A stretch of DNA of 64,000 nucleotides. Origin: Bacillota bacterium. Its GTDB lineage: Bacteria > Bacillota > Clostridia > Peptostreptococcales > Anaerovoracaceae. The notes under the pieces are model-generated. The model was not told the DNA's origin, searched no databases, and worked only from the letters and a program-made list of their open reading frames with translations. The position numbers were made by a program, and so were the translations under genes. Position 1 is the first letter of the stretch, and every line of letters begins with the position of its first letter. Positions 1 to 64,000 of this stretch are shown piece by piece. The stretch is from positions 1 through 64,000 of the forward strand of contig JAQXQE010000010.1 in assembly GCA_029101005.1 (NCBI GenBank), written 5' to 3'.

Positions 1-1112
1 CCCTCTGGTACTGATACCTCGGCAATTGTGTATTTAACAGCCTGGCCTGCCTCGTTAACTGGGAGGTTCTTGAACTCGCCCTTCCACTTATTGTCAGCAT
101 TCAGTGTAACTGTCTTGCCATCTACTGCAACGCCGTTTGCCTTGAGCTGTACTGTTACGCTCTCCGGTCTCAGGTTGTCACGATTGTTATCATCGTTCCA
201 TACCTTTGTTACATCTACGGATGTCTCTGCTGGCTTATGAGTATTTGTTACTGTATAGCCGTTAGCAGCATCACCTGTTATTGCTACTGTGTAGCCTGCA
301 GGAGCAGATACCTCTGTGATTGTGTATCTGATTGCCTGGCCAGCCTCGTTAACTGGGAGGTTCTTGAACTCGCCAGTCCAATTGTTGCCATCGTTCAGTG
401 TGAGTGTCTTGCCCTCAACTGCAACGCCGTTTGCCTTGAGCTGTACTGTTACGCTTGCAGGTCTCAGGTTGTCACGGTTGTTATCATCGTTCCATACCTT
501 CTCAACAGCAACTGATGTCTCTGCTGGCTTGTAAGTATTTGTTACTGTAAAGCCCTTGCTTGCATCACCTGTTACTACTGACTTGTAACCTTCTGGTACA
601 GATATCTCCGCGATTGTATAAGTAATCGCAACGCCAGCCTCATACTTAGGCAGCTTTGTGAATGATCCTGCCCAGTTGTTGCCATCGTTCAGTGTGAGTG
701 TCTTGCCCTCAACTGCTGTTCCGTTAGCCTTGAGCTGTACTGTTACACTTGAAGGTCTCTTGTTGTCACGATTATTATCATCGCTCCAAACCTTAGTTAC
801 ATCTACTGATGTCTCTGCAATCTTGTGTGTATTAGTGATTGTGAAGCCATGTGTAGCATCACCTGTTACTACTTTTACATACTCAGCAGGTACCGTTGTC
901 TCTTCTACTGTGTATACAATCTTAACGCCATCCTTGTATGCTGGCAGATTGTTCCATGTCTTTGTCAGAGTAGCCTTATCGAGGATTACCTCGCTGCCTA
1001 CTGCAACATTGTCCGCATAGAGAGTAACTCCATAGTCTGCTCTCTTTCTGTCGCGGTCGTTATCGTCGTTCCATACCTTCTTAACAGTTACGCTTGTAAG
1101 CTCAGGTGTATC
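1..1112 (-). repeat. Tandem CnaB repeat units of the adhesin
   Basis: Reading on the minus strand, four units follow each other: 1112-828 (95 codons, most diverged), 827-534 and 533-240 (98 codons each, 294 bp period), and 239-1 (cut by the edge). Units 2-4 share long identical nucleotide stretches, for example the segments around 40-80 and 333-375, so duplication is recent or is being homogenised. More units may lie outside the window, and short-read assembly could have collapsed them. Confidence 0.88.
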
Positions 1113-3617
1113 TGCTACGGTGTATGAATCGTTAGTAAGATCTGACTCAAGCTTGTAAGTCTTAACCCACTTGCCGTCGATTACAGACTCACCAGTCTGA
1201 ACCTGTGTAACAACTACTGTCTTAACCTCTGGGTTAAGTGTGTAGCCTACAGGTGCAGCAGTCTCCTTGATGTAGAAAGTTCCCTCTGATGTGAACTTGT
1301 ATACGAGCTTGCCGTCCTTAAGAGTTGTTGTGCCAATCGCATTTGTGCACTCTGCGTCAGTGTATACTGTGAAAACAGCCTTGTTAGCGTCTGTCGCAGG
1401 GATTGCGTTATTTGTGTTGGCATCAATCTTGTTGATTGTGATTGTCACAGGATCAACCTTGTCTTCGCCCTTAACCTTCTCGTTAACGAAAGCGGCAGTA
1501 GGTGAATCGTTACCCTGAACTGTTCCAGTTGTTCCTGTTGCACTCTGGAGTCTGAAGCCTGCTGCATCAGCCTCGCTTACCTCGTATGCTGTTCCAGCTG
1601 GAACATTTACGATTCGGATTGTCTGATTCTGCTTAATTGTGAGAGTAACCTGTCCATTCTCGATGTCACCTTTATCAACTTCGTTGCTACCCTCATAGAT
1701 TCTGTATCCGAGATCTCCTGACTTGCTGTCAGCAGGTGTTGATACAGCCTTGCCATCCTTATCCTTAAGTGTAACTGTGAATGTGAACTCACTTCTGTTA
1801 GCAGTATCGCCTGCTACTTCCTTTGTGATGTTGATTCCACCCTTAACTGTGTTGATAGCTGTAAGCTCTGCCTTGTTGCCAGTCCATACTGTGTTTGACT
1901 TAAGGTCAATAAGATCTTCAGTGTCATTTGTTGTGTTACCGTTCATCATAGGCTGAACTGGAGCAACTTTCAGCTCATAATGATTCTCAACACCTGTAAC
2001 TACTTCGCCGTTGCTGTTCTTATAGTTCTTCTCGTATGCAGTGTACACGTGACCTGGCACGAGGATTCCGTTGCTACCTGCACCGTGAGCATTTGGTGCT
2101 ACAACGATACCAGGAGCAACTGTTATCTCCTGCTTCCATTCGTTTGCTGCATTGAGAACTACTTCCTTGTAATCCTTGCCATCCTGAGTGATTACTACTG
2201 TAATCTCAGATGGTCTGTCTGATCCGCTTGTGAGGTCGTCAACCCATGACTTTGTAACAAGAAGCTTTGTTGAAGCCAGTGGGATTGGATCTGGGTTAGT
2301 GATTACTACTGTACCAGGAGTTCTTACTGGATCCTTTCCAGTTTCCTCCTTCAGCTGTACATAGTCAACCTTAGCCTCTGTATTTGTCTTGAGACCACCC
2401 TGCTGTGTCAGCTGGTTCCACTCAGCAGCTGTAACTGCCTTGTCACCAACCTTTGTAGTTGTGTCTCCATAACTAATTGTTCCGTTTGCAACTGCTGCTG
2501 CGATATCGTAAGCTCTCTGGCTTGGCCATACTGTGAAGCTTACTTCGTACTTTGTATCCTCAAGTTTGCGGATTGAACTGAGATCCCAAGTTACAGTTCC
2601 GTTGTTGAAGCTTGCAGCTGGTGCACCTGCCCATGGCTGTCCGCCCTTTGTGTACTTGAAATCGCCCACTGTTCCATCAACATTTACCATTGATGTCAGT
2701 GACGTCACACCATCAGATACTACAACTGACTCATAGCTGAATTTATTTGTGATCTCGTTTACGATATTAGTGAAAGCCGCCTCAATCTCCTCCGAATCTT
2801 TACAGCTGAAGTAATTATCTTCATTGCCATTCGCATATGTTACGAGATTCTTCATTCTATCGACATTACCATATGCGCCGATTCCGTAGAACTTATAGCC
2901 TGCATCGGTGAATGCCTTTGCATCATCCTTCGCCATCTCATAGCAACGATAAATATTCTGGGAGCTTTCTTGTCCAGTTCCATATGCCCCGTAAGATTTA
3001 CTGTAATCATCCCATCCATTACCTGTGTTACGGAATGTTGGATTACCATCAGATACGAAGATTACATACTTGGCTGCACCCTCGCGTGTCTGAATGGTCT
3101 TTGCCACCTGAAGAGCATCTTCCCAGTTGGTTCCACCATTAGCCTTCAAGTCATCTAACTTGCTGTTGAAGTCATTTAAGCTAGTTGTCTGGGCAATCTT
3201 CACAGATGCGTGATTGCTGAAGGAAACTAAAGAGAGCTGCACCTTATCTGGTGTAGTACTATCGTTGTTTGAGAGAAGCTCTGATGCAAGCTTCTTTGTT
3301 GATTTCTTAGCGGCAGCAAGTCTTGTCGTGTCTCCAGTCTCGTAAGACATTGAGCGAGATACGTCCATGATGATGATTACATCAGCCTTGCTGGACTCTG
3401 TGCTTGCCTGTGACTTGCCTGTGACGCTCAGTGAGAGATTATAGGTTCCGTCACCGTTCGGTGTGAGTGTCTTCGATACTTCTGGTGCGCCAAGATCAGT
3501 TACAGCTGCCCCGCCTCCAGTAGTACCCGCATCTTCTGCGAATGCAATGGATGGCATATAGTTGACCATCATCACACAGCACATCATGATGCTGAATAAT
3601 TTCTTGAATCTTCTCAT
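1..3617 (-). CDS. Giant secreted vWA/CnaB-repeat adhesin (3' end outside window)
   Basis: Continuous minus-strand reading frame of about 1205 codons with no stop before the left edge, so the C-terminus (and any LPXTG sorting signal) is not visible. ATG at 3617 has a GGAG Shine-Dalgarno seven bases upstream; an in-frame ATG at 3629 is less well placed. Residues 1-28 are a signal peptide ending AFA-ED. Residues about 78-295 form a von Willebrand A domain with a MIDAS motif (D85-x-S87-x-S89, a later GGTNW threonine and SDG aspartate). Next come a pilin-like segment with the INITKEVAGD motif, a SpaA-like prealbumin-type domain (FYIKETAAPVGY), and then tandem CnaB domains with the Lys (VTKVW), Glu (YTIAEVS) and Asn (TVTNT) positions expected for self-formed isopeptide bonds. 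Family knowledge says such proteins are wall-anchored host or matrix adhesins. Binding target unknown. Confidence 0.9.
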   Translation of the reverse strand, partial: MRRFKKLFSIMMCCVMMVNYMPSIAFAEDAGTTGGGAAVTDLGAPEVSKTLTPNGDGTYNLSLSVTGKSQASTESSKADVIIIMDVSRSMSYETGDTTRLAAAKKSTKKLASELLSNNDSTTPDKVQLSLVSFSNHASVKIAQTTSLNDFNSKLDDLKANGGTNWEDALQVAKTIQTREGAAKYVIFVSDGNPTFRNTGNGWDDYSKSYGAYGTGQESSQNIYRCYEMAKDDAKAFTDAGYKFYGIGAYGNVDRMKNLVTYANGNEDNYFSCKDSEEIEAAFTNIVNEITNKFSYESVVVSDGVTSLTSMVNVDGTVGDFKYTKGGQPWAGAPAASFNNGTVTWDLSSIRKLEDTKYEVSFTVWPSQRAYDIAAAVANGTISYGDTTTKVGDKAVTAAEWNQLTQQGGLKTNTEAKVDYVQLKEETGKDPVRTPGTVVITNPDPIPLASTKLLVTKSWVDDLTSGSDRPSEITVVITQDGKDYKEVVLNAANEWKQEITVAPGIVVAPNAHGAGSNGILVPGHVYTAYEKNYKNSNGEVVTGVENHYELKVAPVQPMMNGNTTNDTEDLIDLKSNTVWTGNKAELTAINTVKGGINITKEVAGDTANRSEFTFTVTLKDKDGKAVSTPADSKSGDLGYRIYEGSNEVDKGDIENGQVTLTIKQNQTIRIVNVPAGTAYEVSEADAAGFRLQSATGTTGTVQGNDSPTAAFVNEKVKGEDKVDPVTITINKIDANTNNAIPATDANKAVFTVYTDAECTNAIGTTTLKDGKLVYKFTSEGTFYIKETAAPVGYTLNPEVKTVVVTQVQTGESVIDGKWVKTYKLESDLTNDSYTVADTPELTSVTVKKVWNDDNDRDRKRADYGVTLYADNVAVGSEVILDKATLTKTWNNLPAYKDGVKIVYTVEETTVPAEYVKVVTGDATHGFTITNTHKIAETSVDVTKVWSDDNNRDNKRPSSVTVQLKANGTAVEGKTLTLNDGNNWAGSFTKLPKYEAGVAITYTIAEISVPEGYKSVVTGDASKGFTVTNTYKPAETSVAVEKVWNDDNNRDNLRPASVTVQLKANGVAVEGKTLTLNDGNNWTGEFKNLPVNEAGQAIRYTITEVSAPAGYTVAITGDAANGYTVTNTHKPAETSVDVTKVWNDDNNRDNLRPESVTVQLKANGVAVDGKTVTLNADNKWKGEFKNLPVNEAGQAVKYTIAEVSVPE

Positions 3618-3674
3618 GTTTTGCTCCATTTCTTTCAAAGATTTCTTCTTAGTAATAACTTCCCCCAAAAATAC

Positions 3675-3785
3675 AAAAACCGCCCTCCCTACGCAGGAGT
3701 GCGGCAACTGGCTGTCTTTCCATTCTGTCAGCAGAGTGGCGAAGACCCTATAGCTTTCCGTCAGCAGTTTTCACTACTTTTGGCA
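3675..3785 (-). promoter_or_regulatory. Cyclic-di-GMP-I (GEMM-I)-like riboswitch with terminator, adhesin leader
   Basis: Read on the minus strand, the leader shows the GEMM-I layout. There is a 6-bp stem AGUAGU/ACUGCU capped by a GAAA tetraloop, then GACGGAAAGCUAUAGGGUC, then a second arm closing with GACAGCCAGUUGCCG, all close to the family consensus. P1 can form as UGC-CAA with UUG-CC-GCA (plus-strand 3780-3785 with 3700-3707). Immediately after, 3704-3680 folds into a GC-rich hairpin followed by five U (3679-3675), a Rho-independent terminator. The P1 3' strand and the terminator 5' strand share the CCGCA bases, so they exclude each other. By inference, ligand binding would open the terminator (ON switch). 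No search was run. Confidence 0.75.
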
Positions 3786-3834
3786 TGTTTCTTTATTTTT
3801 GAATGCATTTTCCCTAATTTTATTTAGGTTCTTT

Positions 3835-3840
3835 ATTATA
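3835..3840 (-). promoter_or_regulatory. Adhesin/riboswitch promoter (-10)
   Basis: On the minus strand TATAAT is preceded by TGA, an extended -10 element. The expected start near 3828 lies just ahead of the riboswitch. No good -35 was seen. Apart from this and the riboswitch, the 3618-3985 gap holds an inverted repeat TGTCGA-N6-TCGACA (3888-3905) and the nfnB terminator. Confidence 0.5.
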
Positions 3841-3933
3841 TCATTTTTCTCGTAATAATTCTTGTATCTATTTCAATAATTATCTTTTGTCGACATATTT
3901 CGACACAACATTCTACTATCTTTGTACAAAACT

Positions 3934-3966
3934 AAAGAGCAGTAGCTTATATAGCTACTGCTCTTT
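3934..3966. terminator. Bidirectional-looking terminator after nfnB
   Basis: Fourteen-base-pair hairpin AAAGAGCAGTAGCT / AGCTACTGCTCTTT with a five-base loop. On the minus strand, after nfnB, it runs into TTTAGTTTTG. Confidence 0.75.
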
Positions 3967-3985
3967 GTTTTATCTACTAGATATA

Positions 3986-5374
3986 CTACTTATTCTGCAG
4001 GTATTCGTGCATTGCAGCTGCGGCTTTCTTGCCTGCACCCATAGCCTTGATTACTGTAGCAGCACCTGTTACAGCATCTCCGCCTGCGAATACTCCAGGT
4101 CTTGTTGTTGCACCTGTCTCATCGTCAACCTTGAGTCCACCTCTCTCATTTAGATCAACTCCATCTGTTGTATCTCTGATGAGTGTGTTGAGCTTTGTTC
4201 CGAGAGCCATGATTACAGCATCAGCCTCAATCTCGTACTCTGATCCCTCGATTGGAATTGGACGACGACGGCCTGAAGCATCTGGCTCGCCGAGCTCCAT
4301 CTTGATGCACTCGATGCGGTTAACGTGATTCTTCTCATCACCGAGGATTCTAACAGGGTTGTTGAGGAGGTGGAACTCGATTCCTTCCTCTTCAGCGTGC
4401 TCAATCTCCTCAGCTCTTGCTGGCATCTCGGCTCTTGATCTTCTGTATACTACATGAACATCAGCGCCCATTCTCTTAGCGCAACGAGCTGCGTCCATAG
4501 CTACGTTACCAGCACCAACTACAACTACGTTCTTGTTGTGCTTGATAGGTGTATCATACTCATCGAGGTATGCCTTCATCAAGTTGATTCTTGTGAGGTA
4601 CTCGTTAGCTGAATATACTCCAACGAGGTTCTCTCCCTCGATGTTCATGAACATTGGGAGTCCGGCTCCTGTTCCGATGAATACTGCCTCATATCCCTCA
4701 TCGAAGAGGTCATCGATGTAGATTGACTTTCCAACTACTACGTTGTGAATGAACTTAACACCCTTCTTAGCGAGTGTCTCAATCTCGTATCCTACGATTG
4801 CCTTTGGAAGTCTGAACTCTGGAATTCCGTATACGAGTACTCCGCCTTCCTTGTGCAGACTCTCGAATACTGTTACGTCATATCCAAGATTGATAAGGTC
4901 ACCAGCACATGTCAGACCAGCAGGGCCTGAACCGATTACTGCGACTTTTCTTCCGTTTGACGCTACTTCCTTAACATCAGCATTGCCGATGTGCTCCTTG
5001 TGCCAGTCAGCAACGAATCTCTCGAGTCTACCTACTCCTACAGGCTCACCCTTGATTCCACGGATGCACTTACCCTCGCACTGAGTCTCCTGTGGACATA
5101 CTCTTCCGCAGATAGCTGGAAGTGAGTTTGTTGATGTGAGAATATCATAAGCCTCAGCGAACTCGCCTGCTGCTACCTTCTCAATGAACTCAGGAATTCT
5201 TACATTTACAGGGCAGCCGTTAACGCATGGCTTGTTCTTGCAGTTGAGACATCTCTTTGCCTCGCCGATTGCCATCTCCTCTGTGTATCCAAGAGCTACC
5301 TCATCGAAATTCTTATTACGAACGTCAGGCTCCTGTGATGGCATTGGAGTCTTAATCATTACATTGTTACTCAT
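3986..5374 (-). CDS. nfnB: NADH-dependent ferredoxin:NADP+ oxidoreductase large subunit NfnB (GltA-like)
   Basis: 462 residues of the glutamate-synthase small-subunit-like flavoprotein family. The N-terminal domain carries two cysteine sets, C42/C45/C50/C54 and C89/C93/C99/C103, for two [4Fe-4S] clusters. An FAD-binding GSGPAG lies at 148-153, a second Rossmann motif VVGAGNVAMD binds NAD(P)H, and the family's C-terminal GGDAVTGAATVI sequence is present. It overlaps by 8 bp the end of a ferredoxin-reductase-like gene (5367-6215). This two-gene arrangement is typical of NfnAB, which couples NADPH, NADH and ferredoxin by electron bifurcation in anaerobes. No glutamate synthase large subunit is nearby, which argues against a true GltBD role. 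The alternative name 'NADPH-dependent glutamate synthase, GltA' is common for this family. Confidence 0.88.
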   Translation of the reverse strand: MSNNVMIKTPMPSQEPDVRNKNFDEVALGYTEEMAIGEAKRCLNCKNKPCVNGCPVNVRIPEFIEKVAAGEFAEAYDILTSTNSLPAICGRVCPQETQCEGKCIRGIKGEPVGVGRLERFVADWHKEHIGNADVKEVASNGRKVAVIGSGPAGLTCAGDLINLGYDVTVFESLHKEGGVLVYGIPEFRLPKAIVGYEIETLAKKGVKFIHNVVVGKSIYIDDLFDEGYEAVFIGTGAGLPMFMNIEGENLVGVYSANEYLTRINLMKAYLDEYDTPIKHNKNVVVVGAGNVAMDAARCAKRMGADVHVVYRRSRAEMPARAEEIEHAEEEGIEFHLLNNPVRILGDEKNHVNRIECIKMELGEPDASGRRRPIPIEGSEYEIEADAVIMALGTKLNTLIRDTTDGVDLNERGGLKVDDETGATTRPGVFAGGDAVTGAATVIKAMGAGKKAAAAMHEYLQNK

Positions 5375-6215
5375 AATGTCTCACACCTCCTGTCAGATTG
5401 CATACGTGATCGCGGCTCTCCTTCTCTTCCTCTGCGTAGTACGCATTTCTAGCAATGAGAACATCCCAGTCAACGAGTGCTGCATCGAATTCAGGTCCGT
5501 CAACACACGCGTACTTTGTCTCGCCACCAACGCTTACTCTGCATCCGCCGCACATTCCTGTTCCGTCGATCATGATTGCTGTCAGTGAGGCAACAGTCTT
5601 GATTCCGTGAGGAGCAGTAACATCGTTAACGAACTTCATCATAATAGGCGGACCTACAGTGATTACCTCATCATAATTGTTGCCGGCCTCGATGAGCTCC
5701 TTGAGCTTAGCAGTTGTGAAGCCCTTCTCGCCTGCACTTCCGTCATCTGTCATGAGGTAGAAGTTGTCAACAGCAGCCTCGAACTCCTCAGCCAGTACTA
5801 TGAGCTCCTTTGTCTTGAATCCAGCGATCATATCAACCTCAACGCCAGCATCGTGGAGTCCCTTAGCAACTGGGTACGCAAGAGCATTACCTGTTCCACC
5901 ACCAACAACGCAGACTTTCTTGAGGCCTTCGATCTCTGTTGGCTTGCCGAGAGGACCTGTTACATCCATGATGTAGTCTCCCTCGTTGAGCTGTGACAGA
6001 AGCTCTGTGCTTCTTCCAACGGCCTGGAAGATGATAGTAACTGTTCCTTTCTCCTTGTCGCTGCCAGCCATTGTGAGTGGAACTCTCTCGCCGAACTCAT
6101 CAACTCTGAAGATGATGAACTGACCAGGCTTAGCCTTTGCAGCTACGTATGGAGCTTCGAACTCGAGCCAGAACATATCGTGGCTGAGCTGCTTCTTAAG
6201 CACGATCTTATGCAT
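5367..6215 (-). CDS. nfnA: Ferredoxin:NADP+ oxidoreductase small subunit NfnA (PyrK/SudB-like)
   Basis: 282 residues of the dihydroorotate-dehydrogenase electron-transfer-subunit type. An N-terminal FAD-binding barrel (RVPLTMAG near 45-51) is followed by an NAD-binding segment (VVGGGTGNALAYPVAKGL) and a [2Fe-2S] site with C222, C225 and C237 in GMCGGCRVSVGGETKYACVDG. An aspartate just before the first cysteine (IDGTG) fits the Asp ligand known in NfnA proteins. ATG at 6215 has AAGGAG upstream. It is first in a two-gene operon with nfnB, and the 8-bp overlap implies coupled translation. Together they would balance reduced ferredoxin, NADH and NADPH in the cytoplasm of a fermentative anaerobe. 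Confidence 0.87.
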   Translation of the reverse strand: MHKIVLKKQLSHDMFWLEFEAPYVAAKAKPGQFIIFRVDEFGERVPLTMAGSDKEKGTVTIIFQAVGRSTELLSQLNEGDYIMDVTGPLGKPTEIEGLKKVCVVGGGTGNALAYPVAKGLHDAGVEVDMIAGFKTKELIVLAEEFEAAVDNFYLMTDDGSAGEKGFTTAKLKELIEAGNNYDEVITVGPPIMMKFVNDVTAPHGIKTVASLTAIMIDGTGMCGGCRVSVGGETKYACVDGPEFDAALVDWDVLIARNAYYAEEEKESRDHVCNLTGGVRHYE

Positions 6216-6249
6216 TCTCGTTCTCCTTATACTCTTTTCTAAGATTAAT

Positions 6250-6286
6250 CGGGCTTTGCCCGGAATTGTCTACATCTTCAATTATA
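6250..6286 (-). promoter_or_regulatory. nfnAB promoter region with leader hairpin
   Basis: On the minus strand TTGTATAAT (TATAAT at 6286-6281, with a TG one base upstream) is an extended -10. The leader then contains the short perfect hairpin CGGGC-TTT-GCCCG (6262-6250). The hairpin lacks a U-tract, so it could be an operator or an mRNA-stability element; function unknown. Confidence 0.45.
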
Positions 6287-6295
6287 CAACAAAAC

Positions 6296-6328
6296 AAAAG
6301 GGCTTTGCCATTAATTTGACAGAGCCCC
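6296..6328 (-). terminator. Terminator after ddl
   Basis: Minus-strand hairpin GGGCTCTG / CAAAGCCC followed by TTTTG. It separates the ddl transcription unit from nfnAB. Confidence 0.7.
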
Positions 6329-6343
6329 GCTGATATTTCTTCT

Positions 6344-7456
6344 TTAGATTACTGATGGACTTCTCTCGATAAGCGACCAATTCTCGTGCTCTCTCATCGC
6401 ATATGTCACCAATCTGTCAACAAGTTCAGTTGTTGTAACGCCTTCGCTGTTCCAGAGGCTTGGGTACATTGAGATGTCGGTAAAACCAGGGAGAGTGTTA
6501 ATCTCGTTGAAGTATACCTTGCCTTCGGCAGTGTAGAAGAAGTCTACTCTCGCAAGCCCTCTGCAGTCGAGTCCTCTGTAGAGGCGAATTGCCTTCTCTC
6601 TGATCTCATCCATCTTCTCTTCTGGAATATCCTCAACTACTCTGGTCATCGACTCAGGATTTGTATACTTTGACTCATAGTCGTAGAACTCTCCAGCTGA
6701 GAGAATCTCACCAATACGGCTAGCGTATGGCAGACTGTTGCCCATTACAGCAACCTCGAACTCACGACCTACGATGCACTCCTCTACGAGCACCTTATCG
6801 TCATGCTCGAGAGCACATCTGATCGCAGGACCGAGCTCAGCGTAGCTTTTTACCTTAGTAACTCCTACAGATGAACCTGCTGAACAAGGCTTAACGAAGA
6901 GAGGCAGTCTGTCCTCGAACTGAGCCTCAATTCTCTCGATTACGTTCTTTGCGTCGCGATCCCAAGCCTTGCGTCTTACGAGGTAATGCTCTGCCATGTC
7001 AACTCCTACCAGGCTTGCGAGTGCCTTAGTCGAACTCTTGTCCATGCAGTTTGCAGAAGCCTTAACCCCTGAACCTACGAAAGGAATCTGCGCAAGGCTG
7101 AAGAGCCCCTGAATCTCACCATCTTCTCCGTGATCTCCGTGAAGAACTGGGAAGAAGCAGTCAATCTTCTTGATTGTGATTCTCTCGTTATCGTTGAACA
7201 TATAGATTCCACCAATTGTAGGATCGTGCGGAACAATACATCTTGTATTGCTGCAGTATGTCCACTTGTCATCAGCAATCTCATCTGACTTAGCTTTTGT
7301 TACATACCACTGGCCTCTCTTAGTGATACCAATTTTGACAAGCTCATACTTGTCCTCGTCGAAGGCTTTGATTACATTTGCCGCGGAGTGAAGTGATACA
7401 TCGTATTCGTCCGACTGACCCCCGAATACTACTCCAATTGTTAGTTTGTTACCCAT
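6344..7456 (-). CDS. ddl: D-alanine--D-alanine ligase
   Basis: ATP-grasp ligase that makes D-Ala-D-Ala for peptidoglycan precursors in the cytoplasm. The N-terminus VVFGGQSDEYDVSLHSA matches the Ddl signature. The ATP-grasp core shows FVKPCSAGSSVGVTKV, VEECIVGREFEVAV and GEFYDYESKY, and the metal-binding end FNEINTLPGFT. The frame opens at 7474, but I take ATG 7456, because AAGGAG stands correctly before it and it removes overlap with the upstream prmC stop at 7458. About 370 residues, normal for the family. Nothing indicates a vancomycin-type D-lactate ligase cluster. It is last in the long minus-strand gene set and is followed by a terminator. Confidence 0.93.
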   Translation of the reverse strand: MGNKLTIGVVFGGQSDEYDVSLHSAANVIKAFDEDKYELVKIGITKRGQWYVTKAKSDEIADDKWTYCSNTRCIVPHDPTIGGIYMFNDNERITIKKIDCFFPVLHGDHGEDGEIQGLFSLAQIPFVGSGVKASANCMDKSSTKALASLVGVDMAEHYLVRRKAWDRDAKNVIERIEAQFEDRLPLFVKPCSAGSSVGVTKVKSYAELGPAIRCALEHDDKVLVEECIVGREFEVAVMGNSLPYASRIGEILSAGEFYDYESKYTNPESMTRVVEDIPEEKMDEIREKAIRLYRGLDCRGLARVDFFYTAEGKVYFNEINTLPGFTDISMYPSLWNSEGVTTTELVDRLVTYAMREHENWSLIERSPSVI

Positions 7457-7457
7457 C

Positions 7458-9353
7458 TTATCTCCTTTCCGCAATAACGATGCGGTCTAGTCCCGCAAGA
7501 TCTTTGATTACTGCAACTCTCTTGTAATCACCACTTCTTCGAAGCAGTTCTGATACGGCCATCCCCTGTTCACAGCCAATCTCGAGCGCAAGTATTCCTT
7601 GTGTTTTGATATGTGCACCGGCCTCTGCTGCAATTCTTCTGTAGAAATCAAGACCATCTGCTCCACCGTCGAGCGCAAGTCTTGGCTCGTGCTCCTTTAC
7701 CTCGATGGAGAGTGTCTCAATTACTTCGCTCGGAATGTATGGTGGATTGCTGACAATCACATCATACATTCTTCCCTCGGGAATTGCATTGAAGAGGTCA
7801 CCTATTACGAAGTTGCATCTCTTATCAACGCCGTTCATTCTAGCATTGCCTATCGCAGTGCTCATCGCATCCATATCCACGTCTGCGAGCATCAGCTTCG
7901 CACCCGGAACCTCGTGCGCTATTGTGATGCCGAGCACTCCACTACCTGTGCAGAGATCGAGTACCTCAGGCTCTGTCCATCCCTTGCCGCTAATGAGGCC
8001 GATTACTTGCTCTGCGAGAATCTCTGTATCGAGTCTCGGAATGAGCACACTCGGATTGACCTTGAATGGCAGTCCATAGAACTCCTGCACCTTAGTTATG
8101 TACTGAAGCGGTGTTCCCGTCAGTCTCTTCTGTATAAGTCTTTCGTACTCATGGAAGACATTCTCAGGAAGCATCTCCTTCCTTCTCATCACGATGTCTT
8201 CTCGAGTATAACCTGTTAAGTAGCTGAAAATTATTCTCGCTTCGTTGCGTCCATTCTCTACGAACGCAAGTGTGTCAGCTCCCCAGGAGAGTGCGTGCTC
8301 CACAGTTCCCGGATCGCTGCTGTATCTCTTGCCCTTAGGTCTTCTTGGCTCAAGCTTCTCTATCTTCTCAGGCTCTTCCTTCACTTCTGTCTCGTCTTCA
8401 GTGCTGTTCTTGTCGAGTACGGCCTCAAGAGCTGCGATTGCAACCTCCAGCTGAGAATCGTCAGGCACTGCAGTTGTGAGCTTCTGAAGCATTAGACCCG
8501 GATAACTCAGCACCTTGACTACTACATTGTCACTTCTTCCCGCCCACTTGAGAAGCTCGTAGCTTACTCCTGCGATTACTGGAAGAAGAAGCAGTCTCGA
8601 TGCTATTCTCATTCCGAGGCTTGGCCATCCGAGGAAGGAGAATACGAGCAGTGCGATGATGAACACGAATACCAGGAAGCTTGTTCCACATCTTGGATGA
8701 AGAGTGTAGAAACTCTGTGCATTCGCAGGTGTGAGCTCAAGTCCGTTCTCGAAGCAGTGGATTGTCTTGTGCTCTGCTCCGTGATATCTGAAGAGCGTCA
8801 TAATGTCTGGCATCTTGCGAATAGCCAGTATATACAGAATGAAGAAAAGTATTCTGAGCAATCCCTCGAAGAGATTCAGAATGATTGTATTCTGTGTGAT
8901 GTGCTGCATCCAGTTGATGATAACTGTTGGAGCAATGACGAATACCAGTATTGTTATTATTAGAGCAAGGAATACCGAGAACGTCATCATTATGTTCCAC
9001 GCTGCCTTCGGTCCGATATTCTTATTGACCCACTTCTCAAACTTGCCTGATTCCTCCCAGTACTCGTCCGATGCGTGCTCTTCGAGAATGTCCGCCGAAT
9101 CCATAAGAACCTTCATTCCTGTGATGAGCGATACGAAGAACGCAAACACACCTCTCAGGAGTGGAATCTTCATAACAATAGATTTCCTCGGAATATCTTC
9201 AGTTTTGATATAGATCTCCCCGTCTGGAAGTCTTAATGCAAGCGCCCTCTTCGAAGGACCCTGCATCATAATTCCCTCCATTACCGCCTGTCCACCAATT
9301 GAGGTTGGCACGGCATCCTTAAGGAAAATCTTACTGTAATCTAGCTTGCTCAT
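7458..9353 (-). CDS. prmC: Fusion protein: DUF1385 membrane domain + PrmC release-factor glutamine methyltransferase
   Basis: 631 residues in one uninterrupted frame. Residues 1 to about 310 are a DUF1385 (YqhQ-like) membrane protein: SIGGQAVMEGIMMQGP near the start, several hydrophobic helices (about 120-160, 165-185, 215-260) and FRYHGAEHKTIHCFE. A charged linker (about 310-345, rich in E and K) leads into a full PrmC/HemK methyltransferase: helical N-domain, GTPLQYI, VLDLCTGSGVLGITIA (SAM binding) and the catalytic SNPPYIP motif. PrmC N5-methylates the GGQ glutamine of RF1/RF2. In related clostridia the two genes are usually neighbours, so this looks like gene fusion that places PrmC at the membrane. 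The release-factor gene prfA is not adjacent here. The fusion is read directly; the effect on location is inference. Confidence 0.88.
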   Translation of the reverse strand: MSKLDYSKIFLKDAVPTSIGGQAVMEGIMMQGPSKRALALRLPDGEIYIKTEDIPRKSIVMKIPLLRGVFAFFVSLITGMKVLMDSADILEEHASDEYWEESGKFEKWVNKNIGPKAAWNIMMTFSVFLALIITILVFVIAPTVIINWMQHITQNTIILNLFEGLLRILFFILYILAIRKMPDIMTLFRYHGAEHKTIHCFENGLELTPANAQSFYTLHPRCGTSFLVFVFIIALLVFSFLGWPSLGMRIASRLLLLPVIAGVSYELLKWAGRSDNVVVKVLSYPGLMLQKLTTAVPDDSQLEVAIAALEAVLDKNSTEDETEVKEEPEKIEKLEPRRPKGKRYSSDPGTVEHALSWGADTLAFVENGRNEARIIFSYLTGYTREDIVMRRKEMLPENVFHEYERLIQKRLTGTPLQYITKVQEFYGLPFKVNPSVLIPRLDTEILAEQVIGLISGKGWTEPEVLDLCTGSGVLGITIAHEVPGAKLMLADVDMDAMSTAIGNARMNGVDKRCNFVIGDLFNAIPEGRMYDVIVSNPPYIPSEVIETLSIEVKEHEPRLALDGGADGLDFYRRIAAEAGAHIKTQGILALEIGCEQGMAVSELLRRSGDYKRVAVIKDLAGLDRIVIAERR

Positions 9354-9368
9354 CTGAACCCTCTGTAA

Positions 9369-10610
9369 CTACTGAATTTTCTTTGCTTCGAAAGCGATGA
9401 AGGACTTGTTATCCTTAGTGCTCGAAAGGTCTTCGAGAATCTCCTCCGTTGCAGCCATAACATTCTTGTTAAGCTTTCTTCTGAGATAGTTCATAACAGT
9501 GAACTCCTCAGGTGTGAGCAGAAGATCTTCTCTTCTTGTGCTTGACTTAGCGAGGTCAATAGCAGGGAAAATTCTTCTCTCCGACAACTGTCTGTCGAGG
9601 TGAAGTTCCATATTACCCGTACCCTTGAACTCCTCATAGATTACGTCATCCATTCTGCTACCTGTGTCGACAAGAGCAGTTGCAAGTATTGTTACACTGC
9701 CACCCTCTTCGATATTTCTCGCAGTTCCGAAGAACTTCTTAGGCATATGCAGCGCACTTGGATCCAGACCTCCGGACATTGTTCTTCCGGTAGTGTTCGA
9801 CTCGAGATTGTATGCTCTTGCAAGTCTTGTGATGCTGTCTAGCAGTATCACAACGTCCTTGCCACTCTCCGCCATTCTCTTCGCTCTCTCCATAACCATC
9901 GAAGCAACCTTGATATGGTGAGCTGAGTGCTCATCGAAAGTTGAGTAGATAACTTCTGATCTCTTGAGCGAACGCTTCATATCCGTTACTTCCTCTGGTC
10001 TCTCATCAACAAGAAGTACAATGAGATCGAGATCTGGATACTTCTCCTCAATGCTTGATGCAATCTTCTTGAGAAGCACTGTCTTACCAGCCTTTGGCTG
10101 AGCAACAATCAGGCCTCTTTGTCCACGTCCAATTGGCGCAACGAGATCCATTATTCTAGTCGATAGGTCGATGCTTGAGTGCTCGAGCACGATTCTCTGG
10201 TCAGGGAAAATCGGTGTGAGCGCATCGAAATGCTTCCTTCTTCTCGCAGCGATTGGGCTGTCACCGTTGACCGTCTTCACGAAGATGAGCGCCCCGAAAC
10301 GCTCGTCTCCACGAGGTTTTCTCGTAACGCCTCTAACCTTGTCACCTGTGCGAAGTCCGAACTTGCGAATGAAGGACGAAGGCACGTATATATCCTCATC
10401 TGAAGTGAGGAAATTGTTGAATCTCAGGAAACCGAAGCCACTGTCAGAGATGTCGATAAAGCCCTCTACTTCTGGACGCTCCTCTTCAGACTGAACATCT
10501 TCAATCTCATCGACATCTGCCTCGTCATTCTCAAGCACTGCAACATCCATTGCATCCTGCTCTGCCGCTGCCAGTGATTCTTCCATCATCTTACGTCTTT
10601 CGTCCGCCAT
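9369..10610 (-). CDS. rho: Transcription termination factor Rho
   Basis: 413 residues. Hexameric RNA-dependent ATPase that ends transcription. After an acidic, low-complexity N-terminus (1-48) comes the cold-shock-like RNA-binding domain (GFIDISDSGFGFLRF, about 50-120). The RecA-like motor has Walker A QPKAGKT (171-177), VDERPEEVTDM, Walker B VILLDSITRLARAYN and the Q-loop/R-loop region. The usual N-terminal helical bundle is replaced by the acidic tail. ATG at 10610 follows GGAGG. It lies between the LtaS-like gene and the DUF1385-prmC fusion with short gaps, so these are probably co-transcribed. Confidence 0.96.
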   Translation of the reverse strand: MADERRKMMEESLAAAEQDAMDVAVLENDEADVDEIEDVQSEEERPEVEGFIDISDSGFGFLRFNNFLTSDEDIYVPSSFIRKFGLRTGDKVRGVTRKPRGDERFGALIFVKTVNGDSPIAARRRKHFDALTPIFPDQRIVLEHSSIDLSTRIMDLVAPIGRGQRGLIVAQPKAGKTVLLKKIASSIEEKYPDLDLIVLLVDERPEEVTDMKRSLKRSEVIYSTFDEHSAHHIKVASMVMERAKRMAESGKDVVILLDSITRLARAYNLESNTTGRTMSGGLDPSALHMPKKFFGTARNIEEGGSVTILATALVDTGSRMDDVIYEEFKGTGNMELHLDRQLSERRIFPAIDLAKSSTRREDLLLTPEEFTVMNYLRRKLNKNVMAATEEILEDLSSTKDNKSFIAFEAKKIQ

Positions 10611-10624
10611 AATTCCTCCGTCTT

Positions 10625-12724
10625 TTAGAGCTCCTCGAGTGCGTTGATTGTACTGAGGATTGTATCGTCCTTGGTATCTATCTGAGATACCTGTAACTTG
10701 CTGATATCATCTGGGTCGAGTTCCTCTGTAATTGCGAGGAGTGTTGGGCTCAGATATACAGTCTTGAGAAGCTTGCCCTTGATACTCACGCTTGAATGCT
10801 CAGTGAAGTTCTCGCCTCTCAGATAGTAGTTGTCACCGATTTTTACGATATCAATAACTTTGATTCTCCTATGACCCATTGTCAGGTGAACTGTGCTGTA
10901 CGGATTAACTCCTCCGAATACATAGTTCTTGCCGTAGATCATATCGTATGACAGCGCCTTGTGATATTTCTCGAAGTACGCCGCCTTCTCATTAGCTGTC
11001 TGCTGGTAATCGAAGATAACTCCCTCATGAGCGAAGCCCGCATCCGCAAGCAGAATTGCACCCGCCTCATATGAAGCGATATCTGCATCCTTCTTCTCGA
11101 GTCCGATGTTATCCCAGATTACATATCTTGTCTTATAGAGATCTCCACATGCATACTCTGACTCCTTAACATCGAGAGCAGGAATGTGGTCACCGTAGAT
11201 GAGAAGGATTGTTGGCTCACCCGTAGCTTCAATCTCACCAATCAGATCTCCGATAAAAGTATCCATCTCATGACATTCGTTGAGATAGTACTCGTACTTC
11301 CATTTTGTCGCCTCATCATCGCAGCTAACCGTTGTGTATGGATCCTTGAAAACCTGCTCTGTAGGGTAGCTTCCATGTCCCTCTACTGAGATGATGTGCA
11401 TGAAGTCGCGTCCCTTCGACTGATTCATGATATCCATAATATCGTCAATCATTACAGTATCCTTACACCAGTTGGTTGGAGTCTTCTTGATGTTATTCAT
11501 ATACTCAACCGATGTGTAAGTATTGAAACCGAGGTTCGCATATACTTCGTTTCTGTTATAGAAGAGCGCTCTATGATTATGAAGCGCACTAGTTTCGTAT
11601 CCGTGGTTTTTCAGGATATAACCCATACTCTGGAGTGACTGATTTCTCAGCTTGCCTTTATATGGATACTCTCCCGGTCCGAAGAATCTCGCACTTACGC
11701 CAGTGAGAACCTCGAACTCTGTGTTCGCAGTACCCGCTCCGCATGCTGGAACCGTGAACATACCTGAAGTGTACTTCTCCTGCAGGCTGTTGAATACAGG
11801 CGTTGGATCTTTATCGACCGACACGTGTGTGTAGTCCTGTGCAGTGGTAAAAGACTCCATCTGGAGCACGATTACATTCGGATGCTCCATGTCGTCATCC
11901 TTCTCGTCGAGGAGTGTATCAGTTCCCTTCTTTGTGTATTCCTCGAGGATGTTTGTCATCAGCTCCTCAGAGTAGCTGTCCGGCTTTGAGATTCCCTTAT
12001 TCAGAGAAGTACTGATGAAGCAGTATGGCACGCCATAGTCGTTGTAAGCATAATTCAGGTTACCGAAGAATGTGCTAAGCACGCCTATCTTGATTAAGCC
12101 GAAAGTTGCACCAAGAGTAAGTGCCACGGACAGAGCGATTGCCGTGAGGCTTTTCTTGTACTTAACGTTTGTCCACTTCTCACTTCTGATGAATATGAGA
12201 ATGAGCTGAGCTGCGAGTACTCCAATTGCAATCAATCCGAGCACAATCTGCCACTTTGAGAAGTATGTAGTAACCAGCGTCATTCCATCTCCGAGGTTCT
12301 GCATATCATAGAGAGTGAACGGTGTCATTCTCTTGAGAAGGATTCCTCCGTTAACTATTCCGAGTGCTATCCATACGAGCGATATGATAACCCAGGCGAA
12401 ACGTCTTCTCTTGAAGAGCAACGCAAGTGTCATCGTTGAGAAGATGATTGCAACGTTGTAGAAGAATACTACAGGATGGTGAACGAGGAAGAGAATTCCC
12501 TCGAACGGGCCAATCGTTATTCTCGCAAATTCTTCAATAAACAGGTATATGAAGAATGCATATACTGCCATAAGCAGAATATACTTAGCTTCGTGAAGAT
12601 CTCCGTCGAAATACTTCGGCGTCTTGCGCGGGAACTTCTTCTGGAACCACGCTCCTACTTTGAGGAATTGCTTCTTCACTATATTGAAGACCTTGGTGAA
12701 TATCCCCTTTAGTTTGTCGCGCAT
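10625..12724 (-). CDS. LtaS-like sulfatase-fold phosphoglycerol transferase
   Basis: 699 residues with five predicted transmembrane helices in the first 215 residues, then an extracellular alkaline-phosphatase/sulfatase-type domain. Signature pieces include VIVLQMESF (metal-binding Glu), GAGTANTEFEVLTG (the threonine is the likely nucleophile) and IYGDHIPAL (metal-binding Asp-His). This is the lipoteichoic acid synthase architecture: in that family, glycerol-phosphate from phosphatidylglycerol is transferred outside the membrane. A C-terminal extension of about 100 residues with beta-rich character (NYYLRGENFTEHSSVSIKGKL) is unusual. The gene overlaps the rsmA stop by one base and sits among information-processing genes. 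Whether it builds lipoteichoic acid or decorates another polymer cannot be decided from sequence. Confidence 0.85.
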   Translation of the reverse strand: MRDKLKGIFTKVFNIVKKQFLKVGAWFQKKFPRKTPKYFDGDLHEAKYILLMAVYAFFIYLFIEEFARITIGPFEGILFLVHHPVVFFYNVAIIFSTMTLALLFKRRRFAWVIISLVWIALGIVNGGILLKRMTPFTLYDMQNLGDGMTLVTTYFSKWQIVLGLIAIGVLAAQLILIFIRSEKWTNVKYKKSLTAIALSVALTLGATFGLIKIGVLSTFFGNLNYAYNDYGVPYCFISTSLNKGISKPDSYSEELMTNILEEYTKKGTDTLLDEKDDDMEHPNVIVLQMESFTTAQDYTHVSVDKDPTPVFNSLQEKYTSGMFTVPACGAGTANTEFEVLTGVSARFFGPGEYPYKGKLRNQSLQSMGYILKNHGYETSALHNHRALFYNRNEVYANLGFNTYTSVEYMNNIKKTPTNWCKDTVMIDDIMDIMNQSKGRDFMHIISVEGHGSYPTEQVFKDPYTTVSCDDEATKWKYEYYLNECHEMDTFIGDLIGEIEATGEPTILLIYGDHIPALDVKESEYACGDLYKTRYVIWDNIGLEKKDADIASYEAGAILLADAGFAHEGVIFDYQQTANEKAAYFEKYHKALSYDMIYGKNYVFGGVNPYSTVHLTMGHRRIKVIDIVKIGDNYYLRGENFTEHSSVSIKGKLLKTVYLSPTLLAITEELDPDDISKLQVSQIDTKDDTILSTINALEEL

Positions 12725-13602
12725 TATTTCATTGCCTCCTCGAGAGCTTTGGTAAGCTCTGCAAACTCCTGCATAGTTAGGCTCTCTGCTCTTCTAGTTC
12801 TCTCGATTCCTGCAGAGCAAAGAGCAGCCTCTGCCATATCCTTGTCACAACCCTCAAGAGTTGTGAGTGAGTTGAGCAGAGTCTTTCTTCTTTGTGTGAA
12901 TCCTGCCTTGATTACTTTGAAGAACATATCCACATCATCAAGCTCCACTGGAGCCTCATCGCGGATGTCCATTCTGAGTACTACTGAGTCAACCTTAGGT
13001 GCTGGGTAGAAGCATTCGCTTCCAGCATCAACAACCTTGCTGACCTCTGAATAATAATGAACAGCATAAGTGATTGCACCGGACTGCTTTGTTCCAGGCT
13101 CTGCCATGAGTCTGTCTCCAACTTCCTTCTGCATCATTGCTGTGATACTGTCTGCCTTGATTCCTGTCTCAAGCAGTTTCATGATAATTGGTGTTGTGAT
13201 GTAGTAAGGCAGGTTGCCGACTACTCTTACATCCTTAAGATCATATGCCTTAAGATTCTCTGTAATGATTGTGTCGAGATCTACCTCAAGGATGTCTCCA
13301 TGTATAATCTCAACATTGTCCATTCCAAAGAGCTTAACGTTAAGCAGCTGAACGAGTCTAGCGTCGAGCTCTACAGCAATTACTCTTCCCGCTCTCTCCG
13401 CGAGCTCTGTTGTCAGTGCGCCCTCTCCAGGACCGATCTCAATGACAAGAGAGTCTTCAGTGATGCTGCTGCCCTCTACGATTTCGTAGATTACATTCTC
13501 ATCAATCAGGAAGTTCTGTCCAAGAGCCTTTGATGGTCGTACATGTGAACCTGATGGCTTCCTGCTCTTATTCTTTACTTTAGATTTCTTCTGTTTACCC
13601 AT
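12724..13602 (-). CDS. rsmA: 16S rRNA (adenine-1518/1519-N6) dimethyltransferase
   Basis: 292 residues of the KsgA/Dim1 family, which dimethylates two adenines in helix 45 of 16S rRNA during 30S maturation. Visible motifs are GQNFLIDENVI, VIEIGPGEGALTTELA (SAM site), the catalytic NLPYYITTPI, and the C-terminal substrate domain FTQRRKTLLNSL. A basic N-terminal extension (KKSKVKNKSRKPSG) precedes the core. It overlaps the rnmV gene by 28 bp and the LtaS-like start by 1 bp, so the three are translationally coupled. rnmV-rsmA adjacency is classic in Bacillota. Confidence 0.95.
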   Translation of the reverse strand: MGKQKKSKVKNKSRKPSGSHVRPSKALGQNFLIDENVIYEIVEGSSITEDSLVIEIGPGEGALTTELAERAGRVIAVELDARLVQLLNVKLFGMDNVEIIHGDILEVDLDTIITENLKAYDLKDVRVVGNLPYYITTPIIMKLLETGIKADSITAMMQKEVGDRLMAEPGTKQSGAITYAVHYYSEVSKVVDAGSECFYPAPKVDSVVLRMDIRDEAPVELDDVDMFFKVIKAGFTQRRKTLLNSLTTLEGCDKDMAEAALCSAGIERTRRAESLTMQEFAELTKALEEAMK

Positions 13603-14135
13603 TCGACTGCTTTCTCTACCTCTTCGAGGCTGATTCCATATCCTTTTAACATTCTCAGCATAGCCTTGGCATTACCCATCGCAATTCCAAGCTCTGCTGC
13701 GACGGCCTCTCTTCTCTCGGCTGCTCCATCACAACCACTGAGTCCGAGTCTGACCAAATCCTCTTTAGTTACATTAACCGCTGGCTCTGTGACAACTGTC
13801 TTCACCTTGGCCAGAGCTTCGAGCACCGCTTCTGGTGTCGCATTCTCAATTCCGATATCATCTCCGCGAGTAGCTTCACTTCTTGGAAGATATGCCTGCT
13901 TTGCTTCTGGGAATCTCGCTGTAAGCTTTCGTCTAATCTCTTCTCCTGAGAAGTCCGGGTCTGTGAGAATTATGATTCCCTGATTATTGTATGCACGCTC
14001 GATAAGCGCCCATGTCTCTTTAGTAATTCCGAATCCATGTGTTGCGAGTATCAGTGTATCTACTGCTCTTTCGACAACTGCGATGTCATCTCTACCCTCA
14101 ACAACAATTGCTTCTTTGATTCTAATCTTCTCCAT
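13575..14135 (-). CDS. rnmV: Ribonuclease M5
   Basis: 186 residues. TOPRIM nuclease that matures 5S rRNA. The N-terminal motif IVVEGRDD supplies the catalytic Glu, and ILTDPDFSGEEIR the Asp pair. The C-terminal region (about 100-186) is the family's RNA/protein-binding part. Its start overlaps the preceding DivIC-like gene by 14 bp and its end overlaps rsmA by 28 bp. ATG at 14135. Confidence 0.92.
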   Translation of the reverse strand: MEKIRIKEAIVVEGRDDIAVVERAVDTLILATHGFGITKETWALIERAYNNQGIIILTDPDFSGEEIRRKLTARFPEAKQAYLPRSEATRGDDIGIENATPEAVLEALAKVKTVVTEPAVNVTKEDLVRLGLSGCDGAAERREAVAAELGIAMGNAKAMLRMLKGYGISLEEVEKAVEWVNRRNLK

Positions 14136-14481
14136 TATCTTCCTCTACATCGAAGGTGAATAGTATCTCATCTGGATTGAGAAGTCTGAGCTGCTTTCTC
14201 GCACGCTCCTCAATATAATCCGCATCATCCACATTCTCGAGCAACTTCTCCAGTCTGTCTCTCTCAATCTTGAGCTGCTGTTCCTGTTGCTTGAGTCTGT
14301 GGTTCTCTGCAGTAAGTCTTACAATATTTCTGATATAGGTGAAACTGAAAACCGCAAAGAGTATGACTGCAACAAGCACGATACGCTTCTGCTTCATCGT
14401 CATCTTCTTCCTGCGTTTCTTCTCGACTCTTCTGTCCGCAGGAGCTTTATATCCGCCCTTGCGTCTGCTCTTCTTCTTCAA
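14122..14481 (-). CDS. DivIC/FtsB-type septum formation initiator (TTG start)
   Basis: 119 residues: a very basic cytoplasmic tail (1-32), one transmembrane helix (about 33-50, IVLVAVILFAVFSFTYI), a heptad-type coiled coil (about 55-90, LTAENHRLKQQEQQLKIERDRLEKLL) and the family's C-terminal motif RARKQLRLLNPDEILF. This is the bitopic DivIC/FtsB layout, a division protein that bridges FtsL and FtsQ/DivIB. The only reasonable start is TTG at 14481 with AAGGAG upstream; no in-frame ATG lies between it and the previous stop. Function assigned by architecture. Confidence 0.8.
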   Translation of the reverse strand: MKKKSRRKGGYKAPADRRVEKKRRKKMTMKQKRIVLVAVILFAVFSFTYIRNIVRLTAENHRLKQQEQQLKIERDRLEKLLENVDDADYIEERARKQLRLLNPDEILFTFDVEEDNGED

Positions 14482-14505
14482 CAGTCTGAATCTCCTTATA
14501 TCTGA

Positions 14506-16434
14506 CTAGTAAAGTCCAAGTATTCTTCCAGCGTCTTGATATACACCGTTCTTTCTGATTTCGAAGTGAAGGTGTGGACCAGTACTGTTACCCGTACTTC
14601 CGCACAGAGCAATCAGTTGTCCCTTGTATACCTTGCTTCCCTGTGGAACAAGCAGCTTGGAGTTATGTCCGTATCTTGTCTCATAACCATTGCCGTGGTT
14701 GATGTAGATTACATTTCCATATCCGCCCTGCCATCCCGAAATTGTTACAGTACCTCCATCTGATGCATAGATTGGTGTTCCTGTAGGTGCCGCAAGGTCA
14801 AGACCCTGGTGAGTTCTTCCCCATCTGTAACCTACTCTTGATGTAAGAGTGTAGTTTCTGATAGGCATTCCGAATACTCCTGTAGGAGCAGTCTTAGGTC
14901 TCTTAGCTGTTCCGACAAGGATAATCTTATGCTGTACTTCTGTGATTACTTCGATATCCTTGAGGTTTCTCTTTACTACCTCTCCGTTAATCTTTGTAAC
15001 CTTACCTGTGATTACCTGCTTACCATCGCGACCCTTCTGCTTAACTTCTGTGTCGCCCTTATATAGTTTGTCTGTATTCTCTGTAATCGTCTGGTACTTG
15101 ATGATCTCAGACATTGTTCCATCCTCAACCATCTTTACCTGAATAGGCTCAACCATCTTTCTGATGAGCACCTTATCGCCGACCTCTACACTTCCGACAG
15201 CCTTGTCAGTCTCTGGGTCGAGCACTTCACTTTTCTCTACACTGAATGACTCTGCAATGCTTGAGATTGTCTCGCCATTGTTGACAATGTGATATATGTC
15301 AAAAGAACCACCCTTTAGAGCCATTGTCTTCGCTGCATCTGCAGACTGAACACTTGTCAGCATTACTGTTACAGGCTCGATAGTAATAGGCTCAACAAAG
15401 TCTGCTGAGATGAGCTTCATTCCCTCATCTGGTTTGCTCTGAACTGCCTTTACCGCAACGATTGTTCTGTTTGCTACTGCCTCGCTATCGACGATTGTGC
15501 AGAGCTTGCCACCTTCGTAGATACCATATGCCGGCACCTCGATATCAGTCATATACGCGAGCTTGTTAACTACCGCGTCAGAATTATCTACAGTCTTGTT
15601 AGTCGACGAAACCTGCTTGAATGTGATGTTGTCGTTCGACTTGAACTCGATTGATACATCGTTATTCTTAGAAAGCTGCGCACCAGCTACATCGAGAACG
15701 TCTGTAACATTAGTCTGGTCATCAACGTATCCAAGCACTCTTCCGTTATATGCATATTCGTATACGGTAAAATGGTCGAAGACCAGCAGCATTGCGCAAG
15801 ATATCAGTGTCATCGCAAGAATGCTTGATCCGATTCTCTTTCTCGACAGTCTGTACCTGTTACGCAGGCTTACATACTCGCCGATAAGGCTCTTCGCCAT
15901 ATCGATTATTACAGCATCGCTCTTCTCCTGCCATCTATCGTGTACATCGATGATGCTTGCGAATACATCTCCGAATGCCTCACATGTAAGAAGTACGTCT
16001 CTTCCAAGAGTAATTGGGTGGAAGTAGCCATATTCCTTCTTCTCTTTCTTAGCAGGCTTCTTCTTTGACTTAACAACCTGAGCAGGTTTGAGAATTCCGG
16101 TCTTCTTAACCTCCTCGGCTGCTGCCTCGATTGCTTCCTCGTCAGCCTCCGTGATATTTGCCATATTTGCAACTGCCTCAATTGGCTGTGGCATAAGAGC
16201 CTCATCCCCGAACAGCTCTGCGAAGTCTGACAGTCCTTCAGTCTCTTCTCCTCCGATTGCCTTAAGTATGTCAAAAGTAGACATCTCCATTATGTCTGGT
16301 TCTGCCTTCTCAACTACTTCTTCCGTTACCGCTTCTACAGCAACTGCTTCTGCTTCTTCTTTCTCTTTCTTTGCTTGTTCTTCAAGAAATCTCGCGTACG
16401 CTCTTGCTAGCGCTTGCTTTTTTCTCTCATCCAT
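14506..16434 (-). CDS. Membrane-anchored M23 metallopeptidase with LysM and G5 domains
   Basis: 642 residues from ATG 16434, chosen because GAGGAGG stands before it (the open frame begins at 16518). The first ~220 residues are cytoplasmic, acidic and Glu/Ala-rich. A single transmembrane helix follows (IGSSILAMTLISCAMLLVF), then an extracellular part with a LysM-like segment (YHIVNNGETISSIAESF), a G5 domain (IKYQTITENTDKLYKGDTEV ... ITGKVTKINGEVV) and a C-terminal M23 endopeptidase with HQGLDLA, GNVIYINHGNGYETRYGHNS and HLHFEI zinc/catalytic motifs. It should cleave peptidoglycan cross-bridges at the membrane surface. It is placed next to a DivIC-like gene, which fits a role in division-site wall remodelling. 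It overlaps the upstream DnaD-domain gene by 28 bp. Confidence 0.88.
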   Translation of the reverse strand: MDERKKQALARAYARFLEEQAKKEKEEAEAVAVEAVTEEVVEKAEPDIMEMSTFDILKAIGGEETEGLSDFAELFGDEALMPQPIEAVANMANITEADEEAIEAAAEEVKKTGILKPAQVVKSKKKPAKKEKKEYGYFHPITLGRDVLLTCEAFGDVFASIIDVHDRWQEKSDAVIIDMAKSLIGEYVSLRNRYRLSRKRIGSSILAMTLISCAMLLVFDHFTVYEYAYNGRVLGYVDDQTNVTDVLDVAGAQLSKNNDVSIEFKSNDNITFKQVSSTNKTVDNSDAVVNKLAYMTDIEVPAYGIYEGGKLCTIVDSEAVANRTIVAVKAVQSKPDEGMKLISADFVEPITIEPVTVMLTSVQSADAAKTMALKGGSFDIYHIVNNGETISSIAESFSVEKSEVLDPETDKAVGSVEVGDKVLIRKMVEPIQVKMVEDGTMSEIIKYQTITENTDKLYKGDTEVKQKGRDGKQVITGKVTKINGEVVKRNLKDIEVITEVQHKIILVGTAKRPKTAPTGVFGMPIRNYTLTSRVGYRWGRTHQGLDLAAPTGTPIYASDGGTVTISGWQGGYGNVIYINHGNGYETRYGHNSKLLVPQGSKVYKGQLIALCGSTGNSTGPHLHFEIRKNGVYQDAGRILGLY

Positions 16435-17738
16435 GCAAATGCCTCCTCTGCGCGCAATGCACTGCATGCGCATATTCTTCCATCTTCTGTAGTACCAGTG
16501 TCTTTGCACTTGGTGCACTTATATTCAATATCGAGATATCTCTCGCTATATCCATTCTTCGTGAGAAGTCTTCTCTTCTCCGCATCGAGCTCCCTCATTC
16601 TTTCTCTGAGTTCAGCCCTCTTCTCTTTCGCGCCCTTCATAAAGTTGCACGCCATCATCTCATCGCTTGTCTCGTTGATAAGTTGATATATGCCCCTCAT
16701 CTCTGGAACACTTGCGCAGACCTCGTCTGTTCTTGCATCCAGTCTTCTCTGCGCTTCTTCTCTCAGATACTCGAAGTACTCCTTGAGTATCTGCTTGCTG
16801 ACCTTAGCCGTTGGGCGAGTATTCTCATCCTCCACAGCCTTGGCAATCAGCTCTGTATTGATTCCACCCGTCTTGAGAATCTGATTCTCGAGAACCTTGT
16901 TCACATACTTAAGTGAAGGCTCCCTCTGTCCTGCCGTCTTGGCGCAAGCTTCGAGAACTTCCTTGAGAGTGTAGCCCCACTCATCGAACCATTTGTCCAT
17001 CATCTCTCTATCTGCTGGACTTGGCGTACGGTTGAATCCCACCGCCTTGAAGATCTTATTATAGAAGCTATTCTTCTGGCTGTGTCTGTCGACCTCAGCC
17101 TTCGCCTCCGCAGCAGTGCGGCATCCGTTCTCATTCCATCTCTGTGCAACCGTCGTAATGTAGTCGATATTATACTTCTCAATATCCGCACAATACTCGA
17201 TAGCATAGGAAATTACTTCAGGCGCAATGCCGTATACATTAACGCAATCAGCAATCTTACTGAGTTCCTTCGGCGAAAGAAGTCTTCCAGTCGCCTGCTC
17301 ATACTGAGCGAAAATCTCTCTTATCTCTGGGTCGCTCAGGCTTGCTGCTCTCGAGTCTTCTCTAATCTCTCGATTCTCTGACTCCTCGATCGCACGAGGT
17401 GAACTGCTCTTCTTCGTTCCGTAGAGCTGCTGAACAAGTCTTACATACTCAATCTCATAAGTCTGTCTATCAGCACTCAGCTCAACCCTGATCGCTCCCA
17501 TTCTTACCCAATATGCGAAAGCTTTCTCGACATCAGATACACTCATATCGAGATCTCTTGCTATAGTCTCAACATCTATTGCGTATTCCATCTGCGCATA
17601 CATCAGACCGAAAAGGTACACCTTAACATACTCTCCCGGTGCCTTAGGCAGCATCTCGTTGATGAACAGATTCGCTACCCTCGTATCGTAGAGAAATACA
17701 TCCTTACCTTTCTCGTATCTAAGTTTTGCTTTCTTCAT
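16407..17738 (-). CDS. DnaD-domain replication protein fused to the N-terminal half of a DnaC/DnaI loader
   Basis: 443 residues. The N-terminal ~110 residues resemble the winged-helix part of DnaD/DnaB-type initiators (FINEMLPKAPGEYVKVYLF). Two DnaD-like helical domains follow (about 140-215, IREIFAQYEQATGRLLSPKELSKIADC; about 230-310, WGYTLKEVLEACAKT). Residues about 330-443 match the N-terminal segment of clostridial DnaC/DnaI helicase loaders, ending in the zinc knuckle C408-x2-C411 ... C423-x-C425 (CTKCKDTG). The AAA+ ATPase domain that should follow is absent; the gene stops 18 residues later. It lies directly after dnaB. Likely role: primosome assembly or helicase loading at the origin. 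The missing ATPase is the odd point. Confidence 0.8.
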   Translation of the reverse strand: MKKAKLRYEKGKDVFLYDTRVANLFINEMLPKAPGEYVKVYLFGLMYAQMEYAIDVETIARDLDMSVSDVEKAFAYWVRMGAIRVELSADRQTYEIEYVRLVQQLYGTKKSSSPRAIEESENREIREDSRAASLSDPEIREIFAQYEQATGRLLSPKELSKIADCVNVYGIAPEVISYAIEYCADIEKYNIDYITTVAQRWNENGCRTAAEAKAEVDRHSQKNSFYNKIFKAVGFNRTPSPADREMMDKWFDEWGYTLKEVLEACAKTAGQREPSLKYVNKVLENQILKTGGINTELIAKAVEDENTRPTAKVSKQILKEYFEYLREEAQRRLDARTDEVCASVPEMRGIYQLINETSDEMMACNFMKGAKEKRAELRERMRELDAEKRRLLTKNGYSERYLDIEYKCTKCKDTGTTEDGRICACSALRAEEAFAWMREKSKR

Positions 17739-17772
17739 TAATGTCTTCTTTCTTTCGCTTTGGTTTCTTTAA

Positions 17773-19158
17773 TTACATTGGTTCGAAACTGCTTGATGCG
17801 AGGTTACCGAACTTCGTATATTTGCCGACCCAGGCAAGAGTACATACTCCTGTTGATCCGTTTCTGTGCTTAGCAATATGTACGTCGCAGGTTCTTCCAA
17901 CATTTGGATTAATCTCTGCTGGCCCATCTTCCTTCTCGTAGTAGTCATCTCTCTTGAGGAAGATTACTACGTCAGCATCCTGCTCGATAGCTCCCGAATC
18001 TCTCAGGTCACTGAGCTGCGGTCTGTGGTCTGATCTCTGCTCCGCATTTCTTGAGAGCTGTGAGAGCAGCACAATTGCACAGTCGAGTTCCTTAGCCATA
18101 ATCTTGATATTTCTTGTCAGAGCTGCAATCTCCTGAACTCTGTTCTCGACTTTGCCGCCCATACTCATCAGCTGGAGGTAGTCGATAATGAGAAGGTCAA
18201 GTCCCTTCTCAGCCTTCAGTCTGCGACACTTGTTCTTCATCTCAAGAATTGACAGAGCAGAAGTATCATCTACCGTAAGCTTGAGATCTTCGAAGCTGTC
18301 CTGTGCCTCGGAGAGTGCGAACCACTCATCCTGGCTCAGAGTGCCATTCTTGATGTGCTCCATCTCAACGCTGGCAGCCATCGAAAGGATTCTTGTTCCG
18401 AGCTGCTCAGCAGGCATCTCCATACTGAAGATCATTACTGAGTGACCAGCCTCTGCCGCGTGCTGTGCGATATTAAGAGCAAAGGAAGTCTTACCCATAC
18501 CAGGTCTAGCCGCAAGTACGATAAGGTCAGTCTTGTGAAGACCGCCGAGAATCTTATCTACCTCACGGAAACCAGTTGTAATTCCTGGGATAGCGCCCTT
18601 GTTTCTCTCGAGCTCCTGCATACGCTTGAAGTTCTCAACAAATACATCGTTGATATCCTGGTATGCTCTCTTCTGACTTCTGTGAGCAATCTCAAAGATT
18701 CTCTGCTCTGCGAAGTCAAGCACATCCTCTGCTGTCTCGCCTGGCTCAGTTGCCTTGCCTCTAATCGCATCAGCCTCCTTGATGAGAGCTCTCATTCTCG
18801 ACTTAGCAAGTACTGACTCTGCATAGAACTTTGCATTTGAAGCAACGATGACATCATTAACAAGCTTCGAAAGATATGTCATTCCTCCAACCAGCTCAGT
18901 TAGCTTCATCTCATTGAGAGCTGAATATGTTGTCATGATATCTATTCCGACGCTTTTTCTATAGAGCTCGACCATCACCTTGAATATCTCCTGGTGGGCC
19001 TTCTCGTAGAAGTCGTCTGCTCTCAGAACATCGATGACATCACTTACTGCGTCATCACTCTTCATCATTGCTCCAAGAACAGCCTTCTCCGCTTCAATAT
19101 CTACTGGTGGCATTGCCGACATAGCTGCCGCCATCTCGTTGCTCATTACTTCTGACAT
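17773..19158 (-). CDS. dnaB: Replicative DNA helicase DnaB
   Basis: 461 residues. Hexameric helicase that unwinds DNA at the fork. It has the N-terminal primase-interacting domain (PPVDIEAEKAVLGAMM) and a RecA-like motor with Walker A AARPGMGKTS, Walker B LLIIDYLQLM and the SQLSRNAEQRSDHRPQLSDLRDSGAIEQDAD block. It starts directly at the rplI stop codon (TAA followed by ATG). The gdpP-rplI-dnaB order is typical of Bacillota. No intein or insertion. Confidence 0.96.
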   Translation of the reverse strand: MSEVMSNEMAAAMSAMPPVDIEAEKAVLGAMMKSDDAVSDVIDVLRADDFYEKAHQEIFKVMVELYRKSVGIDIMTTYSALNEMKLTELVGGMTYLSKLVNDVIVASNAKFYAESVLAKSRMRALIKEADAIRGKATEPGETAEDVLDFAEQRIFEIAHRSQKRAYQDINDVFVENFKRMQELERNKGAIPGITTGFREVDKILGGLHKTDLIVLAARPGMGKTSFALNIAQHAAEAGHSVMIFSMEMPAEQLGTRILSMAASVEMEHIKNGTLSQDEWFALSEAQDSFEDLKLTVDDTSALSILEMKNKCRRLKAEKGLDLLIIDYLQLMSMGGKVENRVQEIAALTRNIKIMAKELDCAIVLLSQLSRNAEQRSDHRPQLSDLRDSGAIEQDADVVIFLKRDDYYEKEDGPAEINPNVGRTCDVHIAKHRNGSTGVCTLAWVGKYTKFGNLASSSFEPM

Positions 19159-19608
19159 TTATTTAGTGCCTTCCACTTTAACTTCAACGCTAGCTGTTAC
19201 ACCTGTGTAGAGCTTAACCTCTACCTTTGATACGCCAGTCTCCTTGATTGGCTTATCGAGCACGATCTTCTTCTTATCAATCTCAACGCCTGTCTGCTCC
19301 TTGATGGCATCAGCGATGTTCATTGATGTAATTGAACCGAATACCTTGCCTGCATCTCCAACCTTTGTCTTAACAACGATTGGCTCGGCGCTGATCTTTG
19401 CAGCAATCTCCTTAGCTGCTGCTGTCTCCTCAGCAACCTTCTTCTCGTGGTTTGCCTTCTCCCTCTCAATTGCCTTGAGATTCTGTGGAGTAGCCTCGAG
19501 AGCCATTCCACCAGGAATCAGTCTGTTTCTTGCGAAACCATCGCTAACCTTAACGATGTCTCCCTTCTTACCTGTTCCCTTAACATCCTTGAGCATAATT
19601 ACCTGCAT
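19159..19608 (-). CDS. rplI: 50S ribosomal protein L9
   Basis: 149 residues, the family's usual length. The N-terminal domain [21 protein letters not shown] and the motif [16 protein letters not shown] are diagnostic. A long Ala/Glu-rich connecting helix joins to the C-terminal rRNA-binding domain. ATG at 19608 is preceded by GAGG. It sits between the gdpP-like gene and dnaB in the conserved order. Confidence 0.97.
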
Positions 19609-19677
19609 CTGTCTACCTCATTTCTATCATTTCTATTTGATTTGAAAAGTACAGATTGCACTCTTCGTTCTTTGTTA

Positions 19678-21444
19678 TTATTCGTTTTTATCCGAATTAT
19701 CTTCATTGAGCTTGCGAAGCATCTTGTCAATCTCCTCGCGAGCCTCCTCAGGACTGATTCGAAGCTGTGCTGCGGCTGCGGTCAGATGTCCGCCTCCACC
19801 AAGCTTCTCCATAATCACCTGAACATTAATATCTCCAAGCGACCTCGCATTGACCAGCGTCTGAAGCTTGTCATTTCTTCCGATTACGAATGACGCCTTC
19901 ACACCTTTAACTGTCAGCAGTTCATCTGCAACCTGAGCATTGATAATCTGAGCATCACTTGTGTAACAGTCAGTTGTCGCAAAAGCAATTCCCATAGGTG
20001 TGTACTCAGCATTAGCAACAGCCTTAGCCTTAGCCTGGAACGCTGATATGTCTGTCTGGAAGAAGCTCTTAACTCTTGATGTATCTGCACCTGCTCTCTT
20101 CAGCCAAGCTGCTGCTTCGAAGGTTCTTACACCTGATCTGATTGAGTAGCTGTTCGTATCAACCATAATTCCCGCGAGCATTGCCTCGGCCTCAAGCTTA
20201 GTAATGAATCTCTTCTGCGAGATGTGCTGAATAACCTCAGTGATGAGCTCACTAGCTGATGATGCATAAGATTCAACATATGCAATTGTTGCATTGCTGA
20301 TTGAATCATCTGCCAGTCTATGATGGTCTATTACAATTGTCTTCTGACATACATCGAGAAGCTCCGGGCACTCTACGATTGATGGTCTGTTTGAATCAAC
20401 AACAATCAGGAGAGTCTTGTCATTAACTATTTCGAGAGCCTTCTTTCTCTTGATAATTCTGTATGCTTCTGTCTCCTCGGCTGCAGTATATATTGCATCA
20501 AGAGCCTCGTTTCTCTCCTCGAGTACGATGTGAACATCCTTGCCGAGATACTCACATATTCTGTACGCTCCGAGGGCAGAACCGAAGCAGTCCATATCAG
20601 GAAGCTTGTGTCCCATAACCAGGACACTGGAGCTCTCATTGATCAGTCTCTTAATCGCATGTGCGATGATTCTGGACCTGCCTCTGTTATTCTTCTCCAT
20701 CGACTGAAGAGTTCCGCCGAAATGGTATGTCTGCTCGTCATCCTTGTATACTGCCTGATCGCCACCTCTTCCAAGAGCAAGTTCCCTTGCCGCCTCAGCG
20801 AGGTCTTTAGTTTCGATCAGTGAAACATCAGAGCTTCCCATTCCAATACTAAGGCTGACAGGGAAGTCAATCTTGGCTTCAATCTGTCTTACCTCATCCA
20901 GAACAGAGAAGTTGTCCTCTCTAATCTTCGCAGCCATTCCTCTATTTGTGAGAATGACATACTCCTCCTCCTCAGAACTGAGTATTGGAGAGTTATACTC
21001 GTCCGCCCACTTGCGTACGATTCTATCAACCTCAGTTGGAACAGCTCTCTTGCTATCCTCTGTTGTTGCAGACATAAGCTCGTCGTAATTATCAATTGAT
21101 ACCATAATTACTACAGGCTTATTATCCTCGTTTCTTTTTCTGAGTTCGATTCTCTCAGTAACATCGAGAAAAACAACGACTGCGTCGTCTTCTTCTGTCG
21201 GTCCGCCGATGAGCTTCATTGCGAAGGTCTTGTCGTTACGTCCGATAGTTGTCTCAGTTTCTTTGTCCGCACAATGAAGCTGGCTCAGCTTAACACCTGT
21301 AAGAGTGAAGAAGTTTGTTCCTTCAATCTCGTTATAGATGAAGACCTCGCCCATCAGTTCATTTGCCTGCTTTATGATTCCGTCTGAACCAACAATACAT
21401 GCTGGAAGAGGGAATCTTTCTATACTGTAATTCTCAGTTAACAT
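19678..21444 (-). CDS. gdpP: GdpP-type cyclic-di-AMP phosphodiesterase lacking membrane helices
   Basis: 588 residues from ATG 21444, just after the parB stop; the open frame reaches 21537 but would overlap parB. A PAS-like domain (FPLPACIVGSDGIIKQANELMGE) is followed by a degenerate GGDEF-like domain (about 130-235) and a DHH/DHHA1 phosphoesterase with VMGHKLPDMDCFGSALG, VVDSNRP, VIDHHRL, GIMVDTNSY and GGGGHLTAAAAQL. The family hydrolyses c-di-AMP to pApA and controls osmotic and wall homeostasis. Standard GdpP begins with two transmembrane helices; even the longest possible reading here shows none, so this version is probably soluble. It lies between parB and rplI. Confidence 0.86.
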   Translation of the reverse strand: MLTENYSIERFPLPACIVGSDGIIKQANELMGEVFIYNEIEGTNFFTLTGVKLSQLHCADKETETTIGRNDKTFAMKLIGGPTEEDDAVVVFLDVTERIELRKRNEDNKPVVIMVSIDNYDELMSATTEDSKRAVPTEVDRIVRKWADEYNSPILSSEEEEYVILTNRGMAAKIREDNFSVLDEVRQIEAKIDFPVSLSIGMGSSDVSLIETKDLAEAARELALGRGGDQAVYKDDEQTYHFGGTLQSMEKNNRGRSRIIAHAIKRLINESSSVLVMGHKLPDMDCFGSALGAYRICEYLGKDVHIVLEERNEALDAIYTAAEETEAYRIIKRKKALEIVNDKTLLIVVDSNRPSIVECPELLDVCQKTIVIDHHRLADDSISNATIAYVESYASSASELITEVIQHISQKRFITKLEAEAMLAGIMVDTNSYSIRSGVRTFEAAAWLKRAGADTSRVKSFFQTDISAFQAKAKAVANAEYTPMGIAFATTDCYTSDAQIINAQVADELLTVKGVKASFVIGRNDKLQTLVNARSLGDINVQVIMEKLGGGGHLTAAAAQLRISPEEAREEIDKMLRKLNEDNSDKNE

Positions 21445-21469
21445 TTCACTTATCCGCAGTTTGTTCTGC

Positions 21470-22465
21470 TTAGAATCCTTCCTTGATTGCATCAATAAGT
21501 CTGTTGAGTTCCTCGAGACTGTAGTACTCGAGTTCAATCTTTCCTACCTTGCCATCTCCGGTGATGTTAACTTTAGTTCCTGTGATAGTTCTAAGCTCAT
21601 TCTCAACAGCAATAATCTCAGCTGACTTTGTTTCCTTAGTCTTTCTCTTCTTTCTGTCCGGCTTCTTCTCATCTTTGATCTTCTCAGCAAGCTTCTCTGT
21701 TGCTCTTACTGAGAGTCCCTCTTTGATAATCTTCTCAGCAATCTCAAGCTGTTGCTTCTCGTCGCCCACTGTTATAAGAGTTCTTCCGTGTGCAGCTGAG
21801 AGCTTTCCCTCGCTGATATAAGACTGCACCTTCTCTGGAAGCTTGAGAAGTCTGAGTGAGTTAGCGATGTATGCACGGCTCTTACCGAGAGCTGTAGAAA
21901 CCTGCTCCTGGGTAAAACCGTATTTTCTCGTCATAGCCTGAAGGCCTGCTGCCTCTTCGATTGCATCGAGATCCTCTCTCTGCATATTCTCGATGATAGC
22001 CACGATTGCATTCTGCTTCTCATCGAAGTTTCTCACAATGCATGGTACTTTCTTGAGACCAGCAATTCTTGATGCTCTCCATCTTCTCTCACCGGCAACA
22101 AGCTCGAAACCAGTCTTGCTTCTTCTTACAATCAGAGGCTGGATTACTCCGTTCTCCTGAATTGAAGCAGCCAGTTCATTCAGCTTCTCCTCATCGAAGT
22201 GCTGACGAGGCTGTGCTGAATTAGGCTTGATATCGTTGATGTCTACATAGAGAATTCTATCTTCATCATCAACGTCTGCTACCTGCTCCCTCTTAGGCGC
22301 AGCTTTAGCCTTACTCGTTGTTGTCTTTGGCTTGCTTGACTTCGCTGCTGGAGCCGCCTTTGGCTCCTCCTCTTCAACCGCTGTTGTCAGCTCCTCCTCG
22401 AAAACCGGAGCTGCATCAGCAAAGAGTGCATCTAATCCTCTACCGAGTCCGCCTTTCTTCGCCAT
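21470..22465 (-). CDS. parB: Chromosome partitioning protein ParB (Spo0J)
   Basis: 331 residues. CTP-dependent clamp that loads at parS and spreads on the chromosome. After a low-complexity Ala/Lys/Glu linker (about 15-65) it shows NSAQPRQHFDEEKLNELAASI, the CTP-binding GERRWRASRIAG, ENMQREDLDAIEEA, a helix-turn-helix (TQEQVSTALGKSRAYIANSLRLLKLP) and a C-terminal dimer domain. Its start overlaps the parA stop by one base. Two perfect parS sites lie 1-1.2 kb away at 23457 and 23665. Confidence 0.96.
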   Translation of the reverse strand: MAKKGGLGRGLDALFADAAPVFEEELTTAVEEEEPKAAPAAKSSKPKTTTSKAKAAPKREQVADVDDEDRILYVDINDIKPNSAQPRQHFDEEKLNELAASIQENGVIQPLIVRRSKTGFELVAGERRWRASRIAGLKKVPCIVRNFDEKQNAIVAIIENMQREDLDAIEEAAGLQAMTRKYGFTQEQVSTALGKSRAYIANSLRLLKLPEKVQSYISEGKLSAAHGRTLITVGDEKQQLEIAEKIIKEGLSVRATEKLAEKIKDEKKPDRKKRKTKETKSAEIIAVENELRTITGTKVNITGDGKVGKIELEYYSLEELNRLIDAIKEGF

Positions 22466-23247
22466 TATTTCTTCCCTGCTTTCTTACTTCTCTCGAGGAA
22501 TTCCTTACTGAATGCAACATATGCCTTTGAACCTGCAGCTGTTGGATCGTACTGAATAGCTGGTACTCCGTAGCTTGGTGCCTCGGCAAGTCTTACATTT
22601 CTCGGAATTACCGTTGAATATACTGCTGAACCGAAATAGTTCTTAACTTCCTGAACAACCTGAAGTGAGAGATTAGTTCTTCCATCGAACATTGAGAGAA
22701 TTACACCCTCAATGTAGAGATCAGGGTTCATATTCTTCTTAACCAGTTCAATGGTATTAACCAGCTGGCTTACTCCCTCGAGTGCATAGAACTCACACTG
22801 GATAGGAATGAGTACGCTGTCTACTGCTGTAAGAGAGTTGATTGTGAGAAGTCCAAGTGAAGGTGGGCAGTCTACGAAGATGAAATCGTAAGAATCCCTG
22901 ATGCTGTCGATTGCCTTCTTCAGTCTTCTCTCTCTTCCTTCAAGCTCAACAAGCTCAACCTCAGCTCCAGCAAGATCTACACTTGCAGGGATGATGTCGA
23001 GATTCTTTGTCTTTGTAGGAACGATGGCATCCCTAACATCGAAGTTCTCTGTAACCATAACATCATAAATTGTGTTCTTCAGAGTTCTCTTTCGGATGCC
23101 GATACCACTTGTTGAATTACCCTGTGGGTCAATATCTACGATAAGAACCTTCTTGCCCTTCATAGCAAGACAAGCTCCAAGATTAATGTTTGTTGTTGTC
23201 TTTCCAACGCCGCCCTTCTGGTTGAAGATTGCGATTGCTTTGCCCAT
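22465..23247 (-). CDS. parA: Chromosome partitioning ATPase ParA (Soj)
   Basis: 260 residues. Deviant-Walker ATPase IAIFNQKGGVGKTTTNINLGA, switch regions DIDPQGNSTSGIG and DFIFVDCPPSLG, and the typical C-terminal SKEFLERSKK. It forms the segregation pair with ParB and in Bacillota also modulates DnaA. ATG at 23247 is preceded by AAGGAGG. The 23248-23487 gap holds the rsmG terminator, AT-rich promoter-like sequence and a parS site. Confidence 0.96.
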   Translation of the reverse strand: MGKAIAIFNQKGGVGKTTTNINLGACLAMKGKKVLIVDIDPQGNSTSGIGIRKRTLKNTIYDVMVTENFDVRDAIVPTKTKNLDIIPASVDLAGAEVELVELEGRERRLKKAIDSIRDSYDFIFVDCPPSLGLLTINSLTAVDSVLIPIQCEFYALEGVSQLVNTIELVKKNMNPDLYIEGVILSMFDGRTNLSLQVVQEVKNYFGSAVYSTVIPRNVRLAEAPSYGVPAIQYDPTAAGSKAYVAFSKEFLERSKKAGKK

Positions 23248-23357
23248 GTATAAATCCTCCTTGAGCGTAGTTTCCCATTGAACATAGATAATATATTATA
23301 TATCAATTTCTGATTTTTTTCCAGTTGTGGAGGTGTGCTGTAGATGTTGTTTCGGTG

Positions 23358-23387
23358 AAAAACAAAAGCCGCAGATATTCTGCGGCT
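23358..23387 (-). terminator. Terminator after rsmG
   Basis: Minus-strand hairpin AGCCGCAGA / TCTGCGGCT with a three-base loop followed by TTTGTTTTT. It separates the mnm-rsmG genes from parAB. Confidence 0.8.
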
Positions 23388-23456
23388 AATTTCCTGTTAT
23401 ATTCAAGATGTACCACTATCATCGTTCTAGTACCACAATATGTATGCTTACTAAAA

Positions 23457-23472
23457 TGTTTCACGTGAAACA
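23457..23472. other. parS site 1
   Basis: Perfect 16-bp palindrome TGTTTCACGTGAAACA, identical to the widely conserved bacterial parS consensus bound by ParB. It lies just downstream of the rsmG stop. Confidence 0.95.
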
Positions 23473-23487
23473 TTCTCTTCGTCGGTA

Positions 23488-24210
23488 CTATCTCAATGGG
23501 TTTTTCTTGGCCTGCCCAGGCTGTCTAGGGTATTTCGGTGGGGTATTCTTTACCTTCTTGATTATTACGAGTACATGTCCTGATATCTCATCAGTTGCAT
23601 CCTCAATCTCTACAACTCTTTCAATCTTACCACCCATCAGCGAGATTGCCTTCTTCGCCTCTAATGTTTCACGTGAAACATTCTCGCCTTTGTAAGAGAT
23701 CATATATCCACCAACTTTAACAAGTGGAAGGCACCATTCTACAAGTACATCAAGTGAAGCAACGGCCCTAGACACTACGAGGTCGAACTTCTCTCTAGTA
23801 TTCTTACCTCTTCCAATCTCCTCCGCTCTTGCATGTACTGTCTCCACATTAGTGACACCGATACCTGCTGTAAGCTCATCGATTACTCTCAGTCTCTTAT
23901 TGAGTGCGTCAACAAGAGTAAACTTCTTATCATCAGATACAATTGCAAGAGGAACTCCAGGGAAGCCTCCTCCAGTTCCCATATCAAGTACGGTCTTAGC
24001 ATTCTTATACTCTGGAACATCAAAGCAACTGAGCGAATCAGCTATGTGCTTCTGAACAGCTTCGTCCCTATCTCTTACTGCAGTGAGATTAATGTGTTCA
24101 TTCTTCTCGAGAATAGCGTCGAGGTATGAGATAAGCTTGTTAGTTCTATCCTCACCGTACTTCTCTGTAAGTAGTTTAATTGTATTCTCTGTTGAGATTC
24201 TATCTGCCAT
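23488..24210 (-). CDS. rsmG: 16S rRNA (guanine-527-N7) methyltransferase
   Basis: 240 residues from ATG 24210, chosen because it overlaps the mnmG stop region (TAATATG) and gives the family N-terminus. SAM-binding VLDMGTGGGFPGVPLAI, HIADSLSCFD and the ASLDVLVEWCLPLVKVGG block identify GidB/RsmG, which methylates G527 of 16S rRNA. The C-terminal tail (KNTPPKYPRQPGQAKKNP) is typical. A parS site lies inside the coding sequence at 23665. Confidence 0.94.
   Translation of the reverse strand: MADRISTENTIKLLTEKYGEDRTNKLISYLDAILEKNEHINLTAVRDRDEAVQKHIADSLSCFDVPEYKNAKTVLDMGTGGGFPGVPLAIVSDDKKFTLVDALNKRLRVIDELTAGIGVTNVETVHARAEEIGRGKNTREKFDLVVSRAVASLDVLVEWCLPLVKVGGYMISYKGENVSRETLEAKKAISLMGGKIERVVEIEDATDEISGHVLVIIKKVKNTPPKYPRQPGQAKKNPLR
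23665..23680. other. parS site 2 (inside rsmG)
   Basis: Second exact copy of TGTTTCACGTGAAACA, 208 bp from site 1. It is coding (the FHVKH/NVSRE-type codons fit the frame), as is common for parS near the origin. Confidence 0.95.
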
Positions 24211-24211
24211 A

Positions 24212-26125
24212 TTAATTCTGCTCTCTTCTTTCTCTAGCTTCCTTCTCAAGGTATATCAGGAGCACATTGATATCTGCTGGAGAAACTCCAGAGATTCTGC
24301 TCGCCTGTCCTACCGTGATAGGTTTAATTGAATTAAGCTTTTGCTGAGCCTCGAGTCTGAGGCCTCCAATACTTGAGTAATCAATATCCTCACGAAGTTT
24401 CCTTCTCTCCAGCTTATGAAGTTTCTCAACCTCTTGAAGTTGCTTAGCAATATAGCCCTCATACTTAACCATAACTTCAAGCTCAAAAGCTTCGCTTCTG
24501 GTAAGTACTGGTCTTGTCTCATCATCTATCTCCTCAAGATCAGCATACTTAATCTCTGGTCTCTTAAGAACTTCATATAAAGTGATATTCTCTTCGTTGG
24601 CCTTGCACCCGTGGTTTATTAGGAACTTCTGAAGCTTAACAAGCCCAGGACGCATCTTCTTCATTCTCTCAAGTTCAGAATCTACATGCTCTTTCTTGAT
24701 GCAGTACTTCTGATATCTCTCCTCACTAACAGAACCATACTCATATCCAATCTCAGTAAGTCTTCTGTCAGCATTATCCTGTCTGAGTAGAAGTCTGTAC
24801 TCAGCTCTTGAAGTCATAATTCTGTAAGGTTCATTAGTACCCTTAGTAACAAGATCATCAATAAGGACACCAATGTAAGCCTGATCTCTACCGAGAACGA
24901 GCGGCTCCATCCCCTTCAGAGATGCTGCCGCATTAATTCCAGCAATAAGTCCCTGAGACGCAGCTTCCTCATATCCAGAACTTCCATTGAACTGACCAGC
25001 ACAGAAGAGTCCTGGAACAATCTTACTCTCTAGTGATGGCTTAAGAGAAAGTGAGTCTGTACAATCATATTCGATAGCATAGGCTGGAGATACGATTGTC
25101 GCATTCTCAAGACCTGGAATTGTTGAATAGAAATCAGCCTGTACATCCTCAGGAAGACTTGAAGACATTCCCTGGATATACATCCAATCAGTATTAAGAC
25201 CTTCCGGCTCAACAAAGAGCTGATGTCTTTCTCTATCTTTGAATCTTGATACCTTATCCTCAATTGAAGGGCAGTATCTAGGACCAACACCAACAATATC
25301 TCCAGAGTACATCGCAGACTTATCTAGATTGTCGAGAATTATCTTATGAGTCTCTGCATTAGTATAGCTAAGCCAGCATGATATCTGCTCCTTATCATAT
25401 TCCTTATCTTCATTAAGGAAAGAGAATGGAGTTATCCTCTCATCACCCTTCTGCTCCTTCATAACAGAATAATCCAATGTATCTCTTAGCATTCTTGCTG
25501 GAGTACCAGTCTTGAATCTTCTGAGAGGAATTCCAAGTGCAGCGATATTATCCGCAAGCTCAGTTGATGGAGGAAGCCCTGCAGGTCCACTCACCGTGAC
25601 ATTCTTACCAATGAATATCTTGCCGCCGAGAAAAGTTCCTGTGCATACAACCGCAGCTCTAGCGGTATATGCATCAGTTCCTACCATTACACCAGCAATT
25701 CTTCCATCCTTCAATATAACATCAGTAATCTCTGCCTCAATCAGATCAAGATTATTTGTATCTTCGATAGTCTTGAGCATCTCAAGGTGATACTGCTCTT
25801 TATCAGCCTGCGCTCTTAATGAATGAACTGCCGGACCTTTAGATGTATTGAGCATCTTGCTTTGGATAAATGTCTTATCAATATTGACTCCCATCTCGCC
25901 GCCAAGAGCATCAATCTCAAATACGAGGTGACCCTTACCAGTTCCTCCAATTGAAGGGTTACATGGCATCATAGCAACTGACTCAATGTCCGTACAGAAC
26001 ATCGCAGTCTTCATACCCATGCGCGCACAAACTAGACCAGCCTCGCAGCCGGCATGTCCCGCACCTATAACGGCGACGTCATAGTCGCCTTTTATCATTG
26101 ATTCTTTAATATCTTCGAATTTCAT
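24212..26125 (-). CDS. mnmG: tRNA uridine-5-carboxymethylaminomethyl modification enzyme MnmG
   Basis: 637 residues. FAD-binding partner of MnmE that installs cmnm5 on wobble uridine of certain tRNAs. GxGxxG motif VAVIGAGHAGCEAGLVCARMG, MPCNPSIGGTGKGHLVFEIDALGG, CTGTFLGGKIFIG, GLFCAGQFNGSSGYEEAASQG and the C-terminal tRNA-binding domain (SRISGVSPADINVLLIYLE) are all present. ATG at 26125. It lies between mnmE and rsmG in the canonical origin order. Confidence 0.97.
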   Translation of the reverse strand: MKFEDIKESMIKGDYDVAVIGAGHAGCEAGLVCARMGMKTAMFCTDIESVAMMPCNPSIGGTGKGHLVFEIDALGGEMGVNIDKTFIQSKMLNTSKGPAVHSLRAQADKEQYHLEMLKTIEDTNNLDLIEAEITDVILKDGRIAGVMVGTDAYTARAAVVCTGTFLGGKIFIGKNVTVSGPAGLPPSTELADNIAALGIPLRRFKTGTPARMLRDTLDYSVMKEQKGDERITPFSFLNEDKEYDKEQISCWLSYTNAETHKIILDNLDKSAMYSGDIVGVGPRYCPSIEDKVSRFKDRERHQLFVEPEGLNTDWMYIQGMSSSLPEDVQADFYSTIPGLENATIVSPAYAIEYDCTDSLSLKPSLESKIVPGLFCAGQFNGSSGYEEAASQGLIAGINAAASLKGMEPLVLGRDQAYIGVLIDDLVTKGTNEPYRIMTSRAEYRLLLRQDNADRRLTEIGYEYGSVSEERYQKYCIKKEHVDSELERMKKMRPGLVKLQKFLINHGCKANEENITLYEVLKRPEIKYADLEEIDDETRPVLTRSEAFELEVMVKYEGYIAKQLQEVEKLHKLERRKLREDIDYSSIGGLRLEAQQKLNSIKPITVGQASRISGVSPADINVLLIYLEKEARERREQN

Positions 26126-26155
26126 CTGTACCTTTAGAAAATTACAAAACTATAA

Positions 26156-27538
26156 TTATTTACCAAGACAGAATTTAGAGAATACTGTATCTATTATCTC
26201 ATCACCTACTGCTTCACCAATTATAGTGCCAAGTTCATCGTATGCGTAGTGAACATTAAGTTCTGTAATCTCAAGTGCTTCGCCATCTTCAAGCAGGTAG
26301 ATTGACTGCTCAAGATTGTCAGCAGCTGCTTCAAGTGCTGCTATGTGGCGCTCGGAGGTTACAATTGTACTCTCCCTTACGTTAATTCCTTTGATGTTAT
26401 ATATCTCTGAGATTGCATCAGCAACGAGTGATGATCCCTCGAGAGCTCCAAGACCAACGAGAGTTGTTGTAATAATCTTGGCATTTGGAAGTTTCGCTCT
26501 AATCGAGTCAGCATCAACAACTGCACCCTGGTCACTCTTATTAAGAACGACGAGCACTCTATCCTTGCCGCTATATGAGAGCAGATTGATCACTGCTTCA
26601 TCCTCTTCATCGAGTGCTTTACTTCCATCTATTACAAGAACCGCCATCTCTGACTCACGAAGAGCATCGCGAGTTCTGTCAATTCCAATTCTCTCGACTG
26701 TATCATCAGTCTCTCTGATTCCAGCTGTATCAATGAGAACCATTGGGATGCCGTCAATGTTAGCACTCTCCTCGACAGTATCTCTGGTAGTACCTGGAAT
26801 ATCTGTAACAATTACCCTACCCTCACCGAGAAGAGCATTCATAAGAGACGATTTACCAACGTTCGGTTTACCAATAATTGCGACACGAATTCCCTCTCTA
26901 GCAATTCTGCCAACAGTCGATGTTCTGAGAATATCGTTAACATCGGCAAGTGCAATCCTAAGATCAGTAATATATGCCTCGTATGTTTCTTGTTCAATAT
27001 CCTCGTCAGGGTAATCAATGTTAACTGCCATCTGAGCAAGAATATCGAGAAGCGATAATCTGATAGAAGAAACAGCCTGGCTGAGTCTTCCTTCTTTCTG
27101 ACTCTCAGCAATACCAAGAGTCAAATCAGTCTTTGCCTTAATGATATCGATTACAGCCTCAGCCTGAGATAAGTCCATCTTGCCATTGAGAAAAGCAAGT
27201 TTCGTGAATTCACCAGCTTCCGCCATACGAGCACCAGCTCTTATTGATTCGCGAAGAATATCTCTTAACGCAACATTACTGCCGTGCGCCTGAATCTCAA
27301 GCATATCTTCACCAGTGTATGAATTAGGTCCCTTCATCAGAATGAAGATAGCTTCATCAATTATTGATCCATCCTTGTCTTTGACATGTCCAAAGTATGC
27401 ATGTCTAGCGCGGACTTCTTCTGGACACTCGACAAAGAGAGTCTTCATAATATCAAGACTCTTATCTCCACTTATTCTAACAATTCCGATACCGGCTTCA
27501 CCCGGTGCAGTTGATATTGCTGTAATAGTATCGCTCAT
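26156..27538 (-). CDS. mnmE: tRNA modification GTPase MnmE
   Basis: 460 residues. The N-terminal folate-binding domain (DTITAISTAPGEAGIGIVRISG) is followed by a helical domain holding the G domain (GKPNVGKSS, DIPGTTRDTVEE, NKSD) and the catalytic C-terminal FCLGK. It works with MnmG. A minus-strand extended -10 (TGATATTAT, hexamer at 27583-27578) and a small leader hairpin at 27564-27550 stand upstream, after the jag terminator. Confidence 0.97.
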   Translation of the reverse strand: MSDTITAISTAPGEAGIGIVRISGDKSLDIMKTLFVECPEEVRARHAYFGHVKDKDGSIIDEAIFILMKGPNSYTGEDMLEIQAHGSNVALRDILRESIRAGARMAEAGEFTKLAFLNGKMDLSQAEAVIDIIKAKTDLTLGIAESQKEGRLSQAVSSIRLSLLDILAQMAVNIDYPDEDIEQETYEAYITDLRIALADVNDILRTSTVGRIAREGIRVAIIGKPNVGKSSLMNALLGEGRVIVTDIPGTTRDTVEESANIDGIPMVLIDTAGIRETDDTVERIGIDRTRDALRESEMAVLVIDGSKALDEEDEAVINLLSYSGKDRVLVVLNKSDQGAVVDADSIRAKLPNAKIITTTLVGLGALEGSSLVADAISEIYNIKGINVRESTIVTSERHIAALEAAADNLEQSIYLLEDGEALEITELNVHYAYDELGTIIGEAVGDEIIDTVFSKFCLGK

Positions 27539-27603
27539 AACAAAACTAACGACTAAGACAGTCGCCCTCCGTGCTTGATAATATCATATATTTACAGTGA
27601 AGT

Positions 27604-27633
27604 AAAAAGATGCACGGGACAAGCCCGTGCATC
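27604..27633 (-). terminator. Terminator after jag
   Basis: Minus-strand hairpin GATGCACGGG / CCCGTGCATC with a five-base loop, followed by TTTTTAC. Strong Rho-independent terminator separating rnpA-yidD-yidC-jag from mnmE. Confidence 0.9.
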
Positions 27634-27638
27634 AATTA

Positions 27639-28526
27639 TTACTTATGCTCGATGATAACCTTTCTGTAAGGATCCTTACCTTCACTTCTTGTCTTCACTC
27701 TTGGGTGATTCTGAAGTGTTGTGTGGATTACCTTTCTCTCATAAGGATTCATAGGCTCAAGAGTAACACTCTTCTTTGAGCGGTCAACCTTCTGTGCAAG
27801 TCTATTTGCGAGGTTAACGAGTGTCTTCTCTCTCTTTCTTCTGTAGTTCTCTGCATCAAGTATAACTCTTACATACTTATTTGTGTCCTTGTTAACTACA
27901 TATCCTGCCAGGCACTGTACGGCATCGAGTGTTGCACCTCTCTTACCGATGATTGTACCTGTATCTTTACCAGTGATCTCCACATATACGAGACCGTCAC
28001 CAGCCTTTACATCAAATGCAAGGTCGATGCCCATCTTATCAGCGATCTCTGCGAGGAAGTCCTTAACTGGATGCTCCTCTACTGAATCGAGACCCTTAAC
28101 CTCCTCAAGGAGAATGTCTTCGATAACTGGTGTCTTAACAGTCTGCTTCTTTGAAGCCTTTCTGTTCTTATTTATTTCTTTCTTTTTCTCTTTAGCTCTT
28201 GCTCTAGCGTCTTCACGCTCTTCCTGCTCAAACTTAGCAAAATCTTCTCTAACATCATCGTCAAGTGAAGCAGTTGCGTTCTCAGGAAGACTAGCAAGAA
28301 TAGCGTCAATGTCGTCGAAAGTAGCTTTCTCTTTCTTCTTATTGTCTGCTGCAGTTTCCTTAGCTGTTACTCTTACCTTAGCAAGCTTAGATCCAATACC
28401 GAGAAAACCATTTGATGATTCCTCAAGTACTTCGATTTCTACTTCATCTCTTTCAAGCTTCAGTTCTTTCAGTGCAAGGTTAACTGCAGTATCTACATCG
28501 ACTCCCCACTTCTCTGAAGATCTCAT
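27639..28526 (-). CDS. khpB: RNA-binding protein Jag/KhpB
   Basis: 295 residues: Jag-N domain (WGVDVDTAVNLALKELKL), a charged Lys/Glu linker (about 65-145), a KH domain (VYVEITGKDTGTIIGKRGATLDAVQCL) and R3H (MNPYERKVIHTTLQNHPRVKTRSEG). Jag/KhpB binds RNA and influences elongation and division in Gram-positives. It lies directly downstream of yidC, as in most Bacillota. The start follows AAGGA at a slightly long spacing. Confidence 0.94.
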   Translation of the reverse strand: MRSSEKWGVDVDTAVNLALKELKLERDEVEIEVLEESSNGFLGIGSKLAKVRVTAKETAADNKKKEKATFDDIDAILASLPENATASLDDDVREDFAKFEQEEREDARARAKEKKKEINKNRKASKKQTVKTPVIEDILLEEVKGLDSVEEHPVKDFLAEIADKMGIDLAFDVKAGDGLVYVEITGKDTGTIIGKRGATLDAVQCLAGYVVNKDTNKYVRVILDAENYRRKREKTLVNLANRLAQKVDRSKKSVTLEPMNPYERKVIHTTLQNHPRVKTRSEGKDPYRKVIIEHK

Positions 28527-28529
28527 ATA

Positions 28530-29285
28530 CTACTTGTGTCCTTTCACTCTAGCTGCTCTGTTTCTGTACTTCTTAGCAAGTTCTTTCTCTGCTCTGCTTA
28601 CGAGCTCTCTGTGCTCCTTCTCCTCATTCATCTTCTTACGGAGAATGTTGATTCTCCAGTTGAAGAAGATCTGAAGGATCTGTCCGCCTGCCCAGTAGAT
28701 AGCAAGTCCAGCTGGATAAGATCTAGCAAGCCAGAGGATTGAAAGCGGGAAGAAATACTTCATAATCATATTCATTGAAGCATTTGGTCCTGCTGTAGCA
28801 GTCATAGCAGCATTCATTGAGAACGCGAAGTATGTTGATACTCCTGCAAGAATAGGAAGAATCCAGAGGTCAGGCTGACCGAGATCTGGAATCCAGAGGA
28901 ATGACTCATGTACAGCAAGCATCATTGTTGAACCTGATGGCATATATACCATTGGGTTTCTGAGCAGTGCAAAGAGTCCCATGATAATTGGGAACTGAAT
29001 GAGCATTGGAAGACAACCGCTCATTGGGTTGAAGCCTTCCTTCTCATAGAGAGCTGCCATCGCCTCATTCTGCTTCTGCTTGTCGTTGGCGTATTTCTCC
29101 TGAATTACCTTCTGCTTCTCAGCTATTTCGGACATGTTAGCTGTGGACTTAATCTGCTTCTTGTAAAGTGGATAAAGAGCACACTTAACAAGAACTGTAA
29201 GGATAATAAGGGATAAACCGTAATTACCTACAAGCTTGTAAATCCAGTACAGTAAAAGACCAAGAGGTCTTGCGAAAATACCCAT
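28530..29285 (-). CDS. yidC: Membrane protein insertase YidC
   Basis: 251 residues with the five-helix YidC/Oxa1 core. It begins at the first core helix, and no lipoprotein signal or cysteine is present. The conserved hydrophilic-groove residue is Lys in LTVLVKCALYPL (Arg in Bacillus). The coiled hairpin (MSEIAEKQKVIQEKYANDKQKQNEAM), GCLPMLIQFPIIMGLFALL and the C-terminal basic tail fit. ATG at 29285 after AGGAG. It inserts membrane proteins alone or with SecYEG. Confidence 0.95.
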   Translation of the reverse strand: MGIFARPLGLLLYWIYKLVGNYGLSLIILTVLVKCALYPLYKKQIKSTANMSEIAEKQKVIQEKYANDKQKQNEAMAALYEKEGFNPMSGCLPMLIQFPIIMGLFALLRNPMVYMPSGSTMMLAVHESFLWIPDLGQPDLWILPILAGVSTYFAFSMNAAMTATAGPNASMNMIMKYFFPLSILWLARSYPAGLAIYWAGGQILQIFFNWRINILRKKMNEEKEHRELVSRAEKELAKKYRNRAARVKGHK

Positions 29286-29315
29286 TTTTACTCCTAACTT
29301 ATTGCTTATGAATAT

Positions 29316-29546
29316 CTATGGAAGAGGATCATAGCCACCAGGATGACCTGGATGACATTTGAGTATTCTTCTTACTCCAAGATATGTTCCCTTAATTGGA
29401 CCATACTTCTGCAGCGCCTGAATAAAGTAAGTGCTGCATGTAGGATAGAACCTGCATGTAGGTGGGAATAGAGGAGAGATGAACATCTGATATCCTCTGA
29501 TCATGATAATCATAATCTTACTGAGAAATTTACTTATGTATTGCAT
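29316..29546 (-). CDS. yidD: Membrane protein insertion efficiency factor YidD
   Basis: 76 residues. An amphipathic N-terminus is followed by [28 protein letters not shown] and [13 protein letters not shown], the three-cysteine signature of YidD. It overlaps rnpA by 13 bp, the usual rnpA-yidD-yidC order. Confidence 0.95.
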
Positions 29547-29896
29547 GTCTTACCGTCTTCAAAGAGTCCTGCTGCTCTTATTGCTCCGAACATGGAGCGC
29601 TGAACTTCCCCACATTTACAATCATTGATCGAATTTCGCGCAACAAATATTACGTCATAACCGGGAACAATATGTTTACTCATAGTTCTGTAAGCTTCTC
29701 TCATAAGTCTTCTTGCTCTGTTACGCTGAACACTGTTACCAACCTTCTTGCTGGCAACATATGCAAGTCTGCTTACATCCTTGTTGTTTCTTCTATAGAG
29801 AACAACAACATATTTACTTCCTTTGGACTTACCGCGGTTATAGACTGCACTGAAATTCTTCTGATTTCTTAAAGTGAACTTATAACTCTTTCTCAT
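29534..29896 (-). CDS. rnpA: Ribonuclease P protein component
   Basis: 120 residues, basic. [23 protein letters not shown] and the RNR signature [18 protein letters not shown] identify the protein subunit of RNase P, which helps the catalytic RNA trim the 5' end of tRNAs. It follows rpmH by 17 bp. Confidence 0.96.
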
Positions 29897-29913
29897 TCAC
29901 GGATTATTCCTGA

Positions 29914-30048
29914 CTATGCAGTGAGCTTCTTTCTACCTCTAGCTCTTCTTCTCTTGAGTACCTTTCTACCATTAGCAGTTGACATTCTCTTTCTGAATCC
30001 ATGCTCCTTAAGTCTCTGTCTCTTCTTTGGCTGATATGTTCTTTTCAT
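29914..30048 (-). CDS. rpmH: 50S ribosomal protein L34
   Basis: 44 residues, [20 protein letters not shown] at the start and [12 protein letters not shown] at the end: a full-length L34. ATG at 30048 is preceded by GGAAGGAG. First gene of the rpmH-rnpA-yidD-yidC-jag unit, transcribed away from dnaA. Confidence 0.97.
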
Positions 30049-30064
30049 TTCAAACTCCTTCCAA

Positions 30065-30083
30065 TATAATGACTATCATTATA
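30065..30083. promoter_or_regulatory. 19-bp inverted repeat in rpmH leader (Fur-box-like)
   Basis: TATAATGA-CTA-TCATTATA, a perfect 8-bp inverted repeat with 3-bp spacer. On the minus strand it agrees with the classic Fur consensus at 16 of 19 positions. It lies between the promoter and the Shine-Dalgarno of rpmH. Very AT-rich, so chance or a weak hairpin is possible. Confidence 0.4.
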
Positions 30084-30136
30084 AAATAAATAAAAAACTG
30101 GTGCCTTCTAAATTACACAGGCACAAACGCTGTAAC

Positions 30137-30165
30137 ATTATATTTGAGAACCCTTGAAAAGTCAA
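30137..30165 (-). promoter_or_regulatory. rpmH operon promoter
   Basis: Minus strand TTGACT (30165-30160), 17-bp spacer, TATAAT (30142-30137). Near-consensus sigma-A promoter, fitting a ribosomal-protein operon. Confidence 0.85.
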
Positions 30166-30232
30166 TGATTACAGCAATATAAGCAGTTTTATTAATCTAA
30201 CAAATATATTCAAAAAAATCTCATATTTAGAC

Positions 30233-30383
30233 TTATACACAATATATAGTGTTGGGCAAAGATTATTAACAACTTTTTCAACAATATGTGCATAACTTTC
30301 TTTTTGTAGTCTTGAAAATGCAGTATTTAAGGCTTTTCTGACATTTGAAATTGTGGAAAAGTATGTGTAAAATATGTGCATAA
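30233..30383. other. Upstream origin region: DnaA boxes before dnaA
   Basis: Exact TTATNCACA-type boxes at 30233-30241 (TTATACACA, plus strand), 30287-30295 and 30375-30383 (TGTGCATAA, i.e. TTATGCACA on minus). Further near-matches lie at 30262 and 30353. The last box overlaps the expected dnaA transcription start, which fits autorepression. With 31751-31900 it makes a bipartite origin. The 30049-30400 gap holds this, the two divergent promoters and the inverted repeat. Confidence 0.8.
30345..30373 (+). promoter_or_regulatory. dnaA promoter
   Basis: TTGAAA (30345-30350), 17-bp spacer, TAAAAT (30368-30373). The start would fall at about 30380, inside a DnaA box. Confidence 0.75.
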
Positions 30384-30400
30384 CAGAAAGAGGACACAAA

Positions 30401-31738
30401 ATGGACATTAACAAGATGTGGAAGGGCTTCCACGCCGCTCTCAAAGAGAATACAAACGATCTATCGTATAATACTTACATCAAACCCCTGACTCTCCATA
30501 AACTGGATGAGGACATGGGGGTAATTTATCTTGCAGCAGAGCACGATGTTCAGCTGACAATGTTAAAAAACAATTATTTTCCAGCTATTGAGCACACATT
30601 AGATAATATATTAGGTACACATTATAGAGTTGTAATCAAACTTCAATCTGAATACGAAGAAGAAACTTCAGTTATGGCAAAGCCAAAGAAGAATCCATTC
30701 GCTAACGAGAAGCTGATCAACCCTAAGTACACTTTCGACAATTTCATCATCGGAGATTGCAATAAATATGCGCACGCTGCTTCAGTAGCTGTAGCCGAGA
30801 CACCTGGCGAATTATACAACCCTCTTTTTATCTATGGAGGATCAGGCCTTGGCAAAACACATCTTATGCAGGCGATAGGTGTACACATAAGCAAGAAGAA
30901 TCCTTCTGCGAAGGTACTCTACTCATCAGCAGAGATGTTCACTAACGAATTCGTTAAGGCACAGCTTGAGAAGAAGATGAAGCAGTTCGAGACAAAATAC
31001 AGAAAGCTCGATGCACTTCTCATCGATGATATTCAGTTTCTTGAAGGTAAAGAGGGAGTTCAGAAGCAGTTCTTCTATGTTTTCGAGAATCTCTATCAGA
31101 ATAATAAGCAGATTGTAGTTACTGGAGATTGCCCTCCAACTGAACTTAAAGGAATCGAGGAGAGACTGCGTACTAGATTCTCATGGAATATGATCGCGGA
31201 TGTTCACTCACCGGATTATGAGACAAGAGTAGCAATTCTCTGTAAATTTGCTGATACAAAGAATATTGAAGTAACTCAGGATGTATACGATGTATGCTGT
31301 CTGATTGCTGATCAGGTTAAGGATAATATACGTGAGCTTGAGGGAGCATTTACTAGAGTTATCGGTTTCTCACAGCTTCTCAACGAGCCTATCACTGTTG
31401 AATATGCTAAGACTGTTCTTAAGGATGTTATTAATGATACATCAAAAGCAGTTGAACCAGAGAGAATCAGACAGACTGTCGCAGCTCACTTCAATATTAA
31501 GGTAAGTGATCTTGATTCACCTGTAAGAAAGGCTGAGATTAACGTACCTAGACAAATTGCTATGTATATATGTAGAGAAGAAACTGATATTTCATTCCCT
31601 AAGATTGGACAGCTCTTTGGAGGAAGACATTATTCTACTGTAATGCATGCATGTGATAAGATAAGTGAGCAGCTCAAATATGATGAGACTCTGGCTGAGA
31701 ATATTGCTTCTATTAAGAAGAAATTGAACATCAAATAA
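30401..31738 (+). CDS. dnaA: Chromosomal replication initiator DnaA
   Basis: 445 residues from ATG 30401 (MDINKMWKGF), preceded by AAGAGGA; the frame opens at 30374 but that ATG lies in the promoter and DnaA box. Domain I (1-80) is followed by a short linker and the AAA+ domain with Walker A YGGSGLGKTHLM, Walker B LLIDDIQFLEGK and ERLRTRFSWNMIADVHSPDYETR. C-terminal domain IV carries the box-binding helix-turn-helix signature FGGRHYSTVMHACDKI. It binds the boxes flanking its own gene and opens the origin. Confidence 0.97.
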   Translation: MDINKMWKGFHAALKENTNDLSYNTYIKPLTLHKLDEDMGVIYLAAEHDVQLTMLKNNYFPAIEHTLDNILGTHYRVVIKLQSEYEEETSVMAKPKKNPFANEKLINPKYTFDNFIIGDCNKYAHAASVAVAETPGELYNPLFIYGGSGLGKTHLMQAIGVHISKKNPSAKVLYSSAEMFTNEFVKAQLEKKMKQFETKYRKLDALLIDDIQFLEGKEGVQKQFFYVFENLYQNNKQIVVTGDCPPTELKGIEERLRTRFSWNMIADVHSPDYETRVAILCKFADTKNIEVTQDVYDVCCLIADQVKDNIRELEGAFTRVIGFSQLLNEPITVEYAKTVLKDVINDTSKAVEPERIRQTVAAHFNIKVSDLDSPVRKAEINVPRQIAMYICREETDISFPKIGQLFGGRHYSTVMHACDKISEQLKYDETLAENIASIKKKLNIK

Positions 31739-31750
31739 GCCTGGTATTAA

Positions 31751-31904
31751 TTATCAACATTTTGAGAGAACTTATGAACATAGTTATCAACAGCTTTTCC
31801 ACAAGCTGAAGATGGCTCAAAGTCAGTAATTTCAAGGTGTCTGTGAGTTATCCTAATTATCCACAACACCTACTACTACCACTAATATAAATAAATAATA
31901 ATAG
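31751..31904. other. oriC core: DnaA-box cluster, DnaA-trio and AT-rich unwinding element
   Basis: Plus-strand boxes: TTATCAACA (31751-31759), TTATGAACA (31772-31780), TTATCAACA (31784-31792), TTTTCCACA (31795-31803) and the perfect TTATCCACA (31857-31865). Four bases after the last box come triplets CTA CTA CTA CCA CTA ATA (31870-31887), the complement of the 3'-GAT-5' DnaA-trio, then an A/T-only stretch to 31904. This is the box / trio / unwinding layout known from Bacillus subtilis between dnaA and dnaN. Confidence 0.88.
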
Positions 31905-31916
31905 AAGGAGTTTCAG

Positions 31917-33020
31917 ATGAAGATATACTGCAGCAGAAGTGATCTAAACAAGTCACTTAACAATGTTTCTCATTCAGTTCCATCAAGAACAACATCACAT
32001 ATTCTCGAAGGAATTCTGATGGAGATAAATAATGGGGAGATGAAACTCACAGCAACCGATACAACAATTACTATTGAGTCAGTAATAAAGGTTGATTGTA
32101 CAGAGAATTGTTCATTCGTAGTACCAGCGAAGTTGTTCTCAAGCATCGTGGCTAAGCTTCCTGAAGATGAAGTTCTTATCGAATATAATAATGAGAAGAA
32201 TAAGATTAATATTAGATGTGGAGGATCTAATGCTGAGATAGTATGCTTTGCAGCTGATGAGTTCCCAAAGATTAAGCTTGATGAGGGACATGATAGAATT
32301 CTTCTTTCAAAGGAAAGTGTTAAGAAGATTATCAGAAAGACAGCTTTCTCAGCTTCTTCAGATGACTTCAATGGAATTCTAACAGGAGTACTTCTTCAGA
32401 TTAAAGATGGCAATATGAAGATGGTTGCTGTAGATCCTTTCAGAATTGCTACATATAATGTAGAAGTTGATAATGATAAGGATATCAGCGTAATCATTCC
32501 TGCTAAGCTTGCAACAGATGTTGCTAAGATTATCAGTGATGATGGTGAGGATGTAATTAGCATCGAGATTGTAGATAAGAAGGTTATATTCTTATTTGAT
32601 AATAATAAGGTTGTAATCAATACATTCTCTGGTAAGTACATCGACTATGAGAGAATTCTCAACAAGGAAGGCGATATTTCTGTAAGAATCCAGAGAGATT
32701 CACTTCTTAAAAGTATAGATAGAGCTTCTCTTCTTACATCAGTACAGAATAACAATCTAATTAAGTTCAATATTGAGGATGATATCATCGTACTCAAGTC
32801 ACTCAGTGAGGAAGGCAATATTGAGGAGAAGATTGAGGTAATAAAGGAAGGTGAGAATCTCCTCATCGGACTTAACTCAAAGTATCTCAAAGATGTATTA
32901 AGTGCAATTGAAGATGAAGAGATTATTATGAACTTTAAGGATCAGATATCACCATGTATCATCAAACCTCTCAAAGGAGATAAGTTCAAATATCTGGTAC
33001 TTCCAATCAGAATTAATTAA
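31917..33020 (+). CDS. dnaN: DNA polymerase III beta sliding clamp
   Basis: 367 residues in the three-domain clamp fold. The N-terminus MKIYCSRSDLNKSLNNVSHSV, the middle SASSDDFNGILTGVLLQI and the end CIIKPLKGDKFKYLVLPIRI match DnaN. It rings DNA and tethers polymerase and many partners through their clamp-binding motifs. ATG at 31917 follows AGAAGGAG, directly after the origin unwinding element. No S4-domain (YaaA) gene stands between it and recF. Confidence 0.96.
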   Translation: MKIYCSRSDLNKSLNNVSHSVPSRTTSHILEGILMEINNGEMKLTATDTTITIESVIKVDCTENCSFVVPAKLFSSIVAKLPEDEVLIEYNNEKNKINIRCGGSNAEIVCFAADEFPKIKLDEGHDRILLSKESVKKIIRKTAFSASSDDFNGILTGVLLQIKDGNMKMVAVDPFRIATYNVEVDNDKDISVIIPAKLATDVAKIISDDGEDVISIEIVDKKVIFLFDNNKVVINTFSGKYIDYERILNKEGDISVRIQRDSLLKSIDRASLLTSVQNNNLIKFNIEDDIIVLKSLSEEGNIEEKIEVIKEGENLLIGLNSKYLKDVLSAIEDEEIIMNFKDQISPCIIKPLKGDKFKYLVLPIRIN

Positions 33021-33069
33021 TTGATATAACAAAGGTATTCTGAAGTATAATATACGAGGAATACCTTTT
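33021..33069 (+). terminator. Hairpin with embedded -10 between dnaN and recF
   Basis: Stem AAAGGTATTC (33031-33040) / GAATACCTTT (33059-33068), followed by T-rich sequence. The loop holds TATAAT (33046-33051), with TTGATA 19 bp upstream. It could act as an attenuating terminator, a recF promoter, or both. Confidence 0.55.
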
Positions 33070-33087
33070 GTATTTGGGAAAGCAAAT

Positions 33088-34185
33088 ATGATTATTAAAG
33101 AGATTAAACTGCAGAACTTTAGAAACTATGAAGATATTGAAATGGAATTTGATAATTCCAGAAATATTGTAATTGGCGAGAATGCCCAGGGTAAGACTAA
33201 TCTTATTGAGGCAGTTTATCTGTGTGCTTTTGCAAAGAGCTTCAGAACTAATAATGCTGCTGAGCTTGTTAGATTCAATGAAGATATTGGAAGAGTTAAT
33301 GTATTAATAGAGAGTGAGGATATTGAGAAGAGCATCAATATTGCTATTAATAATAAAGGCAAGAAGATGATCAGCAAGGATGGCAAAGTAATAAGAGCAA
33401 CTACTGAACTTCTCAATAATCTAGTCGTAATTATTTTCTCTCCAGAAGATCTAAGAATTATTAAAGATGATCCAGAGAGAAGAAGAAGTTTCCTTAATAA
33501 AGAGATATCTCAGATCAGACCTAGATATTATGAGCAGCTTCGCAAATATAATGAAGCTCTCAAACAGAAGAATGCAATTCTCAAAGCAGATAACAGAAGA
33601 TTTGATGAATCAATACTCGATATCTATGATCAGCAGTTGGCAGCTGCCGGTTATGAAGTAATAAGATATAGAAGAGAATTCACTGAGAAGTTGTCTCATA
33701 GGGCTGCTGAGATACAGGGTGCAATATCTGATAATAGAGAGAATCTGACTATTAGATATAAGGAAACAATTAGTCCATCCAATTCAGAAGATATGTACAA
33801 TGAAATTGTAATGGATCGCGACAAAGATATATATAACGGCCATGCTGGAAGAGGACCGCATAGAGACGATCTTGTTTTCTATATTAACGAGAAAGATGCT
33901 AAGAAGTATGGATCTCAGGGACAGCAGAGAACTATCGCACTTAGTCTTAAGCTTGCTGAGGTGAAGCTTGCTCAGGATATTCTTGATGAGGCTCCGATTC
34001 TTCTGCTCGATGATGTGCTAAGTGAGCTCGACATCGAGAGACAGAGATTTCTTATTAATGAGATTGATGATGTTCAGCTCTTCATTACTTCAACAGAAGT
34101 AAATGACGAAATAATGGAGAGAATGAGGAATGGATCTGTTTATAAGGTACAAAATGGCAATATAGTGCAAATTGAAAGAAGGTAA
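33088..34185 (+). CDS. recF: DNA replication and repair protein RecF
   Basis: 365 residues, SMC-like ABC ATPase. Walker A GENAQGKTNLIEAV, the YGSQGQQRTIALSLKLAE signature and Walker B ILLLDDVLSELD are all visible. It loads RecA at gapped DNA with RecO/RecR. ATG at 33088 after GGGAAAG. Followed by a strong terminator. Confidence 0.95.
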   Translation: MIIKEIKLQNFRNYEDIEMEFDNSRNIVIGENAQGKTNLIEAVYLCAFAKSFRTNNAAELVRFNEDIGRVNVLIESEDIEKSINIAINNKGKKMISKDGKVIRATTELLNNLVVIIFSPEDLRIIKDDPERRRSFLNKEISQIRPRYYEQLRKYNEALKQKNAILKADNRRFDESILDIYDQQLAAAGYEVIRYRREFTEKLSHRAAEIQGAISDNRENLTIRYKETISPSNSEDMYNEIVMDRDKDIYNGHAGRGPHRDDLVFYINEKDAKKYGSQGQQRTIALSLKLAEVKLAQDILDEAPILLLDDVLSELDIERQRFLINEIDDVQLFITSTEVNDEIMERMRNGSVYKVQNGNIVQIERR

Positions 34186-34191
34186 ACTAAG

Positions 34192-34226
34192 AAATCCGCC
34201 AAAATTTGAGTTTTGACGGATTTTTT
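34192..34226 (+). terminator. Terminator after recF
   Basis: Thirteen-pair hairpin AAATCCGCCAAAA / TTTTGACGGATTT (one G-T pair) ending in six T. Confidence 0.9.
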
Positions 34227-34253
34227 CATTAAAACAACATATAGTATCAAAAC

Positions 34254-34282
34254 TTGAAAAAAAGTCGCTTATATGCTAAAAT
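34254..34282 (+). promoter_or_regulatory. gyrB promoter
   Basis: TTGAAA (34254-34259), 17-bp spacer, TGC-TAAAAT extended -10 (hexamer 34277-34282). The ~90-base leader contains a small hairpin ATGCTG / CAGCAT (34333-34353). Confidence 0.8.
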
Positions 34283-34361
34283 AAAGGCGTATTTTAGAAA
34301 GGGCGATGTATTTTTTTTGGACAAATTGAGGATGCTGCATGCCCGACAGCATATAGAATGA

Positions 34362-36305
<1,944 letters not shown>

Positions 36306-36322
36306 GAACGGGAAGGAGAGAA

Positions 36323-38842
36323 ATGACTGATATTATAGATAACAGCACGATTCTGGAGCATGAAATATACGATGAAATGAAGAATTCGTATATCGATTAT
36401 GCTATGTCAGTAATCGTCGGTCGTGCACTTCCAGATGTAAGAGATGGACTCAAGCCTGTTCACAGAAGAATCCTCTATGGAATGCACGAGCTTGGTACAA
36501 CACCAGATAAACCACATAAGAAGTCGGCAAGAATTGTCGGAGAAGTAATGGGTAAATATCATCCACACGGTGACTCATCCATCTATGATGCAATGGTTAA
36601 GCTTGCACAGGATTTCTCAACTAGATATATGCTTGTTGACGGTCACGGTAACTTCGGTTCTGTCGATGGTGACGGCGCCGCTGCTATGAGATATACAGAG
36701 GCAAGAATGTCTCCATTCTCACTGCAGATGGTAAGAGACCTCGATAAGAATACAGTAGACTTCGTTGACAACTTCGACGGCGAGGAGAAGGAGCCAGTAG
36801 TACTTCCATCAAGAGTGCCTAACCTTCTCATCAACGGTTCAAATGGTATCGCCGTAGGAATGGCAACATCAATTCCACCTCATAATCTTGGAGAGGTAAT
36901 TGATGCCTGCGTTAAGATGATTGAGGACCCTGAGTGCACAGTTGAGGATCTCGTTAAGATAGTAAAGGGACCTGATTTCCCAACTGGAGCTATAATCCTC
37001 GGTAAGGGCGCTGCTAGAGAAGCATACCTCACAGGACAGGGTAAGGTTAACGTAAGATCAGTATGTGAGATTGAAGAGGGTGCTCGCGGCAAGATGAGAA
37101 TCGTTGTAAGCGAGATTCCTTATCAGGTTAATAAGGCGAGACTCATCGAGTCTATGGCTGATCTTGTTAGAAATAAGAAGGTCGAAGGTGTCGCAGACAT
37201 CAGAGATGAGTCCAATAGAGAGGGAACAAGAATTGTAATCGACCTCAAGAAGGATATTAATCCTAATGTTGTTCTCAACAGACTCTATAAGCACACACAA
37301 CTTCAGACTTCATACAGCATGATTATGTTGGCTCTAGTTAACGGAGAGCCAAAGATTCTCAATCTCTATCAGATTATTGATGAGTATCTCAAGCACCAGA
37401 GAGAAGTAGTAACAAGAAGAACAAGATTCGACCTTGCTAAGGCAGAGCAAAGAGAGCATATCGTTGAAGGACTTCTCATCGCTCTTGATAATATCGATGA
37501 GGTAATCAAGACAATCAGATCAGCATATAATGATGCTAAAGAGAAGCTGATGATTAAGTTCGGACTTTCTGAGATTCAGGCACAAGCAATCCTCGATATG
37601 AGACTTGCCCGTCTCCAGGGACTCGAAAGAGAGAAGCTGGAGAAGGAATATCAGGACCTTCTTGCTAAGATTGCTTACTATAAGGAACTGCTCGCAGACG
37701 TTCACAAGCTTATGGGCGTAATCAGAGATGAGCTCATTGAGATTAAGGATAAGTGGGCAGACAAGAGAAGAACTAAGATTGTAGCCGAAGATGGAGAACT
37801 CGATGAAGAGGCGCTCATCGATGAGGAGGATGTAGCTATTACACTCACTCACCTCGGTTATGTAAAGAGAGTTCCAGAGAATACATATAAGGCTCAGAAG
37901 AGAGGCGGTAAGGGAATCGTTGGAGTAACAACAAGAGAGAGTGACTTCGTTAAGGATCTCATCATTACTTCAACTCACGACTACCTGATGTTCTTCACTG
38001 ATATGGGTCGAGTATATAAGATAAAGGCATATGAGATACCAGAAGGATCAAGAACTGCTAAGGGAACACCAGTAATCAACTTCCTCAACCTCAATCAGGG
38101 TGAGAGAGTAACAGCTGTAATTCCAATCAAGGACTTCAATACAGATGAGGAACTCGTAATGGTAACTAAGATGGGTACTATTAAGAAGACACCTCTTAAG
38201 GAGTTCGATACAAATAGAAAGGCAGGACTCATCGCAATTACTCTCAAGGACGGAGACAAGCTCATCTCAGTTGCTCAGTCAACAGGTGATGAGAGTGTAA
38301 TCGTTGTTACAAAGCAGGGTAAGGCTATTGCATTCAGCGAGAAGGATGTTCGTTCAATGGGTAGAAATGCCGGTGGAGTAAGAGCTATCAGCCTCGAGGG
38401 TGATGACGAAGTAGTATCTATGGAGCTCGATATTGATCAGACAAGAAAGATGCTTGTAATCACAGAGAAGGGCTTCGGTAAGAGAACTGCTCTCGAGGAG
38501 TATAGACTCCAGGCTAGAGGCGGTAAGGGAGTAGCAACTTACGACAAGACAAAGTTCGATAAGACAGGAACACTTGTTGGAGCTACACTCGTTAACGATG
38601 AGGATGAGATTATGATCATCAATTCAGATGGAGTAATCATCAGAATCAGAGCTGGCGAGGTAACAAAGTCCGGAAGAACAACTCAGGGAGTTAAGATCAT
38701 GAAGGTCGAGAAGGGCAAGAAGATCGTAAGCTTCGCAAAGGTTGTTGATGAAGACGACGCAAAGAAGCCAGCAGATCCAAAGAAGGAGCCAAAGAATCCA
38801 AACGTTGGAGAAGACGGCAACGAGCAGATCACACTTTTCTAA
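36323..38842 (+). CDS. gyrA: DNA gyrase subunit A
   Basis: 839 residues. Breakage-reunion domain with the catalytic tyrosine in [11 protein letters not shown], followed by the beta-pinwheel with a GyrA box (QKRGGKGI), which marks it as gyrase and not topoisomerase IV. The quinolone region reads [12 protein letters not shown], with Ser and Asp at the two positions where resistance changes usually occur, so it looks drug-sensitive there. An acidic, Lys/Pro-rich tail ends the protein. ATG at 36323 after AAGGAG. Confidence 0.98.
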
Positions 38843-38854
38843 TTAGATAAGATA

Positions 38855-38880
38855 AAACGGCGGTCATATGACCGCCGTTT
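38855..38880. terminator. Bidirectional terminator between gyrA and nitroreductase
   Basis: Perfect 26-base palindrome, AAACGGCGGTCAT and its complement, flanked by A and T runs. It serves the converging gyrA (plus) and nitroreductase (minus) genes. Confidence 0.85.
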
Positions 38881-38895
38881 CTTATGTCGTAAGGT

Positions 38896-39477
38896 TTACT
38901 TATTGATGACGATGTCTTCGAGCTTGCGCTTCGGTACCCAGTGAACTCCGTTATCGTCACGGTAGTACTTGTGGGACTGACCCTCCTCGAGATCACAGAG
39001 GCGGATATCCTCAGCGTTCTTGCCGATGGAGATGATGAGCTCAACTGTGAATCGATCATCGAGACCAAGAGCTTCCTTGACTTTGTCTTTGTTGTAGTTG
39101 CCAATCATGCATCCGATGAGACCCATCTCAGTAGCAGCAAGTGTGATGGTCTGTGCCATAATGCCAACATCGAGTCTAAATCTCTCGACATTCTCGAACA
39201 CTTCAGCGTCATGACAGATGAGGATGAATGCAGGAGGTTCAGTTCCAGGGAATGGAAGACCAAGCTCTGGAAGGTTGGCACCGAACTTGACGAGAGTATT
39301 CATCAGTGCAGCTTCTTCTTCCTCATATATGAGATAGAACTTATATGGCTGCTGGTTGACACCTGCAGCAGTAAATCTCGCAGTATCTACCATCTCGAGA
39401 AGTTCTTCTCTCGTAACTTTGCGACTTCTGTCGTAACCACGACAGGAGCGATTAGCTTTGACAAGATCCTTAAGCAT
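38896..39477 (-). CDS. Nitroreductase-family FMN oxidoreductase
   Basis: 193 residues. The N-terminal RSCRGYDRSRKVTREELLEMVDTARFTAAGVNQQPYKFYLI is the FMN-binding signature (Arg/Ser pair, NQQPY), and the middle DVGIMAQTITLAATEMGLIGCMIGNY and the end match small nitroreductases. Substrate cannot be told. It is second in a two-gene minus-strand unit after plsC (12-bp gap), oriented against replication. Confidence 0.88.
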   Translation of the reverse strand: MLKDLVKANRSCRGYDRSRKVTREELLEMVDTARFTAAGVNQQPYKFYLIYEEEEAALMNTLVKFGANLPELGLPFPGTEPPAFILICHDAEVFENVERFRLDVGIMAQTITLAATEMGLIGCMIGNYNKDKVKEALGLDDRFTVELIISIGKNAEDIRLCDLEEGQSHKYYRDDNGVHWVPKRKLEDIVINK

Positions 39478-39488
39478 TGTCTGCCTCC

Positions 39489-40247
39489 CTATTCAGTAGC
39501 TTCTACTGCGTTGCGTGAACGGATTGTATCGAGACCGTCTCTTACAGTCTTCTCAATCTGAGCGAAGGCCTCCTTCTGCTCAGCTTTATCCATCTCTTCA
39601 ATATGAACAGTAGGATGGATGATAATATCGACACGAGTTGGCTTGTAAGTACCCTTCTCCTCAAAAGCTCTGTATGAACCATCAAGTGTTAATGGAACGA
39701 TAGGAACATTAGCCTTCTGTGCGAACTTGTATGCGCCTGACTTGAACTCACCCATCTCAGGACCTTTTGAACGTGTTCCCTCTGGGAAGATAGCCATGTT
39801 ATAACCCTTATCCATAAGCTCCTTAGCAATAGCAACAGCCTTAACTGCTTCTCTTGGATTGTTACGAACGAGGAATACTGATCTTGTGTTCTCGATTGCC
39901 TTGGCAATTGGCTTGAACTTACGCCACTCATCCTTAGAGATGAAGCCAATCTGGTGATCCTTAAGTGCAATTACGATAGCAAAGATGTCTACGAAACCCT
40001 GGTGATTAGAGTAGACCATAAATGGCCCTTTCTCAGGCAGATTCTCTTCACCTTCGATATGAATGTCGAACTTGCACTTTCTACATATAGCTGGAATAAC
40101 ATCCTGCTGAACCTTGCGGATGAGCTCCTGCTCACCAGCGTAGTCCCCAGCATCGTAGAGAGCCTTGAACTGTTTCTCGTAAGAATTGTATCTATTAATC
40201 TCGGTTAAAACCTTGATTGCCGCAATTCCCGTTGTAAATGGATTCAT
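39489..40247 (-). CDS. plsC: 1-acyl-sn-glycerol-3-phosphate acyltransferase-like (PlsC)
   Basis: 252 residues. Catalytic motif NHQGFVD (NHxxxxD), then FLVRNN and the substrate-binding FPEGTRSKG, then VPIVPLTLDGSYR: the four blocks of PlsC acyltransferases, which make phosphatidic acid at the membrane. An N-terminal hydrophobic/amphipathic start anchors it. A minus-strand extended -10 (TGCTATAAT, hexamer 40289-40284) and GGAGG precede it. Exact acyl donor unknown. Confidence 0.88.
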   Translation of the reverse strand: MNPFTTGIAAIKVLTEINRYNSYEKQFKALYDAGDYAGEQELIRKVQQDVIPAICRKCKFDIHIEGEENLPEKGPFMVYSNHQGFVDIFAIVIALKDHQIGFISKDEWRKFKPIAKAIENTRSVFLVRNNPREAVKAVAIAKELMDKGYNMAIFPEGTRSKGPEMGEFKSGAYKFAQKANVPIVPLTLDGSYRAFEEKGTYKPTRVDIIIHPTVHIEEMDKAEQKEAFAQIEKTVRDGLDTIRSRNAVEATE

Positions 40248-40348
40248 CTAGAACCTCCGTAGAACTTAAATTAATATGGTGAAATTATAGCACAGAATCC
40301 AGTTTCTTGTTATGATTAGGTGAACTTTAGATAAATAAGAGGTGGAAG

Positions 40349-40801
40349 ATGAAATTAGTTATTCAGAAGGTATCACACGCAAGTGTAACAGTAGATGACG
40401 AAGTAATCGGTAAGATCGGCAAAGGCTTCCTCGTACTCCTCGGAGTATCAAACACAGATGACGAGGCAATTGCTGATAAGATGGTAGATAAGATGTGCAA
40501 GCTCAGAATTTTCGAGGATGAGAACGGCAAGACAAACCTCTCACTCGCAGATGTTGGTGGCGAGCTCCTGATTGTATCACAGTTTACACTCTATGCGAAC
40601 TGCAAGAAGGGCAACCGCCCATCATTCATCGATGCAGGTTCACCAGACCATGCGAACGCACTCTACGAGTATGTAATCGAGAAGTGCAAGGAGAGAGTTC
40701 CAATAGTTGAGCACGGCAGCTTCGGCGCTTGGATGAAGGTCGATCTTCTCAACGACGGCCCATTCACACTCGTACTCGACTCAGCTGAGATCTGCGGCTA
40801 A
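40349..40801 (+). CDS. dtd: D-aminoacyl-tRNA deacylase
   Basis: 150 residues. [26 protein letters not shown], the catalytic [17 protein letters not shown] and the [11 protein letters not shown] end are diagnostic of Dtd, which removes D-amino acids mischarged on tRNA. ATG at 40349 after AGAGGTGG. Flanked by a strong terminator. Confidence 0.96.
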
Positions 40802-40804
40802 AAC

Positions 40805-40840
40805 AAAATGACTTCCGGATTATTCCGGAAGTCATTTTTT
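40805..40840. terminator. Bidirectional terminator, dtd / O-antigen-ligase-like gene
   Basis: Fourteen-pair hairpin AAAATGACTTCCGG / CCGGAAGTCATTTT with a six-base loop, T6 on the plus side and A-rich start on the other. Confidence 0.92.
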
Positions 40841-40854
40841 ATCTTTATGCGATA

Positions 40855-42258
40855 TTATTCCTGCTCTGCGTCTTTGTTGAGTACCTCGCCAGTGATGAGA
40901 CCACCGAGTACGAGGTAGAATGCGAGCACAGGGCCTCTCTCGAATGTAAGTGTCATTACGTCTGTCATTGCGAAAACGAAGTATGCAACTGTGAAGAGCG
41001 CAATTCCGATTGATGAACGCTTCTTCGATACTGTGAGGCAGGCCTTGATGAGAGCAATTGTTGTTGCAATCATAAAGAGTACGTATGCGAGTCCAGCAGG
41101 AATACCATATCTGTAGCCAATCTCGATAACAGTGTTATGAGCATTATGGAATGTGTTGCCTGAAGGAAGCACAAGCTCGAAGTCCTGCATATCGTTACCA
41201 CGCAGATTCATACCCTTGAGATAGAATGACCAGATCTGAAGTCTTCCAGATGTGAATTGGTCGATAGTCTTGTCACCCTTCTCGAAACGATCCTTACCAG
41301 AGCTTGGATCAGCATCTTCATCAGAATATCCGTCATCGCTGTCCTGGTCACCGAACTTCTCAAACTTATTCTCGAATACAGTGATGCAACCCTTGTCTGC
41401 TACAAGAATTGTATTATGTGTAAGCAAATTGATTGAACCTAAGAAGCCTGCAATTACCAGAGTACCAGAGAGCGATACGAAGATGAGAGTCTTGGCTACT
41501 GCCTTCTTGAGGTCGAATCTCAGAATTGTTCCTGCCCAACCGACGAGCTGAACAAAGATGATGATGAGTCCTGCACGACAACCAGAAATCCAGATGAGGT
41601 GACAGGCGAAACCGCAAAGAAGCATAAACAGAGGGGCAAGTTTGGTTCTCTTAGATGCAAGATAGAGAAGTGCAGATGTGTAGATAACCATGAGACCTGC
41701 GAATCTGTTAGGATTCCATGTCAGTGAGCAGTATCTGTCGAAAAGCAGTGTTGTCTCACCGATAGGTGCGAACATATATGATGCGAGGAGCAGTCCTGTT
41801 CCAAGCACAACATTGCACCAGCAGAACCATGTGAGGTATCTATCGAAGTCGCCTCTGTTAGCCCATACCAGATAGATGGTAGGGAAAACCACGAGTAGCG
41901 AAAGTGCGTAGAATCCGTATGCTCTACCTACGTAATGCTCAAGTGCCATAAGTGTCATGTATCCAGCACCGAAGAAATATGGAATTGATATCCACTTGTT
42001 CCACTTAACTTTCTCGAGTGGGCCAGGCACTGCGATTACTGCCATAATGATCATCAGGAAGAAACCATAGAAGCCCATTCCTGCCGCGTGAATATCGACG
42101 ATCATATATAAAGGCGCAACCGTGAGTTTGTATGTGCAGAAAGAGAGAATGAAAAGGCAGCCGATGATAATCAGATTGCGTAACTTCTCAGGAATCCTGC
42201 ACGTATACTTGTAGGTCCATCCGAATATCTTAATTAAATTGTCCTGTAATAAACTCAT
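40855..42258 (-). CDS. O-antigen ligase / Wzy-type polymerase-like membrane protein
   Basis: 467 residues from ATG 42258 (MSLLQDNLIK), which has GAGGAG upstream; the frame opens at 42318. About ten hydrophobic helices, with a long outside loop (about 290-370) between the later helices that includes a Asp/Ser-rich stretch (DQDSDDGYSDEDADPSSGKD) and the typical SGRLQIWSFYLKG and TFHNAHNTVIEIGYRYGIP motifs (Wzy_C/WaaL; the His in AHN is the known functional residue). It should polymerise or ligate lipid-linked glycan repeat units outside the membrane. Divergent from the CapD-like gene and opposite to replication. Confidence 0.82.
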   Translation of the reverse strand: MSLLQDNLIKIFGWTYKYTCRIPEKLRNLIIIGCLFILSFCTYKLTVAPLYMIVDIHAAGMGFYGFFLMIIMAVIAVPGPLEKVKWNKWISIPYFFGAGYMTLMALEHYVGRAYGFYALSLLVVFPTIYLVWANRGDFDRYLTWFCWCNVVLGTGLLLASYMFAPIGETTLLFDRYCSLTWNPNRFAGLMVIYTSALLYLASKRTKLAPLFMLLCGFACHLIWISGCRAGLIIIFVQLVGWAGTILRFDLKKAVAKTLIFVSLSGTLVIAGFLGSINLLTHNTILVADKGCITVFENKFEKFGDQDSDDGYSDEDADPSSGKDRFEKGDKTIDQFTSGRLQIWSFYLKGMNLRGNDMQDFELVLPSGNTFHNAHNTVIEIGYRYGIPAGLAYVLFMIATTIALIKACLTVSKKRSSIGIALFTVAYFVFAMTDVMTLTFERGPVLAFYLVLGGLITGEVLNKDAEQE

Positions 42259-42390
42259 TAAATATATACTCCTCATTACAACGCGTAAATCTTTACAAAG
42301 TCTCCACAAGTATACCATAGTTTGAGATTTTATATAATGAAGGAATTGTGATATACTCTTGATATCTATGGTTTATTGGAGAGGTGCGCA

Positions 42391-44250
42391 ATGAACGAAG
42401 AAGCAGAAATCAAAATTCAGAAACAAAGAAAGAGAATCCGCATCGCGATTTTCGTAATTGTCGATATTCTTATCGCAATTGCAGCAGATTTGGGACCACT
42501 GGTTCTGAGATTCGGAATTTTCTCAATTAATCCATATTACTTCCAGCTTACGATGCAGTGGCTCGTCCCAGACATCGTTATTGCTGTTGCAGTGATTGCG
42601 GCATTCAAGTTGTATAACCGAGTGTGGAACTTCGCATCCATCGAGGAGCTTATTGATGCATTCAAGGCTTCCCTGGTAATCGAAGTAATCTATCTGGCAT
42701 ACAAAATGCTTCTCGGCGTCCATATGCCTCGAAGCTACTATCCATTCAACTGGATGATACTCTTCCTGCTCCTCGCAGGATCACGTATCTCAGTTAGAAT
42801 TCTCAGAAGACTGCGCAAGAAATTCAACAAGACTGGTGAGAAGAGACATATCATGATCATCGGTGGAGGTTCTGCCGGATCACTTCTCGTTAAGGAGATT
42901 AAGGGAGGAACAACAAACAGTATGCCTGTCTGCATCATCGATGATAATGCAGCTAAGAAGGGCAAGCTCATCCACGGAGTTCCAATCGTAGGATCAAGAG
43001 AGAAGATCTACGATGCTTGTGAGAAGTACAAGATTGACGAGATTATCATCGCAATTCCTTCAGCTAGTCCAGTTGAGATTAGAGATATTCTGAAGATTTG
43101 TCAGGAGACAGGTGCTAAGGTAAAGAGACTGCCTGCAATCGCAAGCACACTCACAACATCACTCAGCCAGAGCGTTAGAGAAGTCAACTATGAGGATCTT
43201 CTGGGAAGAGATGCAGTAGTAATCAGCAATACTGAGCTCGAATCTTTCGTTAAGAACAAGACTGTAATGGTAACAGGTGGAGGCGGAACTATCGGTTCAG
43301 AGCTCTGCAGACAGATTGCAGCTAACCACCCTGGCAAGCTTCTGATTGTGGATATCTATGAGAACACAACTTATGAGCTCGAGATGGAGCTCAACAGATA
43401 CTATCCTGAGCTCGACAAGGAAGTGCTTATCGCATCAGTGAGAGACTATGACAGACTCGATGCGATTTTCGAGAAGTACAAGCCTGAGATTGTATACCAC
43501 GCAGCTGCTCACAAGCACGTACCTCTGATGGAGTACTCACCTAACGAGGCTATCAAGAACAACTGCAAGGGTACTCTCAATCTGGCGAAGCTTGCTGACA
43601 AGCACGGTGTAAGCAGATTCGTTCTCATCTCAACAGATAAGGCGGTTCGCCCAACTAACGTAATGGGTGCGACTAAGAGAATCTGTGAGATGATTGTTCA
43701 GACATATAACAGAAGATCGAATACAGAGTTTGTTGCTGTAAGGTTCGGTAATGTACTCGGAAGTAACGGTTCGGTTATTCCGCTTTTCCTCAAGCAGATT
43801 GAGGCAGGCGGCCCGGTAACACTGACACATAAGGAGATCACAAGATTCTTCATGACAATTCCTGAGGCTGTATCTCTGGTTCTCAAGGCTGGACTTATGG
43901 CCAAGGGTGGAGAGATCTTCGTTCTCGACATGGGTGAGCCTGTGAAGATATACGATCTTGCATGCAACCTCATTAGAATGAAGGGTTACACACCAGATAA
44001 GGATATCGAGATCAAGGTTGTGGGACTCAGACCAGGGGAGAAGCTCTACGAGGAGATTCTTATGGATGAGGAGGGACTGCAGAATACCGCTAACAACCTC
44101 ATCTACATCGGTCAGCCAATTGCAATCGATGAGGATGCCTTCCTCGCTAAGCTCGATAAGATTATCGAAGTAGCAGAGACCAATTCAGAGGATATCCGTA
44201 CATACGTTAAGGATATATGCGACACATACAGACCTAACGGAACATATTAA
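42391..44250 (+). CDS. Membrane nucleotide-sugar 4,6-dehydratase/epimerase (CapD/FlaA1/PglF type)
   Basis: 619 residues from ATG 42391 (MNEEAEIKIQ), preceded by GGAG. Four N-terminal transmembrane helices are followed by a first Rossmann domain (MIIGGGSAGSLLVKEI) and a SDR domain with VMVTGGGGTIGSELCRQIA and IVYHAAAHKHVPLMEYSP. ISTDKAVRPTNVMGATKR places the active-site position as Met-x3-Lys in place of Tyr-x3-Lys, a family trait. It likely makes an activated deoxy- or epimerised GlcNAc for a surface glycan. An extended -10 (TGATATACT, hexamer 42352-42357) is the probable promoter. First gene of a plus-strand set. Confidence 0.88.
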   Translation: MNEEAEIKIQKQRKRIRIAIFVIVDILIAIAADLGPLVLRFGIFSINPYYFQLTMQWLVPDIVIAVAVIAAFKLYNRVWNFASIEELIDAFKASLVIEVIYLAYKMLLGVHMPRSYYPFNWMILFLLLAGSRISVRILRRLRKKFNKTGEKRHIMIIGGGSAGSLLVKEIKGGTTNSMPVCIIDDNAAKKGKLIHGVPIVGSREKIYDACEKYKIDEIIIAIPSASPVEIRDILKICQETGAKVKRLPAIASTLTTSLSQSVREVNYEDLLGRDAVVISNTELESFVKNKTVMVTGGGGTIGSELCRQIAANHPGKLLIVDIYENTTYELEMELNRYYPELDKEVLIASVRDYDRLDAIFEKYKPEIVYHAAAHKHVPLMEYSPNEAIKNNCKGTLNLAKLADKHGVSRFVLISTDKAVRPTNVMGATKRICEMIVQTYNRRSNTEFVAVRFGNVLGSNGSVIPLFLKQIEAGGPVTLTHKEITRFFMTIPEAVSLVLKAGLMAKGGEIFVLDMGEPVKIYDLACNLIRMKGYTPDKDIEIKVVGLRPGEKLYEEILMDEEGLQNTANNLIYIGQPIAIDEDAFLAKLDKIIEVAETNSEDIRTYVKDICDTYRPNGTY

Positions 44251-44270
44251 TTTGAGAGGACAGATAAGTC

Positions 44271-45974
44271 GTGGCTATTAATAAAATAGACAACTTAATA
44301 ATCACAGACATCAGCTGGGAGAGAATCTTCCTCAGCTTCACTCTTGAGGGAGAGAAGTATGAGGATGCGCAGTTCTATCTCGTAAGAAGTAGCGAAGTTG
44401 TTGTCAACGAGGAAGCTTACTACAAGAAGATAGAGACTCCAATCTACGCACTTGAGGAGTACGAGAGAGTTCTTATCAGCGATGTAGCAGAGACAGAGAG
44501 CGGCTATGTCCTAACTGTAGATATTGCCTGCATCGATGATGGCAGATTCCTGAACAATGGAACTTGGACAATCAAGCTTGTTAATGAAGAGAATGATGCC
44601 TGCCTTTCGATGAATATGGAACTCGCCAAGAGGCTCGATGAGAAGACGAGAATCTTCCCCTACGGCAATAACCCATACGGACCAAAGAAGTATTCATATA
44701 ATGTTTTCTTCGATATGCTCAGCTTCGTAGATGACGGTTTCATCCCTGTAGTTAACAGCTTCTTCATGAAGCGCAACGACAAATGGATGATTCGTAAGCA
44801 TCACGAGGAGGCGAACCACAAGAAGGACCGCATGAGACTTATCAAGAAGGCGGTAGTAGTTAAGCTCATTAGAATGTACTACTTCGTAGTATCGAGAATC
44901 ACACCTAAGAATGGCAAAAGAGTTCTCTTCATGACTGAGACCAAGCCTTTTCTCTGGGGTAACCTTCTCTACATTCACAACAGAATGATCGAAAGAGGAC
45001 TGGACAAGGATTTCAAGATCACAGTTTCGTGCAGATCATCTGTTGGAAGTCACAAGGGTGTAATGAGCTGGGTCAAGGCAGTTACAAAGATTGCACAGAA
45101 TGACATCATCTTTGTGGATGACTACGCTCCAGTATTCGGCTTCTTCAAGCTCAATCCGAAGACGAAGCTGGTTCAGGTATGGCATGCCGGTGAGGGCTTC
45201 AAGTCAGTAGGCTACAGCCGCTTCGGCAAGAACGGTTCACCGTTCCCAAGCGAGTCACCACATAAGGCATATACACATGCGCTTGTCGGTTCACAGAGAC
45301 TGATTCATGTATACGAGGAAGTGTTTGGAATTCCAGCGGACAGATTCCTGACTTATGGAATGCCAAGACTCGATGGCTTCCTCGAGCCTGAGACAATTGC
45401 AAAGACAAGAGCAAAGGTATATGCAGAGTATCCAATGCTCGAGGGCAAGAAGGTTATTCTCTTCGCTCCAACATTCAGAGGTACGGTTCAGGAGGACGCT
45501 GTCTACGATTACGACCAGCTGGACTTCGACCGCATCTACGACTTCTGTGGCGACGAGTATATCTTCGCGGTGAAGATGCATCCTTTTATCAAGGAACCTG
45601 CACCGATAAGAGAGAGCCAGAAGGACAGAATCATCGACCTGACAAAGTACCAGAATATCAACGACCTGTACTATGTTACAGAGATTATGATTACAGATTA
45701 CTCATCGGCGTTCTATGAGTTCGCGCTGATGAAGAAGCCGGTTCTCTTCTTCACATACGACAGAGAGAACTACGAGCTCGTAAGAGGGGTGCACAGGAAG
45801 GTAAAAGAGAATGCGCCTGGTCGCGTCTGTGACAGCTTCGAGGAACTTATGGATGCTCTCGAGACGGGCAATTACGAGTTCGAGAAGACTGCTCAGTTCA
45901 TCGAGGAGAACTTTGGCGACTACGATGGACGTGCAAGTGATAAAGTAATCGACCACATACTGCTCAACAAGTAG
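44271..45974 (+). CDS. CDP-glycerol/CDP-ribitol glycerophosphotransferase-like (TagF/TarL family)
   Basis: 567 residues. GTG start at 44271, with GAGGA upstream. The N-terminal ~200 residues resemble the accessory beta-rich domain of TagF-like enzymes. The C-terminal GT-B-type catalytic domain shows VQVWHAGEGFKSVGY, PRLDGFLEP, VILFAPTFRG, KMHPF and ITDYSSAFYEFALMKKPVLFF, the family's conserved His and DYSS motifs. It should transfer polyol-phosphate units onto a growing wall polymer. No transmembrane helix; the family binds the membrane peripherally. The glycerol versus ribitol choice cannot be read from sequence. Confidence 0.87.
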   Translation: MAINKIDNLIITDISWERIFLSFTLEGEKYEDAQFYLVRSSEVVVNEEAYYKKIETPIYALEEYERVLISDVAETESGYVLTVDIACIDDGRFLNNGTWTIKLVNEENDACLSMNMELAKRLDEKTRIFPYGNNPYGPKKYSYNVFFDMLSFVDDGFIPVVNSFFMKRNDKWMIRKHHEEANHKKDRMRLIKKAVVVKLIRMYYFVVSRITPKNGKRVLFMTETKPFLWGNLLYIHNRMIERGLDKDFKITVSCRSSVGSHKGVMSWVKAVTKIAQNDIIFVDDYAPVFGFFKLNPKTKLVQVWHAGEGFKSVGYSRFGKNGSPFPSESPHKAYTHALVGSQRLIHVYEEVFGIPADRFLTYGMPRLDGFLEPETIAKTRAKVYAEYPMLEGKKVILFAPTFRGTVQEDAVYDYDQLDFDRIYDFCGDEYIFAVKMHPFIKEPAPIRESQKDRIIDLTKYQNINDLYYVTEIMITDYSSAFYEFALMKKPVLFFTYDRENYELVRGVHRKVKENAPGRVCDSFEELMDALETGNYEFEKTAQFIEENFGDYDGRASDKVIDHILLNK

Positions 45975-45990
45975 CTGAGAGGAGGCGAAT

Positions 45991-46743
45991 ATGAGCAAGA
46001 ATATAGTAGTGATTTTTGCTGGTGGAAGCGGAGTGCGCATGGGTTCAGGAACTCCTAAGCAGTTCCTTGAGGTCAATGGCAAGCCGATTATCATCCACAC
46101 ACTGGAGCTCTTCGAGGAGCATCCGGCAATCGACGAGATTTACATTGCCTGCAGAGAGGATTACATTCCTAAGCTGAAGAAGCTTCTCAAGAAGAGCTGG
46201 ATCAGCAAGGTTAAGAATATTGTGCCGGGCGGAACTTCTGCTCTCGGTTCAATTCACAATGGACTTAAGTCTGCTGTAGACAACTGCGATGCTGACGATA
46301 TCGTTCTGATTCACGATGGAGTAAGACCTTGCGTAGTTCCATCTGTAATTGACGATGTCATCGCAGCGACTAAGGAGAAGGGTGCGGCGGTTACTTGCAC
46401 ACCTCTCTTCGAGACACCTATTCACAGCGCGGGCGGAGAGTACATCGAAGAGATTCCTGTAAGAGACGAGTGCTACACAGCACAGGCTCCACAGAGCTTC
46501 AAGTTCGGACAGGTGCTCGAGGCATATGACAAGATTGCTGCAGATAATCCTGAGTTCAAGGGAATGGTCGACAGCGGCTCACTCATGAGAAGCTGTGGCT
46601 ATGAGGTTGCAATCGTTAAGGGCAACCGTGGCAATATTAAAGTAACTACACCGGAAGATCTTTATATTTTCCGTGCAATGATGCAGTACAGAGAGTCCCA
46701 GGATGCGTTCGGCTTTGCAGCGGGCGAGACTCAGAGCAAATAA
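45991..46743 (+). CDS. IspD/TarI-family cytidylyltransferase
   Basis: 250 residues. The nucleotidyltransferase signature FAGGSGVRMGSGTPKQFLEV is followed by PGGTSALGSIHNGL, LIHDGVRPCV and TAQAPQSFKF. The family includes IspD (methylerythritol phosphate) and TarI/Bcs1 (ribitol-5-phosphate). Its place between a polyol-phosphate transferase and a SDR within a surface-polymer locus favours a CDP-activated sugar alcohol for the wall polymer; IspD function is still possible. ATG at 45991 after GAGGAGG. Confidence 0.82.
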   Translation: MSKNIVVIFAGGSGVRMGSGTPKQFLEVNGKPIIIHTLELFEEHPAIDEIYIACREDYIPKLKKLLKKSWISKVKNIVPGGTSALGSIHNGLKSAVDNCDADDIVLIHDGVRPCVVPSVIDDVIAATKEKGAAVTCTPLFETPIHSAGGEYIEEIPVRDECYTAQAPQSFKFGQVLEAYDKIAADNPEFKGMVDSGSLMRSCGYEVAIVKGNRGNIKVTTPEDLYIFRAMMQYRESQDAFGFAAGETQSK

Positions 46744-46762
46744 CAATAAGGAAGTACACCAA

Positions 46763-47797
46763 ATGCATAAAGTCATCAGAGAAGACATAGATAATATTCT
46801 CGCTGAGAAGCTTAGCTGGGATAAGTTCAAGGGAACTAACGTCCTGGTTACAGGTGCCAGCGGCATGGTAGGCGGGTACATTCTCAACACTCTCGTTGAG
46901 CTCAACAACAGAAATGACTATGGAATGGGAATCTACGCTCTCGTAAGAAATCCAAAGAAGCTCCCTGAGGAGATCAGAGAGCAGGTAATCGTAGTTCAGC
47001 AGAGTGTAACTGAGCCTATCAATATTGATGAGTCAATCGACTTCATCGTTCATGCGGCGAGCCCAGCTAGCCCAAGAATTATGAAGGACGACCCAGTCGG
47101 AACTGTTGCGGCTAATACTGTTGGAACATTCAACACACTTCAGCTCGCGGCGAAGGGTTCTGGCAAGGGATACCTCTACATCTCATCAAGAGAGATATAC
47201 GGTCAGCCTTATGAGCACCAGAGAGTTTTCTCAGAGACGGATTACGGTTTCGTTGATCCGCTCTCAGCAAGAAGCTGCTACCCTGAGGGCAAGAAGGCGG
47301 CCGAGACAATGTGCGTATGCTTCAAGGAGCAGTACGGAGTCAATGCGAAGATTGCAAGACTTGCTCACACATTTGGACCTGGAATGGCCATCGATGATGG
47401 TAGAGTTCAGTGCGACTTCTTCAGAAATGTAATCAGAAACGAGGACATTCTCCTCAAGAGCGACGGATCTGCAATCAGAACTTACACTTATGTAGGTGAT
47501 GCGATTGCAGCTATGTTCCGCATTCTGCTCGATTCAGATGAGATTGTTTACAATATTGCGAGCGAAGAGTCTACAGTATCGATCAGACAGCTCGCGGAAG
47601 CTTGCGTTGCCGCATACCCTGAGAAAGGCCTTAAGCTTCGCTTCGAGATTGAAGGAGCGCTCGCAGGAACCGCGCCTTTTACACTGGGAATACTCTCAAG
47701 TGAGAGAATCCGTGGCATCGGCTGGAAGCCGCTCTACACTCTCGACGAGGGAATCAAGAGAACTATCTCTTACCTCGCAGATACATCTAACGTATAG
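46763..47797 (+). CDS. NAD-dependent epimerase/dehydratase (extended SDR)
   Basis: 344 residues from ATG 46763, preceded by AAGGAAG; the frame opens at 46703 inside the previous gene. NAD-binding VLVTGASGMVGGYIL, active-site SREIYG and YPEGK (Tyr-x3-Lys), then FGPGMAIDDGRVQCDFF and the TYTYVGDAIAAMF block place it near UDP-glucuronate decarboxylase-like extended SDRs. Together with the IspD/TarI-like gene it may supply an unusual CDP-linked or UDP-linked precursor. Substrate unknown. Confidence 0.82.
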   Translation: MHKVIREDIDNILAEKLSWDKFKGTNVLVTGASGMVGGYILNTLVELNNRNDYGMGIYALVRNPKKLPEEIREQVIVVQQSVTEPINIDESIDFIVHAASPASPRIMKDDPVGTVAANTVGTFNTLQLAAKGSGKGYLYISSREIYGQPYEHQRVFSETDYGFVDPLSARSCYPEGKKAAETMCVCFKEQYGVNAKIARLAHTFGPGMAIDDGRVQCDFFRNVIRNEDILLKSDGSAIRTYTYVGDAIAAMFRILLDSDEIVYNIASEESTVSIRQLAEACVAAYPEKGLKLRFEIEGALAGTAPFTLGILSSERIRGIGWKPLYTLDEGIKRTISYLADTSNV

Positions 47798-47804
47798 GGC
47801 ATAA

Positions 47805-47833
47805 GAAAACGGCTGGGCCTCACGGGCCAGCCG
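47805..47833. terminator. Terminator between SDR gene and convergent CDP-glycerol-type transferase
   Basis: Hairpin CGGCTGGGCC-TCAC-GGGCCAGCCG (one internal mismatch), with TTTTC on the minus side. It mainly ends the minus-strand gene and may serve both. Confidence 0.7.
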
Positions 47834-47854
47834 TATGTATTGTTGCGATATTTG

Positions 47855-48973
47855 CTACTTGCGCACGGACCAGATGAAGTTGACGATGTCCTCCGTCGCG
47901 TTCGGACAAGGTGCAGCGACATATTTGTGAAGGAACTTCTCAAGGGCATCACAATCGTACTCGCCTGAAGCGATATAATTCGCAAGTGGTTCGGCTGTTT
48001 CGAACATCGGACTTGGCAGTTCTGCTGGATAGTCCATGTACATGCTTCTTGCGGACATATACTCTTCGAAGTCGTATGAGTAGAAGTAGATTGGAGTTCC
48101 GAGAATTGCTCCCTCGTAGATGATGCAGCTGTAGTCGCTGACGATGGCATCGGCGATTGTGAGCATATCGAAGGATGAGTACTCCGGATAATCGCAGTCA
48201 ACCATTGAGAGCGGGTGCGCTTTGACAACGAGTCGATACTTATCTCCCTCGGCTGCGAGTGCATTGCGGAGTGCATCAACTGCCTCGGCGAACTCCTCAT
48301 CGCAGCCCTCGCCTTTGCGGAAGGTTGGGACATAGACCACATTGAAGCTCTCCTTAAGTTCTGGGTGAGCTGTTAGAATCTCATCGCGCTTAGCATCAAC
48401 CCAATCAGGTCTTGAGAGAAGCTCTGCACGAGGAAGCGGCAGAATAACGATTCTGTCCTCCGGGAAATCGAAACCGGCAGCCAGGTGTGAGCGGTAGCCC
48501 TCGCCAGCGCCGAGAACATAATCATAATTGCGGTGCATCTTCATCGCATGAGCGACAGTGCTCGAGGAACCCTCGGCTTTGTCGAGAATGCTGTAGCCGA
48601 ACTGCTTCATAGTGCCGATTGAATGCCACATCTGGATTATCAGAAGCTTCTTTCTGTGGTGAAGTACACTTGCGGCGATGCAGTATGAATCAAGAACAGC
48701 AATCTCAGAAGTAGCAAGGTGATACATCTGAGTGAGCATATGAAGTCCATAGCCGAGCTTCGAAGCCATGCCGCCCTCAATCTTGCGGCAGAGAACAACG
48801 ACCTTGTAATCAGGGTGAAGCTCAGAGACCTTAGCGGCCAGCATATCGATATCTGTCGATGGCTTGTTGCTCTGACGACTAAGAATGACCAGCTTCTTCT
48901 GAACTGGAAGAAGCTTTAATGGCGCATATACAATATTCAGAACTAACTTAGCAATACCAATAATTATTTTCAT
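47855..48973 (-). CDS. CDP-glycerol glycerophosphotransferase-like (TagB/TagF family, second copy)
   Basis: 372 residues, catalytic domain only. An N-terminal hydrophobic or amphipathic stretch (MKIIIGIAKLVLNIVYAPL) is followed by QMWHSIGTMKQFGYS, VVYVPTFRKG, VVKAHPL and IVSDYSCIIYEGAILGTPIYFYSYD. Its lack of the long N-terminal domain seen in the 44271 gene suggests a primer/priming (TagB-like) or different chain step. It converges on the main set, against replication. The acceptor is not known. Confidence 0.85.
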   Translation of the reverse strand: MKIIIGIAKLVLNIVYAPLKLLPVQKKLVILSRQSNKPSTDIDMLAAKVSELHPDYKVVVLCRKIEGGMASKLGYGLHMLTQMYHLATSEIAVLDSYCIAASVLHHRKKLLIIQMWHSIGTMKQFGYSILDKAEGSSSTVAHAMKMHRNYDYVLGAGEGYRSHLAAGFDFPEDRIVILPLPRAELLSRPDWVDAKRDEILTAHPELKESFNVVYVPTFRKGEGCDEEFAEAVDALRNALAAEGDKYRLVVKAHPLSMVDCDYPEYSSFDMLTIADAIVSDYSCIIYEGAILGTPIYFYSYDFEEYMSARSMYMDYPAELPSPMFETAEPLANYIASGEYDCDALEKFLHKYVAAPCPNATEDIVNFIWSVRK

Positions 48974-49052
48974 AAGATATAATCTCCTTCGAACTTGAGT
49001 ATAACAGTAGAGGAGAATCTAAGCAAACTGGAAGAGAGAAACGGACGACAAA

Positions 49053-50525
49053 ATGGGTAAGCAGAAACATTTCTTCACATTCTTTATGGGAAGCGGTATG
49101 AATATGATCCTCAGCCTGATCACAACACCGCTGATTACAAGACTGGTTGCGCCGGAAGTATACGGCAACTGGTCTCTCTTCATACTCTTTGGTAACATCT
49201 ACCTCATTATGGCAACCCTTGGATTTGACCAGGGCTTCGGTAGATTCTTCTACACCCACGATGAAGAAGAGTATAAGACACACGTTCTTAGAGTCGCTGC
49301 AAAGCTTCCGCTGGGAATCTCTCTTGCGACAGCTCTCATTCTTCTCGCAGTCTATGTTACAGTTGGCAAGAAGTACTTCATCCTGCCAATCTTTGCAGTA
49401 TACATGTTCGCTTTTGTAATCGAGAGGTTCACAACGCTGACACTCAGACTCAAGATGAAGTCAACTGCATATGCGATTATCATAAATATTCAGAAGTTGA
49501 CATATACAGTTCTGGCAGTTGGAGCAATCTGTCTCACAAATATCAACCACCTCGCAGTTCTCTGCGGATGTACAGTAATCTCACATCTTGTGACAAGCTT
49601 CCTTGCAATGAGAAGAGAGCGCAATATGTGGTCTCTCAAGACCTTCTTCGGACCTATTCACAAGGAGTATCTTGATGACTGCAGCGAGAGATCAATGATC
49701 AAGTACAGCTGGCCGCTGATCTTCTCATCACTCTGCTACTGGGTATTCCTCGGAGCAGATAAGGTAATGATCAAGATGTTCTCAACAGCAACTGAGCTTG
49801 GATATTACGCGTCAGCGACTAGTATTCTGAATGTATTCGCGATTGTTACAACTACATTCAATCTGATCTGGGGACCAATGGCCCTTGAGCAGTATGAGAA
49901 GGGCGACGGAGATCACAGTTTCTATGTCAAGGCAACAGACTATATCTCAATAGTAATGTTCGGCTTCGTTGGAACAGTCGTCTTCGCTAAGGATGCAATC
50001 ATCTACTTCCTCGGAAGTGACTACAGAGCAGCCGTAGTTCTGCTTCCAATGCTCTCACTGCACCCTCTGATGTATTCAATCTCAGAGAGCACAGTATACG
50101 GAATCAATTTCAAGAAGAAGACACAGTATCACCTGTACTTCACAGCATTCTGCAGTGTGCTCAATATTATGCTCAACTATATTCTCATCAATAAGTGTGG
50201 AGCACTTGGAGCAGCTATCGCAACAGGAATAACATACACAGTATTCTTCATTCTGAGAACTTACTTCTCAATGAAGTGCTTCCCTGTAAAGTACAATCTC
50301 TACAAGATTGCAATCATGACAGTTCTCTACTACATCTTTGCAATCTACAACACAACACACTTCATCGACTGGGTGAGCTGCTTGATGTATGCTGTACTTG
50401 CTGGAACAGGAATCTACCTCTACAAAGATGCTCTTAGAGAGCTCATCGGCTTCGGTCTTGACTACGCAAAGTCGATTCTTAAGAAGGGCAAGAAGAAAGA
50501 GGCTCCTGCAGAGGAAGAGAGGTAG
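49053..50525 (+). CDS. Polysaccharide/teichoic-type flippase (Wzx/MOP superfamily)
   Basis: 490 residues with 12-14 hydrophobic helices spread along the chain, beginning FFTFFMGSGMNMILSLITTPLITRLVAPEVYGNWSLF, the usual polysaccharide_synt start with the 'YG' pair. SWPLIFSSLCYWVFLGADKVMI and the middle PLMYSISESTVYGINFKKKT are also typical. A short basic tail rich in Lys/Glu ends it. It should move lipid-linked repeat units across the membrane for the nearby Wzy-like enzyme. ATG at 49053. Confidence 0.88.
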   Translation: MGKQKHFFTFFMGSGMNMILSLITTPLITRLVAPEVYGNWSLFILFGNIYLIMATLGFDQGFGRFFYTHDEEEYKTHVLRVAAKLPLGISLATALILLAVYVTVGKKYFILPIFAVYMFAFVIERFTTLTLRLKMKSTAYAIIINIQKLTYTVLAVGAICLTNINHLAVLCGCTVISHLVTSFLAMRRERNMWSLKTFFGPIHKEYLDDCSERSMIKYSWPLIFSSLCYWVFLGADKVMIKMFSTATELGYYASATSILNVFAIVTTTFNLIWGPMALEQYEKGDGDHSFYVKATDYISIVMFGFVGTVVFAKDAIIYFLGSDYRAAVVLLPMLSLHPLMYSISESTVYGINFKKKTQYHLYFTAFCSVLNIMLNYILINKCGALGAAIATGITYTVFFILRTYFSMKCFPVKYNLYKIAIMTVLYYIFAIYNTTHFIDWVSCLMYAVLAGTGIYLYKDALRELIGFGLDYAKSILKKGKKKEAPAEEER

Positions 50526-50586
50526 TCAAAATATCGAAATTCATCGCAATTCATCGCAATTAACGAATACGAAGAATGTGTACATA

Positions 50587-50652
50587 TGTTATAATCTTCG
50601 TAACTGCGAGACATATTACTAACACCGCAGGCTCTCCGATATGGGGAGTCTG
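50587..50652 (+). promoter_or_regulatory. L,D-transpeptidase promoter and leader hairpin
   Basis: TGT-TATAAT is an extended -10 (hexamer 50590-50595) giving a leader of about 80 bases. Within it is a 10-pair hairpin CAGGCTCTCC-GATAT-GGGGAGTCTG (50628-50652, three G-T pairs). No U-tract follows, so it is not an obvious terminator. Confidence 0.5.
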
Positions 50653-50686
50653 GTTTGTAATCAATATTAGAAAGAACAAGAGAAGT

Positions 50687-51829
50687 ATGAGAAGAAGATT
50701 CAGACTGATTTCGGTATTGCTTGTTGCAATGATGATGACAATGTCATTTGCCAGCACAGCATTCGCTATTGAGGATCTTAATACAGACGGACCTTCATCA
50801 GCAGAAGACGTAATCGTATTTGACCTTGAGCCACAGGGCGATGAGCCGCCAACTGGTGATGGGGATGAGACTGAACTCAAGAATGGTGTATATCTTGAGG
50901 AAGGTTCATATTATCTCTATATCAATGATGTTATGCAGAAGGCACAGAAGGTGTTGTACGAGGGCAAGTGGTATTTCGCTAAGGCGGATGGCAAGCTCGC
51001 GCGTAACGAGCTTCTCAAGATTGAGGGCGCGTACTACTACGCAGGTAGCGACTGTGCACTCGCCGAAGGCGTTTTTACCAACGACAAGGGCGCATCATAC
51101 TATGCTGATGAGGACAAGAAGGTCAATACCGAGGAGAAAGTAATCAATATCAACGGTTCAGACACTTATACGACTAAGAGCGGACAGATTAAGAGCAATC
51201 AGTTCGTGACAGATTCGAAGGGTAATCTTCACTATCTCGGTGTGAACGGCAAGCTCGCAATGGGCGTCTTCAAGGCGGCTGATGGTTACAAGTACTATGC
51301 TGATGAGAACGGAGTAGTTCTCACGACAAGCCAGAAGGTCAGCTGGAACGGCAAGTCATATATCGTCAAGGAAGGCGGAAGACTTGCAAGCGATCAGATT
51401 GGATTTGCGAATGGTCTTGCATACTGGGTCAACAAGGACTGCACAGTAAGAACTAGTACTTTTGCATATGTGAAGATATCTACTCAGAAGATGTACTTCT
51501 ATAAGAACGGCAAGAATCTGCTTGCAACAAGTGTCATCACAGGTAAGCTATCGACACCTACTCCAACTGGGGACTTTGCTGTAACAGGTAAGGCGCGCAA
51601 TGTTCGCCTGACTGGACCAGACTGGGATGTAACAGTTTCCTACTGGATTTCATTCGTGGGCAGCTCAATCGGATTCCATGATGCTAACTGGAGATCATCA
51701 TGGATGTTCAACGACAGTAATTATTACAAGGCAAACGGTTCGCACGGATGCGTTAACATGCGAACAGCTGATGCGACTAAACTCTATAACAATATTGCGA
51801 AGGGCACAGTTGTAATCGTAAGAAAGTAA
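50687..51829 (+). CDS. Secreted L,D-transpeptidase with cell-wall-binding repeats
   Basis: 380 residues from ATG 50687; the frame opens at 50576 but MRRRFRLISVLLVAMMMTMSF is the real signal peptide (cleavage after STAFA). Residues about 65-255 are four to five short Tyr/Trp-rich repeats of the choline/glucan-binding type (GKWYFAKADGKL, GASYYADEDKKV, GYKYYADENGVV). The C-terminal YkuD domain (about 260-380) carries TPTGDFAV and the catalytic SHGCVNM. It would make 3-3 cross-links in, or attach proteins to, peptidoglycan. No CWB2 modules, unlike its downstream neighbours. Confidence 0.9.
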   Translation: MRRRFRLISVLLVAMMMTMSFASTAFAIEDLNTDGPSSAEDVIVFDLEPQGDEPPTGDGDETELKNGVYLEEGSYYLYINDVMQKAQKVLYEGKWYFAKADGKLARNELLKIEGAYYYAGSDCALAEGVFTNDKGASYYADEDKKVNTEEKVININGSDTYTTKSGQIKSNQFVTDSKGNLHYLGVNGKLAMGVFKAADGYKYYADENGVVLTTSQKVSWNGKSYIVKEGGRLASDQIGFANGLAYWVNKDCTVRTSTFAYVKISTQKMYFYKNGKNLLATSVITGKLSTPTPTGDFAVTGKARNVRLTGPDWDVTVSYWISFVGSSIGFHDANWRSSWMFNDSNYYKANGSHGCVNMRTADATKLYNNIAKGTVVIVRK

Positions 51830-51877
51830 TCAAGAGAAAGATCAGGGGTATTCAAAGCGAACAGAGTCAGACGAAGA

Positions 51878-52033
51878 ATGTGCAGAATCTGCACGATATT
51901 AATGGCGCTGATGCTCGTTCTTGGAATGACAACATCAGTATTTGCTAAGGATCATCATTCCGCGAAGAATTACGGATATATCGAAGATCCGCGAATTGAG
52001 AAGCAGTACATCAAGGATATGATAGAAAGATAA
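51878..52033 (+). pseudogene. 5' fragment of a Cwp84-like peptidase gene
   Basis: 51-codon frame: a signal peptide (MCRICTILMALMLVLGMTTS ... VFA), then YGYIEDPRIEKQYIKDMIER and stop. The same stretch in the next gene reads FGYLEDPNVEKVYVHDMVEA and continues into the propeptide and protease. So this is the start of a third paralogue cut off before its catalytic domain; 67 bases follow before the intact gene. No convincing Shine-Dalgarno stands before it. A short secreted peptide kept for its own use is possible but less likely. Confidence 0.7.
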
Positions 52034-52100
52034 GTATGGCGGCATATTCACTAAGTACTAGTGTTGTGCCCCTTTGTGCTATTGCTAAAGGAGGAGACAA

Positions 52101-54512
52101 ATGAAGAGACATCGAATAAGACGAATAAGCATCATTTTGCTCGCAATGCTTCTCTCAATTGGAACAGCCATCACTGCATATGGTAACGAAAGCAAGGCTG
52201 TAAGGACCTTTGGATATCTCGAAGATCCGAATGTTGAGAAAGTCTATGTTCACGATATGGTTGAGGCGGCAAAGGATTCTCCTGATGGACTCAACAAGGC
52301 AAGACCGGCAAGATACGATGCAAGGAATCTCTCATATAATAGATTAATTGCAGTCAAGAATCAGCTATATGCTGGAATCTGCTGGGCGTGTTCAACAGCG
52401 ACAGCAGCAGAGAGAAGCTGGCTGCAGGAGCAGGTCAATAATGGTAAGAATCCAAGCTCATCAACAACACTGAGCCCTGCTCATCTTGCATTCTTCAACT
52501 ACAGTAGAGTGAACGATCCTCTCGGTAATACTGCTGGCGATGCGACAACCATCACAGCAAGTGATAAGAACTGGAAGTCCCTGGGTGGTAATAGCACAAT
52601 GGCGACTATCACAATGTCGAACTGGATTGGCCTAGCAGCAGATTCAGTTGCGCCACTCTCAAGCTATAACAATGCTCAATATCAGACTATCAACTCAGCT
52701 CGCTGCTATGACAGCAATGAGCTCATCCTTCAGAATTCGAGATGGCTCAATTCGATGGATGAGATTAAGTCAGAGATTCAATCAAAGGGAGCAGTCGTAG
52801 CAGACTACTATCACCAGGATGCCTGTCTCGGATCAGATAAAGTAAGCTACTACTACGAGGATGAGCATAAGACAAATCACGCGATTACAATCGTAGGTTG
52901 GGACGATAATTATTACAATAAGAAGTTTGATGGTGAGGGTCGCTACTATCCGGAAGATAATGGAGCTTGGATCTGTCAGAATAGCTGGGGTTCGAGCTGG
53001 GGCGAGAATGGATACTTCTACATCTCATATTATGATGCGACTCTGGCTAATCCAGTATCCCTGGATATGCAGCCTGCGGGGACATACGATTACAACTATC
53101 AGTACGATGGCAATACTAGTCCAGCCATAATGGAGATGGACATCGGGGATAAGTTTGTTAACTTCTACACCGCTAAGGGTGCTGAGTCAGAACTTCTCAA
53201 AGCAGTAGGCTTCACAACCTGGACCCAATCTGGAACTGCAAAATACAAGATAGAGATATATACAGGAGTAAGCGGAACATCATCTCTGACAAGTTCTAAG
53301 AGAGTATCCTCATTCACAGCTAGCGCAACTGGAGCCGGCTTCAAGACGGCTGTGTTACCAAGTCCAGTAGAACTGGTCAAAGGAACGAAATTCGCTGTGT
53401 CTATCACATACACTGGAGGAGCAGGAAGGTTAGTACAATTCGGTGTTGAGATGCCAGGTGATAATTCGGGTTACAGCTATGTTTGTCAGAACAGCAGTGG
53501 TCACAGCTATTTCTACGATAATGGCGGGAGCTGGAGAGACTTCGGAAGCAAGTATAACTCCGCGGGAAGAGTAAAAGCTTTTACTGTGGAAACACCTTAC
53601 GAGAGACTTGGAGGAGCGACGAGATATGATACTTCGCTCAAGATTGCAAATCGCCTTAAGAAGGCTAAGGGCGTAAGTAAGTTCGATAATATAGTAGTAG
53701 CCTGCGGAACTAACTACCCTGATGCACTTGCGGGAGGATATCTCGCTTATGTGAAGAACGCGCCACTGATTACGGTGAACGCATCATCAGAGACGAGTGT
53801 TGCGAACTATATCAATAACAACCTCAAGTCTGGCGGAAGAGTATATATTCTTGGTGACAGCGGAGCGGTATCTTCAAACTTCGAAAGGAAGCTTGATAAT
53901 CTGAGTGTCAACTGCAACATTACAAGACTTGGCGGAAAGACAAGATATGAGACGAATCTCAAGATTATTGGGGAAGCTGGAGTTACAGCGACTAAGGGAT
54001 ACAGCGGAGATTTGCTGATCTGTGCCGGCAATGGTTTTGCGGACAGCCTTTCGGCATCGGCTACGAAGAGACCAATCATGCTCGTATCGGATAAGCTGAC
54101 TGCAATACAGAAGGCGTACATCAAGTCTCTCAGTGGAATCAATAATATCTATATCATTGGAGGAAGTGATGTAGTTAATTCATCTATCGAGGCTGAACTT
54201 AGAGATGCAAAGCCGTCCACCAATATTGAGAGATTAGCTGGACCAACGAGATATGATACTTCAACTCTTGTTGCGAAGAGACTTCTAAGCGGAACAAGAA
54301 GGAAGCTTGTTCTCGCATATGGCAAGAATTTCCCAGACGGTCTATCGGGCGGACCGCTTGCGATGGCTCTTAACGCACCTCTTATTCTCGTGGACAACAG
54401 CCATACGAGCGCGGCAAGAACTTATGCGAAGTATTGTGGTGCAAGCAGTGCGACTGTTCTCGGTGACAGCAGCCTGATATCTGCACAATCTGTTCTGAAT
54501 ATTATTCAGTAG
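52101..54512 (+). CDS. Cwp84-like papain-fold surface peptidase with three CWB2 modules
   Basis: 803 residues. Signal peptide (1-28), propeptide (about 30-75), C1A peptidase with oxyanion Gln88, catalytic Cys94 (GICWACS), His in NHAITIVGWD and Asn in CQNSWGSSWGENGYFYISY, then a lectin-like beta domain (about 340-495) and three CWB2 modules starting near 501, 607 and 708. Length and domain order match Clostridioides difficile Cwp84, the protease that matures the S-layer precursor. The modules should bind an anionic wall polymer. ATG at 52101 after AAAGGAGGAG. No SlpA-like substrate is seen in this window. Confidence 0.92.
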   Translation: MKRHRIRRISIILLAMLLSIGTAITAYGNESKAVRTFGYLEDPNVEKVYVHDMVEAAKDSPDGLNKARPARYDARNLSYNRLIAVKNQLYAGICWACSTATAAERSWLQEQVNNGKNPSSSTTLSPAHLAFFNYSRVNDPLGNTAGDATTITASDKNWKSLGGNSTMATITMSNWIGLAADSVAPLSSYNNAQYQTINSARCYDSNELILQNSRWLNSMDEIKSEIQSKGAVVADYYHQDACLGSDKVSYYYEDEHKTNHAITIVGWDDNYYNKKFDGEGRYYPEDNGAWICQNSWGSSWGENGYFYISYYDATLANPVSLDMQPAGTYDYNYQYDGNTSPAIMEMDIGDKFVNFYTAKGAESELLKAVGFTTWTQSGTAKYKIEIYTGVSGTSSLTSSKRVSSFTASATGAGFKTAVLPSPVELVKGTKFAVSITYTGGAGRLVQFGVEMPGDNSGYSYVCQNSSGHSYFYDNGGSWRDFGSKYNSAGRVKAFTVETPYERLGGATRYDTSLKIANRLKKAKGVSKFDNIVVACGTNYPDALAGGYLAYVKNAPLITVNASSETSVANYINNNLKSGGRVYILGDSGAVSSNFERKLDNLSVNCNITRLGGKTRYETNLKIIGEAGVTATKGYSGDLLICAGNGFADSLSASATKRPIMLVSDKLTAIQKAYIKSLSGINNIYIIGGSDVVNSSIEAELRDAKPSTNIERLAGPTRYDTSTLVAKRLLSGTRRKLVLAYGKNFPDGLSGGPLAMALNAPLILVDNSHTSAARTYAKYCGASSATVLGDSSLISAQSVLNIIQ

Positions 54513-54569
54513 AATAATGGCAAATTAGGTGGACCAAAGTATAGAATTAAACAGTCATTATAATGAAGC

Positions 54570-54602
54570 GCATGTTCGCATTGACCGCGGACATGCGTTT
54601 TG
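54570..54602 (+). terminator. Terminator-like hairpin after first Cwp84-like gene
   Basis: Eleven-pair stem CGCATGTTCGC / GCGGACATGCG with a seven-base loop, then TTTGATTT. Strong stem, imperfect T-tract. Confidence 0.65.
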
Positions 54603-54636
54603 ATTTGAACTAGATACTAATGAGGGTGATTCTATT

Positions 54637-54681
54637 ATGGCACTCAGAGGCGTATATGCTCTGAGAAGAAGAGAGAATTAA
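54637..54681 (+). CDS. Candidate 14-residue leader peptide or micro-ORF
   Basis: ATG 54637 with GAGGGTG eight bases upstream encodes MALRGVYALRRREN and stop. The coding sequence contains a perfect hairpin CTCAGAG / CTCTGAG (54643-54665), and a strong terminator follows 25 bases after the stop. The unit lies alone between two terminators in the 54513-54867 gap. Three consecutive AGA Arg codons could make it a translation-sensing attenuator for the peptidase gene downstream. No homologue is recalled; it may be spurious. Confidence 0.4.
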   Translation: MALRGVYALRRREN

Positions 54682-54705
54682 TATTCGTATTCTTGGGTAC
54701 GTTTA

Positions 54706-54735
54706 ACAGGCGGACATAACATACGCCTGTTTTTC
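54706..54735 (+). terminator. Terminator (or attenuator) before second Cwp84-like gene
   Basis: Stem ACAGGCG / CGCCTGT with an 11-base loop followed by five T and C. It lies 130 bases upstream of the next start, so it could be an attenuator if transcription comes from upstream. The rest of the gap to 54867 is A-rich with a small TGTCT / AGACA inverted repeat (54832-54845). Confidence 0.75.
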
Positions 54736-54867
54736 TTTGCAAAACATAGACAAAATAGCAGAAAAATAGAACCAAAAGCTAGAAAACCTTACTCTTTATA
54801 TAGAGGAAAGAAGTGTAATATCGTAAATAACTGTCTAATCAGACAAATACTAAGAGAGGATAAGCAA

Positions 54868-57294
54868 ATGAATAAGAATTCTAAGATTACGCTGGGAATC
54901 TTAAGACGAGTATTCGTATTTGTGATGTCAACGATGATAACTGTTGCCATCGCTGCATTTGCGTTTGCGGATTATTCTTATGCTGAAGAGACGTATTATG
55001 GTCTTCTGAAGCCTAATGGCAACAACTATAATATGGGCTCGAGCGCTTCTCTTAACAATGCGATAACTGGAGATAATGCTTCGAAATATCCAGATAAGTA
55101 TGATGGAAGAAAGCTCGGATATTCGAAATACATCAGCCTCAAGGATCAGAAGGGCACAGGTCTCTGCTGGGCATGTTCAACAATGACTGCTGTAGAGAGA
55201 AGCTGGTTGCACGAGCAGTACAAGAAGGGTCAAAGCTATAGCCCTGTTACTCTCTCTCCTGCTCATCTCGGATACTTCTTCTATAACAGAGCTACCGATC
55301 CGCTCGGCCTTACTACAGGCGATAGAAACTACATCGCTGACAAGTACTCTTCCGACTATAACTGGAAGACGCTCGGCGGAAGCAGTGAGCTTGCATATAC
55401 TGCATTATCTACTTGGTCTGGAATGGCGAAGGATTCAGTTGCGCCACTCACATCATACAATTCTGTTAAGTTCCAGAGCATCAGCTCATCGCAGTGCTAT
55501 AACGATACTTTAACAATTGAGAATGCAGAGTACCTATATTCAATTGCTGAGGTAAAGCAGGCAATTATGGATCACGGTGCTGTAACTGCAGACTACTATC
55601 ACAACAATAAGTATCTTGGATCAGATAAGAGAAGTTACTTCTGCGAGAAGTCAACAGCAGCCAATCATGCAATAACAATCGTTGGTTGGGACAACAGCTA
55701 CAGCAGATTCAAGTTCGACGGAGCTGGTTCATTCTGGCCAGATGGAGATGGAGCATGGATTTGTCAGAACAGCTGGGGTTCAAACTGGGCTGATGGCGGA
55801 TACTTCTATATCTCATACTACGATGTGAATCTGTCCGACCCAATCTACTATGATGTACAGAAGGCCGACACGTACACATACAACTACCAGTACGATGGAA
55901 CTGGTAACCCAAATTGCAAGATAGTTTCGCTTGGAACATCTTTCGTGAACTTCTATACTTCTAAGGGTGCTTCAAAAGAAAGACTTGATGCAATCGGATT
56001 CACAAACCTTGCGGTCAATAACAAGACTCTTGGATATACAGTTAACATCTACACGAATGCGAGCAGCCCAGCAGACCTGACTGAAGAGAATCTCGTATCG
56101 AGCTTCAAGGCTGAGACAAGCGGTGGCGGTTTCAGCACCTTCGAACTTCCTAACGAAGTAGTAATGAAAGAGGGAACAAACTTCGCTGTTTGTGTGACCT
56201 ATGACACGGCTGATGATCCAGCAGACAAGTGCCTCTTCGGTATTGAGCATGCATCATCTGCATATTCAGCAATCAGATTCAATGTTTCACTTGCCGAGGG
56301 TCAGAGTTATATCTGCATAGGTGGCAACTGGACTGACCTTGCTACGAAGAAGTACAGTGCTCGTATCAAAGCGTACACAAATCCAGCTAACACAACAAGA
56401 ATTGCTGGATTGACAAGATATAAGACATCAACAATGATCGCCGACAGCCTGAAGAAAGCTAAGGGCGGTGAGCGTTTCGACAACATTGTCATCGCATGCG
56501 GAACCAACTATCCGGATGCCCTTGCCGGCGGATATCTCGCAGACAAGAAGAACGCTCCACTTATCACTGTTAACACAACAGTCGAGTCGACTGTTGCGGC
56601 CTACATCGAAACCAACCTCAAGAGCGGCGGTACAGTATATATCCTCGGAGATGTGAGTGCCGTATCAACGGCTTTCGAGAAGAAGGTCAAAGCACTTGGT
56701 GTTGCACCGTCAGTTAAGCGTCTCGGCGGAAGAACTCGTTACGAGACCAACCTCTTAATCCTCGAGGAAGCTGGCGTTACAGACGAGGATATCCTGGTAT
56801 GCGCAGGTAACGGATATGCGGACAGTTTATCAGCATCTGCGGTTGAAAGACCAATTCTGCTCGTGGGAAAGAGTATGACAGATGCACAGAAGCGTTTTAT
56901 CGCAGAGAGACAGTCTTCCAATATATATATCATCGGTGGAAGCGATGTAGTACCGTCCGATATCGAGAAGACACTTAAGGATGAAGAGAACTGGGGTAGA
57001 GCCCTGAACGTTACAAGACTTGCGGGTGCGACAAGATACCAGACATCGACACTCGTAGCGGAGACATTCTTTAGCGGAGACGTTGAGAAGATCGTTCTCG
57101 CATACGGTAAGAACTTCCCAGACGGACTCTCAGGAGGACCTCTCGCTATGGAGTTCAACGCACCGCTGATTCTCGTAGAGAACAGCCAAACAGCGGCTGC
57201 AGCAGCCTTTGCGACAGCCAAAAACGTGCAAGATTGCGTGATTCTGGGCGATTCTACACTGATTTCTAACGCTGCAGTGAACAAAATCATATAA
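54868..57294 (+). CDS. Second Cwp84-like papain-fold surface peptidase with three CWB2 modules
   Basis: 808 residues, the same layout as the gene before it: signal peptide (1-38), propeptide, C1A domain (KDQKGTGLCWACS with Gln six residues before the catalytic Cys; NHAITIVGWD; ICQNSWGSNWADGGYFYISYYD), lectin-like domain, and CWB2 modules beginning near 510, 616 and 714. It is clearly paralogous but diverged along its whole length, so the duplication is old. In C. difficile the pair Cwp84/Cwp13 has this relation. Start follows AGAGAGGA. Ends at its own terminator. Confidence 0.92.
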   Translation: MNKNSKITLGILRRVFVFVMSTMITVAIAAFAFADYSYAEETYYGLLKPNGNNYNMGSSASLNNAITGDNASKYPDKYDGRKLGYSKYISLKDQKGTGLCWACSTMTAVERSWLHEQYKKGQSYSPVTLSPAHLGYFFYNRATDPLGLTTGDRNYIADKYSSDYNWKTLGGSSELAYTALSTWSGMAKDSVAPLTSYNSVKFQSISSSQCYNDTLTIENAEYLYSIAEVKQAIMDHGAVTADYYHNNKYLGSDKRSYFCEKSTAANHAITIVGWDNSYSRFKFDGAGSFWPDGDGAWICQNSWGSNWADGGYFYISYYDVNLSDPIYYDVQKADTYTYNYQYDGTGNPNCKIVSLGTSFVNFYTSKGASKERLDAIGFTNLAVNNKTLGYTVNIYTNASSPADLTEENLVSSFKAETSGGGFSTFELPNEVVMKEGTNFAVCVTYDTADDPADKCLFGIEHASSAYSAIRFNVSLAEGQSYICIGGNWTDLATKKYSARIKAYTNPANTTRIAGLTRYKTSTMIADSLKKAKGGERFDNIVIACGTNYPDALAGGYLADKKNAPLITVNTTVESTVAAYIETNLKSGGTVYILGDVSAVSTAFEKKVKALGVAPSVKRLGGRTRYETNLLILEEAGVTDEDILVCAGNGYADSLSASAVERPILLVGKSMTDAQKRFIAERQSSNIYIIGGSDVVPSDIEKTLKDEENWGRALNVTRLAGATRYQTSTLVAETFFSGDVEKIVLAYGKNFPDGLSGGPLAMEFNAPLILVENSQTAAAAAFATAKNVQDCVILGDSTLISNAAVNKII

Positions 57295-57366
57295 AATGTG
57301 CTCAAAAGCACAAGATATGGGTAGTCAATAACCCAATATACTAGATATTGATGTGAAGAGTTTGTG

Positions 57367-57410
57367 AAAATCGGCGTCAGACAGCAAAAAAAGCGCCGAT
57401 TTTGCTTTGT
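57367..57410 (+). terminator. Terminator after second Cwp84-like gene
   Basis: Ten-pair stem AAAATCGGCG / CGCCGATTTT, then GCTTTGTT. Confidence 0.8.
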
Positions 57411-57426
57411 TCTAAAGGTCGTTAGT

Positions 57427-57456
57427 TTGCCCTCAAACCCTTGAAAATGCTACAAT
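57427..57456 (+). promoter_or_regulatory. Promoter of C39-like/CWB2 gene
   Basis: TTGCCC (57427-57432), 18-bp spacer, TGC-TACAAT extended -10 (hexamer 57451-57456). Confidence 0.55.
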
Positions 57457-57504
57457 ATAGCGAAATTTTGTTAAAGGTTATTGTAAAGAAAAGAGTTATA
57501 TCAT

Positions 57505-59403
57505 ATGCGTAAAACCCTGAAATCATTACTTGTTATTCTTATGATCTGCATCACAGTTGTGGGCTCACCGGCAGCAACTCAGACTGCAGAGGCAGCAAGC
57601 GTAACGGACAAGGCTGTATATTGGACTACTGGGTACAATAGATCATATTGTACTTTTACAGCAAACATATACATGATCAGAAGAGCAATGATTGCCAGAG
57701 GATCAACACAGTGGTCAAAAGTAACATATAAGACAGCAGGAAGCGCACTCTGTGCAGGTGTTCCAGCTATGAAGTGGCATTACACTTTCTCAAGTGATGG
57801 AGTGACTGTTAAGGGTGAGCACATCACACTCAGCGGGTCAGCTTCACAGAAGGCTGCAAAGCTGAGAGCACTGCTCGACAAGCATCCAGAGGGAGTAGTT
57901 GTAAGAGGTAACCGTCTTGCTGGATACGCTCACGGTGCGCTCCTTACAGGATACTATGGCAAGGGCAACAACCAGTTCTGGGTTGCTGACTCAACACATA
58001 ATGCAAGCAAGTTCGTAAGCTCACCAAGAGGAATCGAGACTTGGGCTAAGTCAACACTTAACGATGTATCAAACGTACAGGACGTATGGTATCTGAAGAG
58101 CGTAAGCGGCATCGCTAAGAGTGCGAAGAACACTTGGATTACATTGAACGGCAAGAAGTATTACTACGATGCTGAGAACAAGAGAGTAAGAGGCTGGAAG
58201 ACAATCGGAGACAACCAGTACTACTTCAGCCTTAATGATGGTCACCTTCTGACGGGTTACCAGATTATTGACGGCGAGCCTGTATACCTCGACGAGAAGA
58301 CAGGTGCGCTTATTGAGGACGAGAACCTCGCAGTACAGCACTGCTTCGGAGAGAACAGATATGCTACAGCACTTACAGTTGCAGACGCACTGAAGTATGA
58401 GCTTGGCGTAGAGAAGTTCGATACAATCGTAGTAGCAAATGGAACAAACTATCCAGATGCACTTTCTGGTGGATATCTTGCAAGCAAGAACAATGCACCA
58501 ATCCTTCTGGTTGGCAAGGGCTATGAGAAGGCAATCGCAACATATATTCAGTCCACACTCTCAGAGAATGGTAAGGTATACATCCTCGGAGATAAGGGAG
58601 CTGTATCAGAGAATTTCGAGAAGCTCGTAATAGATAAGGGAGCTACAGTGGAGAGACTGGCAGGTTCAACACGTTATGAGACAAATCTCGCAATCATTGA
58701 GGAGACAGGAGTAGAAGACGGAGAGCTTCTCGTATGCAATGGCGGAAGCTATGCAGACAGCCTCTCAGCTTCATGTGCAGGTAAGCCAATCCTTCTCGTT
58801 GGATCATCACTCACAGCAGATCAGAAGGCATTCATCGAGAAGAACTCTGACAAGGTAACTATTCTCGGTGGAACAAAGGCAGTTAACTCAACTGTTGAGA
58901 AGCAGATCAGAGATATTCTTGAGGAGCCTGTAGCTGAGCCTGATAAGGAGGATGCTGAGGTAGTAGATCCTGCTGAGGAGGAGCCTGTTGATGGTACAGA
59001 TACAGATGCTGAGGTTAATGCTGAGGCTGACGCAGATGCTGTAGCAGAGGAGGACGAGAATAAGGACGTAGAGACAACTCACAAGATTGCTGCTGAGCAC
59101 GTTACAACAGAGCCAAGCGTTAAGAGAATTGCAGGAAGAGATCGTTATGCAACATCAGCTCTGATCGCAATGGAGTTTGGTGGAACAAACAACGGAGTAA
59201 TTCTCGTATACGGTAAGAACTTCCCAGATGGACTCTCAGGTGGTCCGCTTGCAGCAATCACAGACAGACCTATCGTGCTTGCTTCAAGCTCAAATACAGA
59301 GCACGCAAAGAATGTTGTATCTGGAATGGATGCTCGTACAGCCTTCGTAATCGGAGGACCTGGACTCATCTCAAGAGCTACAGCAGAAACAATTTGCGGC
59401 TAA
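57505..59403 (+). CDS. Secreted C39-like cysteine peptidase with wall-binding repeats and three CWB2 modules
   Basis: 632 residues. Signal peptide (1-31, ending AEAA). Residues about 35-195 look like a C39-type papain-like fold: Cys49 in SYCTFTANIYMIRRAM, His143 in GYAHGALLTGYYG and Asp162 in QFWVADS, in the right order and spacing for a Cys-His-Asp triad. Next come two or three short Tyr/Trp repeats (KYYYDAENKRVRGWKTIGDNQYYF) of the choline-binding type, then CWB2 modules near 279, 382 and 539. Modules 2 and 3 are split by a ~60-residue acidic Asp/Glu/Ala linker (about 473-535), unique among the five CWB2 proteins here. Peptidase activity is inference; substrate unknown. Confidence 0.8.
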   Translation: MRKTLKSLLVILMICITVVGSPAATQTAEAASVTDKAVYWTTGYNRSYCTFTANIYMIRRAMIARGSTQWSKVTYKTAGSALCAGVPAMKWHYTFSSDGVTVKGEHITLSGSASQKAAKLRALLDKHPEGVVVRGNRLAGYAHGALLTGYYGKGNNQFWVADSTHNASKFVSSPRGIETWAKSTLNDVSNVQDVWYLKSVSGIAKSAKNTWITLNGKKYYYDAENKRVRGWKTIGDNQYYFSLNDGHLLTGYQIIDGEPVYLDEKTGALIEDENLAVQHCFGENRYATALTVADALKYELGVEKFDTIVVANGTNYPDALSGGYLASKNNAPILLVGKGYEKAIATYIQSTLSENGKVYILGDKGAVSENFEKLVIDKGATVERLAGSTRYETNLAIIEETGVEDGELLVCNGGSYADSLSASCAGKPILLVGSSLTADQKAFIEKNSDKVTILGGTKAVNSTVEKQIRDILEEPVAEPDKEDAEVVDPAEEEPVDGTDTDAEVNAEADADAVAEEDENKDVETTHKIAAEHVTTEPSVKRIAGRDRYATSALIAMEFGGTNNGVILVYGKNFPDGLSGGPLAAITDRPIVLASSSNTEHAKNVVSGMDARTAFVIGGPGLISRATAETICG

Positions 59404-59447
59404 TAGCACTCAATTGGTATATAATAGAATAGACTATAAATAAGTTG

Positions 59448-59476
59448 AAAGCAGCCTTAATCGAAAGGTTGCTTTT
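59448..59476 (+). terminator. Terminator before GH25 gene
   Basis: Eleven-pair stem AAAGCAGCCTT / AAGGTTGCTTT with a six-base loop, then TGG. Short T-tract. Confidence 0.65.
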
Positions 59477-59511
59477 GGCGTCTTATGAAATACGGAGAAA
59501 TATAGAAAGAA

Positions 59512-61212
59512 ATGAACAAATCTGGAAGAAGACGAGTCCTCGGAGGCTTTCTTGCGGCTATATTGACTATCAGCGCAGCACCACTTACGGTCAGTGCTGA
59601 TGCTGGAGATAATCCACAGCCGAACAGCTGGAGATACGGAGAGGAGGCTTCAGGAGAACAATTGAACAGAGCTTACACAGCATCTGCGAATCTAAAGAAA
59701 GAAGACTTCGGAGCGCTTCGAAAGGGTATTGATGTATCATATGCGCAGGGCAAGATAGATTGGGCAAAGGTCAAGGCCAGCGGAATAGAGTTCGCAATTC
59801 TCAGACTGTGTTACGGCTATCATTATGGATACGACGAGCAGTTCAAATATAATGCGAGCGAGTGTGAGAGACTTGGTATTCCTTACGGGGTATATGTGTA
59901 CTCATACACAGAAACAGCGAAGGAGACACAGCTCGAGGCAGAGAATGCACTTAATCTGCTAGAAGGATATTCGCCAAGCTATCCAGTATACTTCGATCTT
60001 GAGGACAGCATAGTTCTCAACGCAGCCAAGAAGACAGGAAATGCATCAAAGTGGATAAGCGAACAAGCAGTCAGCTTCTGCCAGATTATGGAGGATAATG
60101 GATATACACCGGGAATCTATGCAAATCTGAATTGGTTCAACAATTATCTTAACAGTACAACTGTAGACAAATATGAGAAATGGGTTGCTCAGTATAATCT
60201 AGAGTGTCAGTATAAGAAGCCATATGCTATGTGGCAGTACAGTAGCGCGGGTTCAGTTGACGGAATTAAGGGAGATGTCGATCTGAACTTCGACTTCAAG
60301 GAAAGAACAGATGAACCTGTCTTCCGCTATGAGAGATTTGCCGGAGCAAGCAGATATAAGACGGCTACAGCAATAGCGAATGGATTGCTGAAGATACAAG
60401 GCAAGAGCAAATTCGATAATATTGTCGTAGCATCTGGAGAGAATTATCCTGATGCATTAACAGGGTGTTATCTTGCATCAGCATACAATGCACCAGTGCT
60501 GATGGTTAACAAGGCTAATGAGACATATGTAGCTGATTATATAAAGGGGAAGCTTAATTCGGGCGGTAAGATATTTATTCTCGGAGATAAAAAGGTTGTA
60601 TCATCTGCGCTTGAGACAAAGCTCAAAGCGTATGGCAATGTGCAGCGCCTTGCTGGTGCGACAAGATATGATACCAATCTAGACATACTTAAAGCGGCAC
60701 CTAATGCGAAGGAGCTTGTAGTATGTTCTGGCGAGGGATATGCGGATAGCCTTTCGGCATCATCATGTGGCAGGCCGATGATGATAGTTGGAGCATCCCT
60801 CACCAGCAAACAGAAGGAGTACCTGAAGACGGCAGGCTATGAGAAGATATACATTATCGGAGGAGTATCTGCGGTAAGCAGCGCGGTAGAGATTGATCTT
60901 CCGATGTATGCGACATCGGATGTAATCAGAATAAGCGGAGGCACAAGGTACGAGACTTCACGCCTTGTCGCAGAAGCCTTCTTCAAGGACCCAGCGGTAG
61001 CTGCTTTTACCATCGGAGACAATTTCCCGGATGGAATAGCAGGAGGATCTCTTGCGAACGCGTGTGGGGCTCCAGTGCTGCTTGTGAACAAGGATAACAA
61101 CGTGCAAGCGAAGTTATATACTCAGGTTAAGACATCGATACGAAGGGCGATGATATACGGAGATGCCAGTGTAGTATCGAAGGCGATAATCGAGAAACTT
61201 TTCGAGAACTAA
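59512..61212 (+). CDS. GH25 lysozyme with three CWB2 modules
   Basis: 566 residues. Signal peptide (1-29, ending VSA). A glycoside hydrolase 25 domain (about 70-265) shows KGIDVSYAQGKIDWAKVKASG, FAILRLCYG, GVYVYSY and the catalytic D162-L-E164 in YPVYFDLED, then WQYSSAGSVDGIKGDVDLNFDF. It should cut the MurNAc-GlcNAc bond of peptidoglycan. CWB2 modules start near 274, 376 and 472; the third is the least canonical of its class (NFPDGIAGGSLA). Likely wall turnover or separation at the surface. Confidence 0.92.
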   Translation: MNKSGRRRVLGGFLAAILTISAAPLTVSADAGDNPQPNSWRYGEEASGEQLNRAYTASANLKKEDFGALRKGIDVSYAQGKIDWAKVKASGIEFAILRLCYGYHYGYDEQFKYNASECERLGIPYGVYVYSYTETAKETQLEAENALNLLEGYSPSYPVYFDLEDSIVLNAAKKTGNASKWISEQAVSFCQIMEDNGYTPGIYANLNWFNNYLNSTTVDKYEKWVAQYNLECQYKKPYAMWQYSSAGSVDGIKGDVDLNFDFKERTDEPVFRYERFAGASRYKTATAIANGLLKIQGKSKFDNIVVASGENYPDALTGCYLASAYNAPVLMVNKANETYVADYIKGKLNSGGKIFILGDKKVVSSALETKLKAYGNVQRLAGATRYDTNLDILKAAPNAKELVVCSGEGYADSLSASSCGRPMMIVGASLTSKQKEYLKTAGYEKIYIIGGVSAVSSAVEIDLPMYATSDVIRISGGTRYETSRLVAEAFFKDPAVAAFTIGDNFPDGIAGGSLANACGAPVLLVNKDNNVQAKLYTQVKTSIRRAMIYGDASVVSKAIIEKLFEN

Positions 61213-61223
61213 GAGAGAAAGAT

Positions 61224-62519
61224 ATGGAAAGAACAATTTCAATTTGTATGAAGCGTGCGATTGCGGCGTTACTTGTGCTAGCTATGATTCTGGCGAGTGC
61301 ACCGGCTATGGCGTATGCTGAGGATGAGACGGGCAACAATGATATTGCTTATATCTACTCGGAGGAGGGTAGAGGCTCACTTGAATACTATGTGACGCGC
61401 TACGATGGAAGTGCGAAGACTCCGGCTGTAACGATTACAGGTCTTACAGAGGGAACGGATTTCGAGGTGGCGTATTCGGCAAATACAGAGTCTGGTTATG
61501 CGAAGGTAACGATTACTGGTATTGGCGCATACACAGGCAAATTCGAGACTTACTTCCTGATTCAGACAGCTGCAGAGGAGAATGCGGAGAGACTCTTCGG
61601 TTCTGCGACTAGACTGAGATATCAGGGTGCGACAAGATATGACACATCACTGTCGATTGCTGACGCGCTGAAGGAGGCGTATGTCGATGATAAGTTCGAG
61701 AATATCATCGTTGCGTACGGTGGTAATTATCCTGATGCACTCTCGGCAGGATATCTGGCAAAGGTTAAGAATGCACCGATTATCACAAGTGATAAGAAGC
61801 ACGAGACTAGTGTTATGAACTATATCGAGGCTAATCTCGTGGAGGGCGGAACAGTATATATCCTTGGCGGAACTGGCCAAGTGAGTGCGGCATTCGAGGC
61901 TAAGCTTGTGGAGAACGAGAGTTTCAACTGCAAGAGACTTGAGGGTGTGACAAGATACGAGACAAATCTTCTTGCACTGAAGGAGGCTGGCGTAAGCAAG
62001 GAGGCAATTCTCGTGTGCTCAGGAACTGGATATGCGGACAGCCTTTCGGCATCTGCTGCTGGACTTCCTATTCTGCTTGTTGGTAAGACTCTGACTGCAG
62101 AGCAGAAGTCCTATCTTGCGAGCCTCGAGTCTAACTACTTCTACGCTATCGGCGGATATAGAGTAGTAAGCACAGGCGTTGTGGCAAGCATCAAGAATAT
62201 CAGCAATGCGGCGGGACAGAGCTATACAGGAACAAGGATTGCTGGTTCAACAAGATATGAAACATCAAGACTTGTTGCAGAAGAGTTCTTCGAGGAGGAG
62301 ATCGATAATGTCGTACTGACGTATGGCAAGAACTTCCCGGATGGACTCTCAGGCGGTCCACTGGCAATGGCAATTGGAGCGCCAGTTGTTCTTGCGGCAA
62401 ACGATGCAAAGACTGAAGCGAAGAAGTATGTTGCTTCAACATGGATCAAGAGATCTGTGACACTGGGAGATACAACACTGCTCTCAAACTCAGTCGTTAA
62501 CTCAATTATGACTTACTAG
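61224..62519 (+). CDS. Surface protein with Ig-like domain and three CWB2 modules
   Basis: 431 residues. Signal peptide (cleavage near AYAED). Residues about 35-120 match a small beta domain common in Gram-positive surface proteins: YDGSAKTPAVTITGL, GTDFEVAYSAN, VTITGIGAYTGKFETYFLI. CWB2 modules begin near 132, 236 and 336. No catalytic domain, so it may be a structural or binding protein. It starts 11 bp after the GH25 stop, so the two are probably co-transcribed. ATG 61224 is taken; ATG eight codons later (MKRAIAALL) is an equally plausible signal-peptide start. Confidence 0.88.
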   Translation: MERTISICMKRAIAALLVLAMILASAPAMAYAEDETGNNDIAYIYSEEGRGSLEYYVTRYDGSAKTPAVTITGLTEGTDFEVAYSANTESGYAKVTITGIGAYTGKFETYFLIQTAAEENAERLFGSATRLRYQGATRYDTSLSIADALKEAYVDDKFENIIVAYGGNYPDALSAGYLAKVKNAPIITSDKKHETSVMNYIEANLVEGGTVYILGGTGQVSAAFEAKLVENESFNCKRLEGVTRYETNLLALKEAGVSKEAILVCSGTGYADSLSASAAGLPILLVGKTLTAEQKSYLASLESNYFYAIGGYRVVSTGVVASIKNISNAAGQSYTGTRIAGSTRYETSRLVAEEFFEEEIDNVVLTYGKNFPDGLSGGPLAMAIGAPVVLAANDAKTEAKKYVASTWIKRSVTLGDTTLLSNSVVNSIMTY

Positions 62520-62534
62520 TCGAGATTGGATTTA

Positions 62535-62564
62535 TTGTAGTACATCACGAGAGTGTGATAGAAT
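62535..62564 (+). promoter_or_regulatory. tagO promoter giving a possible leaderless mRNA
   Basis: TTGTAG (62535-62540), 18-bp spacer, TGA-TAGAAT extended -10 (hexamer 62559-62564). A start 7 bases on would fall at the tagO ATG (62572), and no Shine-Dalgarno precedes that ATG. Confidence 0.45.
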
Positions 62565-62571
62565 ATTCACT

Positions 62572-63696
62572 ATGAACGTAATTAACACAGACAATGCATT
62601 AATGATGGTGGTAATAGTCTTCGCGATGGCCTTCGTGATTGCGCTTACTATGACTCCTGTGAGTATTTGGCTTGCTCACAAGATTGGCGCAATAGATATT
62701 CCGAAGGACGAGAGAAGAATGCACAGCAAGCCAATGCCTCGCTTTGGAGGAATGGCAATCTTCCTGGGCTCTATTATTCCTATGATTATTGTAGAGGGCA
62801 GAGACCCTAAGATTCAGCTGGCAATATTCGGAGGAATTCTGATGTATGCCCTTGGAGCAATTGATGACCTCAAGTGCCTCAAGGCGAGCGTCAAGTTCGC
62901 AGGCCAGACTGGAATCGCGGTTCTTCTGTATTGCCTCGGAATCAGAATTGAATTCATCGCAAATTATTTCGGAGACGGTAAGATGATGCTTGGCTCTGGA
63001 TTAGCTTTCGTTATCACAATTCTTTGGATTGTGGGCGTTACAAATGCGATTAACCTTATGGATGGCCTAGATGGACTTGCAGGCGGTATGACGGCGATTA
63101 TAGCGCTTTTTATGGCCTATGTAGCGTATATCCACGGAAGTGCATTCGGTGATATGCCAGTGTGCCTTGCGCTGATGGCTGTCGCTGGTGGCTGCGTAGG
63201 ATTTCTGCCATACAATTTCTGTCCGGCTAAGACATTTATGGGCGACAGCGGAGCCTTATACCTCGGATATATGATTGCCGTTCTCTCTGTAATATCGCCA
63301 CTTAAGAGAGCGACATTCGTAGCGGGACTGGTTCCAATCATCGCACTGTCTATTCCAATCTTCGATACACTCTTCGCGATTGTAAGAAGACTGATCAGAC
63401 AAGAGAACATTATGGCACCTGACAAGGGCCACATTCACCACAGAATTATCAGAAATGGATTTGGACAGAGAAGATCTGTGCTGATTATCTACGGCGTAGT
63501 ATGCATCATGGGAATGTCAGCCGTACTCATCAGCAGAGAGCTGTTCAAAGATGCCTTCATATTATTCCTCGTTGCAGCGATGTACCTCTGCGTAATTCTC
63601 ATTGAAAGAAAGCCAAGGGATTATGATGGCGCAAGCAACTTAATAAGAAAAGCAAAACCTAAGAATGATGAACCTGAATGGCAAGAGGAGAAATAG
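62572..63696 (+). CDS. tagO: Undecaprenyl-phosphate GlcNAc-1-phosphate transferase (TagO/WecA)
   Basis: 374 residues, about ten transmembrane helices, of the MraY/WecA family. Hallmarks: MHSKPMPRFGGMAIFLGS, GAIDDLKCLKASVKF, the catalytic NAINLMDGLDGLAGG, FLPYNFCPAKTFMGDSGALYLGY and the cytoplasmic HIHHRIIRNGFGQRRSV. HIHHR with PRFGG marks the UDP-GlcNAc branch rather than MraY. It makes the first lipid-linked intermediate for wall teichoic acid or other anionic polymers, which ties the 41-50 kb locus to the CWB2 proteins. No Shine-Dalgarno before ATG 62572. Confidence 0.92.
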   Translation: MNVINTDNALMMVVIVFAMAFVIALTMTPVSIWLAHKIGAIDIPKDERRMHSKPMPRFGGMAIFLGSIIPMIIVEGRDPKIQLAIFGGILMYALGAIDDLKCLKASVKFAGQTGIAVLLYCLGIRIEFIANYFGDGKMMLGSGLAFVITILWIVGVTNAINLMDGLDGLAGGMTAIIALFMAYVAYIHGSAFGDMPVCLALMAVAGGCVGFLPYNFCPAKTFMGDSGALYLGYMIAVLSVISPLKRATFVAGLVPIIALSIPIFDTLFAIVRRLIRQENIMAPDKGHIHHRIIRNGFGQRRSVLIIYGVVCIMGMSAVLISRELFKDAFILFLVAAMYLCVILIERKPRDYDGASNLIRKAKPKNDEPEWQEEK

Positions 63697-63698
63697 GA

Positions 63699-64000
63699 AT
63701 GTTTAAGGACGAATTCCAGGCAATGTCTAATGCTGCAGTATCCAAGGTCAATCTTCTAGAGAAGAAGCCTTTCGCGTATATGGTTTCTGCCTTTATGGCA
63801 GGCTGTTTCATTGGTTTCGGAGTTATGCTCATGGCTACAGCAGGAGCATATGGCGCAGGATCACCTTTCGTTAAAATTGTACAGGGTATGGTCTTCAGTG
63901 TCGCGCTGTCGCTGGTAGTTATGGCAGGTGCGGAACTTTTCACCGGTAACAATATGGTCGTATTCGCCGGTGTTCTCGATAAGAAGGTGAACTGGGCTAA
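63699..64000 (+). CDS. Formate/nitrite transporter family protein (3' end outside window)
   Basis: First ~100 residues of a FocA/NirC-type channel: MFKDEFQAMSNAAVSKVNLLEK, then transmembrane helices around AYMVSAFMAGCFIGFGVMLMATAG and IVQGMVFSVALSLVVMAGAELFTGNNM; the AGAELFTGN motif is diagnostic. ATG 63699 has AGAGGAG upstream, overlapping the end of tagO. It would export formate or take up small anions, fitting a fermentative anaerobe. Confidence 0.88.
   Translation, partial: MFKDEFQAMSNAAVSKVNLLEKKPFAYMVSAFMAGCFIGFGVMLMATAGAYGAGSPFVKIVQGMVFSVALSLVVMAGAELFTGNNMVVFAGVLDKKVNWA

Follow-up and report, generated by a model that had tools for sequence, protein, structure and literature searches.

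The window, by which we mean the whole stretch of 64,000 nucleotides analysed here, opens inside a gene for a giant VWA/Cna_B surface adhesin read on the minus strand (1-3617). The window holds the N-terminal 1,205 residues of the protein, with matches to VWA, DUF7604, DUF7601 and SpaA domains and five Cna_B stretches, which bears out the giant CnaB adhesin that the original prediction had placed downstream of a riboswitch. By eye, the start codon (ATG at 3617) has a GGAG six bases 5' of it and the N-terminus resembles a signal peptide; among solved structures the adhesin head gave a single match (9no5, E = 7.1e-5). The frame is cut at the contig end, leaving contig C10 at its position 1, which is also the start of the window. 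At the end of another contig, C21, lies an open frame of 760 residues, of which the first 46, compared by eye, are identical to the last 46 of the window frame; it carries five Cna_B stretches of its own, one of them in or beside the shared part, and finishes with KPNTGDD, a hydrophobic stretch and RRKREN, that is, with a PNTG-type anchor preceded by K and not by L. The gene probably spans these two contig ends, with its 3' part on C21, and would encode about 1,919 residues (1,205 + 760 - 46) provided that both frames belong to a single gene from which no repeats have been lost. A single sortase match (family PF04203, C10:142058) is present in the genome, and the protein can be described as a putative sortase-anchored Cna_B adhesin with its motifs split over two contig ends.

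Upstream of the leader of this gene lie the end of a gene with Fer4_20 and Pyr_redox_2 matches, which we take to be glutamate-synthase-small-subunit-like, and a terminator-like hairpin located by scan at 3966-3934. An extended -10 promoter element, TGATATAAT, was recognised by eye at 3835-3843 on the minus strand (the site scan did not list it), and transcription is expected to start near 3829. At the other end of the leader stands an intrinsic terminator on the minus strand, a hairpin of -15.7 kcal/mol at 3705-3679 followed by a T-run to 3675; it had been predicted directly behind the aptamer and was found there. A simple scan caught its inner stem alone (3699-3685), and five terminator-like sites were counted on both strands of 3400-4100 against 0.3 expected in shuffles.

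The aptamer itself occupies 3794-3700 of the minus strand, where the Rfam search returned a full-length match to RF01051 (c-di-GMP-I, or GEMM-I; model positions 1-87) that scored 61.3 bits, the gathering score being 35 bits. The E-value is 1.5e-9 for the whole window and 1.7e-11 when 701 bases are searched, and RF01051 is the sole Rfam family above its cut-off across the window; eight weaker matches to other RNA families in 3400-4100, each below half of its own cut-off, were taken as chance. The minus-strand GEMM-I riboswitch of the original prediction is thereby recovered by a significant match to the c-di-GMP-I model, as is the core described for it, a GAAA-capped stem with AAAGCUAUAGGGUC and GACAGCCAGUUGCC. 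In the Rfam alignment the GAAA-capped stem (3783-3758) rests on a two-pair base, C3783-G3758 and C3782-G3759, and its outer pair is inverted to C-G relative to the commoner G-C (six CG and eight GC among 14 sequences of the genus). The tetraloop-receptor stem (3755-3706) has outer pairs running from A3755-U3706 to U3752-A3709, and the UU of UUGCCGCA closes it via A3755-U3706 and G3754-U3707. The three pocket positions map to G3784, A3757 and C3704, which we equate with G20, A47 and C92 of Vc2. Of these, G3784 occupies the ligand-selectivity position, at which a G usually goes with c-di-GMP, and C3704 is the expected Watson-Crick partner of the ligand while also pairing with G3680 in the terminator. 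The family score and the pocket residues fit c-di-GMP, which is the best reading for the ligand of this predicted aptamer.

The structure taken from the window's Rfam match was also evaluated on an alignment of all 14 RF01051 aptamers of the genus. In this set 89.5% of 238 cells are paired; shuffles reach 72.7% and slid versions of the structure 16-50%, a comparison in which both controls tilt somewhat toward the tested structure because it stems from the window's own match and the sequences are related. The covariation score of 0.592 (0.282 +/- 0.030 when shuffled) was matched by none of 500 shuffles. Changes on both sides of a pair affect 45 cells across the 14 sequences, compared with 15.5 in shuffles, and ten pairs have changed on both sides against 7.3, a number that 21 of 500 shuffles also attain. 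The inner receptor stem (helix 4) is weaker, with 77.1% of its cells paired.

The association of riboswitch and adhesin extends to related species. Searched with the first 462 residues of the adhesin at E 0.001 or better, 14 of 47 genomes of the genus gave a match, and four carry close forms, namely the genome of the window and its relatives G010, G060 and G061, which are 52-53% identical to the query over nearly its whole length. RF01051 lies just upstream of the adhesin in all four, the copy of G010 scoring 35.5 bits, barely above the cut-off. The remaining ten genomes match at 31-38% identity over longer stretches, or in short pieces; RF01051 is absent from the whole assembly in each of them, and the upstream regions of five distant homologues from four of these genomes gave no RF01051 match at E 0.5. 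Overall, 14 RF01051 matches occur in six of the 47 genomes, and the absences are not firm because the survey applied stricter filters, with up to 60 candidates scored per genome, and the completeness of several assemblies is 59-90%. None of 14 named control genomes gave a match to RF01051 and they therefore supply no positive control, which the relatives do provide. Scanning genome contigs with the adhesin returned seven relatives, most of them matching chiefly in the repeat region; in the two that were scanned for riboswitches none was found.

Within these relatives the arrangement is sometimes elaborated. In G061, with genes named by eye, a gltA-like gene end comes first, then an EamA-like transporter, then riboswitch and adhesin; behind them lie another riboswitch and another signal-peptide-like protein. 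Loci L078 and L080 on contig C71 of this genome form tandem riboswitch-surface protein units, in which the first Cna_B-type frame ends before the second riboswitch begins. In G010, a further riboswitch (L025, C10:16389-16476) lies some 3.5 kb away from the unit of riboswitch and adhesin and directly 5' of what appears by eye to be a subtilisin-like secreted protein, with seven T right behind the aptamer and no clear hairpin.

Regarding the contact between aptamer and terminator, the original prediction had the 3' strand of a closing P1 helix overlap the 5' arm of the terminator. The end of the aptamer does overlap this arm, if shallowly, but the P1 helix could not be found: Rfam's structure of the window contains no closing helix between 5' and 3' ends, and pairing between the 5' flank and GCCGCA, sought by eye, was seen neither in the window nor in the G061 leaders. 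The terminator arm starts at G3705, one base past the last Rfam pair, A3755-U3706, so that the paired part of the aptamer and the terminator are not in conflict. The two share G3705, C3704 and C3703 only, none of which is paired in the Rfam structure. Since the arm takes C3704, the expected ligand-pairing base, ligand and complete terminator would nevertheless compete. We consider it probable, from this geometry, that the riboswitch controls the adhesin as an ON switch at the level of transcription, with the region of C3704 instead of P1 as the point of contact. Without c-di-GMP, the terminator would close down to G3705-U3679 and transcription would stop; with c-di-GMP bound, C3704 and probably also C3703 would be kept in the pocket, and a hairpin deprived of its base, two nucleotides away from the T-run, would allow read-through and more adhesin. 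Holding the aptamer through C3704 weakens the hairpin from -15.7 to -11.9 kcal/mol with a 2-nt gap to the T-run, and it counts against the ON switch that this shortened hairpin can coexist with the held aptamer end.

Further support for the ON switch comes from the conservation of the riboswitch-adhesin unit across the four species that carry a close adhesin and from related terminators. If the end of the aptamer is kept, most of the hairpin energy is lost in the riboswitch of the G060 adhesin orthologue (G060a, -15.5 to -3.6 kcal/mol) and in the second riboswitch of the window's own genome on contig C23 (-16.8 to -4.8), the terminators of which take four more aptamer bases than that of the window; equally deep overlaps occur in G060c (-21.6 to -5.5) and G034 (-26.4 to -3.6). 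The two G061 copies repeat the terminator position and the GCCGCA junction of the window (G061b also by scan) and are as shallow as the window (-13.8 to -10.0 and -12.3 to -8.5 kcal/mol). It counts against the ON switch that pairing of the last 10 nt of the aptamer with downstream sequence does not stand out from shuffles for the window (53 of 200 as good) or the G061 copies (48 and 35 of 200), in contrast to 0 of 200 for G060a, C23, G060c and G034. Altogether, the terminator takes the ligand-pairing C in seven of 14 riboswitches of the genus, six by scan and G061a by homologous position. The scan made out no terminator for the G010 adhesin orthologue (G010a), G010b, G031 or G060d; for G010a this, like its 35.5 bits, speaks against the ON switch. 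The ON geometry therefore applies to three of the four close orthologues (the window, G060a and G061a). By eye, G060b has a separate, OFF-like terminator, and in G061c and G061d the aptamer end can pair with the ribosome-binding site.

An OFF switch, which we regard as unlikely, would require a ligand-free antiterminator in which the terminator's 3' strand (3684-3679) is taken up by the 5' flank together with G20-C-C (3788-3782), while C3704-C3703 pair with G3758-G3759; binding of the ligand would refold the aptamer and free the hairpin to terminate. In the folding ensemble at equilibrium this fold, which lacks the full terminator, takes up about 0.53 for a leader to 3668 and 0.75 for a leader to 3674, and class I switches of C. 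difficile are described as OFF (PMC6200980). It is also compatible with OFF that, among 26 loci drawn from 75 order-level matches and sorted by ourselves, the terminator begins beyond the aptamer in 16, with a clean overlap in two (L016 and L033, of one genome) and eight ambiguous cases. Against this, the local terminator should form first, because its base pairs reach probabilities of 0.87-0.97 for a leader ending at 3678. The bound state would also have to surrender C3704 for a complete terminator, the letters of the antiterminator differ, by eye, in the two G061 leaders that share the same terminator, and clear ON geometry is present in the orthologue G060a and in the second riboswitch of the own genome. 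The ON switch holds if the local hairpin decides as the T-run emerges, and OFF becomes possible if a pause of the polymerase gives the long-range pairing time to form. A different antiterminator, with the receptor-stem loop CGCCACUC paired to GAGGGCG, can be drawn by eye and is not seen in G061b.

It seems very unlikely that the aptamer no longer switches and that the terminator alone fixes a low, constant level of adhesin. The mere 35.5 bits of the G010 orthologue and the want of an evident gene, by eye, behind the other own riboswitch would suit such a state, but 61.3 bits with an intact pocket and the compensated C-G pair at the stem base speak for a maintained aptamer. GEMM-type riboswitches that sense 3',3'-cGAMP exist (PMC9262584); with a G at the selectivity position, this ligand seems very unlikely here. 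This position is no strict test of the ligand, because Bc2, with a predicted A, responds to c-di-GMP (PMC4933901).

Control of a Cna_B adhesin by a c-di-GMP riboswitch is already known from Bacillus thuringiensis, where the Bc2 RNA is described as a class I ON switch before the collagen adhesin Cap (PMC4933901). CbpA, an orthologue of Cap, is reported to have 17 Cna_B repeats and to bind collagen, and the riboswitch to be present in all cbpA-carrying strains (PMC7423583). As there, a class I riboswitch and a terminator directly precede a giant Cna_B adhesin of the LPXTG type, here a putative one; CbpA has N1-N3 domains and binds collagen, whereas the protein described here has a VWA head, the genus is another one, and ON has been shown for Bc2 and is predicted for our locus. 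The arrangement is thus extended to another genus and to a different adhesin head. The pilM ON switch of Geobacter metallireducens resembles the window in that its terminator sequesters the ligand-pairing base, there C75; in pilM this renders bound aptamer and terminator mutually exclusive (PMC9262584). It differs in its cGAMP ligand and in the pairing of a 5' P strand with the A strand, no such closing helix being seen here. Likewise, capture of the ligand-pairing base by the terminator suggests an ON design at our locus. The contrast that had been drawn with OFF type-I switches on motility genes holds in part: the class I switches described in C. difficile are OFF without exception, but a putative adhesin lies behind one of these (PMC6200980), the window's genome has no flagellin match, and a class I ON switch before a Cna_B adhesin is already published (PMC4933901; PMC7423583). 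The account of C. difficile describes class II switches as ON, three of which lie ahead of adhesins (known or putative) or, for one, of type IV pili, and five class I copies there have no detectable gene; Cdi-2-3 before CD630_28310 (CD2831) of Clostridioides difficile differs from the window in being class II (PMC6200980).

The own genome, a 99.62% complete assembly of 1.6 Mb in 27 contigs, contains three GGDEF matches, the motif being intact by eye in those on C19 and C9 and degenerate in that on C22; the C19 protein also matches HD_5 and HD and looks HD-GYP-like. Among the receptor and turnover types searched, no EAL, PilZ or MshEN match was found, in an assembly that may miss genes, while six, five and five of 14 control genomes were positive; the flagellin N-terminus likewise gave no match, with four of 14 controls positive. 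A search for c-di-GMP-II was uninformative, with no match in the own genome or in the controls. In view of these absences, c-di-GMP may have the adhesin as its main recognisable output. One could speculate on a small, apparently non-motile bacterium with a minimal circuit of two intact-motif cyclases, one an HD-GYP-like fusion, and one riboswitch with the adhesin as evident target, in which this RNA would serve as the chief or sole c-di-GMP receptor with an output, a picture that we consider rather doubtful. Should other c-di-GMP receptors truly be missing from the genome, it would offer a small natural system in which to test the effect of one riboswitch. Its second c-di-GMP-I riboswitch (L001:1501-1588, C23:60572-60659) lies behind a gene named folD by eye; its terminator overlaps the aptamer deeply, and another strong one stands at +87 to +123, with no evident gene following by eye. 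It is an orphan riboswitch on this view, perhaps the relic of a lost adhesin.

Other loci show further arrangements. At L016 and L033 (G044:C2:532781-536016), three c-di-GMP-I copies lie within about 3.3 kb, and in the two examined overlapping terminators stand 5' of signal-peptide-like proteins, unlike most order-level copies examined. At L019:1501-1586 the 5' arm of a 13-pair terminator consists of the last aptamer bases, 5' of genes named VTC-like and DUF4956-like by eye. L026:1501-1880 and L081 (minus strand) have some 100-250 nt of structured-looking sequence behind the riboswitch with no further Rfam match, and the riboswitch of L026 is followed, by eye, by a response regulator that combines cyclase-like with phosphodiesterase-like parts. 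A second RNA family behind the riboswitches of G031 and G060 (C24) was considered and rejected, as 13 loci of the genus yielded RF01051 alone at E 0.5. At L073:1119-1207 and L075:1501-1587 of G061 there is no clear terminator, and a 3' end of CCCAU could pair with AUGGGG or AUGGAGGG before the start codon; judged by eye, these two are possibly translational ON switches for signal-peptide proteins.
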